DNA of 64,000 bases from Alkalihalobacillus sp. FSL W8-0930. GTDB taxonomy: Bacteria > Bacillota > Bacilli > Bacillales > Bacillaceae_D. Positions 1-64,000 of this stretch are shown here, one piece after another. The notes under the pieces were generated by a model that was given only the letters and a program-made list of their open reading frames with translations, was not told the origin of the DNA and searched no databases. The stretch covers positions 1,736,001 through 1,800,000 of the forward strand of contig CP150183.1 of assembly GCA_037965595.1 (NCBI GenBank), in the 5' to 3' direction. Positions within the stretch are counted from its first letter, which is position 1. Each line of letters opens with the position of its first letter. The translations under genes were made by a program, and so were the position numbers.

Positions 1-1
1 G

Positions 2-1027
2 CAAATTGAAAAGGACCAGGCTCAAATTACAAGCGGAGTGCGTCACGGGAAAACAACGGGAGCGCCGATCGCTTTAGTTGTTGAAAACAAAGATTGGACG
101 CATTGGACAAAAGTAATGGGTGCAGAACCGATTTCTGAAGATGAAGAAAAGGAAGTAAAACGTAAGCTGACTCGTCCAAGACCTGGACACGCAGACTTAA
201 ATGGAGCGATTAAATACGGTCACCGTGATATGAGAAATGTACTTGAGCGTTCCTCAGCACGTGAAACGACTGTTCGTGTTGCAGCAGGAGCAGTCGCAAA
301 AAAAATTCTAAAGACATTCGGAATTGAAGTAGCTGGTCATGTGCTTGAAATCGGTGGAGTTCGTGCAGTTGATACGGATTACACGTCTGTAGAAGATCTA
401 AAAGAACGTTCGGAGGCTTCTCAAGTACGTTGCTTGGATGAACAAGCTTCAGAACAAATGATTGCAGCCATTGATCAAGCAAAACAAGACGGGGATTCAA
501 TAGGCGGAGTGGTTGAAGTTGTTGTTCAAGGAGTACCAATTGGACTAGGAAGCCATGTTCAATATGATCGTAAGCTTGATGCAAAAATTGCGGGTGCCGT
601 GATGAGCATTAATGCCTTTAAAGGTGTTGAAATCGGGATTGGTTTCGAGGCAGCTAGGTTACCAGGAAGTCGTGTTCACGACGAAATTCTTTGGAACCAA
701 GAAGACGGGTACACTCGTAAAACAAATAATCTTGGCGGTTTTGAAGGTGGAATGACGAATGGTATGCCAATTGTCGTTAAGGGTGTGATGAAACCTATCC
801 CAACGTTATACAAACCACTTCAAAGTGTTGATATTGATTCAAAAGAGCCATTCCAGGCAAGCATTGAGCGTTCTGATAGCTGTGCAGTTCCAGCAGCATC
901 CGTTGTAGCTGAAGCGGTCGTTGCCTGGGAAGTAGCCAATGCACTTCTTGAAACATTTGGAGCTGACCGAGTTGACTCAATTGCTGAAAACATTCGTCGC
1001 CATAATGAAGAAGCAAAGGACTTTTAA
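2..1027 (+). CDS. aroC: Chorismate synthase, 5' end missing
   Basis: This enzyme makes chorismate from EPSP, the last step of the shikimate pathway, and needs reduced FMN. The open frame runs in from before base 1 (first whole codon at 2), so the N-terminus lies outside the window and the GTG at 38 is not the start. Visible family wording includes [12 protein letters not shown] near the left end, [15 protein letters not shown], the ERSSARET motif, and GGMTNGMP in the C-terminal half. The stop overlaps the aroB start by one base, so the two are translationally coupled. It is called aroF in B. subtilis nomenclature. Confidence 0.97.
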
Positions 1028-2103
1028 TGATGAAAACAGTGCCAGTAGACATTGAACACCATGCTTACAAGGTTTATCTTGATAAGGGACTCAGGTTTCG
1101 TGTTGGTGAGTTATTAAAAGAAAGCTTAGGTGAACAGCCATCTTCACTCTTTATCGTGACTGATTCTACGGTAGCTCCTTTATACTTAGAGGATGTTCTT
1201 AGTGGATTACCAAAAGAGTTAAACGTTACGAGTGTTACGATTGATAGTGGCGAGCAGTCTAAATCATTTAAAGAATATGAGTACCTTTTAACAGAAGCGT
1301 TAAAAGCTGGTCTTGATCGTAAATCTGTTTTGATTGCTTTAGGTGGAGGAGTGGTTGGCGACATCGCTGGATTTGTCGCTGCCACTTACATGCGAGGCAT
1401 TCGCTTTATTCAGATGCCTACCACATTGCTTGCACAGGATAGTAGTGTAGGTGGAAAAGTGGCGATTAATCATCCGCTTGGGAAAAACATGATTGGTGCG
1501 TTCCATCAACCTGAAGCTGTGTATTATGATACTGAGATGTTAGCCACTCTTCCTGATAAAGAGTGGAGATCTGGATTTGCTGAAGTCTTTAAGCATGGTT
1601 TAATCCTTGATGGACCGTTTTATCAATGGTTAGGTGATCACGTTCAACAGCTACCGATTCAGGATCATTATATGAGTGAATTATTGGCTCGTTCCATTGC
1701 AATTAAAGCAGAAGTGGTTTCAAAGGATGAACGAGAACAAGGAATACGTGCATATCTTAATTTAGGTCATACGCTAGGTCATGCGATTGAATCAGTCTCT
1801 GGGTATGGCGCAATCACACATGGTGAAGCTGTCGTCATTGGGATTGTATTTGCAATGAAGATTAGTGAAAAGCATTATCAAACGGATCTTAAGATCTCAG
1901 ACTTTACCAAGTGGGTAGAAGGTTTAGGGTATGAAACCAAGATTCCAAGCCAATTAGATCGTCAAATGCTTTTAGAAGCGATGAAAAAAGATAAAAAAAC
2001 AGAAGCAGGCTCAATCCGAATGGTTTTACTCAAGAAAATTGGAGAAGCCTCAGTTGAAAAAATAGACGAAAATCTCATTCTATCATTCTTAAACGAGCAG
2101 TAA
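1027..2103 (+). CDS. aroB: 3-dehydroquinate synthase
   Basis: The product converts DAHP to 3-dehydroquinate, the second shikimate-pathway step, using NAD and a divalent metal. The 358-residue protein has the expected length. It shows the glycine-rich GGGVVGDIAGF NAD-binding segment, PTTLLAQDSSVGGK, and the metal-binding histidine motifs NLGHTLGHAIE and THGEAV. Two adjacent ATG codons (1027 and 1030) can serve as start; the first overlaps the aroC stop. It sits between aroC and aroH in the usual Bacillus order. Confidence 0.97.
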   Translation: MMKTVPVDIEHHAYKVYLDKGLRFRVGELLKESLGEQPSSLFIVTDSTVAPLYLEDVLSGLPKELNVTSVTIDSGEQSKSFKEYEYLLTEALKAGLDRKSVLIALGGGVVGDIAGFVAATYMRGIRFIQMPTTLLAQDSSVGGKVAINHPLGKNMIGAFHQPEAVYYDTEMLATLPDKEWRSGFAEVFKHGLILDGPFYQWLGDHVQQLPIQDHYMSELLARSIAIKAEVVSKDEREQGIRAYLNLGHTLGHAIESVSGYGAITHGEAVVIGIVFAMKISEKHYQTDLKISDFTKWVEGLGYETKIPSQLDRQMLLEAMKKDKKTEAGSIRMVLLKKIGEASVEKIDENLILSFLNEQ

Positions 2104-2114
2104 GGAGGCACGTA

Positions 2115-2492
2115 ATGGTTAGAGGAATACGTGGCGCAACAACCGTGAAGGTTAATCAAGAAGACGATATCTTAAATGAAACAGAGCGTTTATTTGTAGC
2201 GATTGCAGAACACAATGAAATTGATCCAGAGGACGTAGCGCAAGTCCTAATTACAGTTACAGACGACTTAAATGCGACATTTCCTGCAAAAGCAATGCGC
2301 AGACTGCCTGGCTGGGATTTTGTTCCGGTAACGTGTGCAAAAGAAATTAATGTTCCAGGAAGCCTGCCACAATGTGTACGCATTTTAATGACGGTTAATA
2401 CATCTAAGACTCAACAAGAGATTCATCATGTGTATTTAAATGAAGCCACTAAGCTTAGACCTGATTTAATAAAAACAAGTATGAATAGTTGA
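2115..2492 (+). CDS. aroH: Chorismate mutase, AroH type
   Basis: The product rearranges chorismate to prephenate, the branch point to Phe and Tyr. It has 125 residues, close to the 127 of the monofunctional B. subtilis enzyme. It has the family start MVRGIRGATTV, the NATFPAKAMR segment that contributes active-site residues, and the basic VPGSLPQCVRILM stretch near the C-terminus. A strong AGGAGG lies just upstream of the ATG. The trp promoter -35 element overlaps its stop codon. Confidence 0.96.
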   Translation: MVRGIRGATTVKVNQEDDILNETERLFVAIAEHNEIDPEDVAQVLITVTDDLNATFPAKAMRRLPGWDFVPVTCAKEINVPGSLPQCVRILMTVNTSKTQQEIHHVYLNEATKLRPDLIKTSMNS

Positions 2493-2517
2493 CGAATAAA
2501 AGTGTTCAAGGTACAAT
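2489..2517 (+). promoter_or_regulatory. Internal trp promoter (sigma-A)
   Basis: TTGACG (2489-2494) and TACAAT (2512-2517) are separated by exactly 17 bases. The -35 overlaps the aroH stop codon. Transcription would start near 2524, about 225 bases before trpE, producing the attenuation leader. Location matches the trp promoter embedded in the aromatic supraoperon of B. subtilis. Confidence 0.88.
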
Positions 2518-2531
2518 TTACAAAAGTGTAC

Positions 2532-2547
2532 GGACCAGAGGGTCTGT
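2532..2547 (+). promoter_or_regulatory. 5' stem-loop of the trp leader
   Basis: CGGACC and GGTCTG form a six-pair stem (one G-U) with a four-base loop, within about 10 bases of the predicted start of the transcript. A 5' stem-loop at this place is known in the B. subtilis trp leader, where it adds to TRAP binding. The equivalence here is inferred from position. Confidence 0.6.
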
Positions 2548-2557
2548 AGCTTCAGTT

Positions 2558-2630
2558 GAGAGTTTAGTTGAGATTTACCCATTAATGAGAAGAGCTGAGA
2601 TGAGAAGAGCAGAGCTTGAGCAGAGACGAG
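2558..2630 (+). promoter_or_regulatory. TRAP binding site, twelve G/UAG triplets
   Basis: GAG or TAG triplets begin at 2558, 2565, 2570, 2587, 2592, 2597, 2602, 2607, 2612, 2618, 2623 and 2628. Nine of them (2587-2630) are spaced by two or three bases, the spacing needed to wrap RNA round the TRAP ring. The first three are set apart by a 14-base gap. B. subtilis has eleven triplets in its trp leader. Binding of tryptophan-loaded TRAP should favour the downstream terminator. The mtrB gene for TRAP would lie left of this window. Confidence 0.9.
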
Positions 2631-2647
2631 ATTCTTTTACCAATGAC

Positions 2648-2681
2648 ACGTCCCTGAGCTAGCCTCAGTGGGCGTTTTTTT
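2648..2681 (+). terminator. trp attenuator terminator
   Basis: An 11-bp stem (2648-2658 with 2664-2675, one G-U and one bulged T at 2669) has a five-base loop and is followed by a run of seven T. It lies between the TRAP triplets and trpE, as expected for transcription attenuation. Confidence 0.9.
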
Positions 2682-2723
2682 ATAATATCTGCCTCATTCC
2701 TCCTTCGTTTTTTCCACTTCAGC

Positions 2724-2738
2724 CCTCATAATTTGAGG
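2724..2738 (+). promoter_or_regulatory. Hairpin hiding the trpE ribosome binding site
   Basis: CCTCA (2724-2728) pairs with TGAGG (2734-2738), which is part of the trpE Shine-Dalgarno GAGGAG. Upstream CCTCCT near 2699 could pair with the same GGAG. In B. subtilis, TRAP binding promotes a structure that blocks trpE translation; this hairpin could serve the same end. Confidence 0.5.
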
Positions 2739-2748
2739 AGCGAGAGAC

Positions 2749-4260
2749 ATGAAACACACTTCCTATGAAACATTCAAAGAAGCTTTTCAGACGTACAAAA
2801 CGGTTGTCTATTCCGCACGTTATTTCGTTGACGGCTTAACACCAATCCATATTACTCAGCAGCTTCATGATCAAGTTGCTTTTTTACTTGAAAGTAGAGA
2901 TGACGAGTCTTCATGGTCACGCTACTCGTTCATCGGTTTAAACCCACTTTACCAGTTAAAAGAATTATATGGAAAATATTATACATTTAATCAAAGTGGT
3001 CATCCAATTATAGAAGAAGACTCGTTTAAGGAAGCGTTGGACGTCACGATGAGTTATCTACATGTAGAGCCAGTTGATTTGCCAATTCCTTTTCGAGGAG
3101 GCGCAGTTGGGTACATGAGCTATGATGCCATTGAAACAATTGAACCCAAGTTAAAAAGAGATAGCGAGAATGCAGTCCCTCATTACCACTTCTTATTTTG
3201 TGAAACCATGCTTGCCTATGATCATGTGCAAAAAGAGTTAATTATTATGGTGCATTTGCCAGTAGAGGAGCAAACAGATTCAAAGTCTCTTTATAAAGAA
3301 GGAGAACAAAAAGTAGCAACCGTTCTTGGGCAACTTGAGAAATCTGTTTCACATTTTTCTCCAACGGGTGTTCCTGAAAACCATACAGACGTATCGTTCG
3401 ATGGCGTTGAATCAAATTACACGAAGCAGTCGTTTATGAGAGATGTTCAGATTATTCAGGATTATATAAAAGCGGGGGATGTGTTTCAAGCCGTCTTATC
3501 GCAGCAATTTACAATGCCCGTAACCGTTTCTGCGTTAGATATTTACCGAGTGTTACGTTTAATTAATCCTTCACCTTATTTGTTTTATCTTCGGTATGAT
3601 CAGCTTGAAATTGTTGGAAGCTCGCCGGAACGACTTGTTCAGGTTCAAGATCGTCATGTTGAAATTCATCCAATAGCAGGTACAAGGCCGAGAGGAAATA
3701 CACCTGAAGAAGATAAACGATTAGCAGAGGAGCTTCTTGCAGATGAGAAAGAGCGAGCAGAGCATTACATGCTTGTAGACCTTGCGAGAAATGATGTTGG
3801 CCGTATTGCCACCTATGGCTCCGTTAAAACACCTAAATTAGTAGAAATCGGATTGTTTTCACATGTAATGCATATTGTCTCAAAAGTAACTGGAGAACTG
3901 CATGCGGATACACAACCATTAGAAGCACTCATGGCTTCATTTCCTGCAGGTACCGTTTCAGGAGCTCCTAAAATCCGAGCGATGGAAATTCTTCAAGAGC
4001 TTGAGCCTACAAAACGAGGCATCTACGCTGGTGCCATTGGCTACCTAGGATATGACGGCAATATTGATTCATGTATCGCTATTCGAACAATGACCATTCA
4101 AAATGGAAAAGCAATGATTCAAGCAGGGGCTGGTGTAGTGGCGGATTCGGATCCGGAATCTGAGTACAAGGAAACGCAAAACAAAGCGAAAGCGTTAATC
4201 CGTGCCGTTCAAGTAGCTGAGTCCATGTTTCAAAAAAAGGAGGCATCTCATCATGTTTAA
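2749..4260 (+). CDS. trpE: Anthranilate synthase component I
   Basis: The product makes anthranilate from chorismate together with a glutamine amidotransferase subunit (TrpG/PabA), which is not encoded here and in B. subtilis lies in the folate operon. The 503-residue length is normal. The LLES motif near residue 49 belongs to the tryptophan feedback site. Chorismate-binding motifs in the C-terminal half include IAGTRPRG, DEKERAEHYMLVDLARND and FPAGTVSGAPK. It is the first gene of trpEDCFBA and overlaps trpD by 8 bases. Control is by the TRAP leader upstream. Confidence 0.97.
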   Translation: MKHTSYETFKEAFQTYKTVVYSARYFVDGLTPIHITQQLHDQVAFLLESRDDESSWSRYSFIGLNPLYQLKELYGKYYTFNQSGHPIIEEDSFKEALDVTMSYLHVEPVDLPIPFRGGAVGYMSYDAIETIEPKLKRDSENAVPHYHFLFCETMLAYDHVQKELIIMVHLPVEEQTDSKSLYKEGEQKVATVLGQLEKSVSHFSPTGVPENHTDVSFDGVESNYTKQSFMRDVQIIQDYIKAGDVFQAVLSQQFTMPVTVSALDIYRVLRLINPSPYLFYLRYDQLEIVGSSPERLVQVQDRHVEIHPIAGTRPRGNTPEEDKRLAEELLADEKERAEHYMLVDLARNDVGRIATYGSVKTPKLVEIGLFSHVMHIVSKVTGELHADTQPLEALMASFPAGTVSGAPKIRAMEILQELEPTKRGIYAGAIGYLGYDGNIDSCIAIRTMTIQNGKAMIQAGAGVVADSDPESEYKETQNKAKALIRAVQVAESMFQKKEASHHV

Positions 4261-5281
4261 ACAATTCCTTGAAAAATGTGCAGAGGGTCAATTCTTAGAT
4301 GAACATGAAGCTTATGCGGCGATGGACCTAATTATGAAAAATAAGGCTGAAGTTAGTCAGATTGCTAGTTTAATTAGTATGATGAGACTTAGAGGTGAAT
4401 CAGTAGACGAATTAGTTGGATTTGCACGAGCGATGAGAGCACACGCCATTTCCATACCTCACCAGGTAAAAGGTGTTCTTGATACATGTGGCACGGGGGG
4501 AGATCGCCTTGGAACTTTTAACATTTCAACAGCAGTCTCATTTGTTGCAGCAGCTGCAAGCGTCCCTGTTGCAAAGCATGGGAATCGAGCCGTAACCTCT
4601 AAGAGTGGTAGTGCTGATGTGCTTGAGTATTTAGGGATTAACATTCAACAGACGCCAGTAGAGGCGGCGAATGCACTTAGTGAGAAGGGCTTAAGCTTTC
4701 TATTTGCTCCCCTTTACCATTCTTCTATGAAATATGCCGCACCTGCAAGAAAACAGATTGGCTTTCGGACCATTTTTAACTTGTTAGGTCCACTTACGAA
4801 TCCTGCTGGAGCGCCTCATCAGTTAATTGGGGTTTCAGGTAGAGAACATGCATTAAAAATGGGTGAAGCGATTCGAAGATTAGGAACCACTCATACCGTC
4901 CTTGTAACAGGCAAAGATAATCTAGATGAGTGCTCTGTCTATGGGACCACTCAAATTGTCGACGTGATTGGAGACACAATCCAGGTGTATGAGCTTGATC
5001 CACAGGAAGTGGGATTAGACGCGGGTGAGCTATCAGATATACAAGTGGAAAGTGTTGAACAAAGTGCGGTATTGATTCAACAAGTGTTTGAAGGATGTGC
5101 AAATCAATCAGCTACATCCACTGTGTTATTAAATGCAGGAGTTGCCTTATATGCGGCAAATCACGTTTCATGCATTCAAGAAGGTGTTCATAGGGCTCGA
5201 GGTCTACTTGAGTCAAAAAAGGTGTTAGCTTTTATGTCAGCTTTAAACACACAGCAGCAGGGGGATTTTAAACATGCTTGA
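4253..5281 (+). CDS. trpD: Anthranilate phosphoribosyltransferase
   Basis: The product joins anthranilate to PRPP. The 342 residues match the family length. The PRPP loop reads DTCGTGGDRLGTFNIST, and KHGNRAVTSKSGSADVLE follows as in characterised TrpD proteins; NLLGPLTNPA is a further signature. The start ATG at 4253 lies inside the end of trpE, with its AAGGAGG also inside trpE, so the two genes are coupled. It overlaps trpC by 8 bases. Confidence 0.97.
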   Translation: MFKQFLEKCAEGQFLDEHEAYAAMDLIMKNKAEVSQIASLISMMRLRGESVDELVGFARAMRAHAISIPHQVKGVLDTCGTGGDRLGTFNISTAVSFVAAAASVPVAKHGNRAVTSKSGSADVLEYLGINIQQTPVEAANALSEKGLSFLFAPLYHSSMKYAAPARKQIGFRTIFNLLGPLTNPAGAPHQLIGVSGREHALKMGEAIRRLGTTHTVLVTGKDNLDECSVYGTTQIVDVIGDTIQVYELDPQEVGLDAGELSDIQVESVEQSAVLIQQVFEGCANQSATSTVLLNAGVALYAANHVSCIQEGVHRARGLLESKKVLAFMSALNTQQQGDFKHA

Positions 5282-6029
5282 GACTATATTGGAAACAAAA
5301 AAACAAGAGTTATTATCACTTGAGTTACCACCGACACAACAGGTGACAAAAAGATCTCTGTACAGGGCATTAAGAGAGCCAAACCGACAAGTAGGGTTGA
5401 TAGCAGAAGTGAAAAAAGCTTCACCATCAAAGGGATTAATTCGAGAAGATTTTCAACCTGTGGAGATTGCTCAAGCATATGAAGCGTCTGGAGCAGATGC
5501 GATCTCGGTTTTAACTGATCAACAATACTTTCAAGGACATCGTGATTATTTAACAGCCATTAAGAAAGAAACAACCATTCCAGTTATGCGCAAAGATTTT
5601 ATTATTGATGAACAGCAAGTAGAAGAAAGTGCACGCATCGGGGCAGACGCCATTTTACTCATAGCTGGAACAGTGACGGATGAAGCCTTACACGAGCTGT
5701 ATCAATCTGCTCATCATAAAGGGATGGAGTGTTTGGTTGAGGTTCATGCTGCTGATGAGCTTACACGGTTACTTGAGGTTTTTACTCCACAACTAATCGG
5801 TATTAATAATCGTAACTTAAAAACATTTGTCACATCTCTCAAGCAAACAGAGGAGATTGCTAAAGGAGTACCAGCGGGCACAATGTTTGTAAGTGAAAGT
5901 GGTATTCATACTCCAAAAGATCTTAATCAAGTGAGCCTTGCGGGAGCTTCCGCAGTACTCGTAGGAGAGTCTCTTATGCGCGCAGAATCTCCGAATCTTG
6001 GAATCAAGTATCTTTTTGGAGAAAAATAG
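5274..6029 (+). CDS. trpC: Indole-3-glycerol phosphate synthase
   Basis: The product closes the indole ring of CdRP to give indole-3-glycerol phosphate. The 251-residue single (alpha/beta)8 barrel has the AEVKKASPSKG segment with its catalytic lysine, VMRKDFIID with the second lysine, the INNRNL motif and a phosphate-binding VSESGI / VLVGESLM end. It is not fused to TrpF, unlike in enteric bacteria. The trpF start follows directly after the stop. Confidence 0.97.
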   Translation: MLETILETKKQELLSLELPPTQQVTKRSLYRALREPNRQVGLIAEVKKASPSKGLIREDFQPVEIAQAYEASGADAISVLTDQQYFQGHRDYLTAIKKETTIPVMRKDFIIDEQQVEESARIGADAILLIAGTVTDEALHELYQSAHHKGMECLVEVHAADELTRLLEVFTPQLIGINNRNLKTFVTSLKQTEEIAKGVPAGTMFVSESGIHTPKDLNQVSLAGASAVLVGESLMRAESPNLGIKYLFGEK

Positions 6030-6680
6030 ATGAACCCTTTACTCAAATATTGTGGGAATCGTAGTGAGGACGACCTTGCTCTTACAAAGAAAAGTAAAGC
6101 CGACTATTTAGGATTTGTTTTCGTTCCAGGTACAAAACGATTTGTACGGGCAGAAGAAGTCAACAAGTGGTTAACGAAACATCCTGATACAAAGCAGAAG
6201 GTAGTCGCATTATTTGTGAATGAATCAACTGAGACGATTACATCGGTTTGCAACACCTGTCCGATTGATATTATTCAATGCCACGGTACAGAATCAAGTA
6301 CAACAATTGCTGAAATTAAACAAGCAACTCAGAAAGATGTTTGGAAAGTGATTCATCATCACGATCACGGCGTATCACAGATGAAAGAATATGAGGGGAT
6401 TGCAGACGGTTATATTATTGACACGAAAGTATCAGGAAGTTGGGGAGGAACCGGTCAAACCTTTGATTGGGAGAGTATACCTGACTATTTGAATGAAGGA
6501 AAACGTCAGTCTGTTCCTGTTTTTATTGCGGGTGGAGTGAATGCAGAGAATATAGCCATACTCGCTCGCTATAAGCCCGATGGCATTGATCTATCAAGTG
6601 GATTAGAGAGAGACCATAAAAAGTCACAAGAAGTGATTAGAGAGATAGAGAGGAAGTTGTTCAGAGATGACGAACTATAA
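6030..6680 (+). CDS. trpF: Phosphoribosylanthranilate isomerase
   Basis: The product carries out the Amadori rearrangement of PRA to CdRP. The protein has 216 residues. It begins with [13 protein letters not shown], which carries the family's catalytic cysteine (KxCG), and later has [17 protein letters not shown] with the general-acid aspartate and [10 protein letters not shown] as phosphate-binding loop. There is no gap between the trpC stop and this ATG, and it overlaps trpB by 14 bases, so it belongs to the tightly coupled trp operon. Confidence 0.95.
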
Positions 6681-7872
6681 TCCGGATGAAAATGGACGCT
6701 TTGGAGAATTTGGTGGTAAATATGTGCCTGAAACGCTAATGAGTGTCATTGAAGAGCTTGAACAAGCCTTAGCAGAAGCCATGGATGATCAAGCGTTTAT
6801 TGATGAGTACCATGAACATTTACGTGAATACGCAGGGCGCCCTACAGCCCTTTCCTATGCTAAAAATATAAGTGAACAGATTGGCGGGGCGAAAATATAT
6901 TTAAAACGTGAAGATCTGCTTCACACAGGTGCTCACAAATTAAATAATGCAATGGGTCAAGCACTGCTTGCAAAGCGGATGGGGAAAACAAAGATTGTCG
7001 CAGAAACAGGTGCAGGTCAACATGGCGTGGCAACGGCAACGATTGCGGCTCGTTTTGGTTTAGAGTGCAAAGTGTTTATGGGAACAGAAGATATTGAACG
7101 CCAGGCACTTAATGTATTTCGAATGGAATTACTTGGAGCAGAGGTGGTTCCCGCTGAGTCTGGAAGCCGTACGTTAAAGGATGCTACAAATGAAGCCATC
7201 CGCTACTGGGTTGCCAATGCGGAAGATACTTTTTACTTAATTGGTTCGGTTGTTGGTCCACATCCGTATCCAAAAATGGTCCGTGATTTTCAACGAATTA
7301 TTGGAGATGAAGCAAAACGTCAGCTTCTTGAAGCAGAAGGGTGTTTGCCTTCTGAAATTATTGCCTGTGTGGGTGGCGGAAGCAATGCAATCGGTACGTT
7401 TTACCCTTACTTAGAAGACGATGTTGTCCTTACTGGCGTTGAAGCGGCAGGCCTAGGTGTCAACACCGATAAGCATGCTGCGACGATTACCAAAGGAACG
7501 CCTGGAGTGATTCACGGCTCATTAACCTATTTAATACAAGATGCGGCCGGCCAAATTATTGAGCCTTATTCCATTTCTGCCGGACTTGATTATCCAGGAG
7601 TAGGTCCCGAGCATGCGTTTCTTGCCAGCGAGGGGCGTGTGAACTATAAATCAGTAACGGACCAGCAGGCTCTTGATGCCTTAAGCCGACTTGCAAAAGA
7701 GGAAGGTATCATCCCAGCGATTGAATCCTCCCATGCATTAGCGATTGCCTTTGAACATGCTGCAAATCGTTCAAACGATGAGATTATTCTTGTTTGTTTG
7801 TCAGGTAGAGGAGACAAGGATGTTCATACCATTCGCAAACATTTACAAGGAGGGGACGATCATGAGCAGTGA
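6667..7872 (+). CDS. trpB: Tryptophan synthase beta chain
   Basis: The product condenses indole with serine in a PLP-dependent reaction inside the alpha2-beta2 complex. The 401-residue protein starts like TrpB1-type enzymes ([15 protein letters not shown]). The PLP lysine lies in [16 protein letters not shown], the [13 protein letters not shown] segment follows, and GGGSNAIG binds the cofactor phosphate. The start lies within the trpF end, preceded by an AGAGAGGAAG ribosome binding site. Confidence 0.97.
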
Positions 7873-8665
7873 GCGTTTGCAAAATCAATTAAATCAAGAT
7901 AAAGAACTATTTATTCCATTTATTACAGCCGGTGATCCAACTCCCGAGGTTACGATTGATCTCGCGCTTACATTGCAGGAAGCTGGAGCCTCCATTCTTG
8001 AGCTTGGCATTCCTTACTCTGATCCATTAGCCGATGGTCCAACGATTCAAGCTGCGTCCAAACGAGCGCTTTCAAATGGTATGAGTTTAACGGATGCTCT
8101 AAAACTTGTTCCAGAGATGCGAGATAGAGGGCTAACAATTCCTGTCATCATTTTCACGTATGTGAACCCTCTATTCCAATATGGCATAAAGCGTTTTACG
8201 GAAGAAGCAGCCGCATTTGGAGTAGACGGAATCTTAGTCCCTGACCTTCCTTACGAGGAAAGCGATCAACTTAGTCAGTATTGTGAAAACGAAAATTTGT
8301 CGTTAATCTCGCTTGTAGCCCCGACATCTAAAGAACGGATCAAAAAAATTGCTAGTCGTGCTCAAGGGTTTTTGTATTGTGTATCTTCCTTGGGAGTAAC
8401 AGGTGCACGAACGGACCTTGATCCACGTATTGAATCATTTTTAAAAACAGTAAAAGAGGCAAGTGAGGTACCAATAGCTGTTGGTTTTGGCATTTCAACA
8501 AGGGAACAGGTACAAACCATTCAAGGGCTAGCAGACGGAGTGGTCGTAGGAAGCGCGCTTGTTGAACAAATAGAGAAACAAGGGGAGAGTCTAAAGAATT
8601 CTGATGAAAAAGAATTAGCGCTTCAACGTATTAAATCATTTGTCAAAGCACTCATTTCAGAGTAA
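7862..8665 (+). CDS. trpA: Tryptophan synthase alpha chain
   Basis: The product cleaves indole-3-glycerol phosphate and channels indole to TrpB. I place the start at ATG 7862 (MSSERLQNQ), which has AAGGAGGGG just upstream and overlaps trpB by 11 bases; the frame is open further upstream but only inside trpB. That gives 267 residues, the normal size. Active-site segments are [15 protein letters not shown], with the catalytic residues of the family, and GVTGAR. It is the last trp gene of the run; hisC follows after 41 bases. Confidence 0.97.
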
Positions 8666-8669
8666 CATA

Positions 8670-8689
8670 GTCTAAGTAGATACTTAGAC
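8670..8689 (+). other. Intercistronic inverted repeat trpA-hisC
   Basis: GTCTAAGTA (8670-8678) and TACTTAGAC (8681-8689) are perfect inverted repeats with two bases between them; as RNA this is a seven-pair hairpin with a six-base loop. No T-run follows, so it is unlikely to be a terminator. It may stabilise or process the mRNA between trpA and hisC. Confidence 0.5.
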
Positions 8690-8706
8690 GATAAAGAGGT
8701 GCAATG

Positions 8707-9816
8707 ATGCAGGCTAAACCACAGCTCTACGGACTGCCCGCTTATAAGCCGGGTAAGCCAATTAGTGAAGTAAAAGAAGAATTAGGACTTGAGAAAGTGA
8801 TCAAACTCGCATCAAATGAGAATCCTTATGGTTCGTCTGAACATGCGAAACAAGCGATTATCGATGCTGTTAATCATTCCGCGATATACCCAGACGGTTA
8901 TTCCGGTGAGTTACGAAATAAGGTTGCGAATCATTTAAATGTGAACGTAGACCAATTAATTTTTGGAAATGGAACCGATGAGGTCATTCAGTTTCTTTGT
9001 CGTGCTTTCTTAACACCAAACGATAATACGATCACGGCAGATCCGACTTTTTCTCAATATAAACTAAATGCGGCCATCGAAGGAGCAGAGATTCGTGAAG
9101 TTCCTTTAACGAAGACTGGAGAGCATAATCTAAATGAGATGCTGAATCAAATTGATGAGCATACTAAAATTGTTTGGGTGTGTAATCCAAACAATCCATC
9201 TGGAAATTATATTGGAAAAGAAGAATTTGAACACTTTTTAAGTCAAGTACCTGAGCACGTAATTGTGGCAAGTGATGAAGCGTATATTGAATACACAGTG
9301 GCAGAGGACTATCCTAATACAATTCCATTATTAAACAAATATAAAAACCTAGTGATCCTACGTACATTTTCTAAAGCGTATGGACTTGCATCACTTCGAA
9401 TTGGATACGGGGTTGCGCACCCTGAGTTAATTCAAGTGATGGAACCTCTTCGCCCTGCTTTTAATACAACGGCTTATGCTCATGCAGCAGCTATTGCAGC
9501 ACTTGAAGACCAAGAATTTGTTCAACAGTCAGCTAAGAAAAATCGAGTAGAACTTGAAAAATTCGAGGCATTTTGTCAAAAACATGACTTGTTCTATTAT
9601 CCTTCACAAACCAATTTTATCTTAATTGATTTAGAGATGCCTGGGGATGATATTTTTGCGTATCTTTTGTCGAAAGGATATATTACACGTTCGGGACAAG
9701 CACTCGGCTTCCCAACATGCATCCGTATCTCAATCGGTTCTGCAGAAGAAAACGCGGGTGTATTACAGGCACTAGAAGATCTAATACAAGATCACAAACA
9801 AGGATCTGAATCATAG
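8707..9816 (+). CDS. hisC: Histidinol-phosphate aminotransferase
   Basis: This PLP enzyme acts in histidine synthesis. In B. subtilis the same gene also transaminates in Phe and Tyr synthesis, which explains its place between trpA and tyrA. There are two in-frame ATGs, 8704 and 8707; I prefer 8707 because AGAGGTG lies five bases before it. The product has about 369 residues with LASNENPYG at the N-terminus, CNPNNPSG, and the PLP lysine in RTFSKAYGLASLRIGYG. No other his gene is present in the window. Confidence 0.95.
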   Translation: MQAKPQLYGLPAYKPGKPISEVKEELGLEKVIKLASNENPYGSSEHAKQAIIDAVNHSAIYPDGYSGELRNKVANHLNVNVDQLIFGNGTDEVIQFLCRAFLTPNDNTITADPTFSQYKLNAAIEGAEIREVPLTKTGEHNLNEMLNQIDEHTKIVWVCNPNNPSGNYIGKEEFEHFLSQVPEHVIVASDEAYIEYTVAEDYPNTIPLLNKYKNLVILRTFSKAYGLASLRIGYGVAHPELIQVMEPLRPAFNTTAYAHAAAIAALEDQEFVQQSAKKNRVELEKFEAFCQKHDLFYYPSQTNFILIDLEMPGDDIFAYLLSKGYITRSGQALGFPTCIRISIGSAEENAGVLQALEDLIQDHKQGSES

Positions 9817-9841
9817 GAACAAAGATGTTGGAGTGAAATGG

Positions 9842-10936
9842 ATGAAGCGTGAAGTAGTAGTGATTGGGCTTGGATTAATCGGAGGATCCATTGCCCTTGG
9901 AATTAGAAAAGAACATGATGTAAAAATGGTCGGCTTTGATATCAATGATGATCAAGTCAGAATGGCCGTGTCGCTCGGAATTATTGACGAAAAAGCCGAT
10001 TCTCTTGAATCAGCTGTAGCTACAGCTGATTTAATTGTACTTGCTGTACCTGTAGCAGCCTCAGAAAAGCTTTTAACAGATATGTTAGACTTTACATTTA
10101 AAGAGGGTGCCATTATTACAGATGTAGGAAGCACCAAACAAACCATCTGTACAAAGGCAAAGGAACTACAAAATAAAGTATCCTTTGTTGGCGGTCATCC
10201 AATGGCAGGCTCTCATAAAAGTGGTGTGAGCGCAGCGAAAGTACATTTATTTGAAAATGCGTTTTATGTGTTCACACCTGATGAGGCGACTTCTCCACAG
10301 GTATTAGATATGTTGAAGGATTGGCTTAAGGGGACTAAAGCCACGTTTCTTGAAATGTCACCCGAAAAACATGATGAAATTACAGGAGCAATCAGTCACT
10401 TCCCACACATCATCGCAGCTAGTTTAGTGCATCATGTTGAAACAGAAGAAGATCGGAATCCAAATGTGACAAGACTTGCAGCTGGAGGATTTCGTGATAT
10501 TACACGAATTGCTTCCTCAAGTCCTGAAATGTGGCGTGATATCTTACTTCAAAATCAGTCGGGTTTACTAAGACTTCTTAATACGTGGGAACTGGAAATG
10601 CAAAAAGTCCGGACTCTGCTCGAGTCACGCGACAGCGAAGGTATTTTTACTTATTTTGAGCGGGCTAAACACTTTCGTGAAAAGCTTCCAGAGCGAAAAA
10701 AAGGGGCGATCCCTGCTTTTTACGATTTATTTGTTGATGTACCTGACCATCCAGGTGCCATTTCTGATGTGACGAGCATACTTGCTCAGTCTGACATCAG
10801 CTTAACAAACATTCGAATTTTAGAGACACGTGAAGATATCATGGGCGTACTGCGCTTAAGCTTCCGTTCTGAAGAAGACCGTGAGCAAGCAAGAGAACAG
10901 CTGGGACTTCATACATTTGAAAGTTATACATTATAA
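9842..10936 (+). CDS. tyrA: Prephenate dehydrogenase with ACT domain
   Basis: The product oxidises prephenate to 4-hydroxyphenylpyruvate with NAD in tyrosine synthesis. The N-terminal Rossmann motif is GLGLIGGS, followed by GGHPMAGSHKSG, where the family binds substrate. The last 75 or so residues (LFVDVPDHPGAISDV onward) form an ACT domain, the usual site of tyrosine feedback. The ATG at 9842 fits the GGAG at 9830-9833 better than the in-frame GTG at 9833. This is the last gene of the supraoperon; in B. subtilis aroE would follow but it is not here. Confidence 0.95.
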   Translation: MKREVVVIGLGLIGGSIALGIRKEHDVKMVGFDINDDQVRMAVSLGIIDEKADSLESAVATADLIVLAVPVAASEKLLTDMLDFTFKEGAIITDVGSTKQTICTKAKELQNKVSFVGGHPMAGSHKSGVSAAKVHLFENAFYVFTPDEATSPQVLDMLKDWLKGTKATFLEMSPEKHDEITGAISHFPHIIAASLVHHVETEEDRNPNVTRLAAGGFRDITRIASSSPEMWRDILLQNQSGLLRLLNTWELEMQKVRTLLESRDSEGIFTYFERAKHFREKLPERKKGAIPAFYDLFVDVPDHPGAISDVTSILAQSDISLTNIRILETREDIMGVLRLSFRSEEDREQAREQLGLHTFESYTL

Positions 10937-10942
10937 CATTTT

Positions 10943-10973
10943 GCCTCTAGGGATAATTTCCTTAGAGGCTTTT
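10943..10973 (+). terminator. Terminator after tyrA
   Basis: GCCTCTAGGGA (10943-10953) pairs with TTCCTTAGAGGC over 11 bp (one G-U), with a five-base loop and then TTTTC. It ends the aromatic supraoperon and faces the minus-strand terminator immediately to its right. Confidence 0.8.
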
Positions 10974-10979
10974 CTGCAT

Positions 10980-11082
10980 AAAAAAAGCCCTGTTATTATA
11001 GGCGATAGCGCTTACAATAACAGGGTCAGCAAATGTGCTGATTCAATAGTATGGATAGGAGTGGAGAGAAACCATACGCTTA
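10980..11082 (-). ncRNA. Candidate small RNA of about 103 nt
   Basis: A sigma-A promoter at 11089-11116 on the minus strand points at this segment, which ends in a strong terminator whose T-run is the minus strand of 10980-10986. Three stem-loops follow in order on the minus strand. First is GTATGG/CCATAC (arms 11072-11077 and 11049-11054) with the 17-base loop TTTCTCTCCACTCCTAT. Second is TCAGCA/TGCTGA (11026-11041). Third is the terminator CCCTGTTAT/ATAACAGGG (10988-11025) with a 20-base loop. No convincing reading frame is present. The C/U-rich loop is complementary to purine-rich ribosome binding sites, as in several trans-acting RNAs of Firmicutes. I do not recognise the family; the transcript itself is inferred. 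Confidence 0.62.
11003..11016. promoter_or_regulatory. Second cre-like site in the terminator loop
   Basis: CGATAGCGCTTACA matches 13 of 14 positions of the cre consensus and shares GCTTACA with the box in the promoter 80 bases away. It lies inside the 20-base loop of the candidate small RNA terminator. It may allow CcpA looping or be a chance or duplicated copy. Confidence 0.4.
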
Positions 11083-11088
11083 ACCTTT

Positions 11089-11116
11089 ATTATATAGAAA
11101 ACGCTTACATTGTCAA
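11089..11116 (-). promoter_or_regulatory. Sigma-A promoter with a cre box in its spacer
   Basis: On the minus strand, TTGACA (11111-11116) and TATAAT (11089-11094) are both perfect and 16 bases apart. The spacer holds a cre-like site; read on the plus strand, 11096-11109 is AGAAAACGCTTACA, matching 13 of 14 positions of TGWNANCGNTNWCA. A bound CcpA would block polymerase, so glucose repression is predicted. Confidence 0.78.
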
Positions 11117-11214
11117 TACATCTTTAAAAAAAGTCTTTAATAATTTTTGTTCTCTTCTTTCTTCCGCAAACATAGCTTGTCTTAATAACGATTTTATCGT
11201 AAGGAGGCAGGCCA

Positions 11215-12168
11215 ATGTATTTGTTAAACGAAGCAGTAAGAATTAAACATGGTCAAGTTTGCAAGCTTTCTTACGTAATCAAAGAGGGCAAGGTTGATTA
11301 TATTAAAGAAAGAATGCCTTACTGGAACAAATGGCGAGTAGACTCATCCTCTTTTGTACTTGCGCCTAGCAAAGTAGGATTTGAATCCTCGTTTTTAACA
11401 TCGGATCAAACGATGAATAGAGCTCAGATGGAGCGTCAGTGGCTAAAACGTGGAGTGACAACGCTAGCATTGACTAAGGACGCTCACAGTGAGAGATCTC
11501 TTCCAGAGGCTTTTTACAGGGCACACGAGCAAATGCTCGGAAGCACTCTCGATTATGTAATTGGTATGATGATCCCCTTACGACTGTTAAAACCGTCTCT
11601 TCTATATCAATGTCGTCGTTTAAAGATCCCATTTTTACAAATCATGATAGAGGAAGATACGTTAAGTCAACTACCTTGGAGTCATTTGGCAGATGCGTTA
11701 GTGAGTTATCAAACCATGCTTTTACCGCATTTTAGTGGACAGGCTTCTAAAAACCGAGGAATAGAGCGAAAGTGGAAGGATTATTGTACTCAATATGGAA
11801 TATCTACAACAGGCATAGATGAGGTCTGGACAAAGGAAACGCTACAAAAAAGTGGATTATATCCAACAAAAGGCGAGCTTTTAATCGGAAGCGATGCCGA
11901 TTATCTATTGTTCCATCAGCATGTAGAACATTATCCGACTAGGCGAGCCCGAATGGTTGCGGCAAGCGATAATCTTGATTATGATAGGGATGAGCCAGCA
12001 ATCGTTGTTCGTCGTGGACACGTATTAAAGGCTGGTCCATCCTGTTTCCTAAATAATCAGGGGAACCCAATGAGTATCGCTAAGCCTAGACGTTTATTGT
12101 CGATTGAATATGCGACGTCCACAATAGGCATACAGCACGTGCAGGATGAGTTGAATCGAGTAATATAA
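11215..12168 (+). CDS. Degenerate amidohydrolase-like protein
   Basis: I do not recognise a characterised homologue. The 317-residue protein begins with a beta-rich segment and ends with KGELLIGSDADYLLF and AIVVRRGHVLKAG, which resembles the C-terminal composite domain of dihydroorotase and deaminase-type amidohydrolases. The usual HxH metal site near the N-terminus and the GTD aspartate motif are not visible, so it may be a non-catalytic member. AGGAGG lies seven bases before the ATG. It stands between tyrA and ypiA, the place of aroE in B. subtilis, but shows no shikimate dehydrogenase motif. Confidence 0.7.
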   Translation: MYLLNEAVRIKHGQVCKLSYVIKEGKVDYIKERMPYWNKWRVDSSSFVLAPSKVGFESSFLTSDQTMNRAQMERQWLKRGVTTLALTKDAHSERSLPEAFYRAHEQMLGSTLDYVIGMMIPLRLLKPSLLYQCRRLKIPFLQIMIEEDTLSQLPWSHLADALVSYQTMLLPHFSGQASKNRGIERKWKDYCTQYGISTTGIDEVWTKETLQKSGLYPTKGELLIGSDADYLLFHQHVEHYPTRRARMVAASDNLDYDRDEPAIVVRRGHVLKAGPSCFLNNQGNPMSIAKPRRLLSIEYATSTIGIQHVQDELNRVI

Positions 12169-12188
12169 ATGGAGGATATGATTAGTAC

Positions 12189-13439
12189 ATGACTATAATT
12201 AAAGAGGCGATTCGCGCAATTGAAGCAGGACAGACCGAAGAAGGGTTAAAAAAGCTTGAACGCGCTAGTCAAACCGATAATCATGAAGATAAATTTACAG
12301 TAGCTGAGCTTTTTTATGAGTTAGGTCATACACAAAAAGCACAAGCCCTACTTGAAGAATTACTGGTTTTATATCCTGACGAGGGGAGCTTGTCTGTTTT
12401 TTCGGCTGAGATGATGATTGATGATGATCGAGAAGATGAAGCGATTGAAATGCTTCTTGATATCGCGCCTTCAGATGAATCTTACTTGCAGGCACAAATC
12501 TTATTAGCTGATTTGTACCAAATGCAATCGTTAGATGAGGTAGCTGAGCAGAAGCTTCTTGCGGCTAGTGAGCATGCACCTGATGAGGTCATTATCACAT
12601 ACGGTCTTGGTGAGTTTTACCTGGAAAGAGGAGATTACGCAAAGAGCATACCGTACTTGAAAAAAGCGGTTCATCATAAAGAAGACTTAAAAGGAGTGCC
12701 CGTTGAACTCAAGCTTGCTGAAGCTTTTAGTGCAACAGGAGAATTTGAGGATGCATTACACTACTATCAACGGGGTATAGATGAATCAATGACACCTGAC
12801 GCTCTCTTTGGGTTTGGCTTTACGGCGTATCAAGCGGGAGATATGACAGTTGCTATTGAACAACTTGAAGCTCTAAAATCACTGGATTCTGATTTTACAA
12901 GCTTGTACCCTTATTTAGCAAAAGCGTATGAGTCTGAGAACCGATTAACAGAAGCACTTGAGGTTTTAAAAGATGGAATGTCTGCGGATGAATTTAATGA
13001 TCAACTTTACTTGCTGGCAGGTAAGATTAACTTTAAACAGCAGGATCCCATTCAAGGGGAGACAAATCTTCGTCAATCTCTTGCATTAAATCCATCTAAT
13101 ATGGAAGCTCTTCAAACACTGGCAGCGTTCCTTCGCCATGATGAACAATTTGAGGAATTACTTGAGCTTTGTACCCATGCCAGGTCATACGGTGAGGAAG
13201 ACGCGATGCTCGACTGGTATGAGGCCTTTGCCTTACGTTCATTAGACGAGTATGAGAAAGCTTATCCATTGTATGAAGAAGCGTTACAGGCATTTAGCGA
13301 CGATGTAGATTTTCTTGAAGAATACGCTCACTTTCTTATGGAATATGGGAAGAGAGACTTGGCTTACATGTACTTTAAAAAGCTTCTTGAACAAAAGCCT
13401 GAAAGAACGGATATCATTGAACTGCTTGAGGAATTCTAA
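12189..13439 (+). CDS. ypiA: TPR-repeat protein YpiA
   Basis: The 416-residue cytosolic protein consists almost wholly of tetratricopeptide repeats: many helical pairs with the A-x-x-x-Y/L pattern, such as EALRSLDEYEKAYPLYEEAL, and repeated GEFEDALHYYQRGI-type units. Such proteins are scaffolds for protein-protein contacts. Order ypiA-ypiB-ypiF-qcrABC is as in B. subtilis. GGAGG lies upstream of the ATG. The molecular partner cannot be told from sequence. Confidence 0.88.
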   Translation: MTIIKEAIRAIEAGQTEEGLKKLERASQTDNHEDKFTVAELFYELGHTQKAQALLEELLVLYPDEGSLSVFSAEMMIDDDREDEAIEMLLDIAPSDESYLQAQILLADLYQMQSLDEVAEQKLLAASEHAPDEVIITYGLGEFYLERGDYAKSIPYLKKAVHHKEDLKGVPVELKLAEAFSATGEFEDALHYYQRGIDESMTPDALFGFGFTAYQAGDMTVAIEQLEALKSLDSDFTSLYPYLAKAYESENRLTEALEVLKDGMSADEFNDQLYLLAGKINFKQQDPIQGETNLRQSLALNPSNMEALQTLAAFLRHDEQFEELLELCTHARSYGEEDAMLDWYEAFALRSLDEYEKAYPLYEEALQAFSDDVDFLEEYAHFLMEYGKRDLAYMYFKKLLEQKPERTDIIELLEEF

Positions 13440-13467
13440 ATTATCGTAACAAAAAAGAGGATTTTCT

Positions 13468-13496
13468 TTGATTCGCACAGAAATGTAGAGTATACC
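13468..13496 (+). promoter_or_regulatory. Promoter before ypiB
   Basis: TTGATT (13468-13473) and TATACC (13491-13496) are separated by 17 bases, about 60 bases upstream of ypiB. This would transcribe ypiB separately from ypiA. Confidence 0.55.
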
Positions 13497-13555
13497 TAGT
13501 AACTTGTTTCAAGTGTAAAATGAGCTGTTAGGTTGATCTTAAAGGAGGGGACGGA

Positions 13556-14113
13556 ATGGGAAATACGATTCCAGTTGTTGAAAAGAAGGACTTTCTAAAA
13601 AGCTTCTTAAAACAGTATGAGCTTAAGCGTCGGGAATGCGCATGGCTGTTAAACTACCTCATGAGTGATGATAACTTAATGGAACGAGTTCATTTTATTG
13701 AACAAGCTGAGCAAACACCAAAAGCTCTTGTTATATCAGCTCAAGGTGTAAGCACCATACCCTTTTCATTTAGAAAAAATCAGCATGTCACCACCGATGC
13801 TGAGAAAGCATTTCACGATATTCGTTTAAATCAAACGGAAGAAATCTATATTGAACTTCATTTCAAAGGGGCAAAAAGCTACTCGTTATACCTTGCCGTG
13901 CTAGAAGATAATCCATATTTACCTGAGAATCAAAAACGGGCGGAAGTGATGGAGAATGAAGCAGAGCAGCTGCTTTCTCATTCATTATACATGTTTAACC
14001 GCTCAAAGCTCCTAGAGCAGATTGATCAAGCTCTTGATACGCGAGACCAGACATTGTTCAATCAATTCACGGAAGCGTTGCGTCTGTTGGATGCTGAGCA
14101 TAAAGGCACGTAG
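13556..14113 (+). CDS. ypiB: UPF0302 family protein YpiB (ReoY-like)
   Basis: The 185-residue cytosolic protein matches the YpiB/UPF0302 family in length and in the opening that leads to FLKSFLKQYELKRRECAWLL. The Listeria member, ReoY, helps ClpCP degrade MurA and so tunes peptidoglycan precursor synthesis; that role here is inferred by family. A strong AAAGGAGGGG precedes the ATG, and its own promoter and terminator flank it, so it can be expressed as a single gene. Confidence 0.85.
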   Translation: MGNTIPVVEKKDFLKSFLKQYELKRRECAWLLNYLMSDDNLMERVHFIEQAEQTPKALVISAQGVSTIPFSFRKNQHVTTDAEKAFHDIRLNQTEEIYIELHFKGAKSYSLYLAVLEDNPYLPENQKRAEVMENEAEQLLSHSLYMFNRSKLLEQIDQALDTRDQTLFNQFTEALRLLDAEHKGT

Positions 14114-14138
14114 AAGGCTCTCAACTGAGAGCCTTTTG
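14114..14138 (+). terminator. Terminator after ypiB
   Basis: AAGGCTCTC (14114-14122) and GAGAGCCTT (14127-14135) form a perfect nine-pair stem with a four-base loop, followed by TTGTTTT. It starts directly after the ypiB stop. Confidence 0.85.
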
Positions 14139-14166
14139 TTTTATATAGAAAAAGGAGTGAATAAAG

Positions 14167-14616
14167 ATGAAATGGTCATCAAAAGACATTCAAGTTTATC
14201 AGAAAGAAAAAACGTACATTGATACGGTATTAATTCCACTTATGCCTCTAGCTTTTCAAAAGGAACAAACCAAAGCTGTACTAGCTAGTGAATATATTGA
14301 AAGCATCTCTATGGAGCTAGAGCGCATGTATCAGGGAAGAATACTTCTTAGCTTACCCTTTACCTATTATTCTGGTGAAAAAAAAGAAGAGAAAGTGAAT
14401 CGATTAGAATCGTGGATAGAGGCTTGGAGAGAAGATGGAGCAAAACATATATTATTATTAACGAGTGATTCAAATTGGCGTGATGTTGATGTATCGGAGC
14501 GGATTGAGTGGGTACCAGCTATTCAGCTACATGGACTAAGCGCCAAGGACAGAGCAAATCTTAGCGCAGATGTGGCTCAAGATTTGTCTTCAATTTTAAC
14601 AAAAAAGTGGTTATAA
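14167..14616 (+). CDS. ypiF: Conserved protein YpiF (DUF2487)
   Basis: The 149-residue protein fits YpiF by size, by its opening MKWSSKDIQVYQKEKTYIDT and by its place between ypiB and qcrA. The middle has ILLSLPFTY and KHILLLTSD stretches suggesting an alpha/beta core. No catalytic motif or membrane segment is visible. AAAAGGAGTG precedes the start. Function is unknown in the family. Confidence 0.82.
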   Translation: MKWSSKDIQVYQKEKTYIDTVLIPLMPLAFQKEQTKAVLASEYIESISMELERMYQGRILLSLPFTYYSGEKKEEKVNRLESWIEAWREDGAKHILLLTSDSNWRDVDVSERIEWVPAIQLHGLSAKDRANLSADVAQDLSSILTKKWL

Positions 14617-14662
14617 AGTCACATTTATATGAAAACGGAACCAAACCTCTCGTGATGAGATA

Positions 14663-14691
14663 TTGCGCTATGAAACCGGTTGTAGTATCAT
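14663..14691 (+). promoter_or_regulatory. qcrABC promoter with a cre-like site
   Basis: TTGCGC (14663-14668) and TATCAT (14686-14691) are 17 bases apart. Between them TGAAACCGGTTGTA (14671-14684) matches 12 of 14 cre positions. CcpA is known to control qcrABC in B. subtilis, which supports the reading, but this site is imperfect. Confidence 0.55.
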
Positions 14692-14763
14692 TACATTGTC
14701 CTAGTATTATTTCGTTTTATGTCCAATGATTGGGCTTACAATCTGTTGGTAGGAGGGAGAACC

Positions 14764-15255
14764 GTGAGCGAGAAAGAGCACAAAGTGTCAAGACGACAAT
14801 TTTTGACGTATACGCTTACAGGTGTTGGTGGATTTATGGCAGCAGGAATGCTAATGCCAATGGCAAGATTTGCCCTTGATCCGGCTCTAAAAGCAAGTGC
14901 TGAATCAGACATGCACTATGTGTGTGATCTAGATGACTTGACTGAAGAACCACAACGATTTGTTTTTTCGTATGATCAAGTAGACGCCTGGTATGAGTCA
15001 GAAGTGCAACATGAAGCGTACATATTTAGACAAGGTGATGATGTAATCGCCTTATCCTCTTCCTGTACTCATTTAGGCTGTACAGTAGCGTATCAGGAAG
15101 ATCAAGGAGAATTTGCTTGTCCATGTCATGGTGGAAGATTTGAGAAAAATGGTAAAAACGTACCGAATTTACCTCCACAGCGTCCACTGGACAGGTTTGA
15201 AGTGTTAGTTGAGGATGGACGAGTATCAGTAGGACAAGTGAATCAGCAAACTTAG
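14764..15255 (+). CDS. qcrA: Menaquinol:cytochrome c reductase Rieske subunit
   Basis: This is the Rieske [2Fe-2S] subunit of the bc complex that passes electrons from menaquinol. I choose GTG 14764, which has TAGGAGGGA seven bases upstream; an ATG at 14719 lacks such a site. The result is 163 residues with SRRQFLTYTLTGVGGFMAAG, a twin-arginine signal anchor, then the cluster motifs CTHLGC and CPCHGG near the C-terminus. It is followed by qcrB after 15 bases. Confidence 0.95.
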   Translation: MSEKEHKVSRRQFLTYTLTGVGGFMAAGMLMPMARFALDPALKASAESDMHYVCDLDDLTEEPQRFVFSYDQVDAWYESEVQHEAYIFRQGDDVIALSSSCTHLGCTVAYQEDQGEFACPCHGGRFEKNGKNVPNLPPQRPLDRFEVLVEDGRVSVGQVNQQT

Positions 15256-15270
15256 TGGGAGGCGTAGTGG

Positions 15271-15942
15271 ATGCTTCAAAAAATTTATGATTACGTTGAT
15301 GAACGTCTAGATATTACGCCTATGTGGCGAGATATCGCTGACCATGAAGTGCCTGAGCATGTCAATCCTGCTCATCATTTCTCAGCATTTGTTTATTGTT
15401 TTGGTGGATTGACATTTTTTGTAACAGTTATTCAGATCTTATCTGGTATGTTTTTAACCATGTATTATGTTCCTGATATTATTAATGCCCACGCTTCCGT
15501 TTATTATTTACAAAACGAGGTAGCATTTGGTGTCATTGTACGAGGAATGCATCACTGGGGAGCTAGTTTAGTCATAGTTATGATGTTCTTACATACATTA
15601 CGTGTCTTTTTCACAGGTTCATATAAAAAACCGCGTGAATTAAACTGGGTTGTAGGTGTATTAATTTTCTTCGTAATGTTAGGTCTTGGTTTCACCGGTT
15701 ACCTACTGCCATGGGATAACAAAGCGTACTTCGCAACGGTCGTTGGACTGCAAATTGCTGAAAGTGTGCCAATTATCGGTGACTTTACAAAAACATTGCT
15801 TGCAGGTGGAAATATTATTGGCGCGGCTACGTTAACTCGTTTCTTTGCCATACACGTATTCTTTTTACCGGCAGCACTTCTTGGGTTACTTGGAGCTCAC
15901 TTCTTTATGATTCGTAAACAAGGGATCTCTGGACCGTTGTAA
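15271..15942 (+). CDS. qcrB: Menaquinol:cytochrome c reductase cytochrome b subunit
   Basis: This 223-residue membrane protein resembles cytochrome b6: four transmembrane helices with haem-ligand histidines in RGMHHWGASLV, MMFLHTLRVFFTGSYKKPRE and the fourth helix (FFAIHVFFLPAALL). It corresponds to the N-terminal part of mitochondrial cytochrome b; the rest is in QcrC, the split arrangement known for Bacillus. A GGGAGG site precedes its ATG. Confidence 0.96.
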   Translation: MLQKIYDYVDERLDITPMWRDIADHEVPEHVNPAHHFSAFVYCFGGLTFFVTVIQILSGMFLTMYYVPDIINAHASVYYLQNEVAFGVIVRGMHHWGASLVIVMMFLHTLRVFFTGSYKKPRELNWVVGVLIFFVMLGLGFTGYLLPWDNKAYFATVVGLQIAESVPIIGDFTKTLLAGGNIIGAATLTRFFAIHVFFLPAALLGLLGAHFFMIRKQGISGPL

Positions 15943-15981
15943 GAACAAAACATGTGATTCCAGGCTAAAGGAGGGAACAAG

Positions 15982-16767
15982 ATGCATCGAGGAAAAGGAA
16001 TGAAATTTGTTGGAGATTCCAGGGTAAAAGTGAATGGCAGAAAACCAAACATTCCAAAGGATTACTCAGAATATCCTGGTAAAACAGAGGCATTCTGGCC
16101 AAACTTCTTATTACGTGAATGGATGGTAGGTGCGGTGTTTTTAATGGGGTACTTGTGTTTAACCGTAGCACACCCTGCACCACTTGAAGGATTAGCTGAT
16201 CCAACAAACTCTGCTTATATTCCGTTACCTGACTGGTACTTCTTATTTTTGTATCAATTATTAAAGTATACGTATGCTTCCGGAGATTACAATGTCCTTG
16301 GAACGGTTATTATTCCAGGGGTTGCGTTCGGTGCGCTTTTACTTGCCCCATGGCTTGATACAGGCAAGGAACGTCGTCCGCAAAGAAGACCAATTGCTTC
16401 GTCTATGATGCTGCTTGGTGTGATTGCAACGATTTTCCTAACATGGGAAGCGGTTGACCAACATGACTGGGTAGCTGCTGCCGAGCAAGGTCAATTAGTT
16501 GAAGAAGGTGACGTTGACATCAATATGGAAGCCCAGGGCTATGAGATTTATCAAAGCCAAGCGACTTGTTTAAATTGTCACGGGGAAACATTATCGGGGA
16601 CGGCAATGGGACCAAATCTTCTTGAAACAGAGAAGTCTGTAGAAGAAATTATTGATGTGATTCATAATGGTCAAGGTGCGATGCCTGCTGATCAGTTTGA
16701 AGGCTCAGAAGAAGAGCTTGAGATTTTGGCAGATTACATTGCAAATCATGGCGATGTAGAAGAATAA
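15982..16767 (+). CDS. qcrC: Menaquinol:cytochrome c reductase subunit IV fused to cytochrome c
   Basis: The N-terminal 170 or so residues resemble subunit IV of the b6f complex, with LPDWYFLFLYQLLKY, the Qo-site segment of the family. After a further transmembrane segment near residue 145 the last 85 residues form a c-type cytochrome with the CLNCH haem-binding motif and a methionine-bearing GAMPADQFEG. The fusion, 261 residues, is the same as in B. subtilis QcrC (255). An AAAGGAGGG site precedes the ATG. Haem c would face the outside. Confidence 0.95.
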   Translation: MHRGKGMKFVGDSRVKVNGRKPNIPKDYSEYPGKTEAFWPNFLLREWMVGAVFLMGYLCLTVAHPAPLEGLADPTNSAYIPLPDWYFLFLYQLLKYTYASGDYNVLGTVIIPGVAFGALLLAPWLDTGKERRPQRRPIASSMMLLGVIATIFLTWEAVDQHDWVAAAEQGQLVEEGDVDINMEAQGYEIYQSQATCLNCHGETLSGTAMGPNLLETEKSVEEIIDVIHNGQGAMPADQFEGSEEELEILADYIANHGDVEE

Positions 16768-16779
16768 GGGTATAATAAG

Positions 16780-16854
16780 GATGTCTGCATAATCCAAATT
16801 AGGTTGCTGGTTCAAGCTAGCGTCTACCTTGTGATTGTAGTAGGCATCTTTTTT
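16780..16854 (+). terminator. Branched terminator after qcrC
   Basis: GATGTCTGC (16780-16788) pairs with GTAGGCATC (16840-16848) over nine pairs including two G-U, enclosing about 50 bases with AGGT/ACCT and GCT/AGC inner pairs; a T-run follows at 16849-16854. The large branched loop is unusual for a simple terminator. Confidence 0.6.
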
Positions 16855-16885
16855 ATTTTACCTGAACATGAAAGAAGGGTATCCT

Positions 16886-17482
16886 ATGTTTCTTCCGATT
16901 TTAGCTTATTTCAGAAAGCCGTATGTCCTTATTTTACTTCTATTGATTAACGTTCCTGGTACCATCTATGGTTATGTATGGTACTGGAATCAGTTAAAAG
17001 CGACACCGTGGTATTTCACGCCTTTTGTACCAGATAGTCCAACAGCCAGTTTGTTTTTTGTCTTTGTCCTTGTTGCTTTTCTCTTGAAAAAAAATTGGCC
17101 TATATTTGAAGCGTTAGCTGGTGTCACTTTAATAAAATACGGGATTTGGGCAGTGGTGATGAATAGTTCATCTGTTATAGCTGGTGCACCACTTACGTCA
17201 GACATCATTATGTTGAATCTTTCTCACGCTGGAATGGCCATTCAAGCACTGATCTATGCTCCGTATTTTCGTATAAAGCCATGGCACTTAATCGTAGCTT
17301 TAATTTGGACTGTACATAATGACATCATCGACTATGTATTTGGAATGTTCCCGTGGTTGTCATCTGGTCTTATGCCGTACCTTTCACAAATCGGATATTT
17401 TACGTTCTGGCTTGGTTTGTTTTCCGTTGGATGTATCTATTGGTTATGCATTCGTAAGGACCGGTTGCAATTGACGATCTAG
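16886..17482 (+). CDS. ypjA: Membrane protein YpjA (DUF1405)
   Basis: The 198-residue protein is almost wholly hydrophobic, with about six transmembrane helices, for example RKPYVLILLLLINVPGTIYGY at the N-terminus and IGYFTFWLGLFSVGCIYWL at the end. It matches the YpjA family in length and place after qcrC. ATG 16886 is preferred because AAGGG lies six bases before it; an upstream ATG at 16868 lacks a site. Function is unknown. Confidence 0.87.
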   Translation: MFLPILAYFRKPYVLILLLLINVPGTIYGYVWYWNQLKATPWYFTPFVPDSPTASLFFVFVLVAFLLKKNWPIFEALAGVTLIKYGIWAVVMNSSSVIAGAPLTSDIIMLNLSHAGMAIQALIYAPYFRIKPWHLIVALIWTVHNDIIDYVFGMFPWLSSGLMPYLSQIGYFTFWLGLFSVGCIYWLCIRKDRLQLTI

Positions 17483-17557
17483 TGCGGTTGGGTATAGAAT
17501 TCCTGGTCTACTCTTGTCCTACCATTCATAGGATGTAAGGAATGGGGGAGGGATACT

Positions 17558-18370
17558 GTGCGACACTTGAAGGGAATCTTACTTTTTCTTATTTTCTTTG
17601 GATGGTTAGGGGGACAGAGCGTACAAGCAAGTTCTGAAAACCATTGGACCGATGTAAGTAAAACAGCCGATCTAGTTTTACAATTAACAAAGCAAGAAAA
17701 TTTATCTGAGGCCAATCAAATACTTGAATCATTTAATCATACATGGCAAAGCGTTAATCATGAGCAGTCTCCTTTTTTTGATACAGAGAGTGAACAAGCC
17801 ATCTCTCTAACGTTGCAACAAGCACAAGTGGCATTACAATCAACAGATATGGAACAAGTAGAGCGAGTGGACCGAGTCACAACGTTTAGACTGGCTGTTG
17901 ACGCTGTTTCAAATAATAGTCAACCCCTATGGCTTTTGAGTGAAACATCGCTACTCAGAGCAGCAGAGGAACTTAAAGTAGTTGCGGAGGATCAAACAGC
18001 TGACGTTTTTTATCAACAATTAAATGAAATTAATCGTCAATATCAAGTGATTCGTCCAGCTTTATCAATTCAAGCAGCTAGTGATTTATATTTCATTGAT
18101 ACTCAATTGGATACATTTTTATCTTCAAAAAAGCAGCTGGATGTAAGTGCTAGAACGGCATATGCCGCACAACTGCAAGAAGATATTCAAACAATGTATG
18201 AAGAATATGATCAAGAAGAAGCAGACCCATCCTTATGGTGGATGATCTTTACGATTGGTGGAATGATTATAGTATCTCTTTCTTATGTAGGTTGGAGAAA
18301 GTACGCGGCCTCTCATGTGAAACAGGAAGAGAAAGAAAAGGAAAAAGAGAAAGAAAAAGAGAAAATGTAA
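17558..18370 (+). CDS. ypjB: Sporulation-associated protein YpjB
   Basis: The 270-residue protein has an N-terminal signal peptide (hydrophobic LFLIFFGWLGG, likely cut after VQAS), an extracellular helical domain, and a C-terminal transmembrane helix WWMIFTIGGMIIVSLSYVGW. It ends in a highly charged tail of repeated KEKE units. GTG 17558 is preceded by GGGGGAGGGA. The family is annotated as sporulation protein YpjB; the biochemical role is unknown. The KE repeat is made from GAGAAA-type DNA repeats and may vary in length. Confidence 0.83.
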   Translation: MRHLKGILLFLIFFGWLGGQSVQASSENHWTDVSKTADLVLQLTKQENLSEANQILESFNHTWQSVNHEQSPFFDTESEQAISLTLQQAQVALQSTDMEQVERVDRVTTFRLAVDAVSNNSQPLWLLSETSLLRAAEELKVVAEDQTADVFYQQLNEINRQYQVIRPALSIQAASDLYFIDTQLDTFLSSKKQLDVSARTAYAAQLQEDIQTMYEEYDQEEADPSLWWMIFTIGGMIIVSLSYVGWRKYAASHVKQEEKEKEKEKEKEKM

Positions 18371-18470
18371 CTCGTAGTATGTAGAAGTCTTATACTTTGA
18401 CTTTCCCTGACGTTTTGCGTACACTATAATCATATAGTAATTCCAGGTAAAAGGATGAGGTGAGTGTACG

Positions 18471-19151
18471 GTGTCAATTACTTTTCTTGTTTATTTTGCT
18501 TTAGTGCTCATTATTCCGATATGGGCAAGCGGTAGAGTGAAAAAAGCGTATAACAAATACTCTCAGGTTCGTAATTCAGCTGATATGACGGGAGCAGAGG
18601 TTGCTCGTAAGATCCTTGATGATAATGGATTATACGATGTGCGAATTGAAGAAGTAAAAGGTCAGCTTTCAGATCACTATGATCCTCGAGCTAAAACCGT
18701 TCGTTTGTCCTCTGAGAACTATCACAGACCATCTGTGGCAGGGGCGGCAGTGGCAGCACACGAGGTAGGACATGCGATTCAGGATGCTGAGAATTATTCG
18801 TTTCTAAACTTTAGAAGCGCGCTTGCACCAGTTGCAAGCTTAGGATCAAATGCTTCCTTTTTCTTCTTAATTGCAGGCTTGATCTTCTCCATATCAAATC
18901 TCGTTTTTGTAGGGATCATCTTTATGGCGGCTGCAGTATTATTCCAGCTCGTCACCCTACCAGTTGAATTTAATGCAAGTAATCGTGCGATGGAGCAAAT
19001 GGTTTCATCCGGTATCATTCGAAACAACGAAGAACGCGAAACGAAAAAAGTACTAAATGCAGCCGCTATGACCTATGTAGCTGGTGCGCTAGTCGCTTTA
19101 CTTGAACTTGTACGTTTTGTTCTTATGTTTATGAATATGAACGACGATTAA
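18471..19151 (+). CDS. YugP-type membrane zinc metallopeptidase
   Basis: The 226-residue protein carries the zinc motif AAHEVGHAIQ near residue 100, flanked by an N-terminal membrane segment (FLVYFALVLIIPIWA) and two or more helices after the catalytic part, as in the Zn-dependent membrane peptidases related to YugP. Start is GTG 18471, with GAGGTGAG upstream. In B. subtilis yugP lies elsewhere, so the location differs. Substrate is unknown; a role in membrane protein turnover is a family-level guess. Confidence 0.88.
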   Translation: MSITFLVYFALVLIIPIWASGRVKKAYNKYSQVRNSADMTGAEVARKILDDNGLYDVRIEEVKGQLSDHYDPRAKTVRLSSENYHRPSVAGAAVAAHEVGHAIQDAENYSFLNFRSALAPVASLGSNASFFFLIAGLIFSISNLVFVGIIFMAAAVLFQLVTLPVEFNASNRAMEQMVSSGIIRNNEERETKKVLNAAAMTYVAGALVALLELVRFVLMFMNMNDD

Positions 19152-19163
19152 TTGTGAAAGATT

Positions 19164-19388
19164 CTGGGACCAAACAATTAATTGCTTATGAAAAACGAAC
19201 ATAGCATCTAATGCGCTTCAGGAGAATCCCTCGCTTTCAGCGGATACGGCATCAGCCCCTTTCGCGGAAAATACGCCGCTCCAGTGTCTTCACCACGTAT
19301 TTTACTGCAGGAGTCTCGGGTTCTCCTTCCGCTCGTTTTCATAAAAAAAATGGCGAATGATTCGATCATAGAATCATTCGCCATTTTT
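19164..19388 (-). repeat. Intergenic repeat, copy A
   Basis: This 225-base stretch matches copy C (53721-53993) in inverse orientation nearly throughout, including AACGAGCGGAAGGAGAACCC, a conserved GTGGTGAAGACACT core, GAGGGATTCTCCT and GCTATGTTCGT. It starts with CTGGGACC, a remnant of a GGCTGGGACA end, and finishes with a 14-bp hairpin. It fills the gap between the yugP-like gene and ypjC. No reading frame is evident. Confidence 0.85.
19350..19388. terminator. Bidirectional terminator-like hairpin (repeat A)
   Basis: ATGGCGAATGATTC (19350-19363) and GAATCATTCGCCAT (19371-19384) pair perfectly over 14 bp with a seven-base loop. Runs of A before and T after let it act on both strands between convergent genes. 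The same arms recur in copies B and C. Confidence 0.8.
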
Positions 19389-19456
19389 AAATTGAATTTT
19401 AGTTAGGTATCAATCGCATTTTTATCATTAAATCGATAGTCAAATTTTAAAAATGA

Positions 19457-20326
19457 TTATAAATGCAGTGGCTGCTTGTTCTCATCCAAGGTAAAGCCTT
19501 CTCCGCTCACATCTGTTACATTACTAATGGTGACAAAGGCATGTGGGTCTATCCGTTGAACAAGGTTCTTAAAACGTGCTAGCTCGTTTCTTGCGACAAC
19601 GCAATACAATACATCTTTTTCAGAGCCCGTAAAGCTTCCAGTCCCTTTTAAAGAGGTCGCACCCCGTCCCATTTCTCGTAAAATAGCCTCAGAAATATCA
19701 GGAATTTGCTCAGAAATAATAAAGGCCGCTTTGGCGGAATACGCTCCTTCTTGAATAAAATCAATCACTCGTGCAGCGATGAATACAAGAACTAATGTGT
19801 ACATCACCTCACGATAGTTAATGTAAAGAAGTGAAGTAGCAATGACACATGCGTCAAACACAAACATCGTACGTCCAATACTCCATCCAAAGTAACGCAG
19901 ACAAAGCTTAGCGATAATGTCTACGCCTCCAGTTGTCCCGCCGTATCTAAAAACAAGTCCTAATCCAACACCGATAAAGGCTCCAGCAAATAATGCTGCT
20001 AATGTTAAGTCATCGTGAAGCGGTATGTAAACCAATTGAAACCGTTGAAATAAGTCCAAAAAAACAGAGACTGCAACGGTCCCTACAATCGTATATACAA
20101 ACGTTGTTCGACCGAGTAATTTCCAACCGATAAAAAATAATGGGATGTTTAAGACTAAATTTGAAATGGCCGGATTAAGATTAAAAGCATAAAACAAAAT
20201 AAGAGTAACTCCAGTAAATCCACCATCAGCTAATGAATTTTCCATATTAAAATAGACAAGACCAAAAGACATAAGTGCGGATCCAACAATCACAAAAAAG
20301 AGATTGCGGATATGTTGATAGATCAT
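19457..20326 (-). CDS. ypjC: YitT family membrane protein YpjC
   Basis: The 289-residue protein has an N-terminal DUF161 membrane part of about six helices, including FFVIVGSALMSFGLVYF and GGFTGVTLILFY, with the glycine-rich YGGTTGGVDIIAK segment, followed by a cytosolic DUF2179 domain of about 80 residues (AAFIISEQIPDISEAIL onward). The transport substrate is not known. AAAGGAGGAG precedes the ATG. It is the only minus-strand gene in this part, at the same place as ypjC in B. subtilis. Confidence 0.88.
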   Translation of the reverse strand: MIYQHIRNLFFVIVGSALMSFGLVYFNMENSLADGGFTGVTLILFYAFNLNPAISNLVLNIPLFFIGWKLLGRTTFVYTIVGTVAVSVFLDLFQRFQLVYIPLHDDLTLAALFAGAFIGVGLGLVFRYGGTTGGVDIIAKLCLRYFGWSIGRTMFVFDACVIATSLLYINYREVMYTLVLVFIAARVIDFIQEGAYSAKAAFIISEQIPDISEAILREMGRGATSLKGTGSFTGSEKDVLYCVVARNELARFKNLVQRIDPHAFVTISNVTDVSGEGFTLDENKQPLHL

Positions 20327-20457
20327 GATTCTCCTCCTTTACCTTTCATTACTCTATATAACATTTTAAAAAAAAGCTAGCTTTCATGTGAAATGATCTC
20401 GTTTTACATCCATTCGTTTCATCATATAGATCATTTATGAGAGCGAGGTGGTCACTC

Positions 20458-20655
20458 TTGAAACAGTACTTTTCATTATTTTTTATTTTATGCTTAAACA
20501 GTCTTACCTTTACAGGTGTTATTTGTATAATTATAGCAAAATGGACAGTGATCGATCGAAATACTGGAATAGTAGTGATAATTATATGCTTTGTACTTGG
20601 TTTGTGGAATGTGGTAGCGCTAATCGACCTCATATATGGTCGACGAAAGAACTGA
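20458..20655 (+). CDS. Small two-helix membrane protein
   Basis: This 65-residue hypothetical protein has two hydrophobic segments, FSLFFILCLNSLTFTGVICIII and VVIIICFVLGLWNVVALIDLI, and a basic C-terminus YGRRKN. The likely start is TTG 20458 with GAGGTGG six bases upstream; an in-frame ATG at 20437 has no site. I do not recognise it. A second frame overlaps it but reads like random sequence. It is divergent from ypjC and upstream of the sda-like gene. Confidence 0.5.
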   Translation: MKQYFSLFFILCLNSLTFTGVICIIIAKWTVIDRNTGIVVIIICFVLGLWNVVALIDLIYGRRKN

Positions 20656-20775
20656 AATTATTTCAGATTGATGTCAAATTAATTTCATTTTTATTATTTT
20701 CTATTAATTAGGTTTTAAGTCATGTTAAGTTGGGAAAAGAGACAGTATAAATTTTTGTAGAAAAGAGGTTAGACC

Positions 20776-20946
20776 GTGGACAAATTTTTATCCGTCGAAG
20801 TGTTAAGGGCTGCGTATCGGCAGGCTATATTAAACGATCATGATCAAGATTTTATTCAATTAATCCGTGAAGAACTAATGAAAAAGGAAGCGGATTCATC
20901 TGATATAACGCTCATTCAGTTTGAACATGTTATGGAAAAAGAATAA
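20776..20946 (+). CDS. sda: Sda-like sporulation checkpoint protein
   Basis: A 56-codon gene with GTG start and a GAGGT site six bases upstream. The product begins MDKFLSVEVLRAAYRQAI and has DQDFIQLIREEL, matching the Sda pattern of LSxExLxxAYxxA followed by DFIxLIxxEL, which forms a helical hairpin. B. subtilis Sda binds histidine kinase KinA and stops sporulation when replication is disturbed. The C-terminal tail is about 10 residues longer than in B. subtilis. No clear DnaA box is seen upstream, unlike the B. subtilis sda promoter. Confidence 0.82.
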   Translation: MDKFLSVEVLRAAYRQAILNDHDQDFIQLIREELMKKEADSSDITLIQFEHVMEKE

Positions 20947-20979
20947 TCATACCCCTACGTACATAAACCTATTTAATCG

Positions 20980-21019
20980 CCTGCTTTGCTCCTAATTTAA
21001 TGGAGCGGGTGGGTTTTTT
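20980..21019 (+). terminator. Terminator after the sda-like gene
   Basis: GCTCC (20988-20992) pairs with GGAGC (21002-21006), extended outward by pairs that include several G-U, and is followed by TTTTTT from 21014. Confidence 0.6.
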
Positions 21020-21151
21020 AGTATATTCAGTGCGTTCGGCATGTTTATATAGCTATACAATTGCGAAATGGCACGTAATTCGCTAACATGGTAAATGAAC
21101 AAACAATACATAATTGATTGATGTGAAAGTTGTAAAAGAAGGGTGATACAG

Positions 21152-21952
21152 ATGAACGATATAAAACTTGTCATAGCAGGACCTAGAGGAAATATGGGGC
21201 GTGAAGCCGTTAAATTAGCCGAGGAAACGGAACATTTTACGTTGGTTGCAGTTGTTGATTCTAAACATAATGGAAGTCGTCTATCTGAAGTAGAAGGAAT
21301 GCCTGAATTAGACATTCCTGTTTATACGGATATTAAGCAATGCTTTACGGAACAACAACCAGACGTACTCATTGATTTAACCTCACCTGAAATTGGGAAA
21401 ATTCATCTTGAAGCTGCGTTAGATCATGGTGTTCGTCCGGTGATTGGAACTACAGGTTTTACGCAAGAAGAAATTGATCGTTTGCGTACAAAGGCGGAAG
21501 AGAAAGGGATTGGCGCGATCATCGCTCCTAATTTTGCGATTGGCGCCATTTTAATGATGAAATTTGCTCAAACAGCAGCTCGTTACATGCCTGATGTCGA
21601 AATCCTTGAGATGCATCACGATAGAAAGCTTGATGCTCCATCAGGAACCGCTCATAAAACGGCTCAATTGATCTCTGAAGTAAGAGAAGCGAAAAAGCAA
21701 GGCCATGAAAATGAAACAGAAGATATGCAAGGAGCGCGCGGTGCAGAGATGGAAGGCATGCGTATTCACAGCATTCGCTTACCAGGGTTAGTTGCACATC
21801 AAGAAGTTATTTTTGGTGGACCTGGTCAAACTTTAACGATTCGTCATGATTCCATTAATCGAGCGTCCTTTATGCCAGGTGTACGTTTGTCTGTGGAAAC
21901 AGTACTTTCATTAGATACATTGGTATACGGATTAGAACACATTATTGAGTAG
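21152..21952 (+). CDS. dapB: 4-hydroxy-tetrahydrodipicolinate reductase
   Basis: This enzyme reduces hydroxy-tetrahydrodipicolinate in lysine and diaminopimelate synthesis, needed for cell wall and spore dipicolinate. The NAD(P) motif is [12 protein letters not shown] at the N-terminus, and the active-site segment [14 protein letters not shown] follows in the middle. ATG 21152 has AAGGG eight bases upstream and is preferred over GTG 21143. The 266-residue length is typical. mgsA follows after 12 bases, as in B. subtilis. Confidence 0.96.
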
Positions 21953-21964
21953 AGGGGATAAAAC

Positions 21965-22357
21965 ATGAGAATCGCACTTATTGCTCACGATAAGAAAAAG
22001 GATGATATGGTGGAGTTTACACTTGCATATAAAGATATTTTAGCTGAACATGAATTGTATGCGACGGGAACCACAGGTACTCGTATTTCAGAAGCCACGG
22101 GTTTATCTGTTACATTATTCAAGTCCGGCCCTTTAGGCGGAGATCAGCAAATTGGTGCACGCGTTGCTGAAAACTTATTTGACTTGATCATTTTTTTGCG
22201 CGATCCATTAACGGCACAACCGCATGAACCAGATGTTACAGCCCTTGTTAGACTTTGTGATCTGCAGTCGGTCCCACTTGCAACGAACTTAGGGACAGCA
22301 GACATTTTAATAATAGGTCTTAAGAATGGTGATTTTAAATGGCGGGAAGTTTTGTAA
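21965..22357 (+). CDS. mgsA: Methylglyoxal synthase
   Basis: The product converts dihydroxyacetone phosphate to methylglyoxal and phosphate, a bypass of lower glycolysis. It has 130 residues with the [12 protein letters not shown] opening, the phosphate-binding ATGTTGT loop, [12 protein letters not shown] and the [14 protein letters not shown] segment carrying the catalytic aspartate and histidine. Methylglyoxal is detoxified with bacillithiol, and bshB1 and bshA follow directly in the same run, so toxin maker and protective thiol are co-transcribed. Confidence 0.96.
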
Positions 22358-22373
22358 AAGAAGGAATGAGACG

Positions 22374-23084
22374 ATGGATTCACTTGATATCCTAGCATTC
22401 GGTGCACATCCGGATGATGTTGAGATTGGAATGGCAGGCACACTTGCGAAATATGCAAGCTTGGGGAAAAAGGTAGGAATATGTAATTTAACAAAGGCTG
22501 AATTGTCTTCAAATGGTACAGTAGATATCAGGCAACAAGAAGCAGAGGAAGCGGCTAAGCATATAGGTCTGACAACACGTTTACAGCTTGAACTGGCGGA
22601 CCGAGGATTAAGTCTAAATGAAGCAGAAAGTTTAGCTGAAATTACGTCTGTCATCCGTACATATAAGCCTAAAATTGTGTTTGCGCCAGGAAGTCCTGAC
22701 CGGCACCCTGACCACGTTCATGCTGGACGATTAGTTCAAGAAGCTGTTTTTAATGCACGTATTTACAAATATCAATGTAGCGAGAACTTGCCAGCGCACA
22801 AAGTTCGAGACGTGTTCACTTATTTTATTAATGGGTTAGCGCAGCCGGACTTTGTGGTGGATATTGCTGAATGGACTGAGCATAAGAGAAACGCACTTGG
22901 CGCGTATAAGAGTCAGTTTGAACACTCCGCAACCTCAGTGGAAACACCACTTAATACAGAGTATATTCAAAGCGTGGAAGCAAGAGACAAAGTGTTTGGC
23001 AGCCAAGCGGGTCTTCAGGTAGCTGAAGGGTTCCAAACGGTTAAACCCTTGGTTGTCTCAAATTTACTGGAAGGGAATCAGTAA
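22374..23084 (+). CDS. bshB1: Bacillithiol deacetylase BshB1
   Basis: The product removes the acetyl group from GlcNAc-malate to give GlcN-malate, the second step of bacillithiol synthesis. ATG 22374 has AAGGAATGAG upstream and gives 236 residues, the same as B. subtilis. The zinc site of the PIG-L/LmbE family is visible in FGAHPDDVEIG (AHPDD), with PDRHPDHVHAG providing further ligands. Coupled to bshA, which starts three bases after its stop. Confidence 0.95.
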   Translation: MDSLDILAFGAHPDDVEIGMAGTLAKYASLGKKVGICNLTKAELSSNGTVDIRQQEAEEAAKHIGLTTRLQLELADRGLSLNEAESLAEITSVIRTYKPKIVFAPGSPDRHPDHVHAGRLVQEAVFNARIYKYQCSENLPAHKVRDVFTYFINGLAQPDFVVDIAEWTEHKRNALGAYKSQFEHSATSVETPLNTEYIQSVEARDKVFGSQAGLQVAEGFQTVKPLVVSNLLEGNQ

Positions 23085-23087
23085 CAG

Positions 23088-24224
23088 ATGAAGTATCGCA
23101 TCGGAATTAGCTGTTATCCTACGGTCGGCGGATCAGGAGTTGTAGCCACGGAGCTTGGGAAACAGCTTGCAAGCAAGGGTCATGATGTTCATTTTATCAC
23201 TTCGAGTATTCCCTTTCGGTTAGACCGGGTGTATCCAAACGTCTATTATCATGAGGTGCAAGTGAATCAATATGCAGTTTTCCAGCACCCTCCTTATGAT
23301 TTAACGTTAGCAAGTAAAATGGCAGAAGTGATAGACCGAGAAAAGCTCGACATTTTACATGTTCATTATGCTGTGCCTCATGCCATTTGTGCGATTTTGG
23401 CGAGGCAGATGGCTACGCATCCTGTAAAGATTGTTACCACATTGCATGGAACAGACATTACAATCTTAGGTGTCGATCAATCATTAAAACCGTTAATTAA
23501 GTATGGAATTGACGCATCTGATGCTGTCACAGCGGTATCAGATGATTTAATCAAACAAACCTATGAATTAGTTCAATCATCTAAGGATATTCAAACCGTT
23601 TACAACTTTATAGATGAGTCGCAGTATCATCCGGTAGAAACAGGTGACTTAAAGAAACGGTATGGAATTGAAACGGATGAGGCTGTATTTATTCACATCT
23701 CTAATTTCCGACCGGTGAAACGAATTCAGGATGTGATTAAAAGCTTCTCGCTTATCCACCAATCCATTCGAGCCAAATTGCTCTTAATTGGGGACGGTCA
23801 AGAGCTTCCAGCTGCAAGAGAATTGATTAGCGAGCTCGGTTTGGAAGAGCAGGTGCTTGTTCTTGGAAGTCAAAAGCATTTAGCTGAGCTTCTATCCATT
23901 AGTGATGTAATGTTGTTGCTTAGTGAAAAAGAGAGCTTTGGCTTAGTTGCACTAGAAGCGATGGCTTGTGGTGTACCTGTGATCGGCACAAGGATCGGAG
24001 GAATACCTGAAGTCATTAAAGACGGTGAAACCGGTTTTTTATGTGAAGTTGGAGATGTTGACGATGTCATGAGGCGAGCGATTCAGCTAGTAGAGGATCC
24101 AAGTACACTTCAACAATTTAGAGAAGCTGCGATGCAGGATGTGATTAAACGATTTAATGCAGATAAAATCGTAGCTGAGTATGAAGACATTTACCGAGTT
24201 GTATTAGCGGAAAGGAATGAGTAA
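23088..24224 (+). CDS. bshA: Bacillithiol glycosyltransferase BshA
   Basis: The product joins GlcNAc from UDP-GlcNAc to L-malate, the first step of bacillithiol synthesis. It is a 378-residue GT4-type enzyme. The N-terminal domain has [19 protein letters not shown] and THLHGTD-like TTLHGTDIT; the C-terminal domain has [12 protein letters not shown] and the nucleotide-sugar motif [18 protein letters not shown]. It stands with bshB1 in the order known from B. subtilis. bshC is not in this window. Confidence 0.95.
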
Positions 24225-24227
24225 CTC

Positions 24228-25373
24228 TTGAATCCTTTGGCTAAACAAGCGGCAGAACAAGTTATCCTAACGCTTCATGAGCATGGGTATCGTGCTCATA
24301 TCGTTGGTGGAGCTGTTCGTGATAAATTATTGCAACGGACCGTATCTGATATCGATATTACGACATCTGCTAGACCAGAAGAGGTTAGCGTTCTGTTCAA
24401 AAAAGCGCATCAAATGAACACGGCTCATCAAACGGTTTTAGTTCGTATAGGCGGTTCGCACATCGAGGTCACAACCGAACGAGGGCAATCATTAGAAAAA
24501 GATCTCGCTTGTCGAGATTTTACAATCAATTCGTTGGCTCAAACTTTTGACGGAGAAATCATTGATCCATGCAACGGACAAGAGGATTTGTCGAAAAAAG
24601 TTATTCGTTCCTATCAACCGAACGAACGAATGGAAGAGGACCCTCTTCGCATGCTCAGAGCGATACGGTTTTGTAGCGAATTATCCTTTTCGATTGATGC
24701 AAATCTCTTGGAAGTGATAAAGCATCAGAGTCCGTTGATTCAACATGTGGCGGGGGAGCGAATTGTTGCTGAGTGGTACAAGTTGTTAAAAGGTAGCAAC
24801 CTGCAACAAGCGTTTCACTACCTACAACAAACTGAGCTCTATGCTTACCTTCCTGGACTAAACTTATCCATAGACGAGGTGGAGCGACTTGTTCGCATAC
24901 CAAAGCTAGTAAAATTAACTTCTGTTAATCGGTGGGTATTATATTTCATTTGGATTCAAAAGAAATCACAAGAAGCGGCACAAGGCTTACCTTTGTCTAA
25001 TGAAACAAAGAAACAGATTAAATCACGCCTCACTCTTTTTGAGTATCGCGAAAAGCACCCATTAACGGATTGGATTCTGTATCAGTTTGGTTTATCCGTT
25101 ATTCAGGACGTTGAACAGCTGCGAAGCGTATTGCAAATGTCTTCGATTGAGAATCAACTAATTCTGGAAAAGTGGGAGTATCTTCCGATTCATTCAAGCA
25201 AGGATTTACTAATATCAGGAAGAGACCTCATGGAGAGTCGTAAGATCCCCTCTGGTCCATGGATTAAACAAGAACTTGAATGGCTTGAACAGCAAGTGAT
25301 CAATAAATCAATCACACATTCGAAGGCGGCTCTTTTTGAAGCGATTGAAAGGAGGAGACAGGATGAGAAGTGA
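24228..25373 (+). CDS. cca: CCA tRNA nucleotidyltransferase
   Basis: The product adds or repairs the 3' CCA end of tRNAs. Start is TTG 24228, after GGAAAGGAATGAG. The 381-residue class II enzyme has the VGGAVRDKLL signature and the catalytic DID pair in SDIDITTSA, then CRDFTINSLA and EEDPLRMLRAIRFCSEL with the arginines of the nucleotide site. The C-terminal half is helical. It overlaps birA by 11 bases. Confidence 0.95.
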   Translation: MNPLAKQAAEQVILTLHEHGYRAHIVGGAVRDKLLQRTVSDIDITTSARPEEVSVLFKKAHQMNTAHQTVLVRIGGSHIEVTTERGQSLEKDLACRDFTINSLAQTFDGEIIDPCNGQEDLSKKVIRSYQPNERMEEDPLRMLRAIRFCSELSFSIDANLLEVIKHQSPLIQHVAGERIVAEWYKLLKGSNLQQAFHYLQQTELYAYLPGLNLSIDEVERLVRIPKLVKLTSVNRWVLYFIWIQKKSQEAAQGLPLSNETKKQIKSRLTLFEYREKHPLTDWILYQFGLSVIQDVEQLRSVLQMSSIENQLILEKWEYLPIHSSKDLLISGRDLMESRKIPSGPWIKQELEWLEQQVINKSITHSKAALFEAIERRRQDEK

Positions 25374-26334
25374 ACTCGTTAAAAAGCTTGTAGAACATCA
25401 GGGTGAATATGTATCAGGTGAACGTCTTAGTGAATCCTTAGGTGTATCAAGAACGGCTATTTGGAAACAAATTGAGGTTCTCAAAAAAAATGGGTATCAG
25501 ATTGAATCAGCACCTAAAAAAGGATATCAATTAATAGGACGCCCTGATGGCTTACAAGAGCATGATATTCATTTATACTTACAGACAAAGCGACTTGGTC
25601 AAAAGGTGTCGTACTTTGCTTCTGTTCCGAGCACCCAGGCCATTGCACATGAGTTAGCACAAGCAGGAGAGCCAGAGGGACATGTTGTAGTAGCAGATGA
25701 GCAAACGAGTGGACGTGGTCGACTTGGACGAAACTGGAGTTCGGCAGCGGGCACAAGCATATCGATGAGCTTGTTACTTAGACCAACACTCGCACCTGAA
25801 AATGTTCCTCCACTCACACTAGTGGCAGCAGTTGCTGTAACAAGAGCCATAGAAAAAGTAACGGGTCTTGATGCTGATATAAAATGGCCTAACGATATCC
25901 TATTGAATGGAAAAAAGATTGTTGGGATCCTAACAGAAATGCAGTCTGAACCGGGACTTGCAAATGTGGTCATCCTTGGAATAGGGATCAATGCAAACCA
26001 AACAGACGAAGAACTTATTCATGATAATCGTAACCAATCAACCTCTCTCGCTACTGAGAAAGGGCAATTAATTAATCGTGCAGAGCTGTTAGCGAACATA
26101 CTTGAAGAATTTGAATGGTTATATGAGACCTATCTTACACACGGGTTTGGAGAAATTAAATTGCTTTGGGAAGCAAGGTCGATCAGTATCGGTTTGGATA
26201 TCGAAGCAAAAAGTATTCATGGCACGGTTTCTGGACGGTCTGTTGGGATCTCTGAAGAGGGAGCGCTCTTACTTGAGGATACGCAGGGCACCATACATAA
26301 GGTGTATTCTGCTGATGTGAAATCAAAGAAGTAG
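25363..26334 (+). CDS. birA: Biotin-protein ligase / biotin repressor
   Basis: The bifunctional protein attaches biotin to acetyl-CoA and pyruvate carboxylases and represses biotin genes. ATG 25363 with AAGGAGGAG upstream gives 323 residues. The N-terminal helix-turn-helix (VSGERLSESLGVSRTAIWKQI) marks the regulator class. The ligase domain has TSGRGRLGRNW, the biotinyl-AMP loop, and KWPNDILLNGKKIVGIL with the catalytic lysine. A small SH3-like C-terminal domain follows. Confidence 0.95.
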   Translation: MRSELVKKLVEHQGEYVSGERLSESLGVSRTAIWKQIEVLKKNGYQIESAPKKGYQLIGRPDGLQEHDIHLYLQTKRLGQKVSYFASVPSTQAIAHELAQAGEPEGHVVVADEQTSGRGRLGRNWSSAAGTSISMSLLLRPTLAPENVPPLTLVAAVAVTRAIEKVTGLDADIKWPNDILLNGKKIVGILTEMQSEPGLANVVILGIGINANQTDEELIHDNRNQSTSLATEKGQLINRAELLANILEEFEWLYETYLTHGFGEIKLLWEARSISIGLDIEAKSIHGTVSGRSVGISEEGALLLEDTQGTIHKVYSADVKSKK

Positions 26335-26349
26335 TCGTCACTTTAACCA

Positions 26350-26360
26350 TTTGTTATAAT
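26350..26360 (+). promoter_or_regulatory. Extended -10 promoter of panBCD
   Basis: TGTTATAAT (26352-26360) is an extended -10 element (TG-N-TATAAT). No good -35 is seen at the right distance, which extended -10 promoters can tolerate. It would start a leader of about 200 nt before panB. Confidence 0.55.
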
Positions 26361-26426
26361 GAATGATGTGGGTTGTATTACAGTTGTAAACAATACCAAG
26401 TTTCTTATGTTTAAGAATAATGCTGC

Positions 26427-26466
26427 CTTGATCCAATTGGACAGGGACAGAAAGAATTGAATCAAG
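26427..26466 (+). promoter_or_regulatory. Structured panB leader hairpin
   Basis: CTTGATCCAATT (26427-26438) pairs with AATTGAATCAAG (26455-26466) at 11 of 12 positions, leaving one C-A mismatch, with a 16-base purine-rich loop containing GGACAGGGACAG. Downstream, CAAG and CTTG tetramers alternate up to the terminator, allowing mutually exclusive pairings. A pan RNA motif is known upstream of pantothenate genes in Firmicutes; I cannot confirm that this is it. Confidence 0.5.
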
Positions 26467-26507
26467 TTGAAGCTTGTTAACCATACAAGTATTTTTGACT
26501 TGCTCAC

Positions 26508-26540
26508 ACCTTTCTTTCTTTAGGCAGAGAAGGTTTTTTT
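26508..26540 (+). terminator. Terminator in the panB leader
   Basis: ACCTTTCTTT (26508-26517) pairs with AGAGAAGGT (26526-26534) over nine pairs with one bulge and one G-U, followed by seven T (26534-26540). It lies 27 bases before panB, so it is likely a regulated attenuator, not the end of birA alone. Confidence 0.7.
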
Positions 26541-26566
26541 GCGTATATGCAGAAAGGGGAAGTGTG

Positions 26567-27415
26567 ATGAAAACAACAGCAGACTTTAAGAAAAGAAAAC
26601 GTGAAAACGAACCGATCACCATGGTCACAGCCTATGATGCACCTTCTGCGAAATTCGCAGAAACAGCAGGAATTGATGCTATTTTAGTAGGAGACTCTTT
26701 AGGTATGGTTGTTCTAGGATATACTTCTACGATTCCAGTGACGATGGACGATATGGTAATGCATACAAAGGCAGTTAAACGTGGGGCTTCGTCAACGTTT
26801 ATAGTTGCAGACTTACCTCATTTAAGCTATCACGGAAGCATTGATTTAACACTAGCTAATGTGCGCCGCCTTGTTCAAGAGGCAGGAGCTGATGCTGTGA
26901 AGCTTGAAGGAGGAGCAACCGTTATAAATGAAATCCGTGCATTAACAGACGCGGGAGTCCCGGTCATGGCACATCTTGGCTTAACTCCTCAATCAGTTGC
27001 TGTGATGGGTGGGTATCGTATTCAGGGAAAAGATCGAAAAAGCGCCGAAGCCTTGTTAAAGGATGCATTGGCTGTTGAAAAAGCTGGTGCATTTAGTCTC
27101 GTTCTTGAGTGTGTACCTACAGAGGTAGCAGCACTCATTTCAGAAAGACTTTCTATACCTGTTATTGGAATAGGTGCAGGTCCTAAAACTGATGGTCAGG
27201 TTCTGGTGTATCACGATCTGATTGGATATGGCGATGTACATGTTCCGAAATTTGTAAAGGCCTATTTAAACGTGAGTGAATCCATTGTAGCAGCATTAAA
27301 AGAGTATCATGATGAAGTGAAGCAAGGTGCATTCCCGTCAGCTGAACATAGTTTTACGGTAAGTGAAGACGTCATCTCCGGCTTATACGGAGGAGGTCAT
27401 GATGAAGATCATTAA
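26567..27415 (+). CDS. panB: Ketopantoate hydroxymethyltransferase
   Basis: The product adds a hydroxymethyl group to 2-ketoisovalerate, the first step to pantothenate. ATG 26567 with AAAGGGGAAG upstream gives 282 residues. Family landmarks are [15 protein letters not shown] at the N-terminus, [12 protein letters not shown] with a metal-binding aspartate, VKLEGG and the end segment [18 protein letters not shown]. It overlaps panC by 14 bases. Regulation is probably through the upstream leader. Confidence 0.96.
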
Positions 27416-28244
27416 AACAGTACAATCATTACGAAGCGAGATCCATTCAGTGAGAACTGATGACAAAAGTGTAGGATTTGTTCCGACGATGGGAGCATTG
27501 CACGAAGGTCATCTCTCGCTCATTCACCAGGCACGCGAGAATCATGATGTAGTGGTTGTTAGTATTTTTGTGAATCCATTACAGTTTGGTGAAGGAGAGG
27601 ATTTTGAATCGTATCCTCGTAATCTTGAGCGTGATCAACAACTATGCTCCGAAGCGGGCGTTGATTTTCTCTTTTATCCATCTGTTAAAGAGATGTACCC
27701 AACAGAAGCTTCTGTACAAATTAAAGTGGTTCAGGGTGTCGATGTGCTGTGCGGTAAAAGTAGACCAGGACACTTTGACGGGGTAGCAACCGTTGTCTTA
27801 AAATTACTCCATATGGTTGAACCGGATGCTGCCTATTTTGGACAGAAGGATGCTCAACAGGTGGCGGTTATCAAACAAATGGTTCAAACCTTGTCCATGT
27901 CTACTCAAATTATGGCTTGTCCAACTGTTCGTGAAGAGGATGGTCTCGCAAAGAGCTCAAGAAATGTAAACTTAAATGAGAGCGAGCGAAATCTTGCTCC
28001 TGCCCTATATACAACTCTTAAACAGGCGAGTGAGTTAGCGAAGTCAGGTTACAGCAGGACTGATTTAATAAGGTATGTAATTGAAGATCTTAATCAACTT
28101 GAACTAGGATCCATTGATTATGTTGATGTATTAACGTATCCAGAACTTGCGGCAAGCGAAAAGTTAACGGGAACGATCATAATCGCTGTTGCTTATCAAT
28201 TTAGCCGAGCGCGGTTAATTGATCACATCTTAGTTGAGTTATAA
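27402..28244 (+). CDS. panC: Pantothenate synthetase
   Basis: The product condenses pantoate with beta-alanine using ATP. Of the two adjacent ATGs, 27402 has AGGAGG at the better distance of five bases, giving 280 residues. The nucleotidyltransferase HIGH-type motif is [12 protein letters not shown], and the second ATP motif is in GLAKSSRN (KSS). [12 protein letters not shown] is typical for substrate binding. It lies between panB and panD, as in B. subtilis. Confidence 0.96.
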
Positions 28245-28258
28245 AGGAGACGAACCAA

Positions 28259-28642
28259 ATGTTTGTTACAATGATGAAATCAAAGATTCATCGTGCCACC
28301 GTTACTGAATCTGATTTGAATTATGTTGGAAGTATCACAATTGATGAAGAAATTATGAAGGCTGTAAACGTTCTGGAGAATGAAAAGGTCCAGATTGTGA
28401 ATAACAATAACGGAGCCAGATTTGAAACGTATGTAATTAAAGGGGAACCAGGCAGCGGACAGATGTGTGTGAACGGGGCTGCTGCAAGGTTAGTTCAACC
28501 CGGTGATACAATCATTGTCATTGCTTATGCGATGATGGATGCTAAGGAAGCTGCTGATTTCAAACCAAATGTCGCAATTATGAACGAAGACAATACAGTT
28601 AAACAATTGCTTGGTACAGAACCAGCTTATACCGTCTTATAA
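28259..28642 (+). CDS. panD: Aspartate 1-decarboxylase
   Basis: This pyruvoyl enzyme makes beta-alanine from aspartate for pantothenate. The 127-residue precursor cleaves itself between Gly24 and Ser25, seen here in YVGSITID, to create the pyruvoyl group. INNNNGAR-type [12 protein letters not shown] and NGAAARLVQ are the usual substrate-site segments. An AAAGGAGACG site precedes the ATG. The operon ends at the terminator just downstream. Confidence 0.96.
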
Positions 28643-28649
28643 AGCGCAT

Positions 28650-28699
28650 AAAACCCTTCTCCCGATGCAAACTGAGTAAAACAAGAGGAGAGGGGTTTT
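28650..28699 (+). terminator. panD terminator that also covers the next gene's ribosome binding site
   Basis: AAAACCCTTCTCC (28650-28662) and GGAGAGGGGTTTT (28687-28699) pair over 13 bp with one G-U and a 24-base loop. The 3' arm contains AGGAGAGG, the only Shine-Dalgarno of the gene starting at 28703, so read-through mRNA would have that site buried. Confidence 0.75.
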
Positions 28700-28702
28700 C
28701 TT

Positions 28703-29674
28703 ATGGATAAATGGATGACCGATTGGCAGGATGCCTACAAAGAAATTTGTACCTTGATTGAAAAAGGTGAAACGAACCATGTATGGATTGAACTAGATAA
28801 ATTAGAGCAAAAGTCGGCAAAGGTATTGGACTTGTGGTCAGTCATGGATGAAAAACTTGCGCTTATTAAAGAACAGTTAGCACTTGAACCAAGTTCTGAA
28901 GGATATCAGTCCATGGGTACGGTTTATCTTGAGCAGAATCAATTAAAACGAGCCGTATTATCATTAGAACAAGAGCAGGCAGAAGGATTAAATGAAGAGT
29001 GGAGACGTTTGTTTCTTGCTTATGCTCATTTAATGAATGGTTCTTCGAACAAAACGATTGAACAGTTTATGTATTTGATTCAATCAGCCAAGGATGAGAG
29101 TGTTCGTCATTTTAGTTTTGCGGGATTAGGATGCTATTACACAGTTAATGATCAGGTTGACCGTGCCGCGGGGTTGTTTGAGCAGGCAAAATCACTCACT
29201 CCTACTTCTGATGTCGTGTATAATTTAGGTGTATGTTATTATTTAATAGGTGCATTGGATGCCTCAGCAGAACACTTTGAACAATATACGAAGCACGTAA
29301 AGCAAGATGCTGAAGCTCTATGCTTTCATGGATTGGTTCGTGCTCGTTTAAGTCAATATGAACATGCCAAACAGTTGTGGGAAAGTGCGCTCAGCATGTA
29401 CACCACATCGGAGGAAATCATTCGACTTGCGTTAATGAGTGAGTGGTACGGTTTCTTTGAGATCGCAATTAAATGCTATCAGAAGGCGATTGACTTAGGG
29501 GCAAAAGAAGCGTTTGCATTACATGGGCTTGCGTGGAACTTGGCATTAAATGATCAGCTCAGGTTAGCCTGGCCAATTTTTGAACGACTTTTAAAGGAAC
29601 ATCCCAATGACCCGCATGTAAGAAGATCCTTACAGCATCTTGGCAAATTAGCTGAAGAAAAGAAACAGTTTTAA
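28703..29674 (+). CDS. TPR-repeat protein of unknown role
   Basis: The 323-residue cytosolic protein is built of helical pairs with the TPR pattern, for instance VDRAAGLFEQAKSLTPTSDVVYN and IGALDASAEHFEQYTKHVKQD, with a final AWPIFERLLKEHPNDPH unit. It is not part of the B. subtilis order at this point, where dinG follows panD. Its ribosome binding site lies inside the panD terminator stem. I do not recognise a specific family. Confidence 0.8.
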   Translation: MDKWMTDWQDAYKEICTLIEKGETNHVWIELDKLEQKSAKVLDLWSVMDEKLALIKEQLALEPSSEGYQSMGTVYLEQNQLKRAVLSLEQEQAEGLNEEWRRLFLAYAHLMNGSSNKTIEQFMYLIQSAKDESVRHFSFAGLGCYYTVNDQVDRAAGLFEQAKSLTPTSDVVYNLGVCYYLIGALDASAEHFEQYTKHVKQDAEALCFHGLVRARLSQYEHAKQLWESALSMYTTSEEIIRLALMSEWYGFFEIAIKCYQKAIDLGAKEAFALHGLAWNLALNDQLRLAWPIFERLLKEHPNDPHVRRSLQHLGKLAEEKKQF

Positions 29675-29707
29675 TTGAGATGTGTACGGTAAGATAGAGG
29701 TGTAAAG

Positions 29708-32524
29708 ATGAGTAAGCAATATGTGGTACTTGATCTAGAAACAACAGGTCATTCTCCGAATAGAGGAGATCGGATCATTCAGATTGGTGCAGTGAAAATA
29801 ATAAACGATCAAATCGTGGACAGGTATATGACACTTGTGAATCCTGAACAATCAATCAGTCCATTTATTCAAGAACTAACAGGGATCAGTGATGAGGATG
29901 TGTATGATGCTCCTTTATTTCGAGATGTAGCCTCTGACCTTCTTGATTTTATGAAGGATTGTTCATTTGTAGCTCATAATGTGCAATTTGATTGGGGTTT
30001 TCTTTCTGCTCAATTAAAGCTAGAGGGATATGTGGTTCCGAATGTGCCGATTTACGATACAGTTGAGCTTGCCCGCATCCTTCTGCCAAAAGAAGAGAGT
30101 TACAAGCTAGGTATGCTTGCTGATGGAATGGGATTCACGCATGATCGCCCACATCAGGCGGATAGTGATGCAGAGGCAACAGCGATGATTTTTCTTCATA
30201 TTCTTAATAAGTTACGACAATTACCTTTACTAACGCTACAGCAATTATTGCCTTTAAGTAAGCGATATAAAAGTCACATTGAGTCAACGATCCAAGAGAT
30301 GATTGCAGAGAAGTTAAAGGTAGGAACCACTGGAGAAAAAGAGTTCGATTGTTTTCGTGGGCTTGCCTTAAAAAAACAGTCAGAACAAATGATAGAAGAA
30401 ACTCAAGATGATAACGAGGAAATTCAACAGTTTCGAGAAGCCCTTTTTACAGAGCAAGAGTCACTTCAACATGTGTTTGAGCACTATGAGCAACGCCCAG
30501 GACAAAAAGAAATGATTCAAACAGTTTATCAATCATTTAAAGATAACACTCATGCGATGATTGAAGCAGGAACCGGTACTGGGAAAAGCTTAGGTTATCT
30601 CATTCCTGCTGCCATCCACTCATTAGAGGATCAAAAGCCTGTTATTATTAGTACTCAAACCATTCCATTACAGGACCAATTATTATCTAGAGATGTTCCG
30701 CTCTTAAAGCAACTACTTCCATTCCCAATTCGAGTAGCCTTATTAAAGGGGCGAAGTCATTATTTAGATTTGCGTAAATTCGAATTAAGCTTAGAGTCTA
30801 CTCAAGAGTGTTCGTATGATGTGATCCTCATGAAATCACAAATCTTAATATGGTTAACAGAAACGGAGTCTGGTGATGTTGAGGAATTAAACATTCCATC
30901 AGGTGGTAGGAGTTTTTGGTTTGAGATCCAAAGCGATGCAGCTTCTGATTTAGGAAGGTTTAGTCCATGGTTCTCAAGATGCTTTTATCATCGTGCTAGA
31001 AGACAAGCTCATGATGCTCATGTGATTATTACAAATCATTCATTACTCCTTACTGATGTTGTTCATAAGCAATCCTTGCTTCCATCATATAGTCATGTTG
31101 TTTTAGATGAAGCTCATCATTTAGAGGACACGGCTAGCGAGCGTTTAGGACTCAGAACAGATTACCTTTCATTTGCATTTCTGATGCAACGATTAGGTGA
31201 TACAAGTGAGGACGGTATGCTCGTAAAGATGGCGGAACTTGCGAAGAAAGCAGGCGTACAGTCCGATATTTGGTTGGAATCTGCTGTTGAGTTAGGTGAA
31301 ACAAAAGAAGAGTTGGATGATTTGTTTCGAATGATCCATGCTTATGCGCTAAAAGCGAAGAAAAAAGCTTCGTCAGACACAGGACGAACTCGTTATACGT
31401 ATAAATCCTTTAATGAGGCTGGAGAACTTTGGTCAGCGATTTTAGAGATTACGATGCGGGTGCATTCATCTTTGTCCCATGTTTGTCTGCAACTAGAATC
31501 CATCTCACGCAGTATTGACGCAAACGATGAAACATTCACGTACCGTGAACGTGCACTTTGGTCAGATGGTATGCGTTTGATCGCTTCGCTTTTGGAGGAA
31601 GATGAGCAGCTGTATGAGCTTCTACTTGAGTATGATCCAAACCAAGTGTATTGGATTGAAGCAGAGCCAAAGGGTGCAAGAAACGCGACGTTTCTTTATA
31701 GTAAGCCAATCGACGTATCGGAGCGCTTAGCGGATGATTTATTTGGACGAAAGAAGAGTGTGATATTAACTTCCGCTACATTAACGGTAAACGGGTCATT
31801 TAATTATCAAAAGAACCGGCTTGGCTTACAGGATTTTGGTATTGAGACCTCATTAATTGAATCTCCATTTTCATATGTTAATCAAGCCAAGGTTCTTATT
31901 CCTTCTGACCTGCCAGCGATTAAGGATGTAACGGAAGAAGAATTTGCGGTGGAAGTTGCGATTAAGATCTGGCGAATTGCTGAAGCAAGTAAAAGTAAGC
32001 TAATGGTTTTATTTACCTCTTATGAGATGCTACGAACAGTCTATCAACATGTGAAAGACTTTAATGAACATGAAAGCTTTCAACTAGTTGGTCAAGGAAT
32101 GACAAGTGGTAGCAGGTCTAAGCTCATGAAACTATTTAAACAATCAGATGTAGGTATTCTGTTTGGCACAAGCAGTTTCTGGGAGGGCATTGATTTGCCA
32201 GGTGATGAGTTAAAACACGTTATCATTGTTCGCTTGCCTTTTTCACCCCCTGATGAGCCGTTACTAAAGGCACAGCTTGAACAGGCAAAAGAGCTTGGTA
32301 AAAATCCTTTTATGGATGTTTCACTGCCACAAGCTATTATTCGGTTTAAGCAAGGGTTTGGTCGCTTGATTCGGACTCAACATGATAAGGGCTGTGTGTT
32401 TATTTTTGATCGAAGAATCACAACAACTAGGTATGGCTCTTTGTTTATTAATTCCTTACCAAACGTCCCAGTACATGAAGGCAAATTAGAGGATTTACTA
32501 GAAGAACATCAATCGTATCTATAA
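29708..32524 (+). CDS. dinG: DinG family nuclease-helicase
   Basis: The 938-residue protein joins an N-terminal DEDD 3'-5' exonuclease domain (LDLETTGHSP at residue 8, HNVQFDWGFL, HQADSDAEAT) to an XPD/DinG helicase-like part with Walker A GAGTGTGKSL near residue 289 and the DEAH box VLDEAHHLED. Position and length match Bacillus DinG. The cysteines that bind the Fe-S cluster in E. coli DinG are mostly absent (GRSHYLDLRKF where a cysteine is expected), so this is the cluster-free Firmicute form. Confidence 0.94.
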   Translation: MSKQYVVLDLETTGHSPNRGDRIIQIGAVKIINDQIVDRYMTLVNPEQSISPFIQELTGISDEDVYDAPLFRDVASDLLDFMKDCSFVAHNVQFDWGFLSAQLKLEGYVVPNVPIYDTVELARILLPKEESYKLGMLADGMGFTHDRPHQADSDAEATAMIFLHILNKLRQLPLLTLQQLLPLSKRYKSHIESTIQEMIAEKLKVGTTGEKEFDCFRGLALKKQSEQMIEETQDDNEEIQQFREALFTEQESLQHVFEHYEQRPGQKEMIQTVYQSFKDNTHAMIEAGTGTGKSLGYLIPAAIHSLEDQKPVIISTQTIPLQDQLLSRDVPLLKQLLPFPIRVALLKGRSHYLDLRKFELSLESTQECSYDVILMKSQILIWLTETESGDVEELNIPSGGRSFWFEIQSDAASDLGRFSPWFSRCFYHRARRQAHDAHVIITNHSLLLTDVVHKQSLLPSYSHVVLDEAHHLEDTASERLGLRTDYLSFAFLMQRLGDTSEDGMLVKMAELAKKAGVQSDIWLESAVELGETKEELDDLFRMIHAYALKAKKKASSDTGRTRYTYKSFNEAGELWSAILEITMRVHSSLSHVCLQLESISRSIDANDETFTYRERALWSDGMRLIASLLEEDEQLYELLLEYDPNQVYWIEAEPKGARNATFLYSKPIDVSERLADDLFGRKKSVILTSATLTVNGSFNYQKNRLGLQDFGIETSLIESPFSYVNQAKVLIPSDLPAIKDVTEEEFAVEVAIKIWRIAEASKSKLMVLFTSYEMLRTVYQHVKDFNEHESFQLVGQGMTSGSRSKLMKLFKQSDVGILFGTSSFWEGIDLPGDELKHVIIVRLPFSPPDEPLLKAQLEQAKELGKNPFMDVSLPQAIIRFKQGFGRLIRTQHDKGCVFIFDRRITTTRYGSLFINSLPNVPVHEGKLEDLLEEHQSYL

Positions 32525-32548
32525 GCATCAAATAAAGGTGGCATGGTA

Positions 32549-33862
32549 ATGAATACCCTATTAACAAATGCACGTATTGCGACGATGAATGACTCATTTC
32601 AAACGATTGAATCGGGTTATGTATTAATCTCTGATAAAACATTCAAACAAATTGGCGAAGGTCAGCCACCTGAAGAGGTATTGCAACAAGCAGATGTTAC
32701 AACAGATTTAAACGGGAAGTGGGTCGTACCTGGGCTTTATAATACGCATGGACATGCAGCGATGACATTGATGCGTGGCTATGAGGATGATCTTCCTTTA
32801 GACAGGTGGCTAAAGGAACGAATTTGGCCTTTTGAAGGAAAACTGTCAAAAGAAGCTGTGGCTGCTGGACGAGACTTAGCCATGGTTGAAATGATCAAGT
32901 CTGGAACAATTGGCTTCTTAGAAATGTATCATCTAAACATGGATGATTTTGCAGCTAGAATTGAACAGGTTGGAATGAGAGCCTTACTAACACGTTCTGT
33001 GATTGGATTATGCCCTAGAGAAGAACAGGATGCAAAATTAAACGAGTCAGCCAATTTTGCAGCAAGTTGGGACGGCGCGGCACAAAATCGGATTCACACG
33101 ATGCTTGCTCCGCACGCACCATATACTTGTCCAATCGATTATATCGAGCGTATCGTGGACAAGGCACGTGACCTTTCTTTGCCTGTACATATGCATTTGG
33201 CTGAAACACAAAAAGAAGTGGATGATTATTATACTTCGTTTGGGAAGCATCCATTAGATCACTTGGCAGAATATAAGTTACTTGAAGATACGGAGTGGCT
33301 CTTCGCGCACGCTGTTCACTTAGATTCGCCGCAAATAGCTTTACTTGCCCAGTCCAAATCGAGTATAAGTCATAACCCAATGAGCAATTTAAAGCTTGGA
33401 TCTGGTATCGCTCCAGTCATAGACTTTTTAGAGGCAGGGATCCCTATCTCAATCGGTACAGACGGGGTATCTGCTAATAATAACCTGGATATGTGGCAAG
33501 AATTACGCACTGCTGTCCTACTACAAAAAGGACTGGTTCAGAGGGCGGATGCTATCTCAACACAGCAGGCGCTTCGAATGGTTATGAGTGAAGGTGCTAG
33601 TGCACTCCAAACGGGTCAAAAAGGGATGATTCAGGTTGGTGAAGAAGCAGACTTTATCGTGATTGATCACACGTCACCACATCTTCAGCCCGAAGCTCAA
33701 TTACATTCGCATCTTGTTTACGCGGCAGTAGGCTCAGATGTGAGCGATGTCTATGTACAAGGACAGTGTTTAATGAAAAATCGTGAATTGCTTACATTAG
33801 ATGAAGAGAAGGTTCGCTACGAGGTAAACAACCAATATCTATCAACGGTTCGTTCATTATAA
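32549..33862 (+). CDS. Amidohydrolase, SAH/MTA deaminase type
   Basis: The 437-residue metal-dependent amidohydrolase has the HxH motif in YNTHGHAAMTLMRGYEDDLPL, HMHLAET and HAVHLD with further metal histidines, and GTDGVSANNNLDM with the metal aspartate. These fit the deaminases of S-adenosylhomocysteine, 5-methylthioadenosine and related compounds; the exact substrate is not certain. ATG 32549 has AAAGGTGG eight bases upstream and is preferred over ATG 32543. It is not in this position in B. subtilis. A GC-rich hairpin with arms 33869-33877 and 33882-33890 follows the stop without a clear T-run. Confidence 0.88.
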   Translation: MNTLLTNARIATMNDSFQTIESGYVLISDKTFKQIGEGQPPEEVLQQADVTTDLNGKWVVPGLYNTHGHAAMTLMRGYEDDLPLDRWLKERIWPFEGKLSKEAVAAGRDLAMVEMIKSGTIGFLEMYHLNMDDFAARIEQVGMRALLTRSVIGLCPREEQDAKLNESANFAASWDGAAQNRIHTMLAPHAPYTCPIDYIERIVDKARDLSLPVHMHLAETQKEVDDYYTSFGKHPLDHLAEYKLLEDTEWLFAHAVHLDSPQIALLAQSKSSISHNPMSNLKLGSGIAPVIDFLEAGIPISIGTDGVSANNNLDMWQELRTAVLLQKGLVQRADAISTQQALRMVMSEGASALQTGQKGMIQVGEEADFIVIDHTSPHLQPEAQLHSHLVYAAVGSDVSDVYVQGQCLMKNRELLTLDEEKVRYEVNNQYLSTVRSL

Positions 33863-33934
33863 AAGGGCGCGCATTACTCAAGTAACGCGCACCCGCCTGA
33901 GGTATGGGTGAAGGTTTTTAGATTGGTTCAGCCA

Positions 33935-34111
33935 TTATGGTTTAATTGTTTGATGATCAGTCTGAAAATAAGAGTACGGAAACTCCGTTTGACGGATAGT
34001 CACTGGCCATATCGTCTCAAGCGTTTCACCTTGACGACTTAAGAGTGACATGGAATGTTTGTTTAGCTGATACCAATCGGCTGTTTGCAGGCCGCCTTTG
34101 CCTTGATCCAT
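33935..34111 (-). CDS. Small protein with forespore-type promoter
   Basis: The 58-residue protein starts MDQGKGGLQTADWYQLNKH and ends YFQTDHQTIKP; it is hydrophilic, with no signal peptide or membrane segment. AAGGGGGG lies seven bases before the ATG at 34111; an upstream in-frame ATG at 34129 lacks such a site. A sigma-G/F-type promoter lies 30 bases upstream, so expression in the developing spore is likely. I do not recognise the family, and it stands alone between dissimilar plus-strand genes. Confidence 0.68.
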   Translation of the reverse strand: MDQGKGGLQTADWYQLNKHSMSLLSRQGETLETIWPVTIRQTEFPYSYFQTDHQTIKP

Positions 34112-34140
34112 ACTCGCGCCCCCCTTCACTGGCGTACACT

Positions 34141-34169
34141 TAGTATGGGTTAACTCTCAAGAGATATAA
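34141..34169 (-). promoter_or_regulatory. Sigma-G/F-type forespore promoter
   Basis: On the minus strand CATACTA (34141-34147) fits the -10 CATWHTA exactly, and TTATA (34165-34169) fits four of five positions of the -35 GHATR, with a 17-base spacer. It drives the 58-residue small gene. Confidence 0.62.
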
Positions 34170-34223
34170 CAGGCAATACCTGCATTGTATAGAATGAAAT
34201 GTCCACATTTAGGAGGAAAAAGT

Positions 34224-34394
34224 ATGGGTTCAAAGAAAGAAGTCCTATCAACAGTTAAGATTCAAAAAGCTCCAGACGTCTATAAGATGGTCGATTCATT
34301 AAATCGAACGTTAAAGGATCGCGATTTGCTTTTCGGTCTCGCATTAGATGAGGAGAACGAAGAGAAAATGGTGTTCACGATTTATAAAACGTAA
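34224..34394 (+). CDS. ypmA: Conserved small protein YpmA
   Basis: The 56-residue protein (MGSKKEVLSTVKIQKAP... ending MVFTIYKT) has the same length and wording as YpmA of B. subtilis. AGGAGG lies seven bases upstream of ATG 34224. It has a beta-alpha-beta pattern with DLLFGLALDEEN in the middle. Function is unknown. It is followed by ypmB after 13 bases and the pair is conserved upstream of aspB. Confidence 0.88.
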   Translation: MGSKKEVLSTVKIQKAPDVYKMVDSLNRTLKDRDLLFGLALDEENEEKMVFTIYKT

Positions 34395-34407
34395 TGGAGG
34401 CAGCATC

Positions 34408-34896
34408 ATGAAAAAATGGATCATCACGAGTTCTGTAGGACTGGTAATTGTTGTCTTAGCACTTTTTATATACGCATATACAACTGTTCGGGGACCGCTT
34501 GCAGATGGGTATGACATGGCCCGTGAAAAGGTTATAAATGAAGAAGTGCTTGAGTCTGTTCGTGACGTATCCTATTATCACGGGGAAGATGCTTTTTATG
34601 TGATATATGGAACCGATACGGATGGAGATGATGCGATCGCTTGGGTACCTCAGGATGAAGAAAATGACACGGTCTCTGTCTTTAAAGAAGCAGACGGTAT
34701 TTCGGCAGAAGACGCACAAAACCTAACCGAATCTGCAGTCAATCCGTCTAAAATTCAGTCCATTAAATTAGGAAAAGAAGGCAATACTCCTCTATATGAA
34801 GTAAAATATCGTACAGAATCAAATCAGCAAGGGTATTACTATGTAGCCTTTCAAGATGGTTCATTTATTAAACGGTTTAGTTTAAATAATGACTAA
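34408..34896 (+). CDS. ypmB: Membrane-anchored PepSY-like protein YpmB
   Basis: The 162-residue protein has one N-terminal transmembrane helix (WIITSSVGLVIVVLALFIYAY) and an extracytoplasmic part that resembles PepSY-like domains (DUF5590), with ESAVNPSKIQSIKLGKEGNTPLYEVKY. Such domains are thought to inhibit or chaperone extracellular enzymes. ATG 34408 has TGGAGG upstream. Place between ypmA and aspB agrees with B. subtilis. Confidence 0.86.
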   Translation: MKKWIITSSVGLVIVVLALFIYAYTTVRGPLADGYDMAREKVINEEVLESVRDVSYYHGEDAFYVIYGTDTDGDDAIAWVPQDEENDTVSVFKEADGISAEDAQNLTESAVNPSKIQSIKLGKEGNTPLYEVKYRTESNQQGYYYVAFQDGSFIKRFSLNND

Positions 34897-34957
34897 CACT
34901 TGAATGTCGAACGTAGTCAACTTATAGTAAAAGAGGATACTGAGAGGAGAGGGAATC

Positions 34958-36145
34958 ATGAAATTAGCAAAACGAGTAGACGCACTAACACCATCAAGCA
35001 CTTTAGCCATCACAGCCAAAGCAAAAGAATTAAAAGCGCAAGGCCATGATGTGATTGGACTTGGGGCTGGAGAGCCAGATTTTAATACTCCACAATACAT
35101 TATAGACGCGGCTATTAAATCGATGGAAGAGGGTCATACAAAGTATACCCCTGCTGCCGGTCTTCCTTCTTTAAAAAAAGCGGTTATCGATAAATTGAAA
35201 CAGGATCAGCAGCTTGATTATGCGCCTGAACAGATTTTTGTGGGAACAGGTGCCAAGCATGTTTTGTATACATTGTTTCAAGCCCTACTAGATGAGGGAG
35301 ATGAAGTAATCATTCCAACTCCTTATTGGGTAAGCTATCCGGAACAAGTGAAATTGGCTTTTGGTGAACCCGTTTATGTGACAGGACATGAAGAATCTGG
35401 ATTTAAGCTAACACCAGAACAGTTGGACGCAGCGATCACATCAAAAACACGAGCGTTGATTTTAAACTCACCTAGTAATCCAACAGGAGCGATGTATTCT
35501 AAAGAGGAACTACAAGCTCTTGGAGAGGTTGCTTTGAAGCATGATCTTCTAATTGTGTCCGATGAAATTTATGAAAAATTGATTTATGATGGCGCCACAC
35601 ATACATCGATTGCAGAAGTAAGCCCTGAGCTTTGTGCACAAACGATTATTATTAATGGTGTATCTAAGTCTCATTCCATGACTGGTTGGAGAATTGGTTA
35701 TGCTGCGGGCGATGCCACACTCATTAAAGCAATGACGAATTTAGCAAGTCATAGTACGTCAAACCCAACGACAAGTGCGCAGTATGGTGCCATTGCTGCT
35801 TACACGGAAGATGATGGTTCCGTTGAAACGATGCGCCAGGCATTTGAAGAACGATTGGATGCAGCGTATGAAAAGCTCATCCAAATCCCTGGTGTTACAT
35901 GCGTGAAGCCAAAGGGAGCATTTTACCTTTTCCCAAATGTTCGTAAAACCGTTGAAGCATGCGGCTATGCAGATGTAGATGCATGGGTTGAAGCATTACT
36001 AGAAGAGGAGAAAGTAGCGCTTGTCCCTGGATCAGGATTTGGTGCACCGGATAACGTTCGTTTATCCTATGCAACATCACTTGATCAATTTTTAGCGGCA
36101 CTTGATCGAATTGAGCGATTTGTTCAAACGAAAACAAAAGGATAA
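34958..36145 (+). CDS. aspB: Aspartate aminotransferase (class Ib)
   Basis: The PLP enzyme interconverts aspartate and oxaloacetate with glutamate and 2-oxoglutarate. The 395 residues match AspB. LGAGEPDFNTP is the substrate-site opening, NSPSNPTGAMY follows, and the PLP lysine is in NGVSKSHSMTGWRIGYA. GAGAGGAGAGGG precedes the ATG. asnS, 50 bases downstream, uses aspartate made by this enzyme for asparaginyl-tRNA; the pair is conserved in bacilli. Confidence 0.95.
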   Translation: MKLAKRVDALTPSSTLAITAKAKELKAQGHDVIGLGAGEPDFNTPQYIIDAAIKSMEEGHTKYTPAAGLPSLKKAVIDKLKQDQQLDYAPEQIFVGTGAKHVLYTLFQALLDEGDEVIIPTPYWVSYPEQVKLAFGEPVYVTGHEESGFKLTPEQLDAAITSKTRALILNSPSNPTGAMYSKEELQALGEVALKHDLLIVSDEIYEKLIYDGATHTSIAEVSPELCAQTIIINGVSKSHSMTGWRIGYAAGDATLIKAMTNLASHSTSNPTTSAQYGAIAAYTEDDGSVETMRQAFEERLDAAYEKLIQIPGVTCVKPKGAFYLFPNVRKTVEACGYADVDAWVEALLEEEKVALVPGSGFGAPDNVRLSYATSLDQFLAALDRIERFVQTKTKG

Positions 36146-36195
36146 CAACCTTTGTTTTCCTACATAGAAAGTAATTAGATATCGGAGGATTTGAA

Positions 36196-37488
36196 ATGAA
36201 AACAACAATTTCAAAAATTGGAGCGCACGCAGATCAAGAAGTAACGATTGGTGCGTGGTTAGCAAATAAGCGTTCAAGCGGAAAGATTGCCTTTCTTCAA
36301 CTTCGTGACGGAACTGGATTTATTCAAGGTGTTGTTGTAAAAGCGGATGTTGGAGAAGAATTATTTGCCCAAGCCAAAAACATCACGCAAGAGAGTGCTT
36401 TATATGTTACGGGTACTGTTCGTGCCGAGGAGCGTTCTCCATCAGGCTATGAATTAACGGTTACTGGTTTTACTGTAATCAGTGAGTCTAAAGATTATCC
36501 GATTACGCCTAAAGAGCACGGTACGGACTTTTTGATGGATCACCGCCACTTATGGCTGCGATCTAAACGTCAACAAGCCGTTATGAAGATTCGTAATCAA
36601 ATCATCCATGCAACATACGAGTTTTTCCATGAGCATGGCTTCTCTAAGCTAGATTCACCCATCTTAACAGGAAGCTCTCCAGAGGGAACATCTGAACTAT
36701 TTGCAACAAAATATTTTGACGAAGATGCTTACCTTTCACAAAGTGGTCAATTGTATGCAGAAGCAGGAGCAATGGCACTAGGTCGAGTCTTTACCTTTGG
36801 TCCTACCTTCCGTGCGGAGAAGTCGAAAACTCGTCGTCACTTAATTGAGTTCTGGATGATTGAACCGGAGATGGCTTTTGTTGAATTTGATGAGAACTTA
36901 GAATGGCAAGAAAAGTATGTATCTCATTTAGCCGCCTCTGTTTTAAAGCATAATCAAATTGAATTAAAAACACTTGGAAGAGATTTGTCTAAGCTTGAAG
37001 CGATCCAAGCGCCATTTCCACGCATCACTTATGATGAAGCGTTAAAGCTTTTACACGAAAAAGGCTTTGATGATATTAGCTGGGGCGATGATTTTGGCTC
37101 ACCACATGAAACGGCTATTGCCGAGCATTATGACAAGCCGGTATTTATTACGCATTATCCAACGTCATTGAAGCCATTTTATATGCAGCCAGATCCTAAT
37201 CGTGATGATGTGGTATTATGTGCAGATTTAATTGCGCCAGAAGGCTACGGAGAAGTAATTGGTGGGTCTGAACGAATTCATGATTATGAGTTGCTTAAAC
37301 AACGAATTGCCGAGCACAATTTATCTGAGGAAACATACGAATGGTATCTAGATCTACGTAAGTATGGATCTGTTCCTCATTCTGGATTTGGTCTTGGATT
37401 AGAACGCACAGTTGCCTGGTTATCAGGTGTTGAGCATGTTCGTGAGACAATTCCATTCCCACGTTTGTTAAATCGTTTATATCCTTAA
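36196..37488 (+). CDS. asnS: Asparaginyl-tRNA synthetase
   Basis: The enzyme charges tRNA-Asn. This class IIb synthetase of 430 residues has an N-terminal OB-fold anticodon-binding domain ([24 protein letters not shown]). The catalytic core follows with motif 2 in [25 protein letters not shown] and motif 3 in [13 protein letters not shown]. It has a GGAGGA site and ends at a strong terminator before dnaD. Confidence 0.96.
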
Positions 37489-37502
37489 TGGAAAATAGCA
37501 TG

Positions 37503-37536
37503 GAGGTCGGTGGTAACTCTTACCGATCTCTTTTTT
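37503..37536 (+). terminator. Terminator after asnS
   Basis: GAGGTCGGT (37503-37511) pairs with ACCGATCTC (37522-37530) over nine pairs with one G-U, followed by six T. Confidence 0.88.
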
Positions 37537-37597
37537 CATTTTCTCTATGGTCAAGCCTGTTCCACTCCATGTTATAATAGCTTGTGAGGTGTTAAAA

Positions 37598-38302
37598 ATG
37601 AACAAGAATCAGTTTGCAAAGTGGATGGCTCAAAAGCATATAACCATCCCTGCATTATTACTCGAAAAGTATACAGCACTCGGATTAAACGAACAGGAGC
37701 TAATGGCACTCCTTCATATACAATCCTATCTAGATCATGGAGAAAAATTTGTGACCCCGATGCAGTTATGTGAACGAATGACACTCAGTCATGAGGACTG
37801 TACAAAGCTTTTAAGTAAATTAATCCGCTCTCAAATGCTTTCGCTTGAAAAGAGTTCTGACGAGACTGGTATGTTTTATGAAACCTATTCATTAGAGCCT
37901 TTATGGCTACGCTTGATTGAATGTATGGATGAAGAAAGTCAGCGTTCAACTGAACTTCAATCTAACGAGCTTGAAGGAAAGCTCTACAAGCAAGTAGAAC
38001 AAGAATTTGGACGACCATTATCACCAATCGAAGGTGAAACGTTATCCATGTGGATTGATCAGGATAAGCACCAGCCTGAATTAATCTTTGCTGCTTTAAA
38101 GGAAGCCGTTATTTCTGGTAAATTAAACTTTAGATACATTGATCGAATTCTATTTGAATGGAAGAAAAATGGAATAAGAACACCAGAGCAAGCTCGAACG
38201 CATAGTGAAAAATTTAGAAACCATACACAGACTAGAAAAACACAAAAAGAACCTGTTCAAACCAATTCTGTGCCTGGGTTCAACTGGCTCGAGCAACCTT
38301 AA
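37598..38302 (+). CDS. dnaD: DNA replication initiation protein DnaD
   Basis: This primosome protein acts with DnaA, DnaB and DnaI to load the replicative helicase. ATG 37598 with GAGGTG upstream gives 234 residues. The N-terminal winged-helix domain (LGLNEQELMALLHIQSY) is followed by the C-terminal DnaB_2-type domain, with the YxxxIxxxW motif in FRYIDRILFEWKKNGI. The tail is basic and flexible. A TATAAT at 37573-37578 is a likely -10 element. Next is nth, as in B. subtilis. Confidence 0.93.
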   Translation: MNKNQFAKWMAQKHITIPALLLEKYTALGLNEQELMALLHIQSYLDHGEKFVTPMQLCERMTLSHEDCTKLLSKLIRSQMLSLEKSSDETGMFYETYSLEPLWLRLIECMDEESQRSTELQSNELEGKLYKQVEQEFGRPLSPIEGETLSMWIDQDKHQPELIFAALKEAVISGKLNFRYIDRILFEWKKNGIRTPEQARTHSEKFRNHTQTRKTQKEPVQTNSVPGFNWLEQP

Positions 38303-38321
38303 TAAAAGGAGAACCACTCGC

Positions 38322-38981
38322 ATGTTAAGTAAAAAAGCAACGATACATGCCATCGATGTGATGGGTGAACTTTTTCCCGAAGCGGAATGCGAATTAGTTC
38401 ACAAAAACCCGTTCGAATTATTAATCGCCGTTGTGTTATCTGCCCAATGCACGGATGCACTTGTAAACCGAGTGACACCGGCACTGTTTGAAAAATATCA
38501 AACGCCGGCTCACTACGTAAGTGTACCTGTAGAAGAGCTTGAAAATGACATCCGGTCGATCGGGTTGTTTCGAAGTAAAGCGAAAAACATTCAAAAGCTC
38601 TCACACTCTTTACTTGATCAGTACGGCGGCGAAGTCCCAAAAACAAGAGATGAGTTAGTGGGGCTCGCTGGTGTTGGTCGTAAAACAGCCAACGTAGTCA
38701 CTTCTGTTGCATTTGGCGTACCAGCAATAGCCGTTGATACACATGTAGAACGGGTAAGCAAACGACTTGGAATCTGTCGTTGGAAGGACAACGTAAAAGT
38801 TGTGGAAGAGACGCTAATGAAAAAGCTTCCAGAAGAGATATGGTCTGATGCGCACCACCGAATGATCTTTTTTGGTCGCTACCACTGCAAAGCACAATCA
38901 CCTAAATGCTCAACCTGCCCATTGCTAGATGAGTGTCGTGAGGGTAAGAAGAGAATGAAAGAGAGGCTTACCGAAGTATGA
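38322..38981 (+). CDS. nth: Endonuclease III
   Basis: The DNA glycosylase/AP lyase removes oxidised pyrimidines. ATG 38322, after AAAAGGAGA, gives 219 residues. The helix-hairpin-helix segment LAGVGRKTANVV carries the catalytic lysine (most homologues read LPGVGRKTA, so P is replaced by A). AVDTHVERVSKRLG holds the catalytic aspartate. Four cysteines, CX6CX2CX5C in CKAQSPKCSTCPLLDEC, bind the 4Fe-4S cluster. It overlaps ypoC by four bases. Confidence 0.95.
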   Translation: MLSKKATIHAIDVMGELFPEAECELVHKNPFELLIAVVLSAQCTDALVNRVTPALFEKYQTPAHYVSVPVEELENDIRSIGLFRSKAKNIQKLSHSLLDQYGGEVPKTRDELVGLAGVGRKTANVVTSVAFGVPAIAVDTHVERVSKRLGICRWKDNVKVVEETLMKKLPEEIWSDAHHRMIFFGRYHCKAQSPKCSTCPLLDECREGKKRMKERLTEV

Positions 38982-39481
38982 CCAGTGTACCTGAAGCATT
39001 TTGGCGTTCTCCTTTTTATGAGCCTCATTCAAAAATCAATTGTGACTCCTTTAAAGCAGATCAACCCAATCAATGGCCTCTTTTCTTTTTTGATATAAAT
39101 CTATGTGATCAAGCGAGTTCCTGGACTAGAGATGTCTATCTACCGCTGTTATTCACGCGGTGGCATGAGCTTGATCAAATATTATCTGTTTACCATGAGC
39201 AAGAAGACAAAGCTAAGGTGGCAAGTATCACACCGGAATTTACAGCTTTAGTACTCGAGGCACTCTTTTGGATTAACAACCAACTAGTGCCTTCACTCAT
39301 ACATATTGAAGACGAGGTTGATCAACTATCATATACTCCGCCTAACAGTCGAGAGCGGATTGCCTTTGTACTACTAGCACCTCAGCGTTATCGTAGTTTT
39401 GTTCAAATGAAATCGTTTATGGAAGAGCTTGAGAAGTTATATGCTCGAGTAAAACTGCTCGAAGCAAAAAGCACAAATTGA
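38978..39481 (+). CDS. ypoC: Conserved protein YpoC
   Basis: The 167-residue soluble protein matches YpoC by position between nth and the ponA region and by length. It is rich in aromatic and acidic residues, with the end helical (RYRSFVQMKSFMEELEKLYAR). No motif of known activity is visible. Its start overlaps the nth stop, so the two are co-translated. Function unknown. Confidence 0.82.
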   Translation: MTSVPEAFWRSPFYEPHSKINCDSFKADQPNQWPLFFFDINLCDQASSWTRDVYLPLLFTRWHELDQILSVYHEQEDKAKVASITPEFTALVLEALFWINNQLVPSLIHIEDEVDQLSYTPPNSRERIAFVLLAPQRYRSFVQMKSFMEELEKLYARVKLLEAKSTN

Positions 39482-39498
39482 GAGGGGCTACCTTTTAA

Positions 39499-42400
39499 AT
39501 GCAGACATCTGAGATCCAGTGGACGAACGCGGAACAGAAACGGTTTAATGTCATCACAGACAAACAAACAAATAAGCGATTCCAAATGGCCTTCTGTGGT
39601 CATTTTTCAGCAGGGAAATCAACCCTGCTTAATGAGTTTATCGGTTCAAAGGTTTTGCCGACAAGCCCTATTCCGACAAGTGCAAATATCATATCGATTC
39701 AATATGGCGACCTAGGAGTCGTTGTTAAATCGAGAGAAAAACAAGAACAAAAGTGGGAAGGTCATATCCCATGGGAAAAGGTAGCCGAGTGGGGTAGAGA
39801 CGGAGTTGCGATTGAAGAAGTGGCAATCCATGCGCCTCTTTCGTTCCTTGAGAATGATGCGGCTGTATTTGATACTCCAGGAGTAGATTCTACAGATCCG
39901 ACGCATCAATCAATTACAATGGAAGCGCTCTACTCAATGGATATGATTGTCTATGTAATGGATTATAACCATGTACAATCAGAAACGAACCTTTATTTCT
40001 TAAAGCAATTAAGCCAAGAAAAGAAACCACTATACATAGTGATTAATCAGGTAGACAAGCATGATGATTCGGAGCTATCATTTCATACCTTCCAAACAAG
40101 TGTTAAAACCGTCTTTGATCAATGGAACATTCAAACATCACGAATTTTTTATACAACTATGAAAAAAAGAAATCATCCTCTTAACCAATTTACAGAGCTA
40201 GAACGTGAGCTTAAATCAATTTTGTATCAGGGTAGACAGCTGGCTGAGCATTCCGTTACCCGACTGAAACAAGGTTTTTATTTAAGTCAAGCTGCAAGGG
40301 CACGAGAAGAAGGCGAAGCTGAGACTGAAGAGGTACTCTCTGATATGCAAGAAAGGGGATTTCAACAGTCAGACTTAGAGCGACAAGAGGAACTGCTCCA
40401 ACAAAAAGCGTGGCTTCAATCGGCAAAAAAGAACTTTATAGAGGAGTTTGAAGCGGGTTGGGAGCCGTTATTTAAACAAGTCACGATCTTTCCTGCTACC
40501 ACAACAGATCTAGTGAGAGAATGGTTGGAGTCAATGGAGTCATCGTTTAAAATGGGTCTATTGTTCTCAAAGAAAAAAACAGAGCAGGAGCGTGAGCAAC
40601 GACTCGATGCGTTAATACAAGAAACTCAGGATAAAGTAAATAGTCAGCTCATTTTTCATTTGCAGCAGTTGTTTGAAGGATTGGATCGATCAAAGCTCAC
40701 TAATAAAGAAACGATTGACGAATCCATTCAATCATTCTCATATCATGTAACTCCTGAGTTCTTTTTGCCTCATGTTAAAGCAGGAACGAAAAATAGAGAA
40801 TATGTGTATACATTTACAAGAGAACGAACAGCTGCAATCGTTCGAGAGGTTCGTGAAAAGGCTAGACAATTAATCGAACAAATGGCAGATGAACAACACA
40901 ACTATTGGCAGCATGAGCTTAAAGAGGTAGAGAGAGAACTGAGCCGGTTAGAACAAGTAGAAGAATTCGCACGCAAAGTTCATTCAATTAAAGCTGAAAC
41001 GACTCTCTTGATTAAACAATGTGAACAAGAAGCAGCACAGTTCGATGATTCAGGGTTACTTGAACGAAAAATTGATGAAGCAAAAAATAAGGGAGTTCCA
41101 GATCAGTCCGAAGCTCCGATTGTTTGGACGGAGGTAAACGAGGGAGCAGAATGGCTTGATACATCTGAGGAAGTGGCAGTAGAGTTAAATGTTTCATCAT
41201 CAAGCTATGATGCTAGCTGGTTGGAACAAGTAAAAGCGACTTTTTTGTCCTATCAAGATACGAAAGCGTTACAATTTGAGAGAGATCAACTTCGTTTACG
41301 GATCGAACGTGCACAAAAACAATCATTTGTTATTTCTTTGTTTGGTGCATTTAGTGCTGGCAAATCTAGCTTTGCGAATGCGTTATTAGGAGAGTCTGTA
41401 TTACCAGTATCACCACATCCGACAACAGCCACAGTTAGTACCGTTAAACAATCTGACGTAAATCATCCAAATGGTACGGCAACCGTTCAGGTGAAATCAA
41501 GGGAAGAACTGGCCGAAGAAATACGAATGGTTGCTTCAAAGCTTGATGTTGAACTAACAGTTGAAACGATAACGAGCTGGGTTCAAACGGATGTAGGTCA
41601 ATTAACTAGCTGGCAAAAAACGTACGCAGAGTACTTAACCGTTTTAAAGAAAAGCTTAGCTCTTACGGAGTGGACATTAGGGGAAGCTTTTTCTGTTAGT
41701 CATGATGAACTTGGTGAGCTAGTAGCGGATGAGCGTTATGCTTGCTTATTACACTCTGTTACGGTGTTTCATGATTGCGAGTTTACGAAGAAGGGACTTG
41801 TTTTAGTTGACACGCCTGGTGTGAATTCCATCCATGGACGACATACGAATGTAGCCTTTAATCAATTAAGACAATCAGATGCTATTTTTTACGTGACTTA
41901 TTATAATCATGCCTTTTCTAAATCTGATCAACTCTTTTTAGAACAAATGGGTAAAATCAACGAATCTTTTCAAACAGATAAATTATATTTCATTGTAAAT
42001 GCCGCTGATTTGGCGAGTGATGAACGTGAATTAAACGGAGTAAAGCAGCACGTCGTAGTTCAGCTTCAAACATTAGGAATTAAGGAGCCGAGACTTTTTG
42101 CCGTTTCAAGTAAGCAAGGTCTAAAAGCAAAGCTTGAACAAACAAACATAGAGACTGATTTTGCAAAGTTTGAAGCATATTTCTATCAGCAAATCGTTCA
42201 AGAATTACAATCCTTAAGTTATCGCTTAGTAGAAGATGAATTAAGTCGATATTTGAAGAAAGTAGAAGAGAGCATTCAGTTTGCTCGCTCTGAGAAAACT
42301 CAACAAGCTCAAATGAAAGAGAAGCTTGCAGAAGACATCGCACAGTGGAAACAGGAGATAGACGATTCATCTGTTCAGTCCATTCAAAACAAAATAAAAC

Positions 42401-43062
42401 AAGAAGCGATGCAACTATTTTTGTATTTACGAGATCGAGTCGGATACAGGCTAAGAGACGAGTTCTCAGAGCATATAAATGTGGCAACCATTCGCGGACG
42501 AAACCGTAAAGAAAAAAGACAGGTACTAAAACAAATGATTGCAGAGTGGACTCAAGAAGCTACTTATTTCTTAGAACAGGAGACAAGTGCGACTCATATG
42601 CGTCTAAATGTGGCCATGTCAAAAGCGGCTTCTACATGGTTAAAAGAATGGGAAGTTCAATTACAAAAAAAGCGGCCGAGTTTTTACGTGGGGGATTCAC
42701 TTAATGAGTTTGATCCATCTTTTCAAAAACCCGAGTTCACTTTATACGTTCACCCAGACCAATATGTAACGATTTATACAACGGACAAGGCATTTTTTGA
42801 AGGACAACAAATACGAGTTCTAAAGGAACAGCTAGTAAAAGAAGCATCTGCTTCTGCTTCAACGCTGTTACTTACTGAAGAGGAGAGAACAACGGAGCAA
42901 CTTGGAGTAAGTCTTGCAGAGGAAGAGCAAAACATAAAGGCACTCCTAAAAGAAGCATTAAATCGAGAATTAAGTCAACTGGATGCACTAACAAATGAAA
43001 AGGAAATTGTGGCGCTGGAAGCCGAGTATCAAGAGATTCAAACGAAGCAGCCGGTTCACTAA
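39499..43062 (+). CDS. dynA: Double dynamin-like GTPase DynA
   Basis: The 1187-residue protein consists of two fused dynamin-like halves. The first P-loop is GHFSAGKST (residues 34-42) with the DTPG switch near residue 130 and NQVDKHD as G4. The second is GAFSAGKSS (about residue 616) with VDTPGVNS and VNAADLAS. Each is followed by long coiled-coil stalks. B. subtilis DynA (1193 residues) tethers and fuses membranes and protects against membrane damage and phage. In B. subtilis dynA (ypbR) is elsewhere; here it is directly downstream of ypoC. Confidence 0.94.
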   Translation: MQTSEIQWTNAEQKRFNVITDKQTNKRFQMAFCGHFSAGKSTLLNEFIGSKVLPTSPIPTSANIISIQYGDLGVVVKSREKQEQKWEGHIPWEKVAEWGRDGVAIEEVAIHAPLSFLENDAAVFDTPGVDSTDPTHQSITMEALYSMDMIVYVMDYNHVQSETNLYFLKQLSQEKKPLYIVINQVDKHDDSELSFHTFQTSVKTVFDQWNIQTSRIFYTTMKKRNHPLNQFTELERELKSILYQGRQLAEHSVTRLKQGFYLSQAARAREEGEAETEEVLSDMQERGFQQSDLERQEELLQQKAWLQSAKKNFIEEFEAGWEPLFKQVTIFPATTTDLVREWLESMESSFKMGLLFSKKKTEQEREQRLDALIQETQDKVNSQLIFHLQQLFEGLDRSKLTNKETIDESIQSFSYHVTPEFFLPHVKAGTKNREYVYTFTRERTAAIVREVREKARQLIEQMADEQHNYWQHELKEVERELSRLEQVEEFARKVHSIKAETTLLIKQCEQEAAQFDDSGLLERKIDEAKNKGVPDQSEAPIVWTEVNEGAEWLDTSEEVAVELNVSSSSYDASWLEQVKATFLSYQDTKALQFERDQLRLRIERAQKQSFVISLFGAFSAGKSSFANALLGESVLPVSPHPTTATVSTVKQSDVNHPNGTATVQVKSREELAEEIRMVASKLDVELTVETITSWVQTDVGQLTSWQKTYAEYLTVLKKSLALTEWTLGEAFSVSHDELGELVADERYACLLHSVTVFHDCEFTKKGLVLVDTPGVNSIHGRHTNVAFNQLRQSDAIFYVTYYNHAFSKSDQLFLEQMGKINESFQTDKLYFIVNAADLASDERELNGVKQHVVVQLQTLGIKEPRLFAVSSKQGLKAKLEQTNIETDFAKFEAYFYQQIVQELQSLSYRLVEDELSRYLKKVEESIQFARSEKTQQAQMKEKLAEDIAQWKQEIDDSSVQSIQNKIKQEAMQLFLYLRDRVGYRLRDEFSEHINVATIRGRNRKEKRQVLKQMIAEWTQEATYFLEQETSATHMRLNVAMSKAASTWLKEWEVQLQKKRPSFYVGDSLNEFDPSFQKPEFTLYVHPDQYVTIYTTDKAFFEGQQIRVLKEQLVKEASASASTLLLTEEERTTEQLGVSLAEEEQNIKALLKEALNRELSQLDALTNEKEIVALEAEYQEIQTKQPVH

Positions 43063-43089
43063 GATACGACTATGAAAAAAATAAAAAAG

Positions 43090-43127
43090 AAAACGGTGGA
43101 TCTTCCTTAAAGGAAATCCACCGTTTT
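43090..43127. terminator. Bidirectional terminator dynA/ponA
   Basis: AAAACGGTGGAT (43090-43101) and ATCCACCGTTTT (43116-43127) pair perfectly, extended by TTCC/GGAA with one bulge, to 16 bp. It separates the convergent dynA and ponA. Confidence 0.9.
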
Positions 43128-43143
43128 GCATGTTTTTATCTTA

Positions 43144-45954
43144 TTATTGATCCGATTCATCATCTGACGGGGCATCTGGTTCGGGTTCAGGCTCAGGCTC
43201 AGGTTCAGCTGGTGTCTCATTGCCACCATCCGAGTCGCCGCCACCGGTGTCATCATTTCCGCCACCGTTTTGGTTGCCATTACCATTGCCATTACCATTA
43301 CCATTGCCGGAATCGCCACCACCGTTGTTTCCATTGCCATTACCGCTTCCATTACCATTTGATCCATCTTCACTATCTCCAGGAGTAGTACCAGGTGTAT
43401 CTTCACCATTATCCCCGTTATCCTCATCTGGAGTACCTTCATTACTTTCATCCGGTGTATCCTCAGGCTGATCTTCTTCCTCAGGTGGTTCCTCTTCAAC
43501 CGGTTCTTCTTCCTCATCCTCTTCCTCAGTGCCAGGTACAGTTACGGTTGTTGTTGCTGGACTACTCCGCAAGCTTGAATCTTCTGTAGACACAGCTGTT
43601 ACGGAAATAGAATATGACATACCAGGTTCAACATTTGAGAAGATTGCTTGTTGATTCGAACCAGCATCAATGGATTGACCACTACCGCCGTCAGCTGTTA
43701 CTTGAACATCATACGTAACATCAACATCTACAGAACCTGGGTAGTTCCAAGTTGCAATAATTTGATCAGCTGATTCTTCATAAGAGGCTTGTAAGCCAGT
43801 TGGGCTTGGAAGCTCTTCAATTTCTTCTTCTTCCTCTTCTTCTTCGTACGTTTCCGATTCCTGAGTTGGTTCAGCACCACGTACAAACAGCTCAGTTACA
43901 ATTTCACTTTGTGGTGTGCCAGAGCTAGGGAGTTTTTCCGTTCCTCGCTCTACTCGACGTTCGATAACCGAATCAGGTTTAACGAAATCAGGGTTTTCAA
44001 TTCCTGTTGAAACATCTTGCATGACTGCTTTGAAAATATTTTGAGCGATGCGGTTCTCATTATTGTCACGGTTGATATAATTACCTTCACCATTTCTCGC
44101 GTATCCTGTCCAAACAGCTGCAGTATAGTTGGTTGTATAACCTGCAAACCAAGAATCAGGGGAGCCGCTACTTGGGATATTATACTTATCTCGGACTGGT
44201 TTATCAAAGTTTGTAGTACCTGTCTTACCAGCAACAGGTACACCAGGGATACTAGCTAATTGCCCAGTACCAGATGATACGACTGTTTTTAACATATCAG
44301 TGATCATGTAGGCTGTATAATCTTCCATTGCTTTTACCGAATCTGGCTCAAGATTAATTTCACGATCATCAGCAAAAACAATTTTGCGAATGGTATGTGG
44401 TTCAGTGAAGGTACCACCATTACCAAATGCAGCATATGCACCGGCCATGTCTTTTGTTGAGACACCTGTATTAAATCCACCTAACGCATAGGATTCGTGA
44501 AAAGGTTCATCTTTAGCCAGAGTTAACAATTGCTTAGCAAAAGGTTCTGCACGATCAAGTCCAACTTCCTGAAGAGCCTTTACAGCTGGAACGTTCTGAG
44601 AACTAGACATCGCCTGTCGCATAGTCATCGCGCCTCGATACGTTCCTCCATAGTTTCCAAATTCTTTTCCATTAGAATACGTATGAGGTTCGTCCACAAG
44701 AATATGTGCAGTAGACCACTGTAAGTATTCAATGGCAGGACCATAATCTAAAATAGGCTTGATTGTTGAACCTGGCTGACGCTCAATATCCGTTGCGTAG
44801 TTAAAATCATTCCGATTATCTGATTGTTGTCGGCCACTACCAATGGCTTTGATCTGACCTGTTTTCGTATCAATAAGTGTGACTCCAGCTTGAAAATCTG
44901 GGTTGTCTGGGTAGTTTGTGATATATTCATCACTTTCTAACACATTTTCAACGTGGTCTTGAGCCGATTGATCAAGGCTTGTATACACTTTTAAGCCTGA
45001 GTTATAAATATCGTTAACAGTAAACTCATCATTTTCTTCAAGTTCTTTTAAGACTTCACTATAGAAAGCAGCATATGGAGAAGTTGTTTCCGTTTCTTGA
45101 TAATTTATTTGATCTTCAATTGGTGTATTTCTAGCTTCTTCTGCTTCTTCTGCTGTAATTTTTCCTTGTTGCTCCATTAAACCGATAACTAAATTGCGTC
45201 GTGATTCAGCGTTATCTGGATTTTGAATGGGATCATAATAGCTTGGGCGACGTGGAATCCCAGCAAGCAGAGCAGAGTCAGCGATCGTTAATTCTTCAAG
45301 TGATTTATCAAAATAAGATTCTGCGGCAATCTTCACTCCATATCCTGCACGCCCTAAATAAATTTGATTTAAATACATCGTTAAAATTTGTTCTTTAGAA
45401 TATTGCTGTTCAAGTTTTATCGCTAAATACTGTTCTTGCACTTTACGAGTTAACGCTTTTTCTTGGTTTAAGAATAAATTCTTAACTAACTGCTGAGTAA
45501 TGGTACTGGCACCCTCAGCACCAAATCCTTCTGTGATGTTTGCACGTACAGCTCCAGCGAGGCGACGTAAGTCAATCCCAAAGTGATCGTAGTAACGCAT
45601 GTCCTCTACAGAAACAATGGCGTCCTTAAGTGAATCTGGTAACTCATCATAAGATGCATTAATTCGGCGTTCCCCTGTATCAAGAAGAGAGACTAGCTCA
45701 TCATCCTGGTCATATATTTGAATAGGTTGCGCAAGCATTAATTTATCTTCATCGAGATCAGGTGCGCCAGCGATAATAACGCCTGCCGTTACGCCTCCTG
45801 CAATAATAGCAACTGCTAGTAAGACAACAAGTGTCATAAATATTTTCTTAAATAAACCTCGTTTAGGTTTTCCACTAGTGTTCTTCTTTTTATTTTTAAC
45901 AGACTCTTGCATTCGTGCCTGCCTACGACCTTGTCTTGTATTTTGATCAGACAT
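43144..45954 (-). CDS. ponA: Class A penicillin-binding protein 1
   Basis: The bifunctional enzyme polymerises and cross-links peptidoglycan at the membrane. The 936-residue protein has a basic cytosolic start, a transmembrane helix near residue 40, a GT51 transglycosylase domain (VEDMRYYDHFGIDLRRLAGA, ASTITQQLVKN), and a transpeptidase domain with the serine motif GSTIKP, SSQN and KTGTTN. After that come a fibronectin type III-like domain, a poly-Glu stretch and a Gly/Asn/Ser-rich tail ending in Pro-Glu repeats. recU lies upstream in the same operon. The low-complexity tail is longer than catalytic need would explain. Confidence 0.96.
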   Translation of the reverse strand: MSDQNTRQGRRQARMQESVKNKKKNTSGKPKRGLFKKIFMTLVVLLAVAIIAGGVTAGVIIAGAPDLDEDKLMLAQPIQIYDQDDELVSLLDTGERRINASYDELPDSLKDAIVSVEDMRYYDHFGIDLRRLAGAVRANITEGFGAEGASTITQQLVKNLFLNQEKALTRKVQEQYLAIKLEQQYSKEQILTMYLNQIYLGRAGYGVKIAAESYFDKSLEELTIADSALLAGIPRRPSYYDPIQNPDNAESRRNLVIGLMEQQGKITAEEAEEARNTPIEDQINYQETETTSPYAAFYSEVLKELEENDEFTVNDIYNSGLKVYTSLDQSAQDHVENVLESDEYITNYPDNPDFQAGVTLIDTKTGQIKAIGSGRQQSDNRNDFNYATDIERQPGSTIKPILDYGPAIEYLQWSTAHILVDEPHTYSNGKEFGNYGGTYRGAMTMRQAMSSSQNVPAVKALQEVGLDRAEPFAKQLLTLAKDEPFHESYALGGFNTGVSTKDMAGAYAAFGNGGTFTEPHTIRKIVFADDREINLEPDSVKAMEDYTAYMITDMLKTVVSSGTGQLASIPGVPVAGKTGTTNFDKPVRDKYNIPSSGSPDSWFAGYTTNYTAAVWTGYARNGEGNYINRDNNENRIAQNIFKAVMQDVSTGIENPDFVKPDSVIERRVERGTEKLPSSGTPQSEIVTELFVRGAEPTQESETYEEEEEEEEIEELPSPTGLQASYEESADQIIATWNYPGSVDVDVTYDVQVTADGGSGQSIDAGSNQQAIFSNVEPGMSYSISVTAVSTEDSSLRSSPATTTVTVPGTEEEDEEEEPVEEEPPEEEDQPEDTPDESNEGTPDEDNGDNGEDTPGTTPGDSEDGSNGNGSGNGNGNNGGGDSGNGNGNGNGNGNQNGGGNDDTGGGDSDGGNETPAEPEPEPEPEPDAPSDDESDQ

Positions 45955-45983
45955 AAATGGTTCTTCCTTTCAATTGTTAATTA

Positions 45984-46586
45984 TTAGAAATATACCTCTC
46001 GTACGATACGCAGATAATCAAGGCGTGGAGCAACACCGAGAGCAACCTTATAACCAAACGATTCAATTTCATGTTTAGGAATAGATTTGCGTACTGATTG
46101 ATCTTCGTATCGAGCAATTAAATGCGTCGCATCTACTAAATACACTTCATCAGTGTGTGAAAAACGTAATAAAACAAAACAGATGCCTTTTTGTGCGACA
46201 ACTTGCTTCATATGTGTAATTTGATGTAGGTGAAAATTCTGAAGTGGGAAGGACGTCTTATTTTTTGTTTCCTTTGCTTCAAAATCAATGTAATGCCCAT
46301 TATATACGCCATTGTAATCAGTTGTAGACGCTTGTTTAAAATAAGCCTCCTTAATGACTGCAGCACTTCGTTTAGGATAATGTACATCAACGATTTGAAC
46401 GGGGGTAGGTTTCTTATGAATAACAGCGATTCCCGCTTCTACATAAAAGGCATTTGACTGATTAATATCGTCCTCTAGTGTCATTCCACGGTTACTGTAT
46501 GTATTAATTCGATTAGCATTCCTAGGTTTCGTTGATTTCGTTTGACTAGTTACAAATTTCTTTCCATTTGGGTAACGGATTGCCAT
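45984..46586 (-). CDS. recU: Holliday junction resolvase RecU
   Basis: The product cleaves four-way DNA junctions during recombination and repair. ATG at 46586, with AAGGGTG upstream, gives 200 residues beginning [11 protein letters not shown], as in B. subtilis; in-frame codons further upstream lack a site. Typical segments are [31 protein letters not shown] and [21 protein letters not shown], with the acidic metal-binding residues and the essential lysine. It is in operon with ponA, 29 bases before it. Confidence 0.94.
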
Positions 46587-46746
46587 ACCGTCAATCACCC
46601 TTCCCAAGCATCTATAGTATGTTTTCACCTAAAAGCGTAGAACCTATGCCAAAAAGGCTCAAACCGTATCATACCACATTCAACAATGAAGTGTGTGTAA
46701 TGAAAACATAAGTTCGTGAAAAATTAAGAAATGGAGAGGGTAGGCT

Positions 46747-47706
46747 TTGAATGATCAATCACAACAATATTCTTCTCTTTTTGAAACGATTCATGTACAA
46801 CGAAAGCGATTCAATTTGGACAACCTGACTCGAACAAGCTATTATGAACGCTTTTACAATCAGCATCCTGAAATAAGGTGGGCACTGCTAGCAGGTCTGG
46901 TTTCCCGAAATGCAGGATGGAACATGACAGATCTGGTTAATGAGTGGTTCCGAACACTTTTAAAACAAGAAGATCGAGAGCAACTGTTTGCTATATATGA
47001 GGTAAGTAATTGGACAATATTCCAAGATGTCTGTCCACAGCTCATGATCTATGAACAATCAAAACGCCTTGGAAAACCATTGTTTTTTCTATTAAAAGAA
47101 TTTGGTGTATCAAGTTTTATCATTAATGAATGGCACATGTTTTGGGAAAAACATAGTGAAGAGAGATTATGCACAGCATTAATTATTAACGAACAATTTG
47201 TTCTTGAAGAAGCGGTGCTGCAAAAACCTTTGTTCAAACAAATTGTCTCTAAAAAAATTTTCTTTCATCTAGAACAGCATACACATCTTAGTTATGTGTT
47301 ATTGCCGAGTGTGGATGGATGCCTCTATACATTATACGTTCGTCCATTCCAGAAGGTTTCAAATCGAATTAAACTTGGAAAACAATTAGCTTACTTATTG
47401 TTTCATCCAGATACGTATCATTCCATTCATTCATTTATGATGCATCGTCCGCATACAGGATCAAGACATGATTATGATGAGCTCATGAGCTGGGCTCCAC
47501 GCGTAAATAGTTTACCATTGCGCCTCGTTTATCCAGTTATTGATCATCAAATGACAAAAAGAGATGATTGGTCCTACAAGTATACGAAGGTGGCTAAATA
47601 CCTTACTCCTGTGAAGCCTTGGAAACCAATTCCGCGAGATCAATGGGTACAGCATAAGTGGATGATGATCTATATGGCTAAGACGCTAAAAAAGTGGATG
47701 AGTTAA
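46747..47706 (+). CDS. yppC: Conserved protein YppC (DUF2515)
   Basis: The 319-residue soluble protein is divergent from recU and matches YppC in size and place. Tryptophan- and aromatic-rich segments such as EIRWALLAGLVSRNAGWNMTDL are typical of DUF2515. Start is TTG 46747, with GGAGAGGGTAGG upstream. No catalytic motif is known. Repeat copy B follows after the stop. Confidence 0.82.
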   Translation: MNDQSQQYSSLFETIHVQRKRFNLDNLTRTSYYERFYNQHPEIRWALLAGLVSRNAGWNMTDLVNEWFRTLLKQEDREQLFAIYEVSNWTIFQDVCPQLMIYEQSKRLGKPLFFLLKEFGVSSFIINEWHMFWEKHSEERLCTALIINEQFVLEEAVLQKPLFKQIVSKKIFFHLEQHTHLSYVLLPSVDGCLYTLYVRPFQKVSNRIKLGKQLAYLLFHPDTYHSIHSFMMHRPHTGSRHDYDELMSWAPRVNSLPLRLVYPVIDHQMTKRDDWSYKYTKVAKYLTPVKPWKPIPRDQWVQHKWMMIYMAKTLKKWMS

Positions 47707-47720
47707 TGGATGAAAGTACA

Positions 47721-47878
47721 GAGGCTGAGACAAAGCTAAAAATTTTTAAAAATGGCGAATGATTCTACATTTGAATCATTCGCCATTCGAATTTTTCCAT
47801 AACGAGTGGAGAATTCTCCCGCAGCGGATAATGTGCTATCTTCGTGTTTTGCTATCCACGTTCATGTTATGTCTCAAC
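47721..47878 (+). repeat. Intergenic repeat, copy B, centre deleted
   Basis: The 158-base copy has GAGGCTGAGACA (47721-47732) at the left and ATGTCTCAAC (47869-47878) at the right as inverted ends, the 14-bp ATGGCGAATGATTC hairpin (47752-47786), and AACGAG...GCTATCTTCGTGTTTTGCTATCCAC at the right as in copy C. The central 100 or so bases are missing; GGAGAA is joined to TTCTCC at about 47808-47819, forming a palindrome. Confidence 0.82.
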
Positions 47879-47887
47879 GTCTTTTAA

Positions 47888-48001
47888 TTACTCAGCAGGT
47901 TTATTTGGGCCGCCAAGCTTTTTATCTGTGATAGAAGCACGGTTCGCAGTATTTTTCTCTTGCTTTTCCGTTTGTCTTGTCGTGTTTTGTTTTGATTTCA
48001 C
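47888..48001 (-). CDS. Very small protein, probably spore-specific
   Basis: The 37-residue protein MKSKQNTTRQTEKQEKNTAN... ends in KKLGGPNKPAE; it is rich in Lys, Asn, Gln and Thr with no hydrophobic segment, like minor acid-soluble spore proteins. GTG 48001 has AAAGGAGAG eight bases upstream. A sigma-G/F-type promoter lies 32 bases further up. I cannot assign it to a named Ssp family. It is between repeat B and the racA-like gene, on the opposite strand from both neighbours. Confidence 0.68.
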   Translation of the reverse strand: MKSKQNTTRQTEKQEKNTANRASITDKKLGGPNKPAE

Positions 48002-48032
48002 ACTGATCACTCTCCTTTCATGAACATATCGT

Positions 48033-48061
48033 TAGTATGGCGAACCGCATGTAAAACATGT
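48033..48061 (-). promoter_or_regulatory. Sigma-G/F-type forespore promoter
   Basis: On the minus strand CATACTA (48033-48039) fits the -10 CATWHTA, and ACATG (48057-48061) fits four of five positions of GHATR, with a 17-base spacer. It drives the 37-residue small gene. Confidence 0.62.
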
Positions 48062-48212
48062 AGAAAAAGTCGAATGAAACACGAGATTTACTTTGTTTGC
48101 CGAATGAAAACTAGTTTTGTCACTCATGAAGGTTTGAGGAAGGGAGAGAGAGAATGAAGAGGACAAGTGCCGGTGACTCGGCTAGTTCGTGAATTTAAAA
48201 GGAGGAAGGCAG

Positions 48213-48749
48213 ATGGACGGATATATCAAAACGAAGGACATTTCAGAGAGATTAGGTGTGAACCCTACCACTGTGCAAAGATGGACGAAGTTTTTTAACA
48301 TCCCATGTGAACAAAATGAACTCGGTCACTATTTTTATACTGAAGAACAGGTTTTAGTGCTAAGCGAGATTAATCAGGAATTAAAAGCAGGAAAAAAAAT
48401 GAAAGACATTCAGATTGATGTTGGACAGCTGATGGCCACACAAGAACCTAGTCGTTCGGTAAAACAAGCCGTTCCATCTGCCGAATACGAAGAAAAGTTG
48501 CAGGAAATGATGACACATATCCAAGACATTGAGCAAAAATTAACACAAAAAGCGGATGAAGTTGTTAGTTATCAACTGTTAAAGCACCGCTCGGAACTAG
48601 ACGACATGTCAGCGATGCTAAGAAGACTTGAGAACCGTTTAATCCGTATGGAAGCGAAACAATCAAATGAGGAAGAGGTACTTCCAATGGCATCAGGTGG
48701 GACAAGTAGAAAAGGGTGGAAAACGTTGCTTCAATTCTTTTCCTTTTAG
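48213..48749 (+). CDS. racA: RacA-like chromosome-anchoring protein
   Basis: The 178-residue protein has a MerR-type helix-turn-helix at the N-terminus (TKDISERLGVNPTTVQRWTKFFNIPCEQNELGHYFYT), then a long coiled coil (about residues 90-150, including KADEVVSYQLLKHRSELDD) and a basic, hydrophobic end (RKGWKTLLQFFSF) that may touch the membrane. In B. subtilis RacA binds origin-proximal DNA and ties it to the cell pole through DivIVA at sporulation; that gene is elsewhere there. ATG 48213 has AAGGAGGAAG upstream. A 12-codon frame (48154-48192) with GGGAGAGAG precedes it. Confidence 0.82.
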   Translation: MDGYIKTKDISERLGVNPTTVQRWTKFFNIPCEQNELGHYFYTEEQVLVLSEINQELKAGKKMKDIQIDVGQLMATQEPSRSVKQAVPSAEYEEKLQEMMTHIQDIEQKLTQKADEVVSYQLLKHRSELDDMSAMLRRLENRLIRMEAKQSNEEEVLPMASGGTSRKGWKTLLQFFSF

Positions 48750-48791
48750 AAAACAAATTCCTTTGCTACACTTGTAGCTGGAGGGATCATA

Positions 48792-49157
48792 TTGGACACG
48801 CACACATTAAAACACTTAACGGAACTTAACAAGCGCTTGCTTGAGATGAATCAATTTGCAGAAGCTACGTATCTTAATGAAGTGAGAACAGAGTCGTACT
48901 CTGTTGACTTCTTTGGAATGGTTAAACCGTTTGCTGATGAAGTGAAAGAAAAAACAGAGCATTGGTTACCACTTGCTATCGAACGGGTTCAAGAAAAACA
49001 ACCGAAAGATCTGCATGAAAATCAGCTTATACAAACCGTTGATAACTTTGAGGTTGTAGCGATTAAATCCTTTTATCCGGAAACAAGTCGGAAAAAACAA
49101 ATAGAGACATTTAAAGCCGTAGAATATGTGCTTAAGCAAGTAGAGGAGCTTCTATAA
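48792..49157 (+). CDS. yppE: Conserved protein YppE (DUF1798)
   Basis: The 121-residue protein is largely helical, with EKTEHWLPLAIERVQEKQP in the middle and SFYPETSRKKQIETFKAVEYVL near the end, as in the YppE family. Start is TTG 48792, with TGGAGGGATC upstream. Place after yppC agrees with B. subtilis. Function is unknown; the structure-level annotation is a four-helix bundle. Confidence 0.82.
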   Translation: MDTHTLKHLTELNKRLLEMNQFAEATYLNEVRTESYSVDFFGMVKPFADEVKEKTEHWLPLAIERVQEKQPKDLHENQLIQTVDNFEVVAIKSFYPETSRKKQIETFKAVEYVLKQVEELL

Positions 49158-49198
49158 AAAAACACGTACATTCCACATGTTGGAGTGTACGTGTTTTT
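49156..49198. terminator. Bidirectional terminator after yppE
   Basis: Bases 49156-49175 pair with 49181-49198 over about 18-20 pairs (AACACGTACATTCCA with TGGAGTGTACGTGTT, one G-U) around a five-base loop, followed by T on one strand and A-run before. It separates the convergent yppE and the small membrane gene. Confidence 0.9.
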
Positions 49199-49202
49199 AG
49201 TA

Positions 49203-49394
49203 TTAGCCATTATCCCGAACACAGTAAAACATCATAAGTGCTAGTGTTGCAAAAGAGAAGATTGCGAGTACAGTAACAAATGTGCCCATTGTTTCAGTTT
49301 CAGCAGCTGCTTCTGAAGCCGCGTTAACCGCTTTCAATGGAACGAGTGTAAGTAGAAGTGCAATACATGCCATCCAGATAGATTTCATTCGCAA
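49203..49394 (-). CDS. Small secreted or membrane protein
   Basis: The 63-residue protein has an N-terminal signal-like segment (SIWMACIALLLTLVPLKAVNA), an acidic stretch SEAAAETET, and a C-terminal transmembrane helix (FVTVLAIFSFATLALMMFY). Start is TTG 49394, with GGAGGG eight bases upstream; ATG 49388 is the alternative. A sigma-A promoter lies upstream. The product is not recognised; two helices suggest a small membrane subunit or anchor. Confidence 0.66.
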   Translation of the reverse strand: MRMKSIWMACIALLLTLVPLKAVNAASEAAAETETMGTFVTVLAIFSFATLALMMFYCVRDNG

Positions 49395-49425
49395 AGCTTA
49401 TCCCTCCATTTCTTTGTCTAATCAT

Positions 49426-49455
49426 AGTATATAAAAAGAATGATCTGTATGGCAA
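49426..49455 (-). promoter_or_regulatory. Sigma-A promoter of the small membrane gene
   Basis: On the minus strand TTGCCA (49450-49455) and TATACT (49426-49431) are 18 bases apart, about 35 bases before the gene start. Confidence 0.6.
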
Positions 49456-49503
49456 CGACAATTCATTTAATCTTAATAAGTTGTACAAACACTCAGACTA
49501 CAC

Positions 49504-49562
49504 TTACCAAACCCTGCTCAGTGTGTTAAAATAGTCATATTTAAATGAATCGCCTGAAAAAT
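49504..49562 (+). promoter_or_regulatory. ilvA promoter with CodY-like box
   Basis: TTACCA (49504-49509) and TAAAAT (49527-49532) are 17 bases apart. Just downstream, 49548-49562 (AATCGCCTGAAAAAT) matches 11 of 15 positions of the CodY consensus AATTTTCWGAAAATT. CodY controls branched-chain amino acid genes in bacilli, so repression from this place is plausible. Confidence 0.5.
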
Positions 49563-49615
49563 TAGATCAGTCACTGTCAGTAACTTTACGGGCAAGCGAA
49601 GAAAGGATTTAAAAC

Positions 49616-50863
49616 ATGAATTCCGTTCACCTAGAAGATATAATGATTGCGCATCAACGCATTAAAGATGTTGTGACGCATACGCCCCTGCAATTAGATC
49701 AGGTTCTATCAGAGCGCTATAACTGTAATGTGTATTTAAAAAGAGAAGATTTACAAGTGGTACGATCCTTTAAAATTAGAGGCGCTTTCTACCAAATTTC
49801 CAGCTTGCCACATGATGAATTAAGTAAAGGAGTTGTATGTGCAAGTGCAGGAAATCATGCACAAGGTGTTGCTTATTCTTGTCAGGCACTGAAGATTAAA
49901 GGGACGATTTTCATGCCAACTACAACGCCCAGACAAAAGGTTGATCAAGTGAACTTTTTTGGTAAGGAATATGTTGACGTTGTGTTAGTTGGAGATACGT
50001 TTGATGACTCCTATAACGAAGCCATGGTGTATTGCGATGAACATGGCATGTCTTTCATCCATCCATTTAACCAAGAGAAAATTATTGCGGGTCAAGGGAC
50101 AGTTGGAATGGAAATATTAAACGACACTGAGTGTCCGATTGATTTTATCTTCTCATCGATTGGTGGGGGAGGACTGATCAGCGGCGTAAGTACATATATA
50201 AAAAGTGTAAGCCCAAGTACTCGTATGATTGGATGTGAACCACTTGGGGCAGCTTCCATGAAAGAATCCCTAAAACAGGGACAAGTAGTTGAGCTTGAGC
50301 ATATCGACAAATTTGTTGATGGTGCTGCGGTTAAAAAAGTTGGCGATCTAGCATTTGATATTTGTAAAGAAACGCTTGATGACATTATTTTGGTACCTGA
50401 AGGGAAGATCTGTACAACAATTCTTGAACTGTACAATCAAAATGCAATCGTGGCAGAACCAGCTGGTGCGATGCCAATTGCGGCGCTGGATTTTTATCGT
50501 GAGCAGATCAAGGGGAAAACCGTGGTTTGTATTGTAAGTGGAGGAAACAACGATATTGGAAGAATGGAAGAAATGCGAGAGCGTTCACTCATTTATGAAG
50601 GACTACAGCACTATTTTATGATTCAGTTCCCTCAAAGAGCTGGTGCGCTTCGAGAATTCATCCAAGAAGTACTCGGACCTGAGGATGATATTACTCGCTT
50701 TGAGTATACAAAAAAGAATAACCGGTCAAATGGACCTGTTTTAATCGGTATTGAACTGGCTTATAACAAGGACTATGGTCGTTTAATTGATCGTTTAAAA
50801 GAAAAGAATTTTGACTATCAAGAAATCAATAAAGACGAGCATTTATTTCACCTATTAATTTAA
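49616..50863 (+). CDS. ilvA: Threonine dehydratase, biosynthetic
   Basis: This PLP enzyme makes 2-oxobutyrate from threonine, the first step to isoleucine. The 415 residues match B. subtilis IlvA (422). The PLP lysine lies in KREDLQVVRSFKIRGA, the CASAGNHAQGVAY loop follows, and SSIGGGGLISG binds the cofactor phosphate. The last 85 residues (YFMIQFPQRAGALREFI) form one ACT-like regulatory domain. A single terminator follows, so it is probably a single-gene unit. Confidence 0.95.
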   Translation: MNSVHLEDIMIAHQRIKDVVTHTPLQLDQVLSERYNCNVYLKREDLQVVRSFKIRGAFYQISSLPHDELSKGVVCASAGNHAQGVAYSCQALKIKGTIFMPTTTPRQKVDQVNFFGKEYVDVVLVGDTFDDSYNEAMVYCDEHGMSFIHPFNQEKIIAGQGTVGMEILNDTECPIDFIFSSIGGGGLISGVSTYIKSVSPSTRMIGCEPLGAASMKESLKQGQVVELEHIDKFVDGAAVKKVGDLAFDICKETLDDIILVPEGKICTTILELYNQNAIVAEPAGAMPIAALDFYREQIKGKTVVCIVSGGNNDIGRMEEMRERSLIYEGLQHYFMIQFPQRAGALREFIQEVLGPEDDITRFEYTKKNNRSNGPVLIGIELAYNKDYGRLIDRLKEKNFDYQEINKDEHLFHLLI

Positions 50864-50876
50864 TTTGTAAGAGTAG

Positions 50877-50914
50877 AGCAGCGCGGTCATTTCATTCATG
50901 CCGTGCTGCTTTTG
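50877..50914 (+). terminator. Terminator after ilvA
   Basis: AGCAGCGCGG (50877-50886) pairs with CCGTGCTGCT (50901-50910) over ten pairs with one G-U, then TTTTG. Confidence 0.85.
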
Positions 50915-50992
50915 TTTATAAGAGGCTTCATTTGGGGTTAAACTTGACACATGCTATACTGAGAGGAAACGGCAACAAAGGAGTTTGGTAGA

Positions 50993-51517
50993 ATGCGTTT
51001 AGAAAACAAAAAGATTTTAGCTGTTGTAGATGAAGAATTCGAAGACTTAGAATTATGGTATCCCATTTTGCGTATGCAGGAAGAGGGAGCTACGGTTGAT
51101 TTAGTTGGTGAAAAAGCTAGCTATACGTATACAGGAAAATATGGTGTCCCTGCTACAACGAAGTTCTCGTACGACCAAGTAGAGGCAGCCGATTATGATG
51201 CTATCCTTGTTCCAGGAGGCTGGGCACCTGATAAGTTAAGACGTTTCCCTAAATTACTTCAAATGGTTCGCGAAATGGATCAAGATCAAAAAGCCATTGG
51301 TCAAATTTGTCATGCGGGTTGGGTCCTTATTTCAGCTGACATTTTGAAAGGTAAAAAGGTAACAAGTACACCTGGAATTAAAGATGATATGGAAAATGCA
51401 GGCGCAACCTGGTACGACGAGGCTGTGGTTATTGATGGTCATATTATTTCAAGTCGTCGTCCACCAGATTTACCGGCATACGCTAAAGCATTTGCCGATT
51501 ATGTATCACAAAATTAA
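50993..51517 (+). CDS. PfpI/DJ-1 family protein
   Basis: The 174-residue protein belongs to the DJ-1/PfpI group of glutamine-amidotransferase-like folds. The nucleophile cysteine is in AIGQICHAGWVL, and the glutamate after EEFEDLELWYPI and VPGGWAPDKLR complete the site. Members act as proteases, chaperones or glyoxalase-like deglycases; which applies cannot be seen. GGAG precedes the ATG. A promoter-like TTGACA near 50944 is followed by TATACT at 50954, too close to form a standard pair. Confidence 0.88.
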   Translation: MRLENKKILAVVDEEFEDLELWYPILRMQEEGATVDLVGEKASYTYTGKYGVPATTKFSYDQVEAADYDAILVPGGWAPDKLRRFPKLLQMVREMDQDQKAIGQICHAGWVLISADILKGKKVTSTPGIKDDMENAGATWYDEAVVIDGHIISSRRPPDLPAYAKAFADYVSQN

Positions 51518-51542
51518 TGAATGAAAGTGGAGAATACGAATC

Positions 51543-52469
51543 ATGGAGTTTCATTTTCTTGGCACCGGAGCAGGAGTCCCATCGCTTCAGCGAAATGTTA
51601 GCAGTTTAGCGATTCGTTTCTTGCAAGAAAGAGGCGTTCAATGGTTAATTGATTGCGGAGAAGCGACTCAGCATCAAATGATGAAATCGGCCATCTCTCC
51701 TTCAAAAATTGATCGCGTTTTTATTACTCATTTGCATGGGGATCATATTTACGGATTACCTGGTTTTCTTGGCACTCGGTCTTTTCAAGGAGCAACAACC
51801 CCTCTAACCATTTATGGTCCTGAAGGGCTTGAATCGTTTATTCAGACAGCTTTAATGATATCAGGTACGTATCTTAGATATGATCTTCACTTTGTTGAAA
51901 TCTATCATGGCCAAACCATTGACACAGGTTTTGCAACGGTTTCGGTATGTGAATTAAAGCATACAATGAAAAGCTTTGGCTTTCGAATCGAAGAAAAGGA
52001 TAAGCCGGGTGAGTTAGATGTAAGTAAGCTTCAAGCATTACACATTCCACCTGGTCCTATCTATCAAAAGATTAAGCTTGGAGAGACGGTTGTTCTTAAA
52101 GATGGTCGAACAATTGATGGAACAGAATTCATTGGACCTAAACGTAATGGCCGAGTCGTTGTCATTGCAGGAGATACACAACCAACTGATGGTATGGTTA
52201 AGTTTGCGGCTGAAGCAGATGTATTAATTCATGAAGCTACCTTTAGAAGTGGATTAGAGGAGAATGCTCATGAATTTGGACATTCAACGATACAAGATGC
52301 AGCGGAAGTGGCGACTGAGGCAAAAGTAAAACAACTTATTTTAACACATATTAGTTCTCGCTACTTAAATGAAGAAGATGCATTTACAGAAGAAGCGATG
52401 ACTTATTTTAAACAAACATGGATTGCGACCGATTTGTCCATTTTTCATTTAGAAAGATTCCACAGGTGA
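51543..52469 (+). CDS. rnz: Ribonuclease Z
   Basis: The zinc endonuclease matures the 3' end of tRNAs that lack an encoded CCA. The 308-residue metallo-beta-lactamase protein has LGTGAGVPSLQRNVSS at the start, the metal motif ITHLHGDHIYGLPGF, and conserved ELKHTMKSFGFRIEE, AGDTQPTD and LILTHISSRY segments with further metal ligands. cca, which adds the missing CCA, is also in this window. Confidence 0.95.
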   Translation: MEFHFLGTGAGVPSLQRNVSSLAIRFLQERGVQWLIDCGEATQHQMMKSAISPSKIDRVFITHLHGDHIYGLPGFLGTRSFQGATTPLTIYGPEGLESFIQTALMISGTYLRYDLHFVEIYHGQTIDTGFATVSVCELKHTMKSFGFRIEEKDKPGELDVSKLQALHIPPGPIYQKIKLGETVVLKDGRTIDGTEFIGPKRNGRVVVIAGDTQPTDGMVKFAAEADVLIHEATFRSGLEENAHEFGHSTIQDAAEVATEAKVKQLILTHISSRYLNEEDAFTEEAMTYFKQTWIATDLSIFHLERFHR

Positions 52470-52497
52470 GGATTGCAAGCTTGTAGGAGGAGTAAGA

Positions 52498-52839
52498 ATG
52501 ATTGAACGCAGTTTAGAGGAAATAACTAGCCGCATCGAGAGCAAGGAAGACGTCATTGTATTTATTCATACGCCTTTATGCGGAACATGTAAGTATGTAG
52601 CAAATATGCTTCAAATTCTTGAAGAATCATACGAAGCACTTACGATTGACCAACTAAATATCAATCAATATCCTACGTTTGCGCAAACATGGCAGATAAA
52701 AAGTGTTCCATGCTTGCTCGTCTTTCAAAAGGGGCTTGGGGTTTGTAGACAATATTCATTTCCGTCTATAGCGGATGTATACAAAATCCTTCAACCTTAT
52801 CTTTCATCAACTCAGAAGACTAAAATTAAAGGAGAGTGA
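52498..52839 (+). CDS. Thioredoxin-like protein (CGTC)
   Basis: The 113-residue single-domain protein has the redox motif IHTPLCGTCKYVANM near residue 25 and the cis-proline segment SVPCLLVF near residue 77, so it folds like thioredoxin. CGTC with a threonine in place of the usual proline is uncommon for a general thioredoxin. Its start follows TAGGAGGAG. It heads a run of three thiol-redox genes with brxA and the TlpA-like gene. Confidence 0.86.
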   Translation: MIERSLEEITSRIESKEDVIVFIHTPLCGTCKYVANMLQILEESYEALTIDQLNINQYPTFAQTWQIKSVPCLLVFQKGLGVCRQYSFPSIADVYKILQPYLSSTQKTKIKGE

Positions 52840-52843
52840 CAAC

Positions 52844-53284
52844 ATGTCAATGCATTATGATGAATATATGAGACAAGTCGTTATACCAATGAGAAAAGAA
52901 TTAACAGAGAATGGGTTCAAAGAGCTTCTTACGGATGAAGATGTTGACTCGTATATGGAGCAAGCCGAAGGAACAACACTTGTTGTAATTAACTCTGTTT
53001 GTGGATGTGCTGCTGGACTTGCGCGACCATCTGCGGTTACGTCGCTTTTACATGACCATACTCCGGATCATTTGGTTACAGTATTTGCAGGTCAGGACCG
53101 AGAAGCGACTGCAAAAATGCGCTCGTATTTAACTGATGTCCCGCCCTCATCTCCATCGATGGCGTTACTTAAAGGAAAAGAACTCGTTCATTTCATTCCT
53201 AGAGAACAGATTGAAGGACAGGAGCCTGAGACAATTATTCGTAATTTAGCCCTAGCTTACAACGAACATTGTCAAGAAGCTTAA
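52844..53284 (+). CDS. brxA: Bacilliredoxin (BrxA/BrxB family)
   Basis: The bacilliredoxin removes bacillithiol from S-bacillithiolated proteins. ATG 52844, four bases after the previous stop, with AAAGGAGAG upstream, gives 146 residues. The family motif CGC is in VVINSVCGCAAGLARPS. The wording is closer to BrxA (YphP) than I can separate from BrxB (YqiW). Bacillithiol synthesis genes bshA and bshB1 are 30 kb away in this window. It is the middle gene of the redox run. Confidence 0.93.
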   Translation: MSMHYDEYMRQVVIPMRKELTENGFKELLTDEDVDSYMEQAEGTTLVVINSVCGCAAGLARPSAVTSLLHDHTPDHLVTVFAGQDREATAKMRSYLTDVPPSSPSMALLKGKELVHFIPREQIEGQEPETIIRNLALAYNEHCQEA

Positions 53285-53286
53285 TC

Positions 53287-53706
53287 ATGAAGCAAGCTTC
53301 AAACTTTTCATTACGTCACGCAATTACAGAGGATGAATATACATTATCGTCCTACTTGGGTAAGGCGGTCATGCTAACGTTTTGGACAAGCTGGTGTCCG
53401 GATTCTCGGGTAGATCTTTCCCTTAAGCAAAGATTGTATCAATCTATGGATTATTCCAAACTTGAAATGCTTATGATTAATGTGACAGGGAGAGAACGAA
53501 TTAATAACGTAGGAGACTTCGTTAAGGAGCAGGGGTATACGTTTCCTGTTTTGCTTGACGATGGACGAACCGTTTACGATCAATTTAAATGTGCAGGAGT
53601 CCCAACTACGGTCTGCATTGATGCAGATGGTCAAATTGTTGCTACATTAGGCGAACAAGCTTCATTTCAAGATGTAACAAATGCACTTGCTACCTTGTTA
53701 ACTTAA
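53287..53706 (+). CDS. TlpA-like thioredoxin-fold protein with CPDS site
   Basis: The 139-residue protein has a thioredoxin fold of the TlpA/ResA/AhpC-TSA kind: FWTSWCPDSRVDL at the site, a MINVTGRERINNVGDFVKEQGYTFPVLLDD insert, and cis-proline in GVPTTVCIDADGQ. The redox motif is CPDS, so the resolving cysteine is replaced by serine. There is no signal peptide, so it acts in the cytosol. It starts just after the brxA stop with little ribosome binding site, implying coupling. A monothiol partner of bacillithiol is possible. Confidence 0.82.
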   Translation: MKQASNFSLRHAITEDEYTLSSYLGKAVMLTFWTSWCPDSRVDLSLKQRLYQSMDYSKLEMLMINVTGRERINNVGDFVKEQGYTFPVLLDDGRTVYDQFKCAGVPTTVCIDADGQIVATLGEQASFQDVTNALATLLT

Positions 53707-53720
53707 TAGCAATAAAAAAG

Positions 53721-53993
53721 TTTTGGACCTAACTAAATTAATGAGAAAATGGCGAATGATTCTATAACTGAATCATTCGCCATTTGTGCTTTCAATATTT
53801 TTTGTTGTAAAACGAGCGGAAGGAGAACCCGAGACTCCTACAGAACAGAACGTGGTGAAGACACTGTAGCGGCGATTTTACCGCAAAGGGGCTGAGGCCG
53901 TTCCCGCAGGTGCGAGGGATTCTCCTGTAGCGGATTTGGTGCTATGTTCGTGTTTGGCTATCCACATTAAATTTCTGTCCCAGCCTATTTTTT
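53721..53993 (+). repeat. Intergenic repeat, copy C, longest copy
   Basis: About 270 bases with the 14-bp hairpin (53749-53783), then the GC-rich body with AACGAGCGGAAGGAGAACCC, GTGGTGAAGACACTG, GGGGCTGAGGCCGTTCCCGC and GAGGGATTCTCCTGTAGCGGAT, and the end CTGTCCCAGCC (53975-53985) followed by seven T. It matches copy A in inverse orientation. Within the body GGAGAACCC and GGATTCTCC are inverted arms. Confidence 0.85.
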
Positions 53994-54054
53994 TGTACTC
54001 AATCTCATGTTTTATCCGAATTTTCTTTTAAACTAGGCTTAACACACTAGCAAC

Positions 54055-54777
54055 CTAAGGACGAACCCCGTAAAAGATAACCGTTCCAAGCTGCTTTAGG
54101 TTAGGGTATGCGCTTTGGCGATAGAGTTCCACTACATGCTCGCGGTTATAAGGAACCCGGTTTAAGTGGAAACGGTGTCTGCCTTCCTCTACATCCACAA
54201 CAAGGTAGGAGGCAAGTGGGTGACCATCAAATGGAAGACCTACACTCCCTGTATTAACAACACTCTTACCATGTAATGATCGAACATATGGAATATGAGT
54301 GTGTCCATAAATATAAATATCGGCTTCATCTTTTTGCATGATCTCATTTTCAATCGCTTCAGTGTCATCCACATTAACAACATCATACAAACTACTAGGA
54401 GTAGCGTGAAATGCATGAATAATAGAATCAAGTTCATCCAAAACAAACTCTTCTGGCAGATTCTTTAGATACGAAAGGTCTTCTTCAGACAATCGTTGTA
54501 ACGTCCAATTACGTTCTTCGTTTAATAGCTCCTTGGCTTCTTCCGGGAAATCACCGTCTCGGAATCCGTCAGTTAACCATTCATCAGCGTTTCCTTTGAT
54601 CACTTCTGCATTGTCCAACCCTTGTATTAATTCAAGTACGCGTTTGGGCTCCGGACCTCTAAAGCAGAGATCACCCAGTATGTAGATTTTGTCGATTTCT
54701 TGTTGATTTAATTCATTTAAAACGGCCTCAAGTGCGGTCGCGTTTCCATGAATATCTGATAAAAAAGCAAGTCTCAT
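54055..54777 (-). CDS. Calcineurin-like metallophosphoesterase
   Basis: The 240-residue protein has the family metal motifs in order: LSDIHGNATAL, LGDLCFRGPEP, KGNADEW (in place of GNHD/E), and YGHTHIPYV. These fit YfcE/MJ0936-type phosphodiesterases. Substrate cannot be told. Two start codons are adjacent (54780, 54777); AGGAGGT fits the second better. It is divergent from the cvfC-like gene. Confidence 0.88.
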   Translation of the reverse strand: MRLAFLSDIHGNATALEAVLNELNQQEIDKIYILGDLCFRGPEPKRVLELIQGLDNAEVIKGNADEWLTDGFRDGDFPEEAKELLNEERNWTLQRLSEEDLSYLKNLPEEFVLDELDSIIHAFHATPSSLYDVVNVDDTEAIENEIMQKDEADIYIYGHTHIPYVRSLHGKSVVNTGSVGLPFDGHPLASYLVVDVEEGRHRFHLNRVPYNREHVVELYRQSAYPNLKQLGTVIFYGVRP

Positions 54778-54856
54778 CATATTACCTCCTTTTTTTTATA
54801 GTGTAACAGAGTTTCCAAAAAAAAGCGTGTACAAACCTGTTGCTTGAGGGGCTTCA

Positions 54857-54886
54857 TTGTTCGACTACATAAATATATGTTAAAAT
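54857..54886 (+). promoter_or_regulatory. Promoter of the cvfC-ydbST run
   Basis: TTGTTC (54857-54862) and TAAAAT (54881-54886) are 18 bases apart, 35 bases before the gene at 54921. This is a sigma-A type; no SigW-type pair is seen here. Confidence 0.55.
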
Positions 54887-54920
54887 CAGGCTGTAAAGCG
54901 TGTAAAAGGAGGAAGCAGTT

Positions 54921-56042
54921 ATGAAAATTATTTCTATTGAACCAACACCTAGTCCAAATACAATGAAGCTAATTGTAAGTGAGCACTTGAGAGGTGGGTC
55001 TAAGAATACATACAACAAGTCCAATTACGAGGATGCACCTGAAATCATTAAAGCGATGTTTGAAATAGAAGGTGTTAAATCTGTTTATCATGTTGCAGAT
55101 TTCCTAGCAATTGATCGTCATCCAAAGGTAGATTGGAAATCAATTTTGCCTAAAGTACGTGAAGTATTTGGAGAAGAAGGACAAGCTGACTCAAACCAAC
55201 AAGCTTCTCTTGATGGGTTTGGCGAGGTAACGGTTCAGCTTCAATTGTTTAAAGGAATTCCGATGCAAATTAAGTTAACAGATGGAGAACAAGAAGTAAG
55301 GCATGGACTCCCTGATCGGTTTGCTCAGGCTGTAGCAGCTGCACAAAAACCAGAGGATAATGTGGTTATGGAGAGAAAATGGCAGGACCATGGCGTTCGT
55401 TACGGCGAATTACAGACGATCGCTTCAGATGTGGCGGAAGAAGTAGCTGCGGCTTATTCAGAAAAACGTCTAGATGCATTAGTGAAACAAGCAACATCTA
55501 CAGATGAGACGGAGTCAAAAGCGCTTCTAGACCGTTACACGGTTACACTTGATATGCTAGATGTAGAGGATTGGCGAGAACGCTATGCGGCGCTTGATCA
55601 AATGGATCCGAAACCATCTGATTTACCAGTACTTGAAAAAGCGCTTCGTGATGAAAAGGCATCAATTCGCAGATTAGCTGTCGTTTATATTGGAATGCTA
55701 GAAGAGGAGAACATTCTTCCTTATTTAGTGGAAGCATTAAACGATCCATCGATTACTGTAAGACGAACGGCTGGAGATTGCGTGTCTGATCTAGGAGATC
55801 CAGCTGCTATTCCTGCAATGATTGAGTCCCTTCAAGATAAAAGTAAGCTGGTTCGATGGAGAGCAGCGATGTTTTTATACGAAGAGGGAGATGAAACAGC
55901 CATAGAAGCATTAAAAGGAGCAGAATCTGATCCGGAATTCGAAGTCGCCCTACAAGCTAAAATGGCCTTAGAACGTATTGAAGGCGGAGAAGAAGCAAAA
56001 GGCTCCGTTTGGAAGCAAATGACGGAAGCGCGTAACCAATAG
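54921..56042 (+). CDS. CvfC-like protein: Nfu N-domain plus HEAT repeats
   Basis: The 373-residue protein starts with a NifU/Nfu N-terminal-like domain of about 90 residues (IEPTPSPNTMKLIVS, GVKSVYHVADFLAIDRHPKVDW) and has HEAT repeats from about residue 230 (YIGMLEEENILPYLVEALNDPSITVRRTAGDCVSDLGDPAAIPAMIESLQDKSK in pieces). It corresponds to the conserved virulence factor C family (B. subtilis YpgR). No catalytic cysteine pair of Nfu is present, so scaffold activity for Fe-S clusters is not implied. AAAGGAGGAAG precedes the ATG. Confidence 0.87.
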   Translation: MKIISIEPTPSPNTMKLIVSEHLRGGSKNTYNKSNYEDAPEIIKAMFEIEGVKSVYHVADFLAIDRHPKVDWKSILPKVREVFGEEGQADSNQQASLDGFGEVTVQLQLFKGIPMQIKLTDGEQEVRHGLPDRFAQAVAAAQKPEDNVVMERKWQDHGVRYGELQTIASDVAEEVAAAYSEKRLDALVKQATSTDETESKALLDRYTVTLDMLDVEDWRERYAALDQMDPKPSDLPVLEKALRDEKASIRRLAVVYIGMLEEENILPYLVEALNDPSITVRRTAGDCVSDLGDPAAIPAMIESLQDKSKLVRWRAAMFLYEEGDETAIEALKGAESDPEFEVALQAKMALERIEGGEEAKGSVWKQMTEARNQ

Positions 56043-56053
56043 GAGGAACAAAC

Positions 56054-56278
56054 ATGTCAATTGAAGAGCAGCTATTAAAGGAATTTGAAGAGAAACAAAT
56101 GAAAGATTTAATTGAAATGATGGAGGACGCAAAATCAGGTCATTTAAAGGAAGTAGAGCTGGTTGAATCGATTGGACTGCTCTATGATCAAGAATTAAAT
56201 CAACTACTTCTTACATGGTTAAAGGAACAAGGAGTTGAGTTGATTTACGTTACAGATGATGAAGAGGAAGAAGAGTAA
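56054..56278 (+). CDS. Small sigma region 1.1-like protein
   Basis: The 74-residue acidic protein has MKDLIEMMEDAKSGHLKEVELVESIG, then LLLTWLKEQGVELIYVTDDEEEEE. The pattern of a leucine-rich helix, a K/R-x-G-x-L turn, and EQGVELI followed by an acidic tail resembles the N-terminal region 1.1 of primary sigma factors (SigA also has EQGVELIS). It lacks all other sigma domains. It stands between the cvfC-like gene and ydbS, and its TAA overlaps the ydbS ATG by one base. Function is unknown. Confidence 0.72.
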   Translation: MSIEEQLLKEFEEKQMKDLIEMMEDAKSGHLKEVELVESIGLLYDQELNQLLLTWLKEQGVELIYVTDDEEEEE

Positions 56279-56754
56279 TGAGGGAGGAACCCACACAGCG
56301 TCTTTCAAAACAATCTATTACCATTTGGCGAATCCAACGCAGCTTGGAAGGGTTCATTCTTGTTCTTTTGCCAATTATCTATGGTGTGGTTCTGCAATAT
56401 GTAGATTGGCCTGTTTGGATATTAACGATCCTTCTCGTAATCTTAGTTCTTTATTTTATCGCTTTTGTCTTAATTTGGCCTCCTATTCAATGGAGACGAT
56501 TTCGCTATCAGGTGCTTGAGCAAGAAATAGACATCGTTCAAGGAGTGCTCATTGTCAGACGTACGCTCGTTCCAATGACACGCATTCAGCATGTGGAAAC
56601 AGAACAAGGTCCAATTTTAAGACGATACAAAATGGCTTCTGTCGAAATCCAAACCGCAGCTACCACTCATCGGATTCCAGTGTTACCAATCGAAGAAGCT
56701 GATCAATTGCGTGATCAAATTGCGCGATTAGCGGCGGTGGCTATAGATGAATGA
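56278..56754 (+). CDS. ydbS: Bacterial PH-domain membrane protein YdbS
   Basis: The 158-residue protein has two transmembrane helices (FILVLLPIIYGVVLQYVDW and ILTILLVILVLYFIAFVLIW) and a bacterial PH (DUF304/bPH2) domain after them (YQVLEQEIDIVQGVLIVRRTLVPMTRIQHVE). In B. subtilis YdbS and YdbT together give resistance to some membrane-active bacteriocins. It overlaps ydbT by 8 bases. Confidence 0.9.
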   Translation: MREEPTQRLSKQSITIWRIQRSLEGFILVLLPIIYGVVLQYVDWPVWILTILLVILVLYFIAFVLIWPPIQWRRFRYQVLEQEIDIVQGVLIVRRTLVPMTRIQHVETEQGPILRRYKMASVEIQTAATTHRIPVLPIEEADQLRDQIARLAAVAIDE

Positions 56755-58222
56755 CCTAAAGCGACTACATCCTGCAGCGATGCTTATTTCGTTAATCGCT
56801 GCAGTTAAAAGCTCTATTATACCTATCATCGGATCCGTCGTCATTGGATTTGCAAATTCAAATCCATTTTTAAAATATGTATGGATCGCTATATTGGCAT
56901 TTGCAATCATAAGCTCATTTTTAAGTTGGGTAACGTTTTATTACAAATTAGATAACGGGGAACTTTATGTTCAAAAAGGAATCTTTGTAAAAAAGAAACG
57001 GTATATTCAACGGCAACGCGTCCAAAGTATTGATGTAAAAGCGGGGGTCCTCCAACGTTTGTTTGGAATGGTTGGCGTAGACATTGAAACGGCTGGAGGA
57101 TCGTCTGAAGCTGAGGCGCATTTGAGTGCCATTACAAAAGAAGAGGCAGAAGCAATCCGTAAAGAGCTATTAGGTAAAGAGTCTAGCCGCATGAGAATGA
57201 ACGAGGAGCTTGAAGGTTATGAGGAATCAGGAGAAGAAGAGATTGTAGAAGAAGGTCCAACATTTACTTGGAAGTTAGGTACAGAACGGCTTGTCGCAGC
57301 GGCCATGACCTCCAGTGGGGTAGGGTTAATCTTTTCGGCGGTTGGTGCGTTATTTACTCAATTTTATCAATTTATACCTGATGTATGGTTAGATCAATCA
57401 TTAGGGTTTGTGACAAGTGTGGGACTTTCATCGATATTAGCAATTACAGGCATTGTTTTTCTGGCTTTGCTTGTTTCATGGGCGATATCCTGTGTGATTA
57501 CCATCTTAAAGTATGGTGGGTTTCAAATTGAACAGTATGAGAAAGAACTTGTTATCACAAGAGGATTGCTTGAGAGACGCCAATTAACCTTACAAGTCAA
57601 TCGAATCACAAGTGTACGACTTGTTCGAAACCTCTTGCGTCAGCCACTAGGCTTTGTGTCTGTATATGTAGAAAGCGCAGGTGGGGGATCAAAGGATGAA
57701 CAAGCATCCACACTTCTGATTCCGATCCTAAAAGACTCAGATTTAAAGGACGTTTTGGCTGACATATTACCAGAGTATTCGTTTGAACGAGAGTATCGTC
57801 CTTTGCCTATTCGAGCGCTTTGGAAGATGATCACCCAAGCATTTATTGTTCCAGTTGTTGTAACTGCAATCGCTTCGTATTTTTTCTTTCCATACGGACT
57901 GTTTGGACTGATGTTTCTAATCGTTACCATTCCGTTTGCCTGGTTCACATTTAAAGCAGGGGGATCAGGAGCTGGGGATCATTATGTCTGGTTAAGATAT
58001 CGTGAAATCAGCCTAATTGAAGTGATTGCGCCTAGGTGGAAAGTTCAAGCAGCAGAGAAGCAAGTATCTGTTATACAGAAATTCCAAGGACTTTCTACCT
58101 TTAAAATCACCGTTCAATCTAGCTTGTCAGGAAAATCATTTCATTTAGCAAACTTGACTGATAAACAAGCAGATCACCTTCTAGCTTGGTATTCTCGCAT
58201 ACACAAAAAGGATGAGCACTAA
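56747..58222 (+). CDS. ydbT: Bacterial PH-domain membrane protein YdbT
   Basis: The 491-residue protein has three PH-like DUF304 units separated by pairs of membrane helices. The first unit contains DNGELYVQKGIFVKKKRYIQRQRVQSIDV, the second EKELVITRGLLERRQLTLQVNRITSVRL, the third RYREISLIEVIAPRWKVQAAEKQ. Membrane segments include TSVGLSSILAITGIVFLALL and ALWKMITQAFIVPVVVTAIASYFFF. It forms a pair with ydbS. In B. subtilis ydbST belongs to the SigW regulon, but no such promoter is seen directly before it here. Confidence 0.9.
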   Translation: MNDLKRLHPAAMLISLIAAVKSSIIPIIGSVVIGFANSNPFLKYVWIAILAFAIISSFLSWVTFYYKLDNGELYVQKGIFVKKKRYIQRQRVQSIDVKAGVLQRLFGMVGVDIETAGGSSEAEAHLSAITKEEAEAIRKELLGKESSRMRMNEELEGYEESGEEEIVEEGPTFTWKLGTERLVAAAMTSSGVGLIFSAVGALFTQFYQFIPDVWLDQSLGFVTSVGLSSILAITGIVFLALLVSWAISCVITILKYGGFQIEQYEKELVITRGLLERRQLTLQVNRITSVRLVRNLLRQPLGFVSVYVESAGGGSKDEQASTLLIPILKDSDLKDVLADILPEYSFEREYRPLPIRALWKMITQAFIVPVVVTAIASYFFFPYGLFGLMFLIVTIPFAWFTFKAGGSGAGDHYVWLRYREISLIEVIAPRWKVQAAEKQVSVIQKFQGLSTFKITVQSSLSGKSFHLANLTDKQADHLLAWYSRIHKKDEH

Positions 58223-58235
58223 GCTCATCCTTTTT
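58205..58235. terminator. Bidirectional terminator at the ydbT end
   Basis: AAAAAGGATGAG (58205-58216) and CTCATCCTTTTT (58224-58235) pair perfectly over 12 bp with a seven-base loop. It overlaps the ydbT stop codon and separates ydbT from the convergent minus-strand gene. Confidence 0.88.
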
Positions 58236-58248
58236 ATGTAGTTCTTCC

Positions 58249-59247
58249 TTATTTTGAGAATGCGTTTGAGTAAAAGACAACGGAGCGTTTACCGGCGTCT
58301 GTCGTAAATTCAAAGCGATCATATATCTCATCTTCTTTGTCTTTAAATAAAGTCCGTTCAAAATGATGTTGGACAAGGACATATTGGTCAGGTGCGGTAA
58401 ATGTTAAAAAACTAACTCCTTTAAATGAAGTTGTATCCTGACTACCAAGTAATTGATGGAGAAGAGCATTGTGACAATGAACTAAGTCATCTTCTGACAT
58501 ATCGAATGAAGATAAGCTATGCTTAAATGCTTGTAAGGCTGCTGGTTCTAGCTCATGCTTCCAGATATAAAATGGATTAAATTGCTGTTCATCCATATAA
58601 AAAATGTCGCCTTCCTTAGCTGTAAAACGCTGTCCTTCGTGACTCACAAAAATTCCATTAGCCTCATACGTTCCTTTGTACCAAGAGGAATGGTGGTTCC
58701 ATGTAAATTCAAAGGTTGATCCGGATAGCGGCAAAATTTCCCCTTGCTCATTCACAAAATAAAAGGAAGATTCATTTGATTGAAGCGTGTATTTAGCTAA
58801 AGATTCTGAAGGAGCTTCTACTGGCTTCTGACTTCGATCAGCTCGTTGCTTCATGGGTTTTAATTTGTTCATATACTGCTCAAGTGTAAGCAATAGTTTT
58901 TCCTTGCCGTTCGGATTCTGTTTAAGCTGTTGATACAATGTACGTAATCCTGAAGCGATAGATTGAGAAAATGTCTCCTGTTCCATACTCGATGGAGCCA
59001 GTTCAATTCTTGAACCAGGAATGACAGTTACTTGTGATTCTTTAAATTTCATTCTATTTACATTAATTTGGCCTTCACTAAACATACTTTCTGGCAAAGA
59101 GAGAACTGAATCAATTCGAACTTCTCCTTTCCAAGGTCGTTTTGGTTCAGTAATCACATTAAGTAATTCACCAATGTACGTTCCATCTAATCCTTCATCT
59201 ACAATCACTGTTTTTCCAATTGCTTTGTGTGCCTGTATTCGATCCAT
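58249..59247 (-). CDS. Uncharacterised protein, possibly DUF2777
   Basis: The 332-residue soluble protein has an N-terminal beta-rich domain of about 90 residues (GKTVIVDEGLDGTYIGELLNVITEPKRPWKGEVRI), a helical linker (LRTLYQQLKQNPNGKEKLLLTLEQYM) and a larger C-terminal domain that begins with SSFYFVNEQGEILPL and contains TWNHHSSWYKGTY. I cannot name it with certainty; DUF2777 is a guess. ATG 59247 with AAGGTGAGG upstream is the likely start. Confidence 0.72.
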   Translation of the reverse strand: MDRIQAHKAIGKTVIVDEGLDGTYIGELLNVITEPKRPWKGEVRIDSVLSLPESMFSEGQINVNRMKFKESQVTVIPGSRIELAPSSMEQETFSQSIASGLRTLYQQLKQNPNGKEKLLLTLEQYMNKLKPMKQRADRSQKPVEAPSESLAKYTLQSNESSFYFVNEQGEILPLSGSTFEFTWNHHSSWYKGTYEANGIFVSHEGQRFTAKEGDIFYMDEQQFNPFYIWKHELEPAALQAFKHSLSSFDMSEDDLVHCHNALLHQLLGSQDTTSFKGVSFLTFTAPDQYVLVQHHFERTLFKDKEDEIYDRFEFTTDAGKRSVVFYSNAFSK

Positions 59248-59345
59248 GGCCACCCTCACCTTTTCAACACGTTAATACGTACGTTTTTTCCGTTTCTAAG
59301 TATAATCTATTATGACAACTGCAAGCCAAATTCGCAAGAGAGAAC

Positions 59346-59388
59346 AAAAAAAACACGATAAAGCCGTAAAGGTTTAATCGTGTTTTTT
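59346..59388 (-). terminator. Terminator of the telA pair
   Basis: AACACGAT and ATCGTGTT arms (about 59353-59360 and 59374-59381), extended outward by A/T runs and inward by AAGCC/GGTTT with a mismatch and one G-U, form a long stem with T-runs on both strands. Confidence 0.8.
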
Positions 59389-59390
59389 CG

Positions 59391-60305
59391 TTAGTTTTTT
59401 GGCGCACTATATCGTTTTGACTGAAGTCGTATTAAATGGTTCATATGTTCAAGTCGAACTTCCTCAAGAGACTGAGTATAGGTAATCAAAGTCAATTCCA
59501 TTTTAGAAAGAGAAACAAAGACATTCTCTTTTTGCTCAAGCTGATGTTTTAACGAAAGGCTTAGATACATGTTAAGTAGTTTTGGAATGTCCTCACGCAG
59601 CATTCTTCTTACAGTATGCCGTTCTTCAAAATCGAGAAAATGAAAATCGTCTTGAAGCTTTTGAGTATGCTGGATAATACGAATTAATCGATTTTCGATA
59701 AGACCGTCAATGGAAAATTGTTTGACCGTCTCCACATACCGTTTTCCTTCTTCAACAAGTAAGCGAATATCATCTGTGTACGATGCGCTTAGTTGTTTTT
59801 CCTGATTTGATAACAGTTCAAGAGAGGTCTTTACCTGTTTGCCGCCATGAACATAAGCATGGTCCAATCGAAATAATTGGTAAAAGACACCTCTAAATTG
59901 AGGGGAATCTTTTAAACTACGCACATGGGACCTGCCATCCTTTAAAAAGTATATTTTGGCTTCCTTAATGGCCGCAACCCCATTTTCAGCTTTAATATAC
60001 TTCCGATGAATGGTGATTGTTGCTCGCTTATGAACGGGGGAGCTTGAATACTTTGAGTCATTAATCTGAAGTTTAATGAACTTATATTGGATCCGAAGCT
60101 TGATCGTCCACTCTTTTTGCTTGCGTCGCAAATTCCGTTTTTGGTTCCGGCCATCTGCTTTATCAACCAGTTTTGCAAGAAAACGTTCTGTATCGGCAAT
60201 GACTCGAGATGTCGTATCATCACTTAGCAGGTGAGCGTCTATTGTTTTTTTATGTGAGGGTGTGAAAAAACGCATAAACGCAGAGTCTTGAATCGATTTA
60301 AGCAT
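59391..60305 (-). CDS. TelA-associated protein of unknown function
   Basis: The 304-residue protein is highly basic in its first third (NQKRNLRRKQKEWTIKLRIQYKFIKLQ) and helical in its last half. No membrane helix or known catalytic motif is visible. It lies 42 bases after telA on the same strand and under the same SigW-type promoter. In B. subtilis telA homologues are next to xpaC or to tellurite-type genes; this partner does not clearly resemble either, but a divergent XpaC-type protein cannot be excluded. Confidence 0.72.
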   Translation of the reverse strand: MLKSIQDSAFMRFFTPSHKKTIDAHLLSDDTTSRVIADTERFLAKLVDKADGRNQKRNLRRKQKEWTIKLRIQYKFIKLQINDSKYSSSPVHKRATITIHRKYIKAENGVAAIKEAKIYFLKDGRSHVRSLKDSPQFRGVFYQLFRLDHAYVHGGKQVKTSLELLSNQEKQLSASYTDDIRLLVEEGKRYVETVKQFSIDGLIENRLIRIIQHTQKLQDDFHFLDFEERHTVRRMLREDIPKLLNMYLSLSLKHQLEQKENVFVSLSKMELTLITYTQSLEEVRLEHMNHLIRLQSKRYSAPKN

Positions 60306-60347
60306 GATTATTCCTCCTTAAGCCATGGCCAAGTGCGATAGACGTCA

Positions 60348-61361
60348 TTACTTGCCAATCAGTTTTGTTTTCATTTCTGTATTAAGCTCTTCCATTTCCT
60401 CAATAAACTGTTTCCCGGTTGTTACAATCCGTTCATTTGACTGCTCTGTTAGTTCAATGGCATCAAATACATCCTGATAGGCTTTACGGAAGGCTTCAAG
60501 TGCGATAGCAGGTTCCTCAAGTGTTTTAAGCGTTTGTTCGGTGTTTTGCTTTAATAGAGCAGCATTCGATAAAAGCATCGATTCAGTAGCTTCATTCACA
60601 TTTCGAACCGCTTTTATCACTTTTTGTTGGTTGTTTAATGCCAATTGAATAGAAGCTGTAACGGTAATAATGTTTTTGGTCATTGTGATCGCATTAAAGA
60701 TCGCTTCTTCCAGCTTTTCGTTATTTTCAATAATTAAATCAACGGAAGCAAGAGATTGTTGAAGGACCATGACAGCTTGAGACATATTTTTCACACGTGT
60801 AGTAATTTTAAGCTGGCCTTTTTTCAACTCATTCGGATTGTCCTTCCACTGCTCAGAAACCATTTCTTGATCTAACAGCTCATGTAGTTCCTTGCCATGC
60901 TGAATTTGAACATTAAGTTTCTCGATTCTTTCTCTGGCAATTCCTTTTAACTGCACAAGCATGACATTATCTTCTTCAAGTTTATCTTTTCCTGTTAAAA
61001 GCCCTTCAATAATATGATCAACCTGAGATTCAACAGTTTGGTACTTTTTAGCGTATTGCTCAACTGGATTTCTTCTTAATACCTTATTCATCCATTTTTT
61101 TACTTGCCCATCTTTTAAGTGATCAGGCTCAAGCATAGAAACCATCTCTCTAAGCTCATGTAGCTGATTTGGAAGAGCATTTGAGTTATCACCCATCATT
61201 TCACGAACAGGGCGCTTTAAGGCTTCTAATGATTCACCGGCTTCGCGTTGTTCATCCTCACCTAATGACTGTAAGGACTGAAGTAAGCTATCAAGATCTT
61301 CATCCTGCTTATATTTTTGTATAACTTCGCTTGAAACGGAGTTGGACCCGTTGTCGCTCAT
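60348..61361 (-). CDS. TelA family (toxic anion resistance) protein
   Basis: The 337-residue protein is almost wholly helical and coiled. The KKWMNKVLRRNPVEQYAKKYQTVESQVDHII segment and the NITVTASIQLALNNQQKVIKAVRNVNEATESMLLSNA region mark the TelA family (B. subtilis YaaN and YceH). TelA proteins are linked to resistance to tellurite and membrane-acting compounds. An AGGGGG site precedes ATG 61361. It is the first gene after a SigW-type promoter and is somewhat shorter than YaaN. Confidence 0.88.
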   Translation of the reverse strand: MSDNGSNSVSSEVIQKYKQDEDLDSLLQSLQSLGEDEQREAGESLEALKRPVREMMGDNSNALPNQLHELREMVSMLEPDHLKDGQVKKWMNKVLRRNPVEQYAKKYQTVESQVDHIIEGLLTGKDKLEEDNVMLVQLKGIARERIEKLNVQIQHGKELHELLDQEMVSEQWKDNPNELKKGQLKITTRVKNMSQAVMVLQQSLASVDLIIENNEKLEEAIFNAITMTKNIITVTASIQLALNNQQKVIKAVRNVNEATESMLLSNAALLKQNTEQTLKTLEEPAIALEAFRKAYQDVFDAIELTEQSNERIVTTGKQFIEEMEELNTEMKTKLIGK

Positions 61362-61410
61362 TTATAAAACCCCCTAATTTAAAATAACAGTATGAATGGT
61401 TTACTAGTCA

Positions 61411-61436
61411 TACGATTTGAAACGCAAAATGTTTCA
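61411..61436 (-). promoter_or_regulatory. SigW-type ECF promoter of the telA pair
   Basis: On the minus strand TGAAAC (61431-61436) and CGTA (61411-61414) are exactly 16 bases apart, matching the SigW consensus TGAAAC-N16-CGTA. The start would be near 61404, giving a 43-base leader. B. subtilis telA homologues are known SigW genes. Confidence 0.82.
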
Positions 61437-61814
61437 AATACGGCCATCTCTTTGTTATTTATTATGAAGCAATCGCCCTTGCTTTACAATCATTCTGCAG
61501 GCGGAGAAAGGTTCTTCATATTTATTAAGGGATATCACTACACGAAAGAGAATATATTTGATAAAATATTCTCTAACTTAATAGAGACAAGTAGATTAAA
61601 CGATCAAAAATAAAAATCTTGTAGAATGTGAATGATTTTTATATAATATCGATAATTGTTCGTGTTAACACAATTGTCTACTGTGAAAGAACAAATAATG
61701 CCAATGAATGAAAAACCGTTTTTGTATATAAATATGCAGTTTCATTCTTGGCTTTTTGTTTATCTAAATAGAAGCAATTAAAAGAAACCTATAATTGGAG
61801 CACGAATGATAAGT
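61437..61814. other. Gene-free interval between telA and gltA
   Basis: A/T-rich sequence without a convincing gene. A frame at 61392-61613 has no ribosome binding site and reads across the SigW promoter. GTGTTAACAC (61662-61671), flanked by AATTGT/ACAATT, is a small palindrome that could bind a regulator. A gltC gene, the usual divergent neighbour of gltA, is absent. Confidence 0.5.
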
Positions 61815-61863
61815 ACTCATATAAAAATGTGAGTTTGCCGAAATGTCAGAAAAATGATAGGAT
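61815..61863 (+). promoter_or_regulatory. gltA promoter and upstream dyad
   Basis: TTGCCG (61835-61840) and TAGGAT (61858-61863) are 17 bases apart. Directly upstream, ACTCATAT (61815-61822) and ATGTGAGT (61827-61834) form an eight-base dyad (one G-U as RNA) that abuts the -35, a place typical for an activator or repressor such as a LysR-type protein. Confidence 0.55.
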
Positions 61864-61933
61864 ACTTGTATATTAACTCGAAGTTAAACGGGGAGAGTTG
61901 ATGACATAACTTTTTGGAGAGAGGTGGGTGCCT

Positions 61934-64000
61934 ATGCGGAATGCAGGATATCCGAAGAAACAAGGGCTTTATGATCCGCAATTTGAACACGATAATTGTG
62001 GCATTGGCTTTTTGGCGCACATGAAAGGGAAAAAGTCTCATCAGATCATTATGGATGCACTTCATGTGCTCCGAAACCTTGAACACCGTGGTGGTCAGGG
62101 CGATGAGGTAAATACAGGAGATGGAGCGGGTATTTTACTTCAAATTCCTCATCGTTTCTTTGAAAGTATTAGTGAAACGATGGACATGCAACTTCCTGAA
62201 GCTGGCGATTACGGTGTGGGTATGCTATTTCTGCCTCAAGATAAAAAGAAAAGAGGCGTCTGTGTATCACGTGTCAATGAGATCGCAGAAGAAGAATCTC
62301 TTGAAATTATTGGTTGGAGAAACGTACCAACTAATTATAAGATGCTTGGGAATGCGGCCAGGTTATCGATGCCATCCATTCAACAAGTATTCATTAAAAA
62401 GCCTCATCATATACAATCCGAACTTGAATTTGAGCGCAAATTATATACGCTGAGAAAACGAGCGGAGAATGAACTGACAACTCTAGTAACTAGTGATGAA
62501 TCGTTCTATTTTGCTAGTCTCTCAAGTAGAACAATTGTTTATAAGGGAATGCTGACTACGGAGCAAGTAGGTCAATTTTATCTAGATATTAATGACCCTA
62601 GTTTTGAATCAGCGATTGCTCTTGTGCATTCACGTTTTAGTACAAATACATTCCCAAGCTGGGAACGAGCCCATCCTAACCGTTACATGATTCATAATGG
62701 TGAAATTAACACGGTACGCGGAAATGTTAACTGGATGCATGCTCGTGAAGCGAAGTTCGCATCTAGCTTGTTCGGTGATTCGTTTGACTCATTAAAACCA
62801 ATCATTGATAAAAACGGTAGTGATTCGTCCATGTTTGATAATGCACTTGAATTTTTGTCGTTATCTGGTCGAACGCTTGCTCATTCTGCCATGATGATGA
62901 TTCCAGAACCTTGGCAAAACAATTCTGAAATGAGCGAGAAGAAAAAAGCATTTTACCAATACCATAGTACCTTAATGGAACCATGGGATGGACCTACATC
63001 TATCGTATTTACAGACGGTCGCCAAATAGGGGCCTGTTTAGACAGAAATGGTCTTCGTCCGTCGCGTTATTATGTAACAAAAGATGACATGATCATCCTC
63101 TCATCCGAGGTTGGAGTCGTTGATGTTGCTCCAGAAAATGTTTTATATAAGGAACGTTTACACCCGGGTCAAATGCTTCTTGTTGATACTGAGCTTGGAA
63201 AGATTATTCCAGATGAAGAAATCAAAGAGCAAATTATAAATGAGCATCCATACGAAGAGTGGATTCAAGAAAACTATATCCAGCTTGAAGACATGCTGGA
63301 GTCTTCTGAGGTTCATCAAACAGATTTCGCAAAAGCTAGAGTGAGACAACAAGCTTTTGGTTATACGTATGAAGAGCTTTCAAAGGTTATTCTGCCAATG
63401 GCAAGAGACGCAGTCGATCCAGTCAGCTCAATGGGGTATGATTCACCACTAGCGGTTTTATCACAGAAGCCTCAATTATTATATAGCTATTTTAAGCAAT
63501 TGTTTGCGCAGGTAACGAATCCACCAATCGATGCGATTCGTGAAGAAATTGTAACGGCACTTGGAACAACAATTGGAGCAGAAGGTAACTTAATTGAGCC
63601 GAACGCACAAAGCGCCCGCCATATTCATTTACCATATCCAATTATTAATAATGAAGAATTAGCTAAGCTAAGAGATAACAAATTAGATGGCTTCAAATCA
63701 AAAGTTCTTCCAATTTTATTTGATGCAAGTCTTGCGCCAGGTACTTTAGAAAAGGCCATGCAAGATTTGTTTGATCAAGCAGAACTAGCCATTCAAGAAG
63801 GTCACACATTACTCATTTTAAGTGATCGAAACGTCGATGAAACAAAAGCAGCGATTCCAGGTTTATTAGCTGTTGCTGGTTTACATCATGAATTAATTCG
63901 AAAAGGGACGCGAACAGAAGTAAGCATCCTACTTGAATCTGGTGAGCCGCGAGAAGTTCATCATCATGCTGTATTATTAGGTTATGGAGCAGAAGCGATT
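61934..64000 (+). CDS. gltA: Glutamate synthase large subunit, 3' end missing
   Basis: The product forms two glutamates from glutamine and 2-oxoglutarate with NADPH and the small subunit. The frame is open from ATG 61934 (GAGAGGTGGG upstream) to the window end, 689 codons of about 1500. A 21-residue propeptide precedes the catalytic Cys22 in EHDNCGIGF. The amidotransferase domain shows EHRGGQG, VHSRFSTNTFPSWERAHPNR, HNGEINTVRGN and LDRNGLRPSRYY; the central domain follows. In B. subtilis GltC activates gltAB, but gltC is not adjacent here. Confidence 0.96.
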   Translation, partial: MRNAGYPKKQGLYDPQFEHDNCGIGFLAHMKGKKSHQIIMDALHVLRNLEHRGGQGDEVNTGDGAGILLQIPHRFFESISETMDMQLPEAGDYGVGMLFLPQDKKKRGVCVSRVNEIAEEESLEIIGWRNVPTNYKMLGNAARLSMPSIQQVFIKKPHHIQSELEFERKLYTLRKRAENELTTLVTSDESFYFASLSSRTIVYKGMLTTEQVGQFYLDINDPSFESAIALVHSRFSTNTFPSWERAHPNRYMIHNGEINTVRGNVNWMHAREAKFASSLFGDSFDSLKPIIDKNGSDSSMFDNALEFLSLSGRTLAHSAMMMIPEPWQNNSEMSEKKKAFYQYHSTLMEPWDGPTSIVFTDGRQIGACLDRNGLRPSRYYVTKDDMIILSSEVGVVDVAPENVLYKERLHPGQMLLVDTELGKIIPDEEIKEQIINEHPYEEWIQENYIQLEDMLESSEVHQTDFAKARVRQQAFGYTYEELSKVILPMARDAVDPVSSMGYDSPLAVLSQKPQLLYSYFKQLFAQVTNPPIDAIREEIVTALGTTIGAEGNLIEPNAQSARHIHLPYPIINNEELAKLRDNKLDGFKSKVLPILFDASLAPGTLEKAMQDLFDQAELAIQEGHTLLILSDRNVDETKAAIPGLLAVAGLHHELIRKGTRTEVSILLESGEPREVHHHAVLLGYGAEAI

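Follow-up and report, generated by a model that had tools for sequence, protein, structure and literature searches.

A conserved small RNA gene beside the hisC-tyrA-aroA cluster of Bacilli, with cre-like sites and a loop complementary to ribosome-binding sites of amino-acid synthesis genes

A small RNA gene conserved among Bacilli was identified on the minus strand beside tyrA in a 64,000-nucleotide stretch of the Alkalihalobacillus sp. FSL W8-0930 genome, hereafter the window. Computation across related genomes identified a conserved RNA gene with a recurrent location, cre-like sites, and a complementarity to ribosome-binding sites that tracks the presence of the RNA. We consider it quite probable that the gene specifies a trans-acting small RNA which is repressed by CcpA and which, when no preferred sugar is available, represses the entry enzymes of amino-acid synthesis; its transcription, the binding of CcpA and the sign of its effect, pairing in vivo, and the resulting repression are predictions from sequence. 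The design of a trans-acting regulatory RNA, proposed in an earlier note on this DNA, gained support from the comparative evidence, namely conservation, cre-like sites, and seed-target complementarity.

The unit occupies the interval between tyrA (9833-10936, plus strand) and an unnamed open reading frame (11215-12168, plus strand), and runs on the minus strand from a promoter through a folded RNA to a terminator (11116-10980). The -35 box TTGACA (11111-11116) and the -10 box TATAAT (11089-11094), both on the minus strand and separated by 16 nt, form a sigma-A-like promoter (11116-11089) that matched at all 12 scored positions. It ranked first of the 10 promoter-like sites in the 4 kb scanned, where the number of sites equaled the shuffle mean (10.0) and all others reached at most 10/12; the near-perfect promoter described earlier was thus the sole 12/12 site there. 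Most of the relatives' loci inspected had a TTGAC-type -35 element, and at -10 those inspected had TATAAT or a near form of it. Placing the start about 7 nt past the -10 box gives a predicted RNA of approximately 103 nt (10980-11082, minus strand), whose 3' end lies 43 nt from the tyrA stop codon and does not reach the terminator-like hairpin of tyrA (10943-10969), so that the RNA and tyrA do not overlap. By these sequence features, the unit possesses its own promoter and intrinsic terminator and overlaps no neighbor, as expected of a small RNA gene. Its earlier description as antisense to the gap downstream of tyrA holds for the location but not for the function, the likely targets being elsewhere in the genome. 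The plus-strand open reading frame (317 amino acids), which separates the RNA from a TPR gene, matched nothing in Pfam or NCBIfam at E ≤ 0.001. A relative of this frame adjoined the RNA in many loci by tblastn; a search for its relatives in genome contigs confirmed none.

The 103-nt RNA was predicted to fold into three hairpins with an energy of -34.2 kcal/mol (z = -6.15), which 0 of 200 shuffled sequences equaled. The 5' hairpin (11049-11077, minus strand) consists of a 6-bp stem and an open 17-nt loop, TTTCTCTCCACTCCTAT (11055-11071, minus strand), the complement of GGAGTGGAGAG-type ribosome-binding sites. It is followed on the same strand by hairpin 2, TCAGCACATTTGCTGA (11026-11041), which takes the form TTAGC..GCTAA in many relatives, by the terminator hairpin (10988-11025), and by a U-tract of eight residues (10980-10987). 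The length, the three stem-loops, the terminator and the position of the open loop therefore agreed with the earlier description. A simple terminator scan did not list the hairpin at 11025-10988, probably because of its interior mismatch. For counts of unpaired probability and cre-like sites, 136 distinct members were drawn from 190 loci, excluding L239 and L255. Among these members, the seed CTCTCCACTCC had a mean unpaired probability of 0.92 and a minimum of 0.64, and at least six pairs formed within the final 50 nt in 135. The RNA accordingly carries a conserved, accessible seed, which is complementary to several mRNAs (see below), another property expected of a trans-acting small RNA.

The RNA, which the earlier note had described as lacking a protein gene, has a frame of 10 codons in its 5' hairpin (MVSLHSYPYY in the window). 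A short coding RNA or a leader peptide would fit this ATG (at 11075) and its 10 codons inside a hairpin, but we regard that reading as extremely improbable and rejected it. The inferred transcript contains no Shine-Dalgarno sequence for the frame, third codon positions are as invariant as the others, and the relatives' frame diverges past codon 9; for these reasons, the RNA was read as non-coding. Moreover, CTG or GTG replaces ATG in matches from families f60, f74 and f70 (known from the 18-mer matches alone), and the loop has lost one base in two f14 members. In these two loci (L131 and L133), the loop reads ..TCCACTCC-ATCCAT and the terminator has no cre-like site.

The RNA was matched in 41 of 60 relatives, including all 36 examined from the window's own family. 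When 397 genomes from the order were searched with a covariance model, 75 proved to carry it (E ≤ 0.01). An 18-mer of the hairpin, allowing at most one mismatch, had matches in 155 of the 398 class genomes, a number that includes some chance matches, as the reversed control gave 4 hits and two loci (L239 and L255) among the 30 read from the class were judged to be chance. An exact 26-mer occurred in 98 stretches of named genomes, whose genera include Alkalicoccobacillus, Shouchella, Halalkalibacter, Fictibacillus and Aneurinibacillus, as well as Marinococcus, Melghirimyces, Paenibacillus and one Brevibacillus metagenome-assembled genome. Alkalihalophilus pseudofirmus OF4 and Halalkalibacterium halodurans also appear in these records. 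None of these 98 exact-match stretches bore a B. subtilis title, which may explain why the RNA was missed; a diverged copy in that species is possible. The strongest constraint lay on the 5' hairpin, of which 32 nt, AGCGTATGGTTTCTCTCCACTCCTATCCATAC, were identical in all 30 family loci read, whereas the flanks, hairpin 2 and the terminator varied; its ATGG..CCAT 25-mer was intact in 120 of the 136 members.

No Rfam family accounted for the RNA. By gathering score, the window yielded no match at the RNA, and its sole match was the pan motif (RF01749, 26369-26454, plus strand, 58.6 bits), an ordinary cis-regulatory RNA elsewhere in the window and of a kind that usually precedes pantothenate genes. 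Twelve loci from other families likewise gave no match to Rfam 15 at the gathering threshold, which, over 13 sources, agrees with the earlier statement that no named RNA was known at this locus. A permissive search at the RNA (E ≤ 10) returned seven sub-threshold matches, the best being Srn266; with 24.2 bits against a gathering score of 63, and with matches on both strands, it was taken as chance and rejected as an identity.

Covariation was assessed in a family alignment of 28 of the 30 loci (without L017 and L024), which had also supplied the structure. The covariation score was 0.341 compared with 0.162 in shuffles (0 of 500 as high), and paired cells amounted to 96.3% compared with 86.0%. 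Neither the pairs in which both sides had changed (8 vs 6.8 in shuffles, 126 of 500) nor the pair types (22 vs 19.9, 67 of 500) were in excess among these 28 members. The both-side changes fell on seven of the eight scored terminator pairs and on one pair of hairpin 2, which has C-G in place of U-A in 5 of 28 rows. Being invariant throughout the family, the 5' stem gave no compensatory changes. Outside its invariant core, 83 distinct flank pairs revealed no continuous helix above expectation in the lower stem (paired vs expected: pair 2, 64 vs 60.5; pair 3, 20 vs 23.6; pair 4, 49 vs 37.3; pair 6, 46 vs 34.4), and the clear excess outside the family at two of eight pairs was counted as no clear support. 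Consequently, the covariance check suggested with the earlier note favored the terminator and one pair of hairpin 2 but not the 5' stem; the 5' hairpin is supported by energy alone, and it is its sequence that selection holds.

The location of the gene was also retained. On one side of the RNA, hisC, tyrA or the EPSP synthase gene was the closest of the tested genes in 128 of 146 loci; some genomes contributed twice to this count, and alignments of the EPSP synthase query spanned no more than about 400 bases. Relative to these genes, the RNA lay on the same strand in 102 loci and on the opposite strand in 26, so it appears to have been flipped in place rather than to be the leader of a fixed neighbor. 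A cis-acting leader or attenuator of a downstream gene would account for hairpins followed by a terminator and for the same-strand arrangement with the aro genes in 102 of the 146 loci. However, in the 26 convergent loci, the window's among them, no gene directly follows on the strand of the RNA, and the nearest tested downstream gene varies between lineages; this explanation is therefore very unlikely and was rejected.

Two sites of the window's RNA gene resemble the cre consensus, TGNAANCGNWNNCA. Site 1, TGTAAGCGTTTTCT (11096-11109, minus strand), fills the promoter spacer, and site 2, TGTAAGCGCTATCG (11003-11016, minus strand), lies inside the terminator stem. Each matched 8 of the 9 specified positions, and shuffles of the respective stretch did as well in 2 of 300 and 4 of 300 cases. 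The earlier note had described the spacer site and missed the second. Across the 136 members, a terminator site of at least 8/9 was present in 100, of which 35 were 9/9 (shuffles, 1.8%), in comparison to 29 with such a promoter site (shuffles, 1.1%). The spacer site thus exists in the window but is not widely kept, and the terminator site is the prevalent one. A cre-like site in the promoter or terminator, as expected of a CcpA regulon member, was found in 111 members by sequence, and in neither place in 25. Terminator sites occurred both where the RNA gene shares the strand of its neighbors (66 cases) and where it lies on the opposite one (25). In L016 and L017, the terminator loop is reversed while the cre match is retained, which suggests that selection there acts on the DNA rather than on the RNA sequence.

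In B. subtilis, a cre site within a promoter or farther downstream usually signals repression. By analogy, the promoter and terminator positions both predict that bound CcpA would repress the RNA gene. LacI-family operators resemble each other, and here the sign of control is read from site position; the sites might therefore serve another LacI-type regulator, or CcpA might activate the RNA. We hold either to be unlikely, though less so than the other alternatives considered here, since 35 of 136 members have a terminator site that agrees with the cre consensus at 9/9, against another regulator, and sites so placed normally mean repression, against activation. Repression by CcpA remains the favored reading.

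The window's genome contains GGAGTGGAGAG, the exact complement, four times. One copy lies within the RNA gene, and the other three stand directly at start codons, those of genes for DAHP synthase, a hotdog thioesterase and an ABC ATPase. Among the family sites listed and read, genes recurring 3' of GGAGTGGAGA..ATG encoded DAHP synthase, homoserine dehydrogenase (hom) and phosphoserine aminotransferase (serC), with FolD, SerA and PheA less frequent (the names FolD and PheA were assigned by eye). Across the order, GGAGTGGAGA close to ATG was, judged by eye, also frequent in some RNA-lacking families such as f27, f10, f6 and f36, and such raw counts were therefore set aside for orthologue-by-orthologue tests. 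Starts were chosen by one procedure, and duplex energies of -18 or below in a 41-nt search interval were counted as sites. For orthologues, RNA-bearing and RNA-lacking genomes were hand-chosen to spread over families, and DAHP synthase of the window's family was taken from the whole family. The label RNA-lacking was assigned from the covariance model and 18-mer searches; diverged copies may have escaped these, f28 being one candidate.

DAHP synthase had such a site in 29 of 30 cases within the family (loci were obtained from 30 of its 41 genomes). Outside the family, it had one in 19 of 29 RNA-bearing genomes (L359 lacked a usable start) compared with 4 of 30 RNA-lacking ones. For hom, the proportions were 12/17 and 0/13, for serC 8/15 and 0/10, and for serA 10/17 and 0/9; background genes from RNA-bearing loci reached the cut-off in 84 of 736 cases. 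The corresponding p values outside the discovery family were 7.7e-6 (DAHP synthase), 0.003 (hom), 0.013 (serC) and 0.023 (serA), all optimistic, because the genomes are related and the RNA-lacking controls come from the order only while the RNA-bearing genomes come partly from the wider class, so that p overstates independence. That the targets were picked from the family's own sites is addressed by this test outside it. For each of the four genes, 0 of 300 shuffled loops reached the real mean or the real difference between RNA-bearing and RNA-lacking genomes, in line with the complementarity to Shine-Dalgarno sequences claimed for the loop in the earlier note.

In the window's genome, duplex energies were -23.7 for DAHP synthase, -21.4 for hom and -20.8 for serA; serC was weak, with -14.0 at its start and -18.4 in a wider interval, the latter from a comparison that excluded weak paralogues (serC locus L514 and serA loci L541-L544). 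Distant examples include ggataggaggagagagacATG at hom in f68, taken for Brevibacillus (L482), and aagaggtggagagaagATG at DAHP synthase in Aneurinibacillus (L352). Exceptions occurred in both directions: L354 and L355 bear the RNA without a DAHP synthase site, as does L486 without a hom site, and L396 and two f28 loci (L369 and L370) have a good DAHP synthase site and are labeled RNA-lacking. The f28 loci carry GGAGTGGAGTA at DAHP synthase although the RNA was not detected, reflecting either a diverged RNA or its recent loss.

A different reading is that this is a conserved small RNA whose main partner is a protein, which it titrates, or another small RNA, the match to ribosome-binding sites being incidental. 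Any C/U-rich loop pairs with purine-rich sites, and within the family the 5' stem equals the loop in invariance, beyond the obvious need of pairing with several mRNAs. In addition, two reports describe RosA and RsaI as carbon-controlled RNAs with sponge or sponge-like roles (PMC8216469, PMC9266662). Loops shuffled at the same composition nevertheless performed worse than the real one on all four genes, and we place the probability of this reading low, at around one chance in ten.

Pairing with mRNAs thus remains preferred. The four enzymes draw PEP and erythrose-4-phosphate, 3-phosphoglycerate, and aspartate/oxaloacetate into amino acids. We propose that an anciently conserved gene for a trans-acting small RNA, at the end of the hisC-tyrA-aroA cluster, would be repressed by CcpA at the promoter and/or the terminator-DNA cre as long as a preferred sugar is available. 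Bound to the promoter cre, CcpA would exclude polymerase; at the terminator cre, it might act as a roadblock or by looping between the two sites. Without active CcpA, RNA levels would rise. The open loop, with the core CUCUCCACUCC, would then base-pair to ribosome-binding sites of the GGAGUGGAGAG type on the mRNAs for DAHP synthase, homoserine dehydrogenase, SerA and SerC and block their translation. This block would spare PEP, erythrose-4-phosphate, 3-phosphoglycerate and oxaloacetate, and would shut these steps of amino-acid synthesis in cells that subsist on amino acids or a poor carbon source.

Among known systems, GcvB of Escherichia coli, which is controlled by the glycine system rather than by carbon, offers a functional parallel, although it is a different RNA with other seed regions. 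RsaOG, also called RsaI, is an Rfam family, and it was not among the seven matches of the window's RNA at E ≤ 10. GcvB is reported to repress numerous amino-acid genes, among them aroG, which encodes DAHP synthase and with whose translation initiation region it pairs (PMC11878033). RsaI and RosA show that CcpA-repressed small RNAs exist in Firmicutes (PMC9266662, PMC8216469). RsaI of Staphylococcus aureus is reported to be repressed by CcpA, derepressed without glucose, and able to block Shine-Dalgarno sequences of some mRNAs (PMC9266662); it acts through a C-rich region and is not conserved in Bacilli (PMC8216469). The window's RNA has cre-like sites and a C/U-rich loop, and would resemble RsaI if it is indeed repressed by CcpA and blocks Shine-Dalgarno sequences; the RsaI targets named are glcU_2, fn3K and icaR (PMC9266662). 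RosA of Bacillus subtilis is reported to be a stand-alone, CcpA-repressed RNA (PMC8216469), resembling the window's RNA, whose CcpA control is predicted. It differs in having G-rich regions and species of 92-225 nt and in being a sponge of RoxS and FsrA (PMC8216469, PMC8464778). The G-rich regions that pair with C-rich regions of RoxS and FsrA have no equivalent in the conserved loop of the window's RNA, which is C/U-rich and whose complements are mRNA ribosome-binding sites. SR1 of Bacillus subtilis is reported to be a trans-acting RNA under CcpN and to a lesser extent CcpA, with homologues only in Bacillales; unlike the window's RNA, it has 205 nt, also encodes a peptide, and targets ahrC and kinA (PMC8464778).

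We favor, by a modest margin over even odds, the broader proposal of a class-wide small RNA of Bacilli that serves as a functional counterpart of GcvB, whose terminator DNA doubles as a CcpA operator, and whose matching ribosome-binding sites were lost in RNA-less lineages. In the full-text literature searched, outside which most subscription papers lie, the 14-nt loop core was printed in no paper, and no paper on such a CcpA-linked amino-acid small RNA was found. If the reading is right, the RNA would be an unusually sequence-conserved small RNA of Bacilli linking CcpA to amino-acid synthesis, carried by Paenibacillus-, Brevibacillus-, Fictibacillus- and Alkalihalobacillus-type bacteria, and would couple committed steps toward aromatic amino acids, serine and threonine to sugar supply in the carrier lineages. 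One stretch would then sense carbon as an operator at the DNA level and, once transcribed, form the terminator hairpin, an arrangement testable with simple reporters. The presence and absence of the RNA across lineages also offers a natural experiment on the co-evolution of small RNAs and their targets.

Two further sets of loci were noted. A sugar-transporter-like permease (named by eye) has GGAGTGGAGA at its start in L291, L295, L298, L302 and L399, all from the window's genus, and is possibly a genus-specific target. In four f73 loci (L251-L254), TTATGGTTTCTCTCCACTCCTATC is kept and the 3' stem arm CCATAC is absent, meaning that the seed outlives the hairpin; a leader, ttaacaccttaactagcagtt, stands directly 5' of TTATGGTTTCTCTCCACTCCTATC in three of these loci and slightly farther upstream in the fourth.
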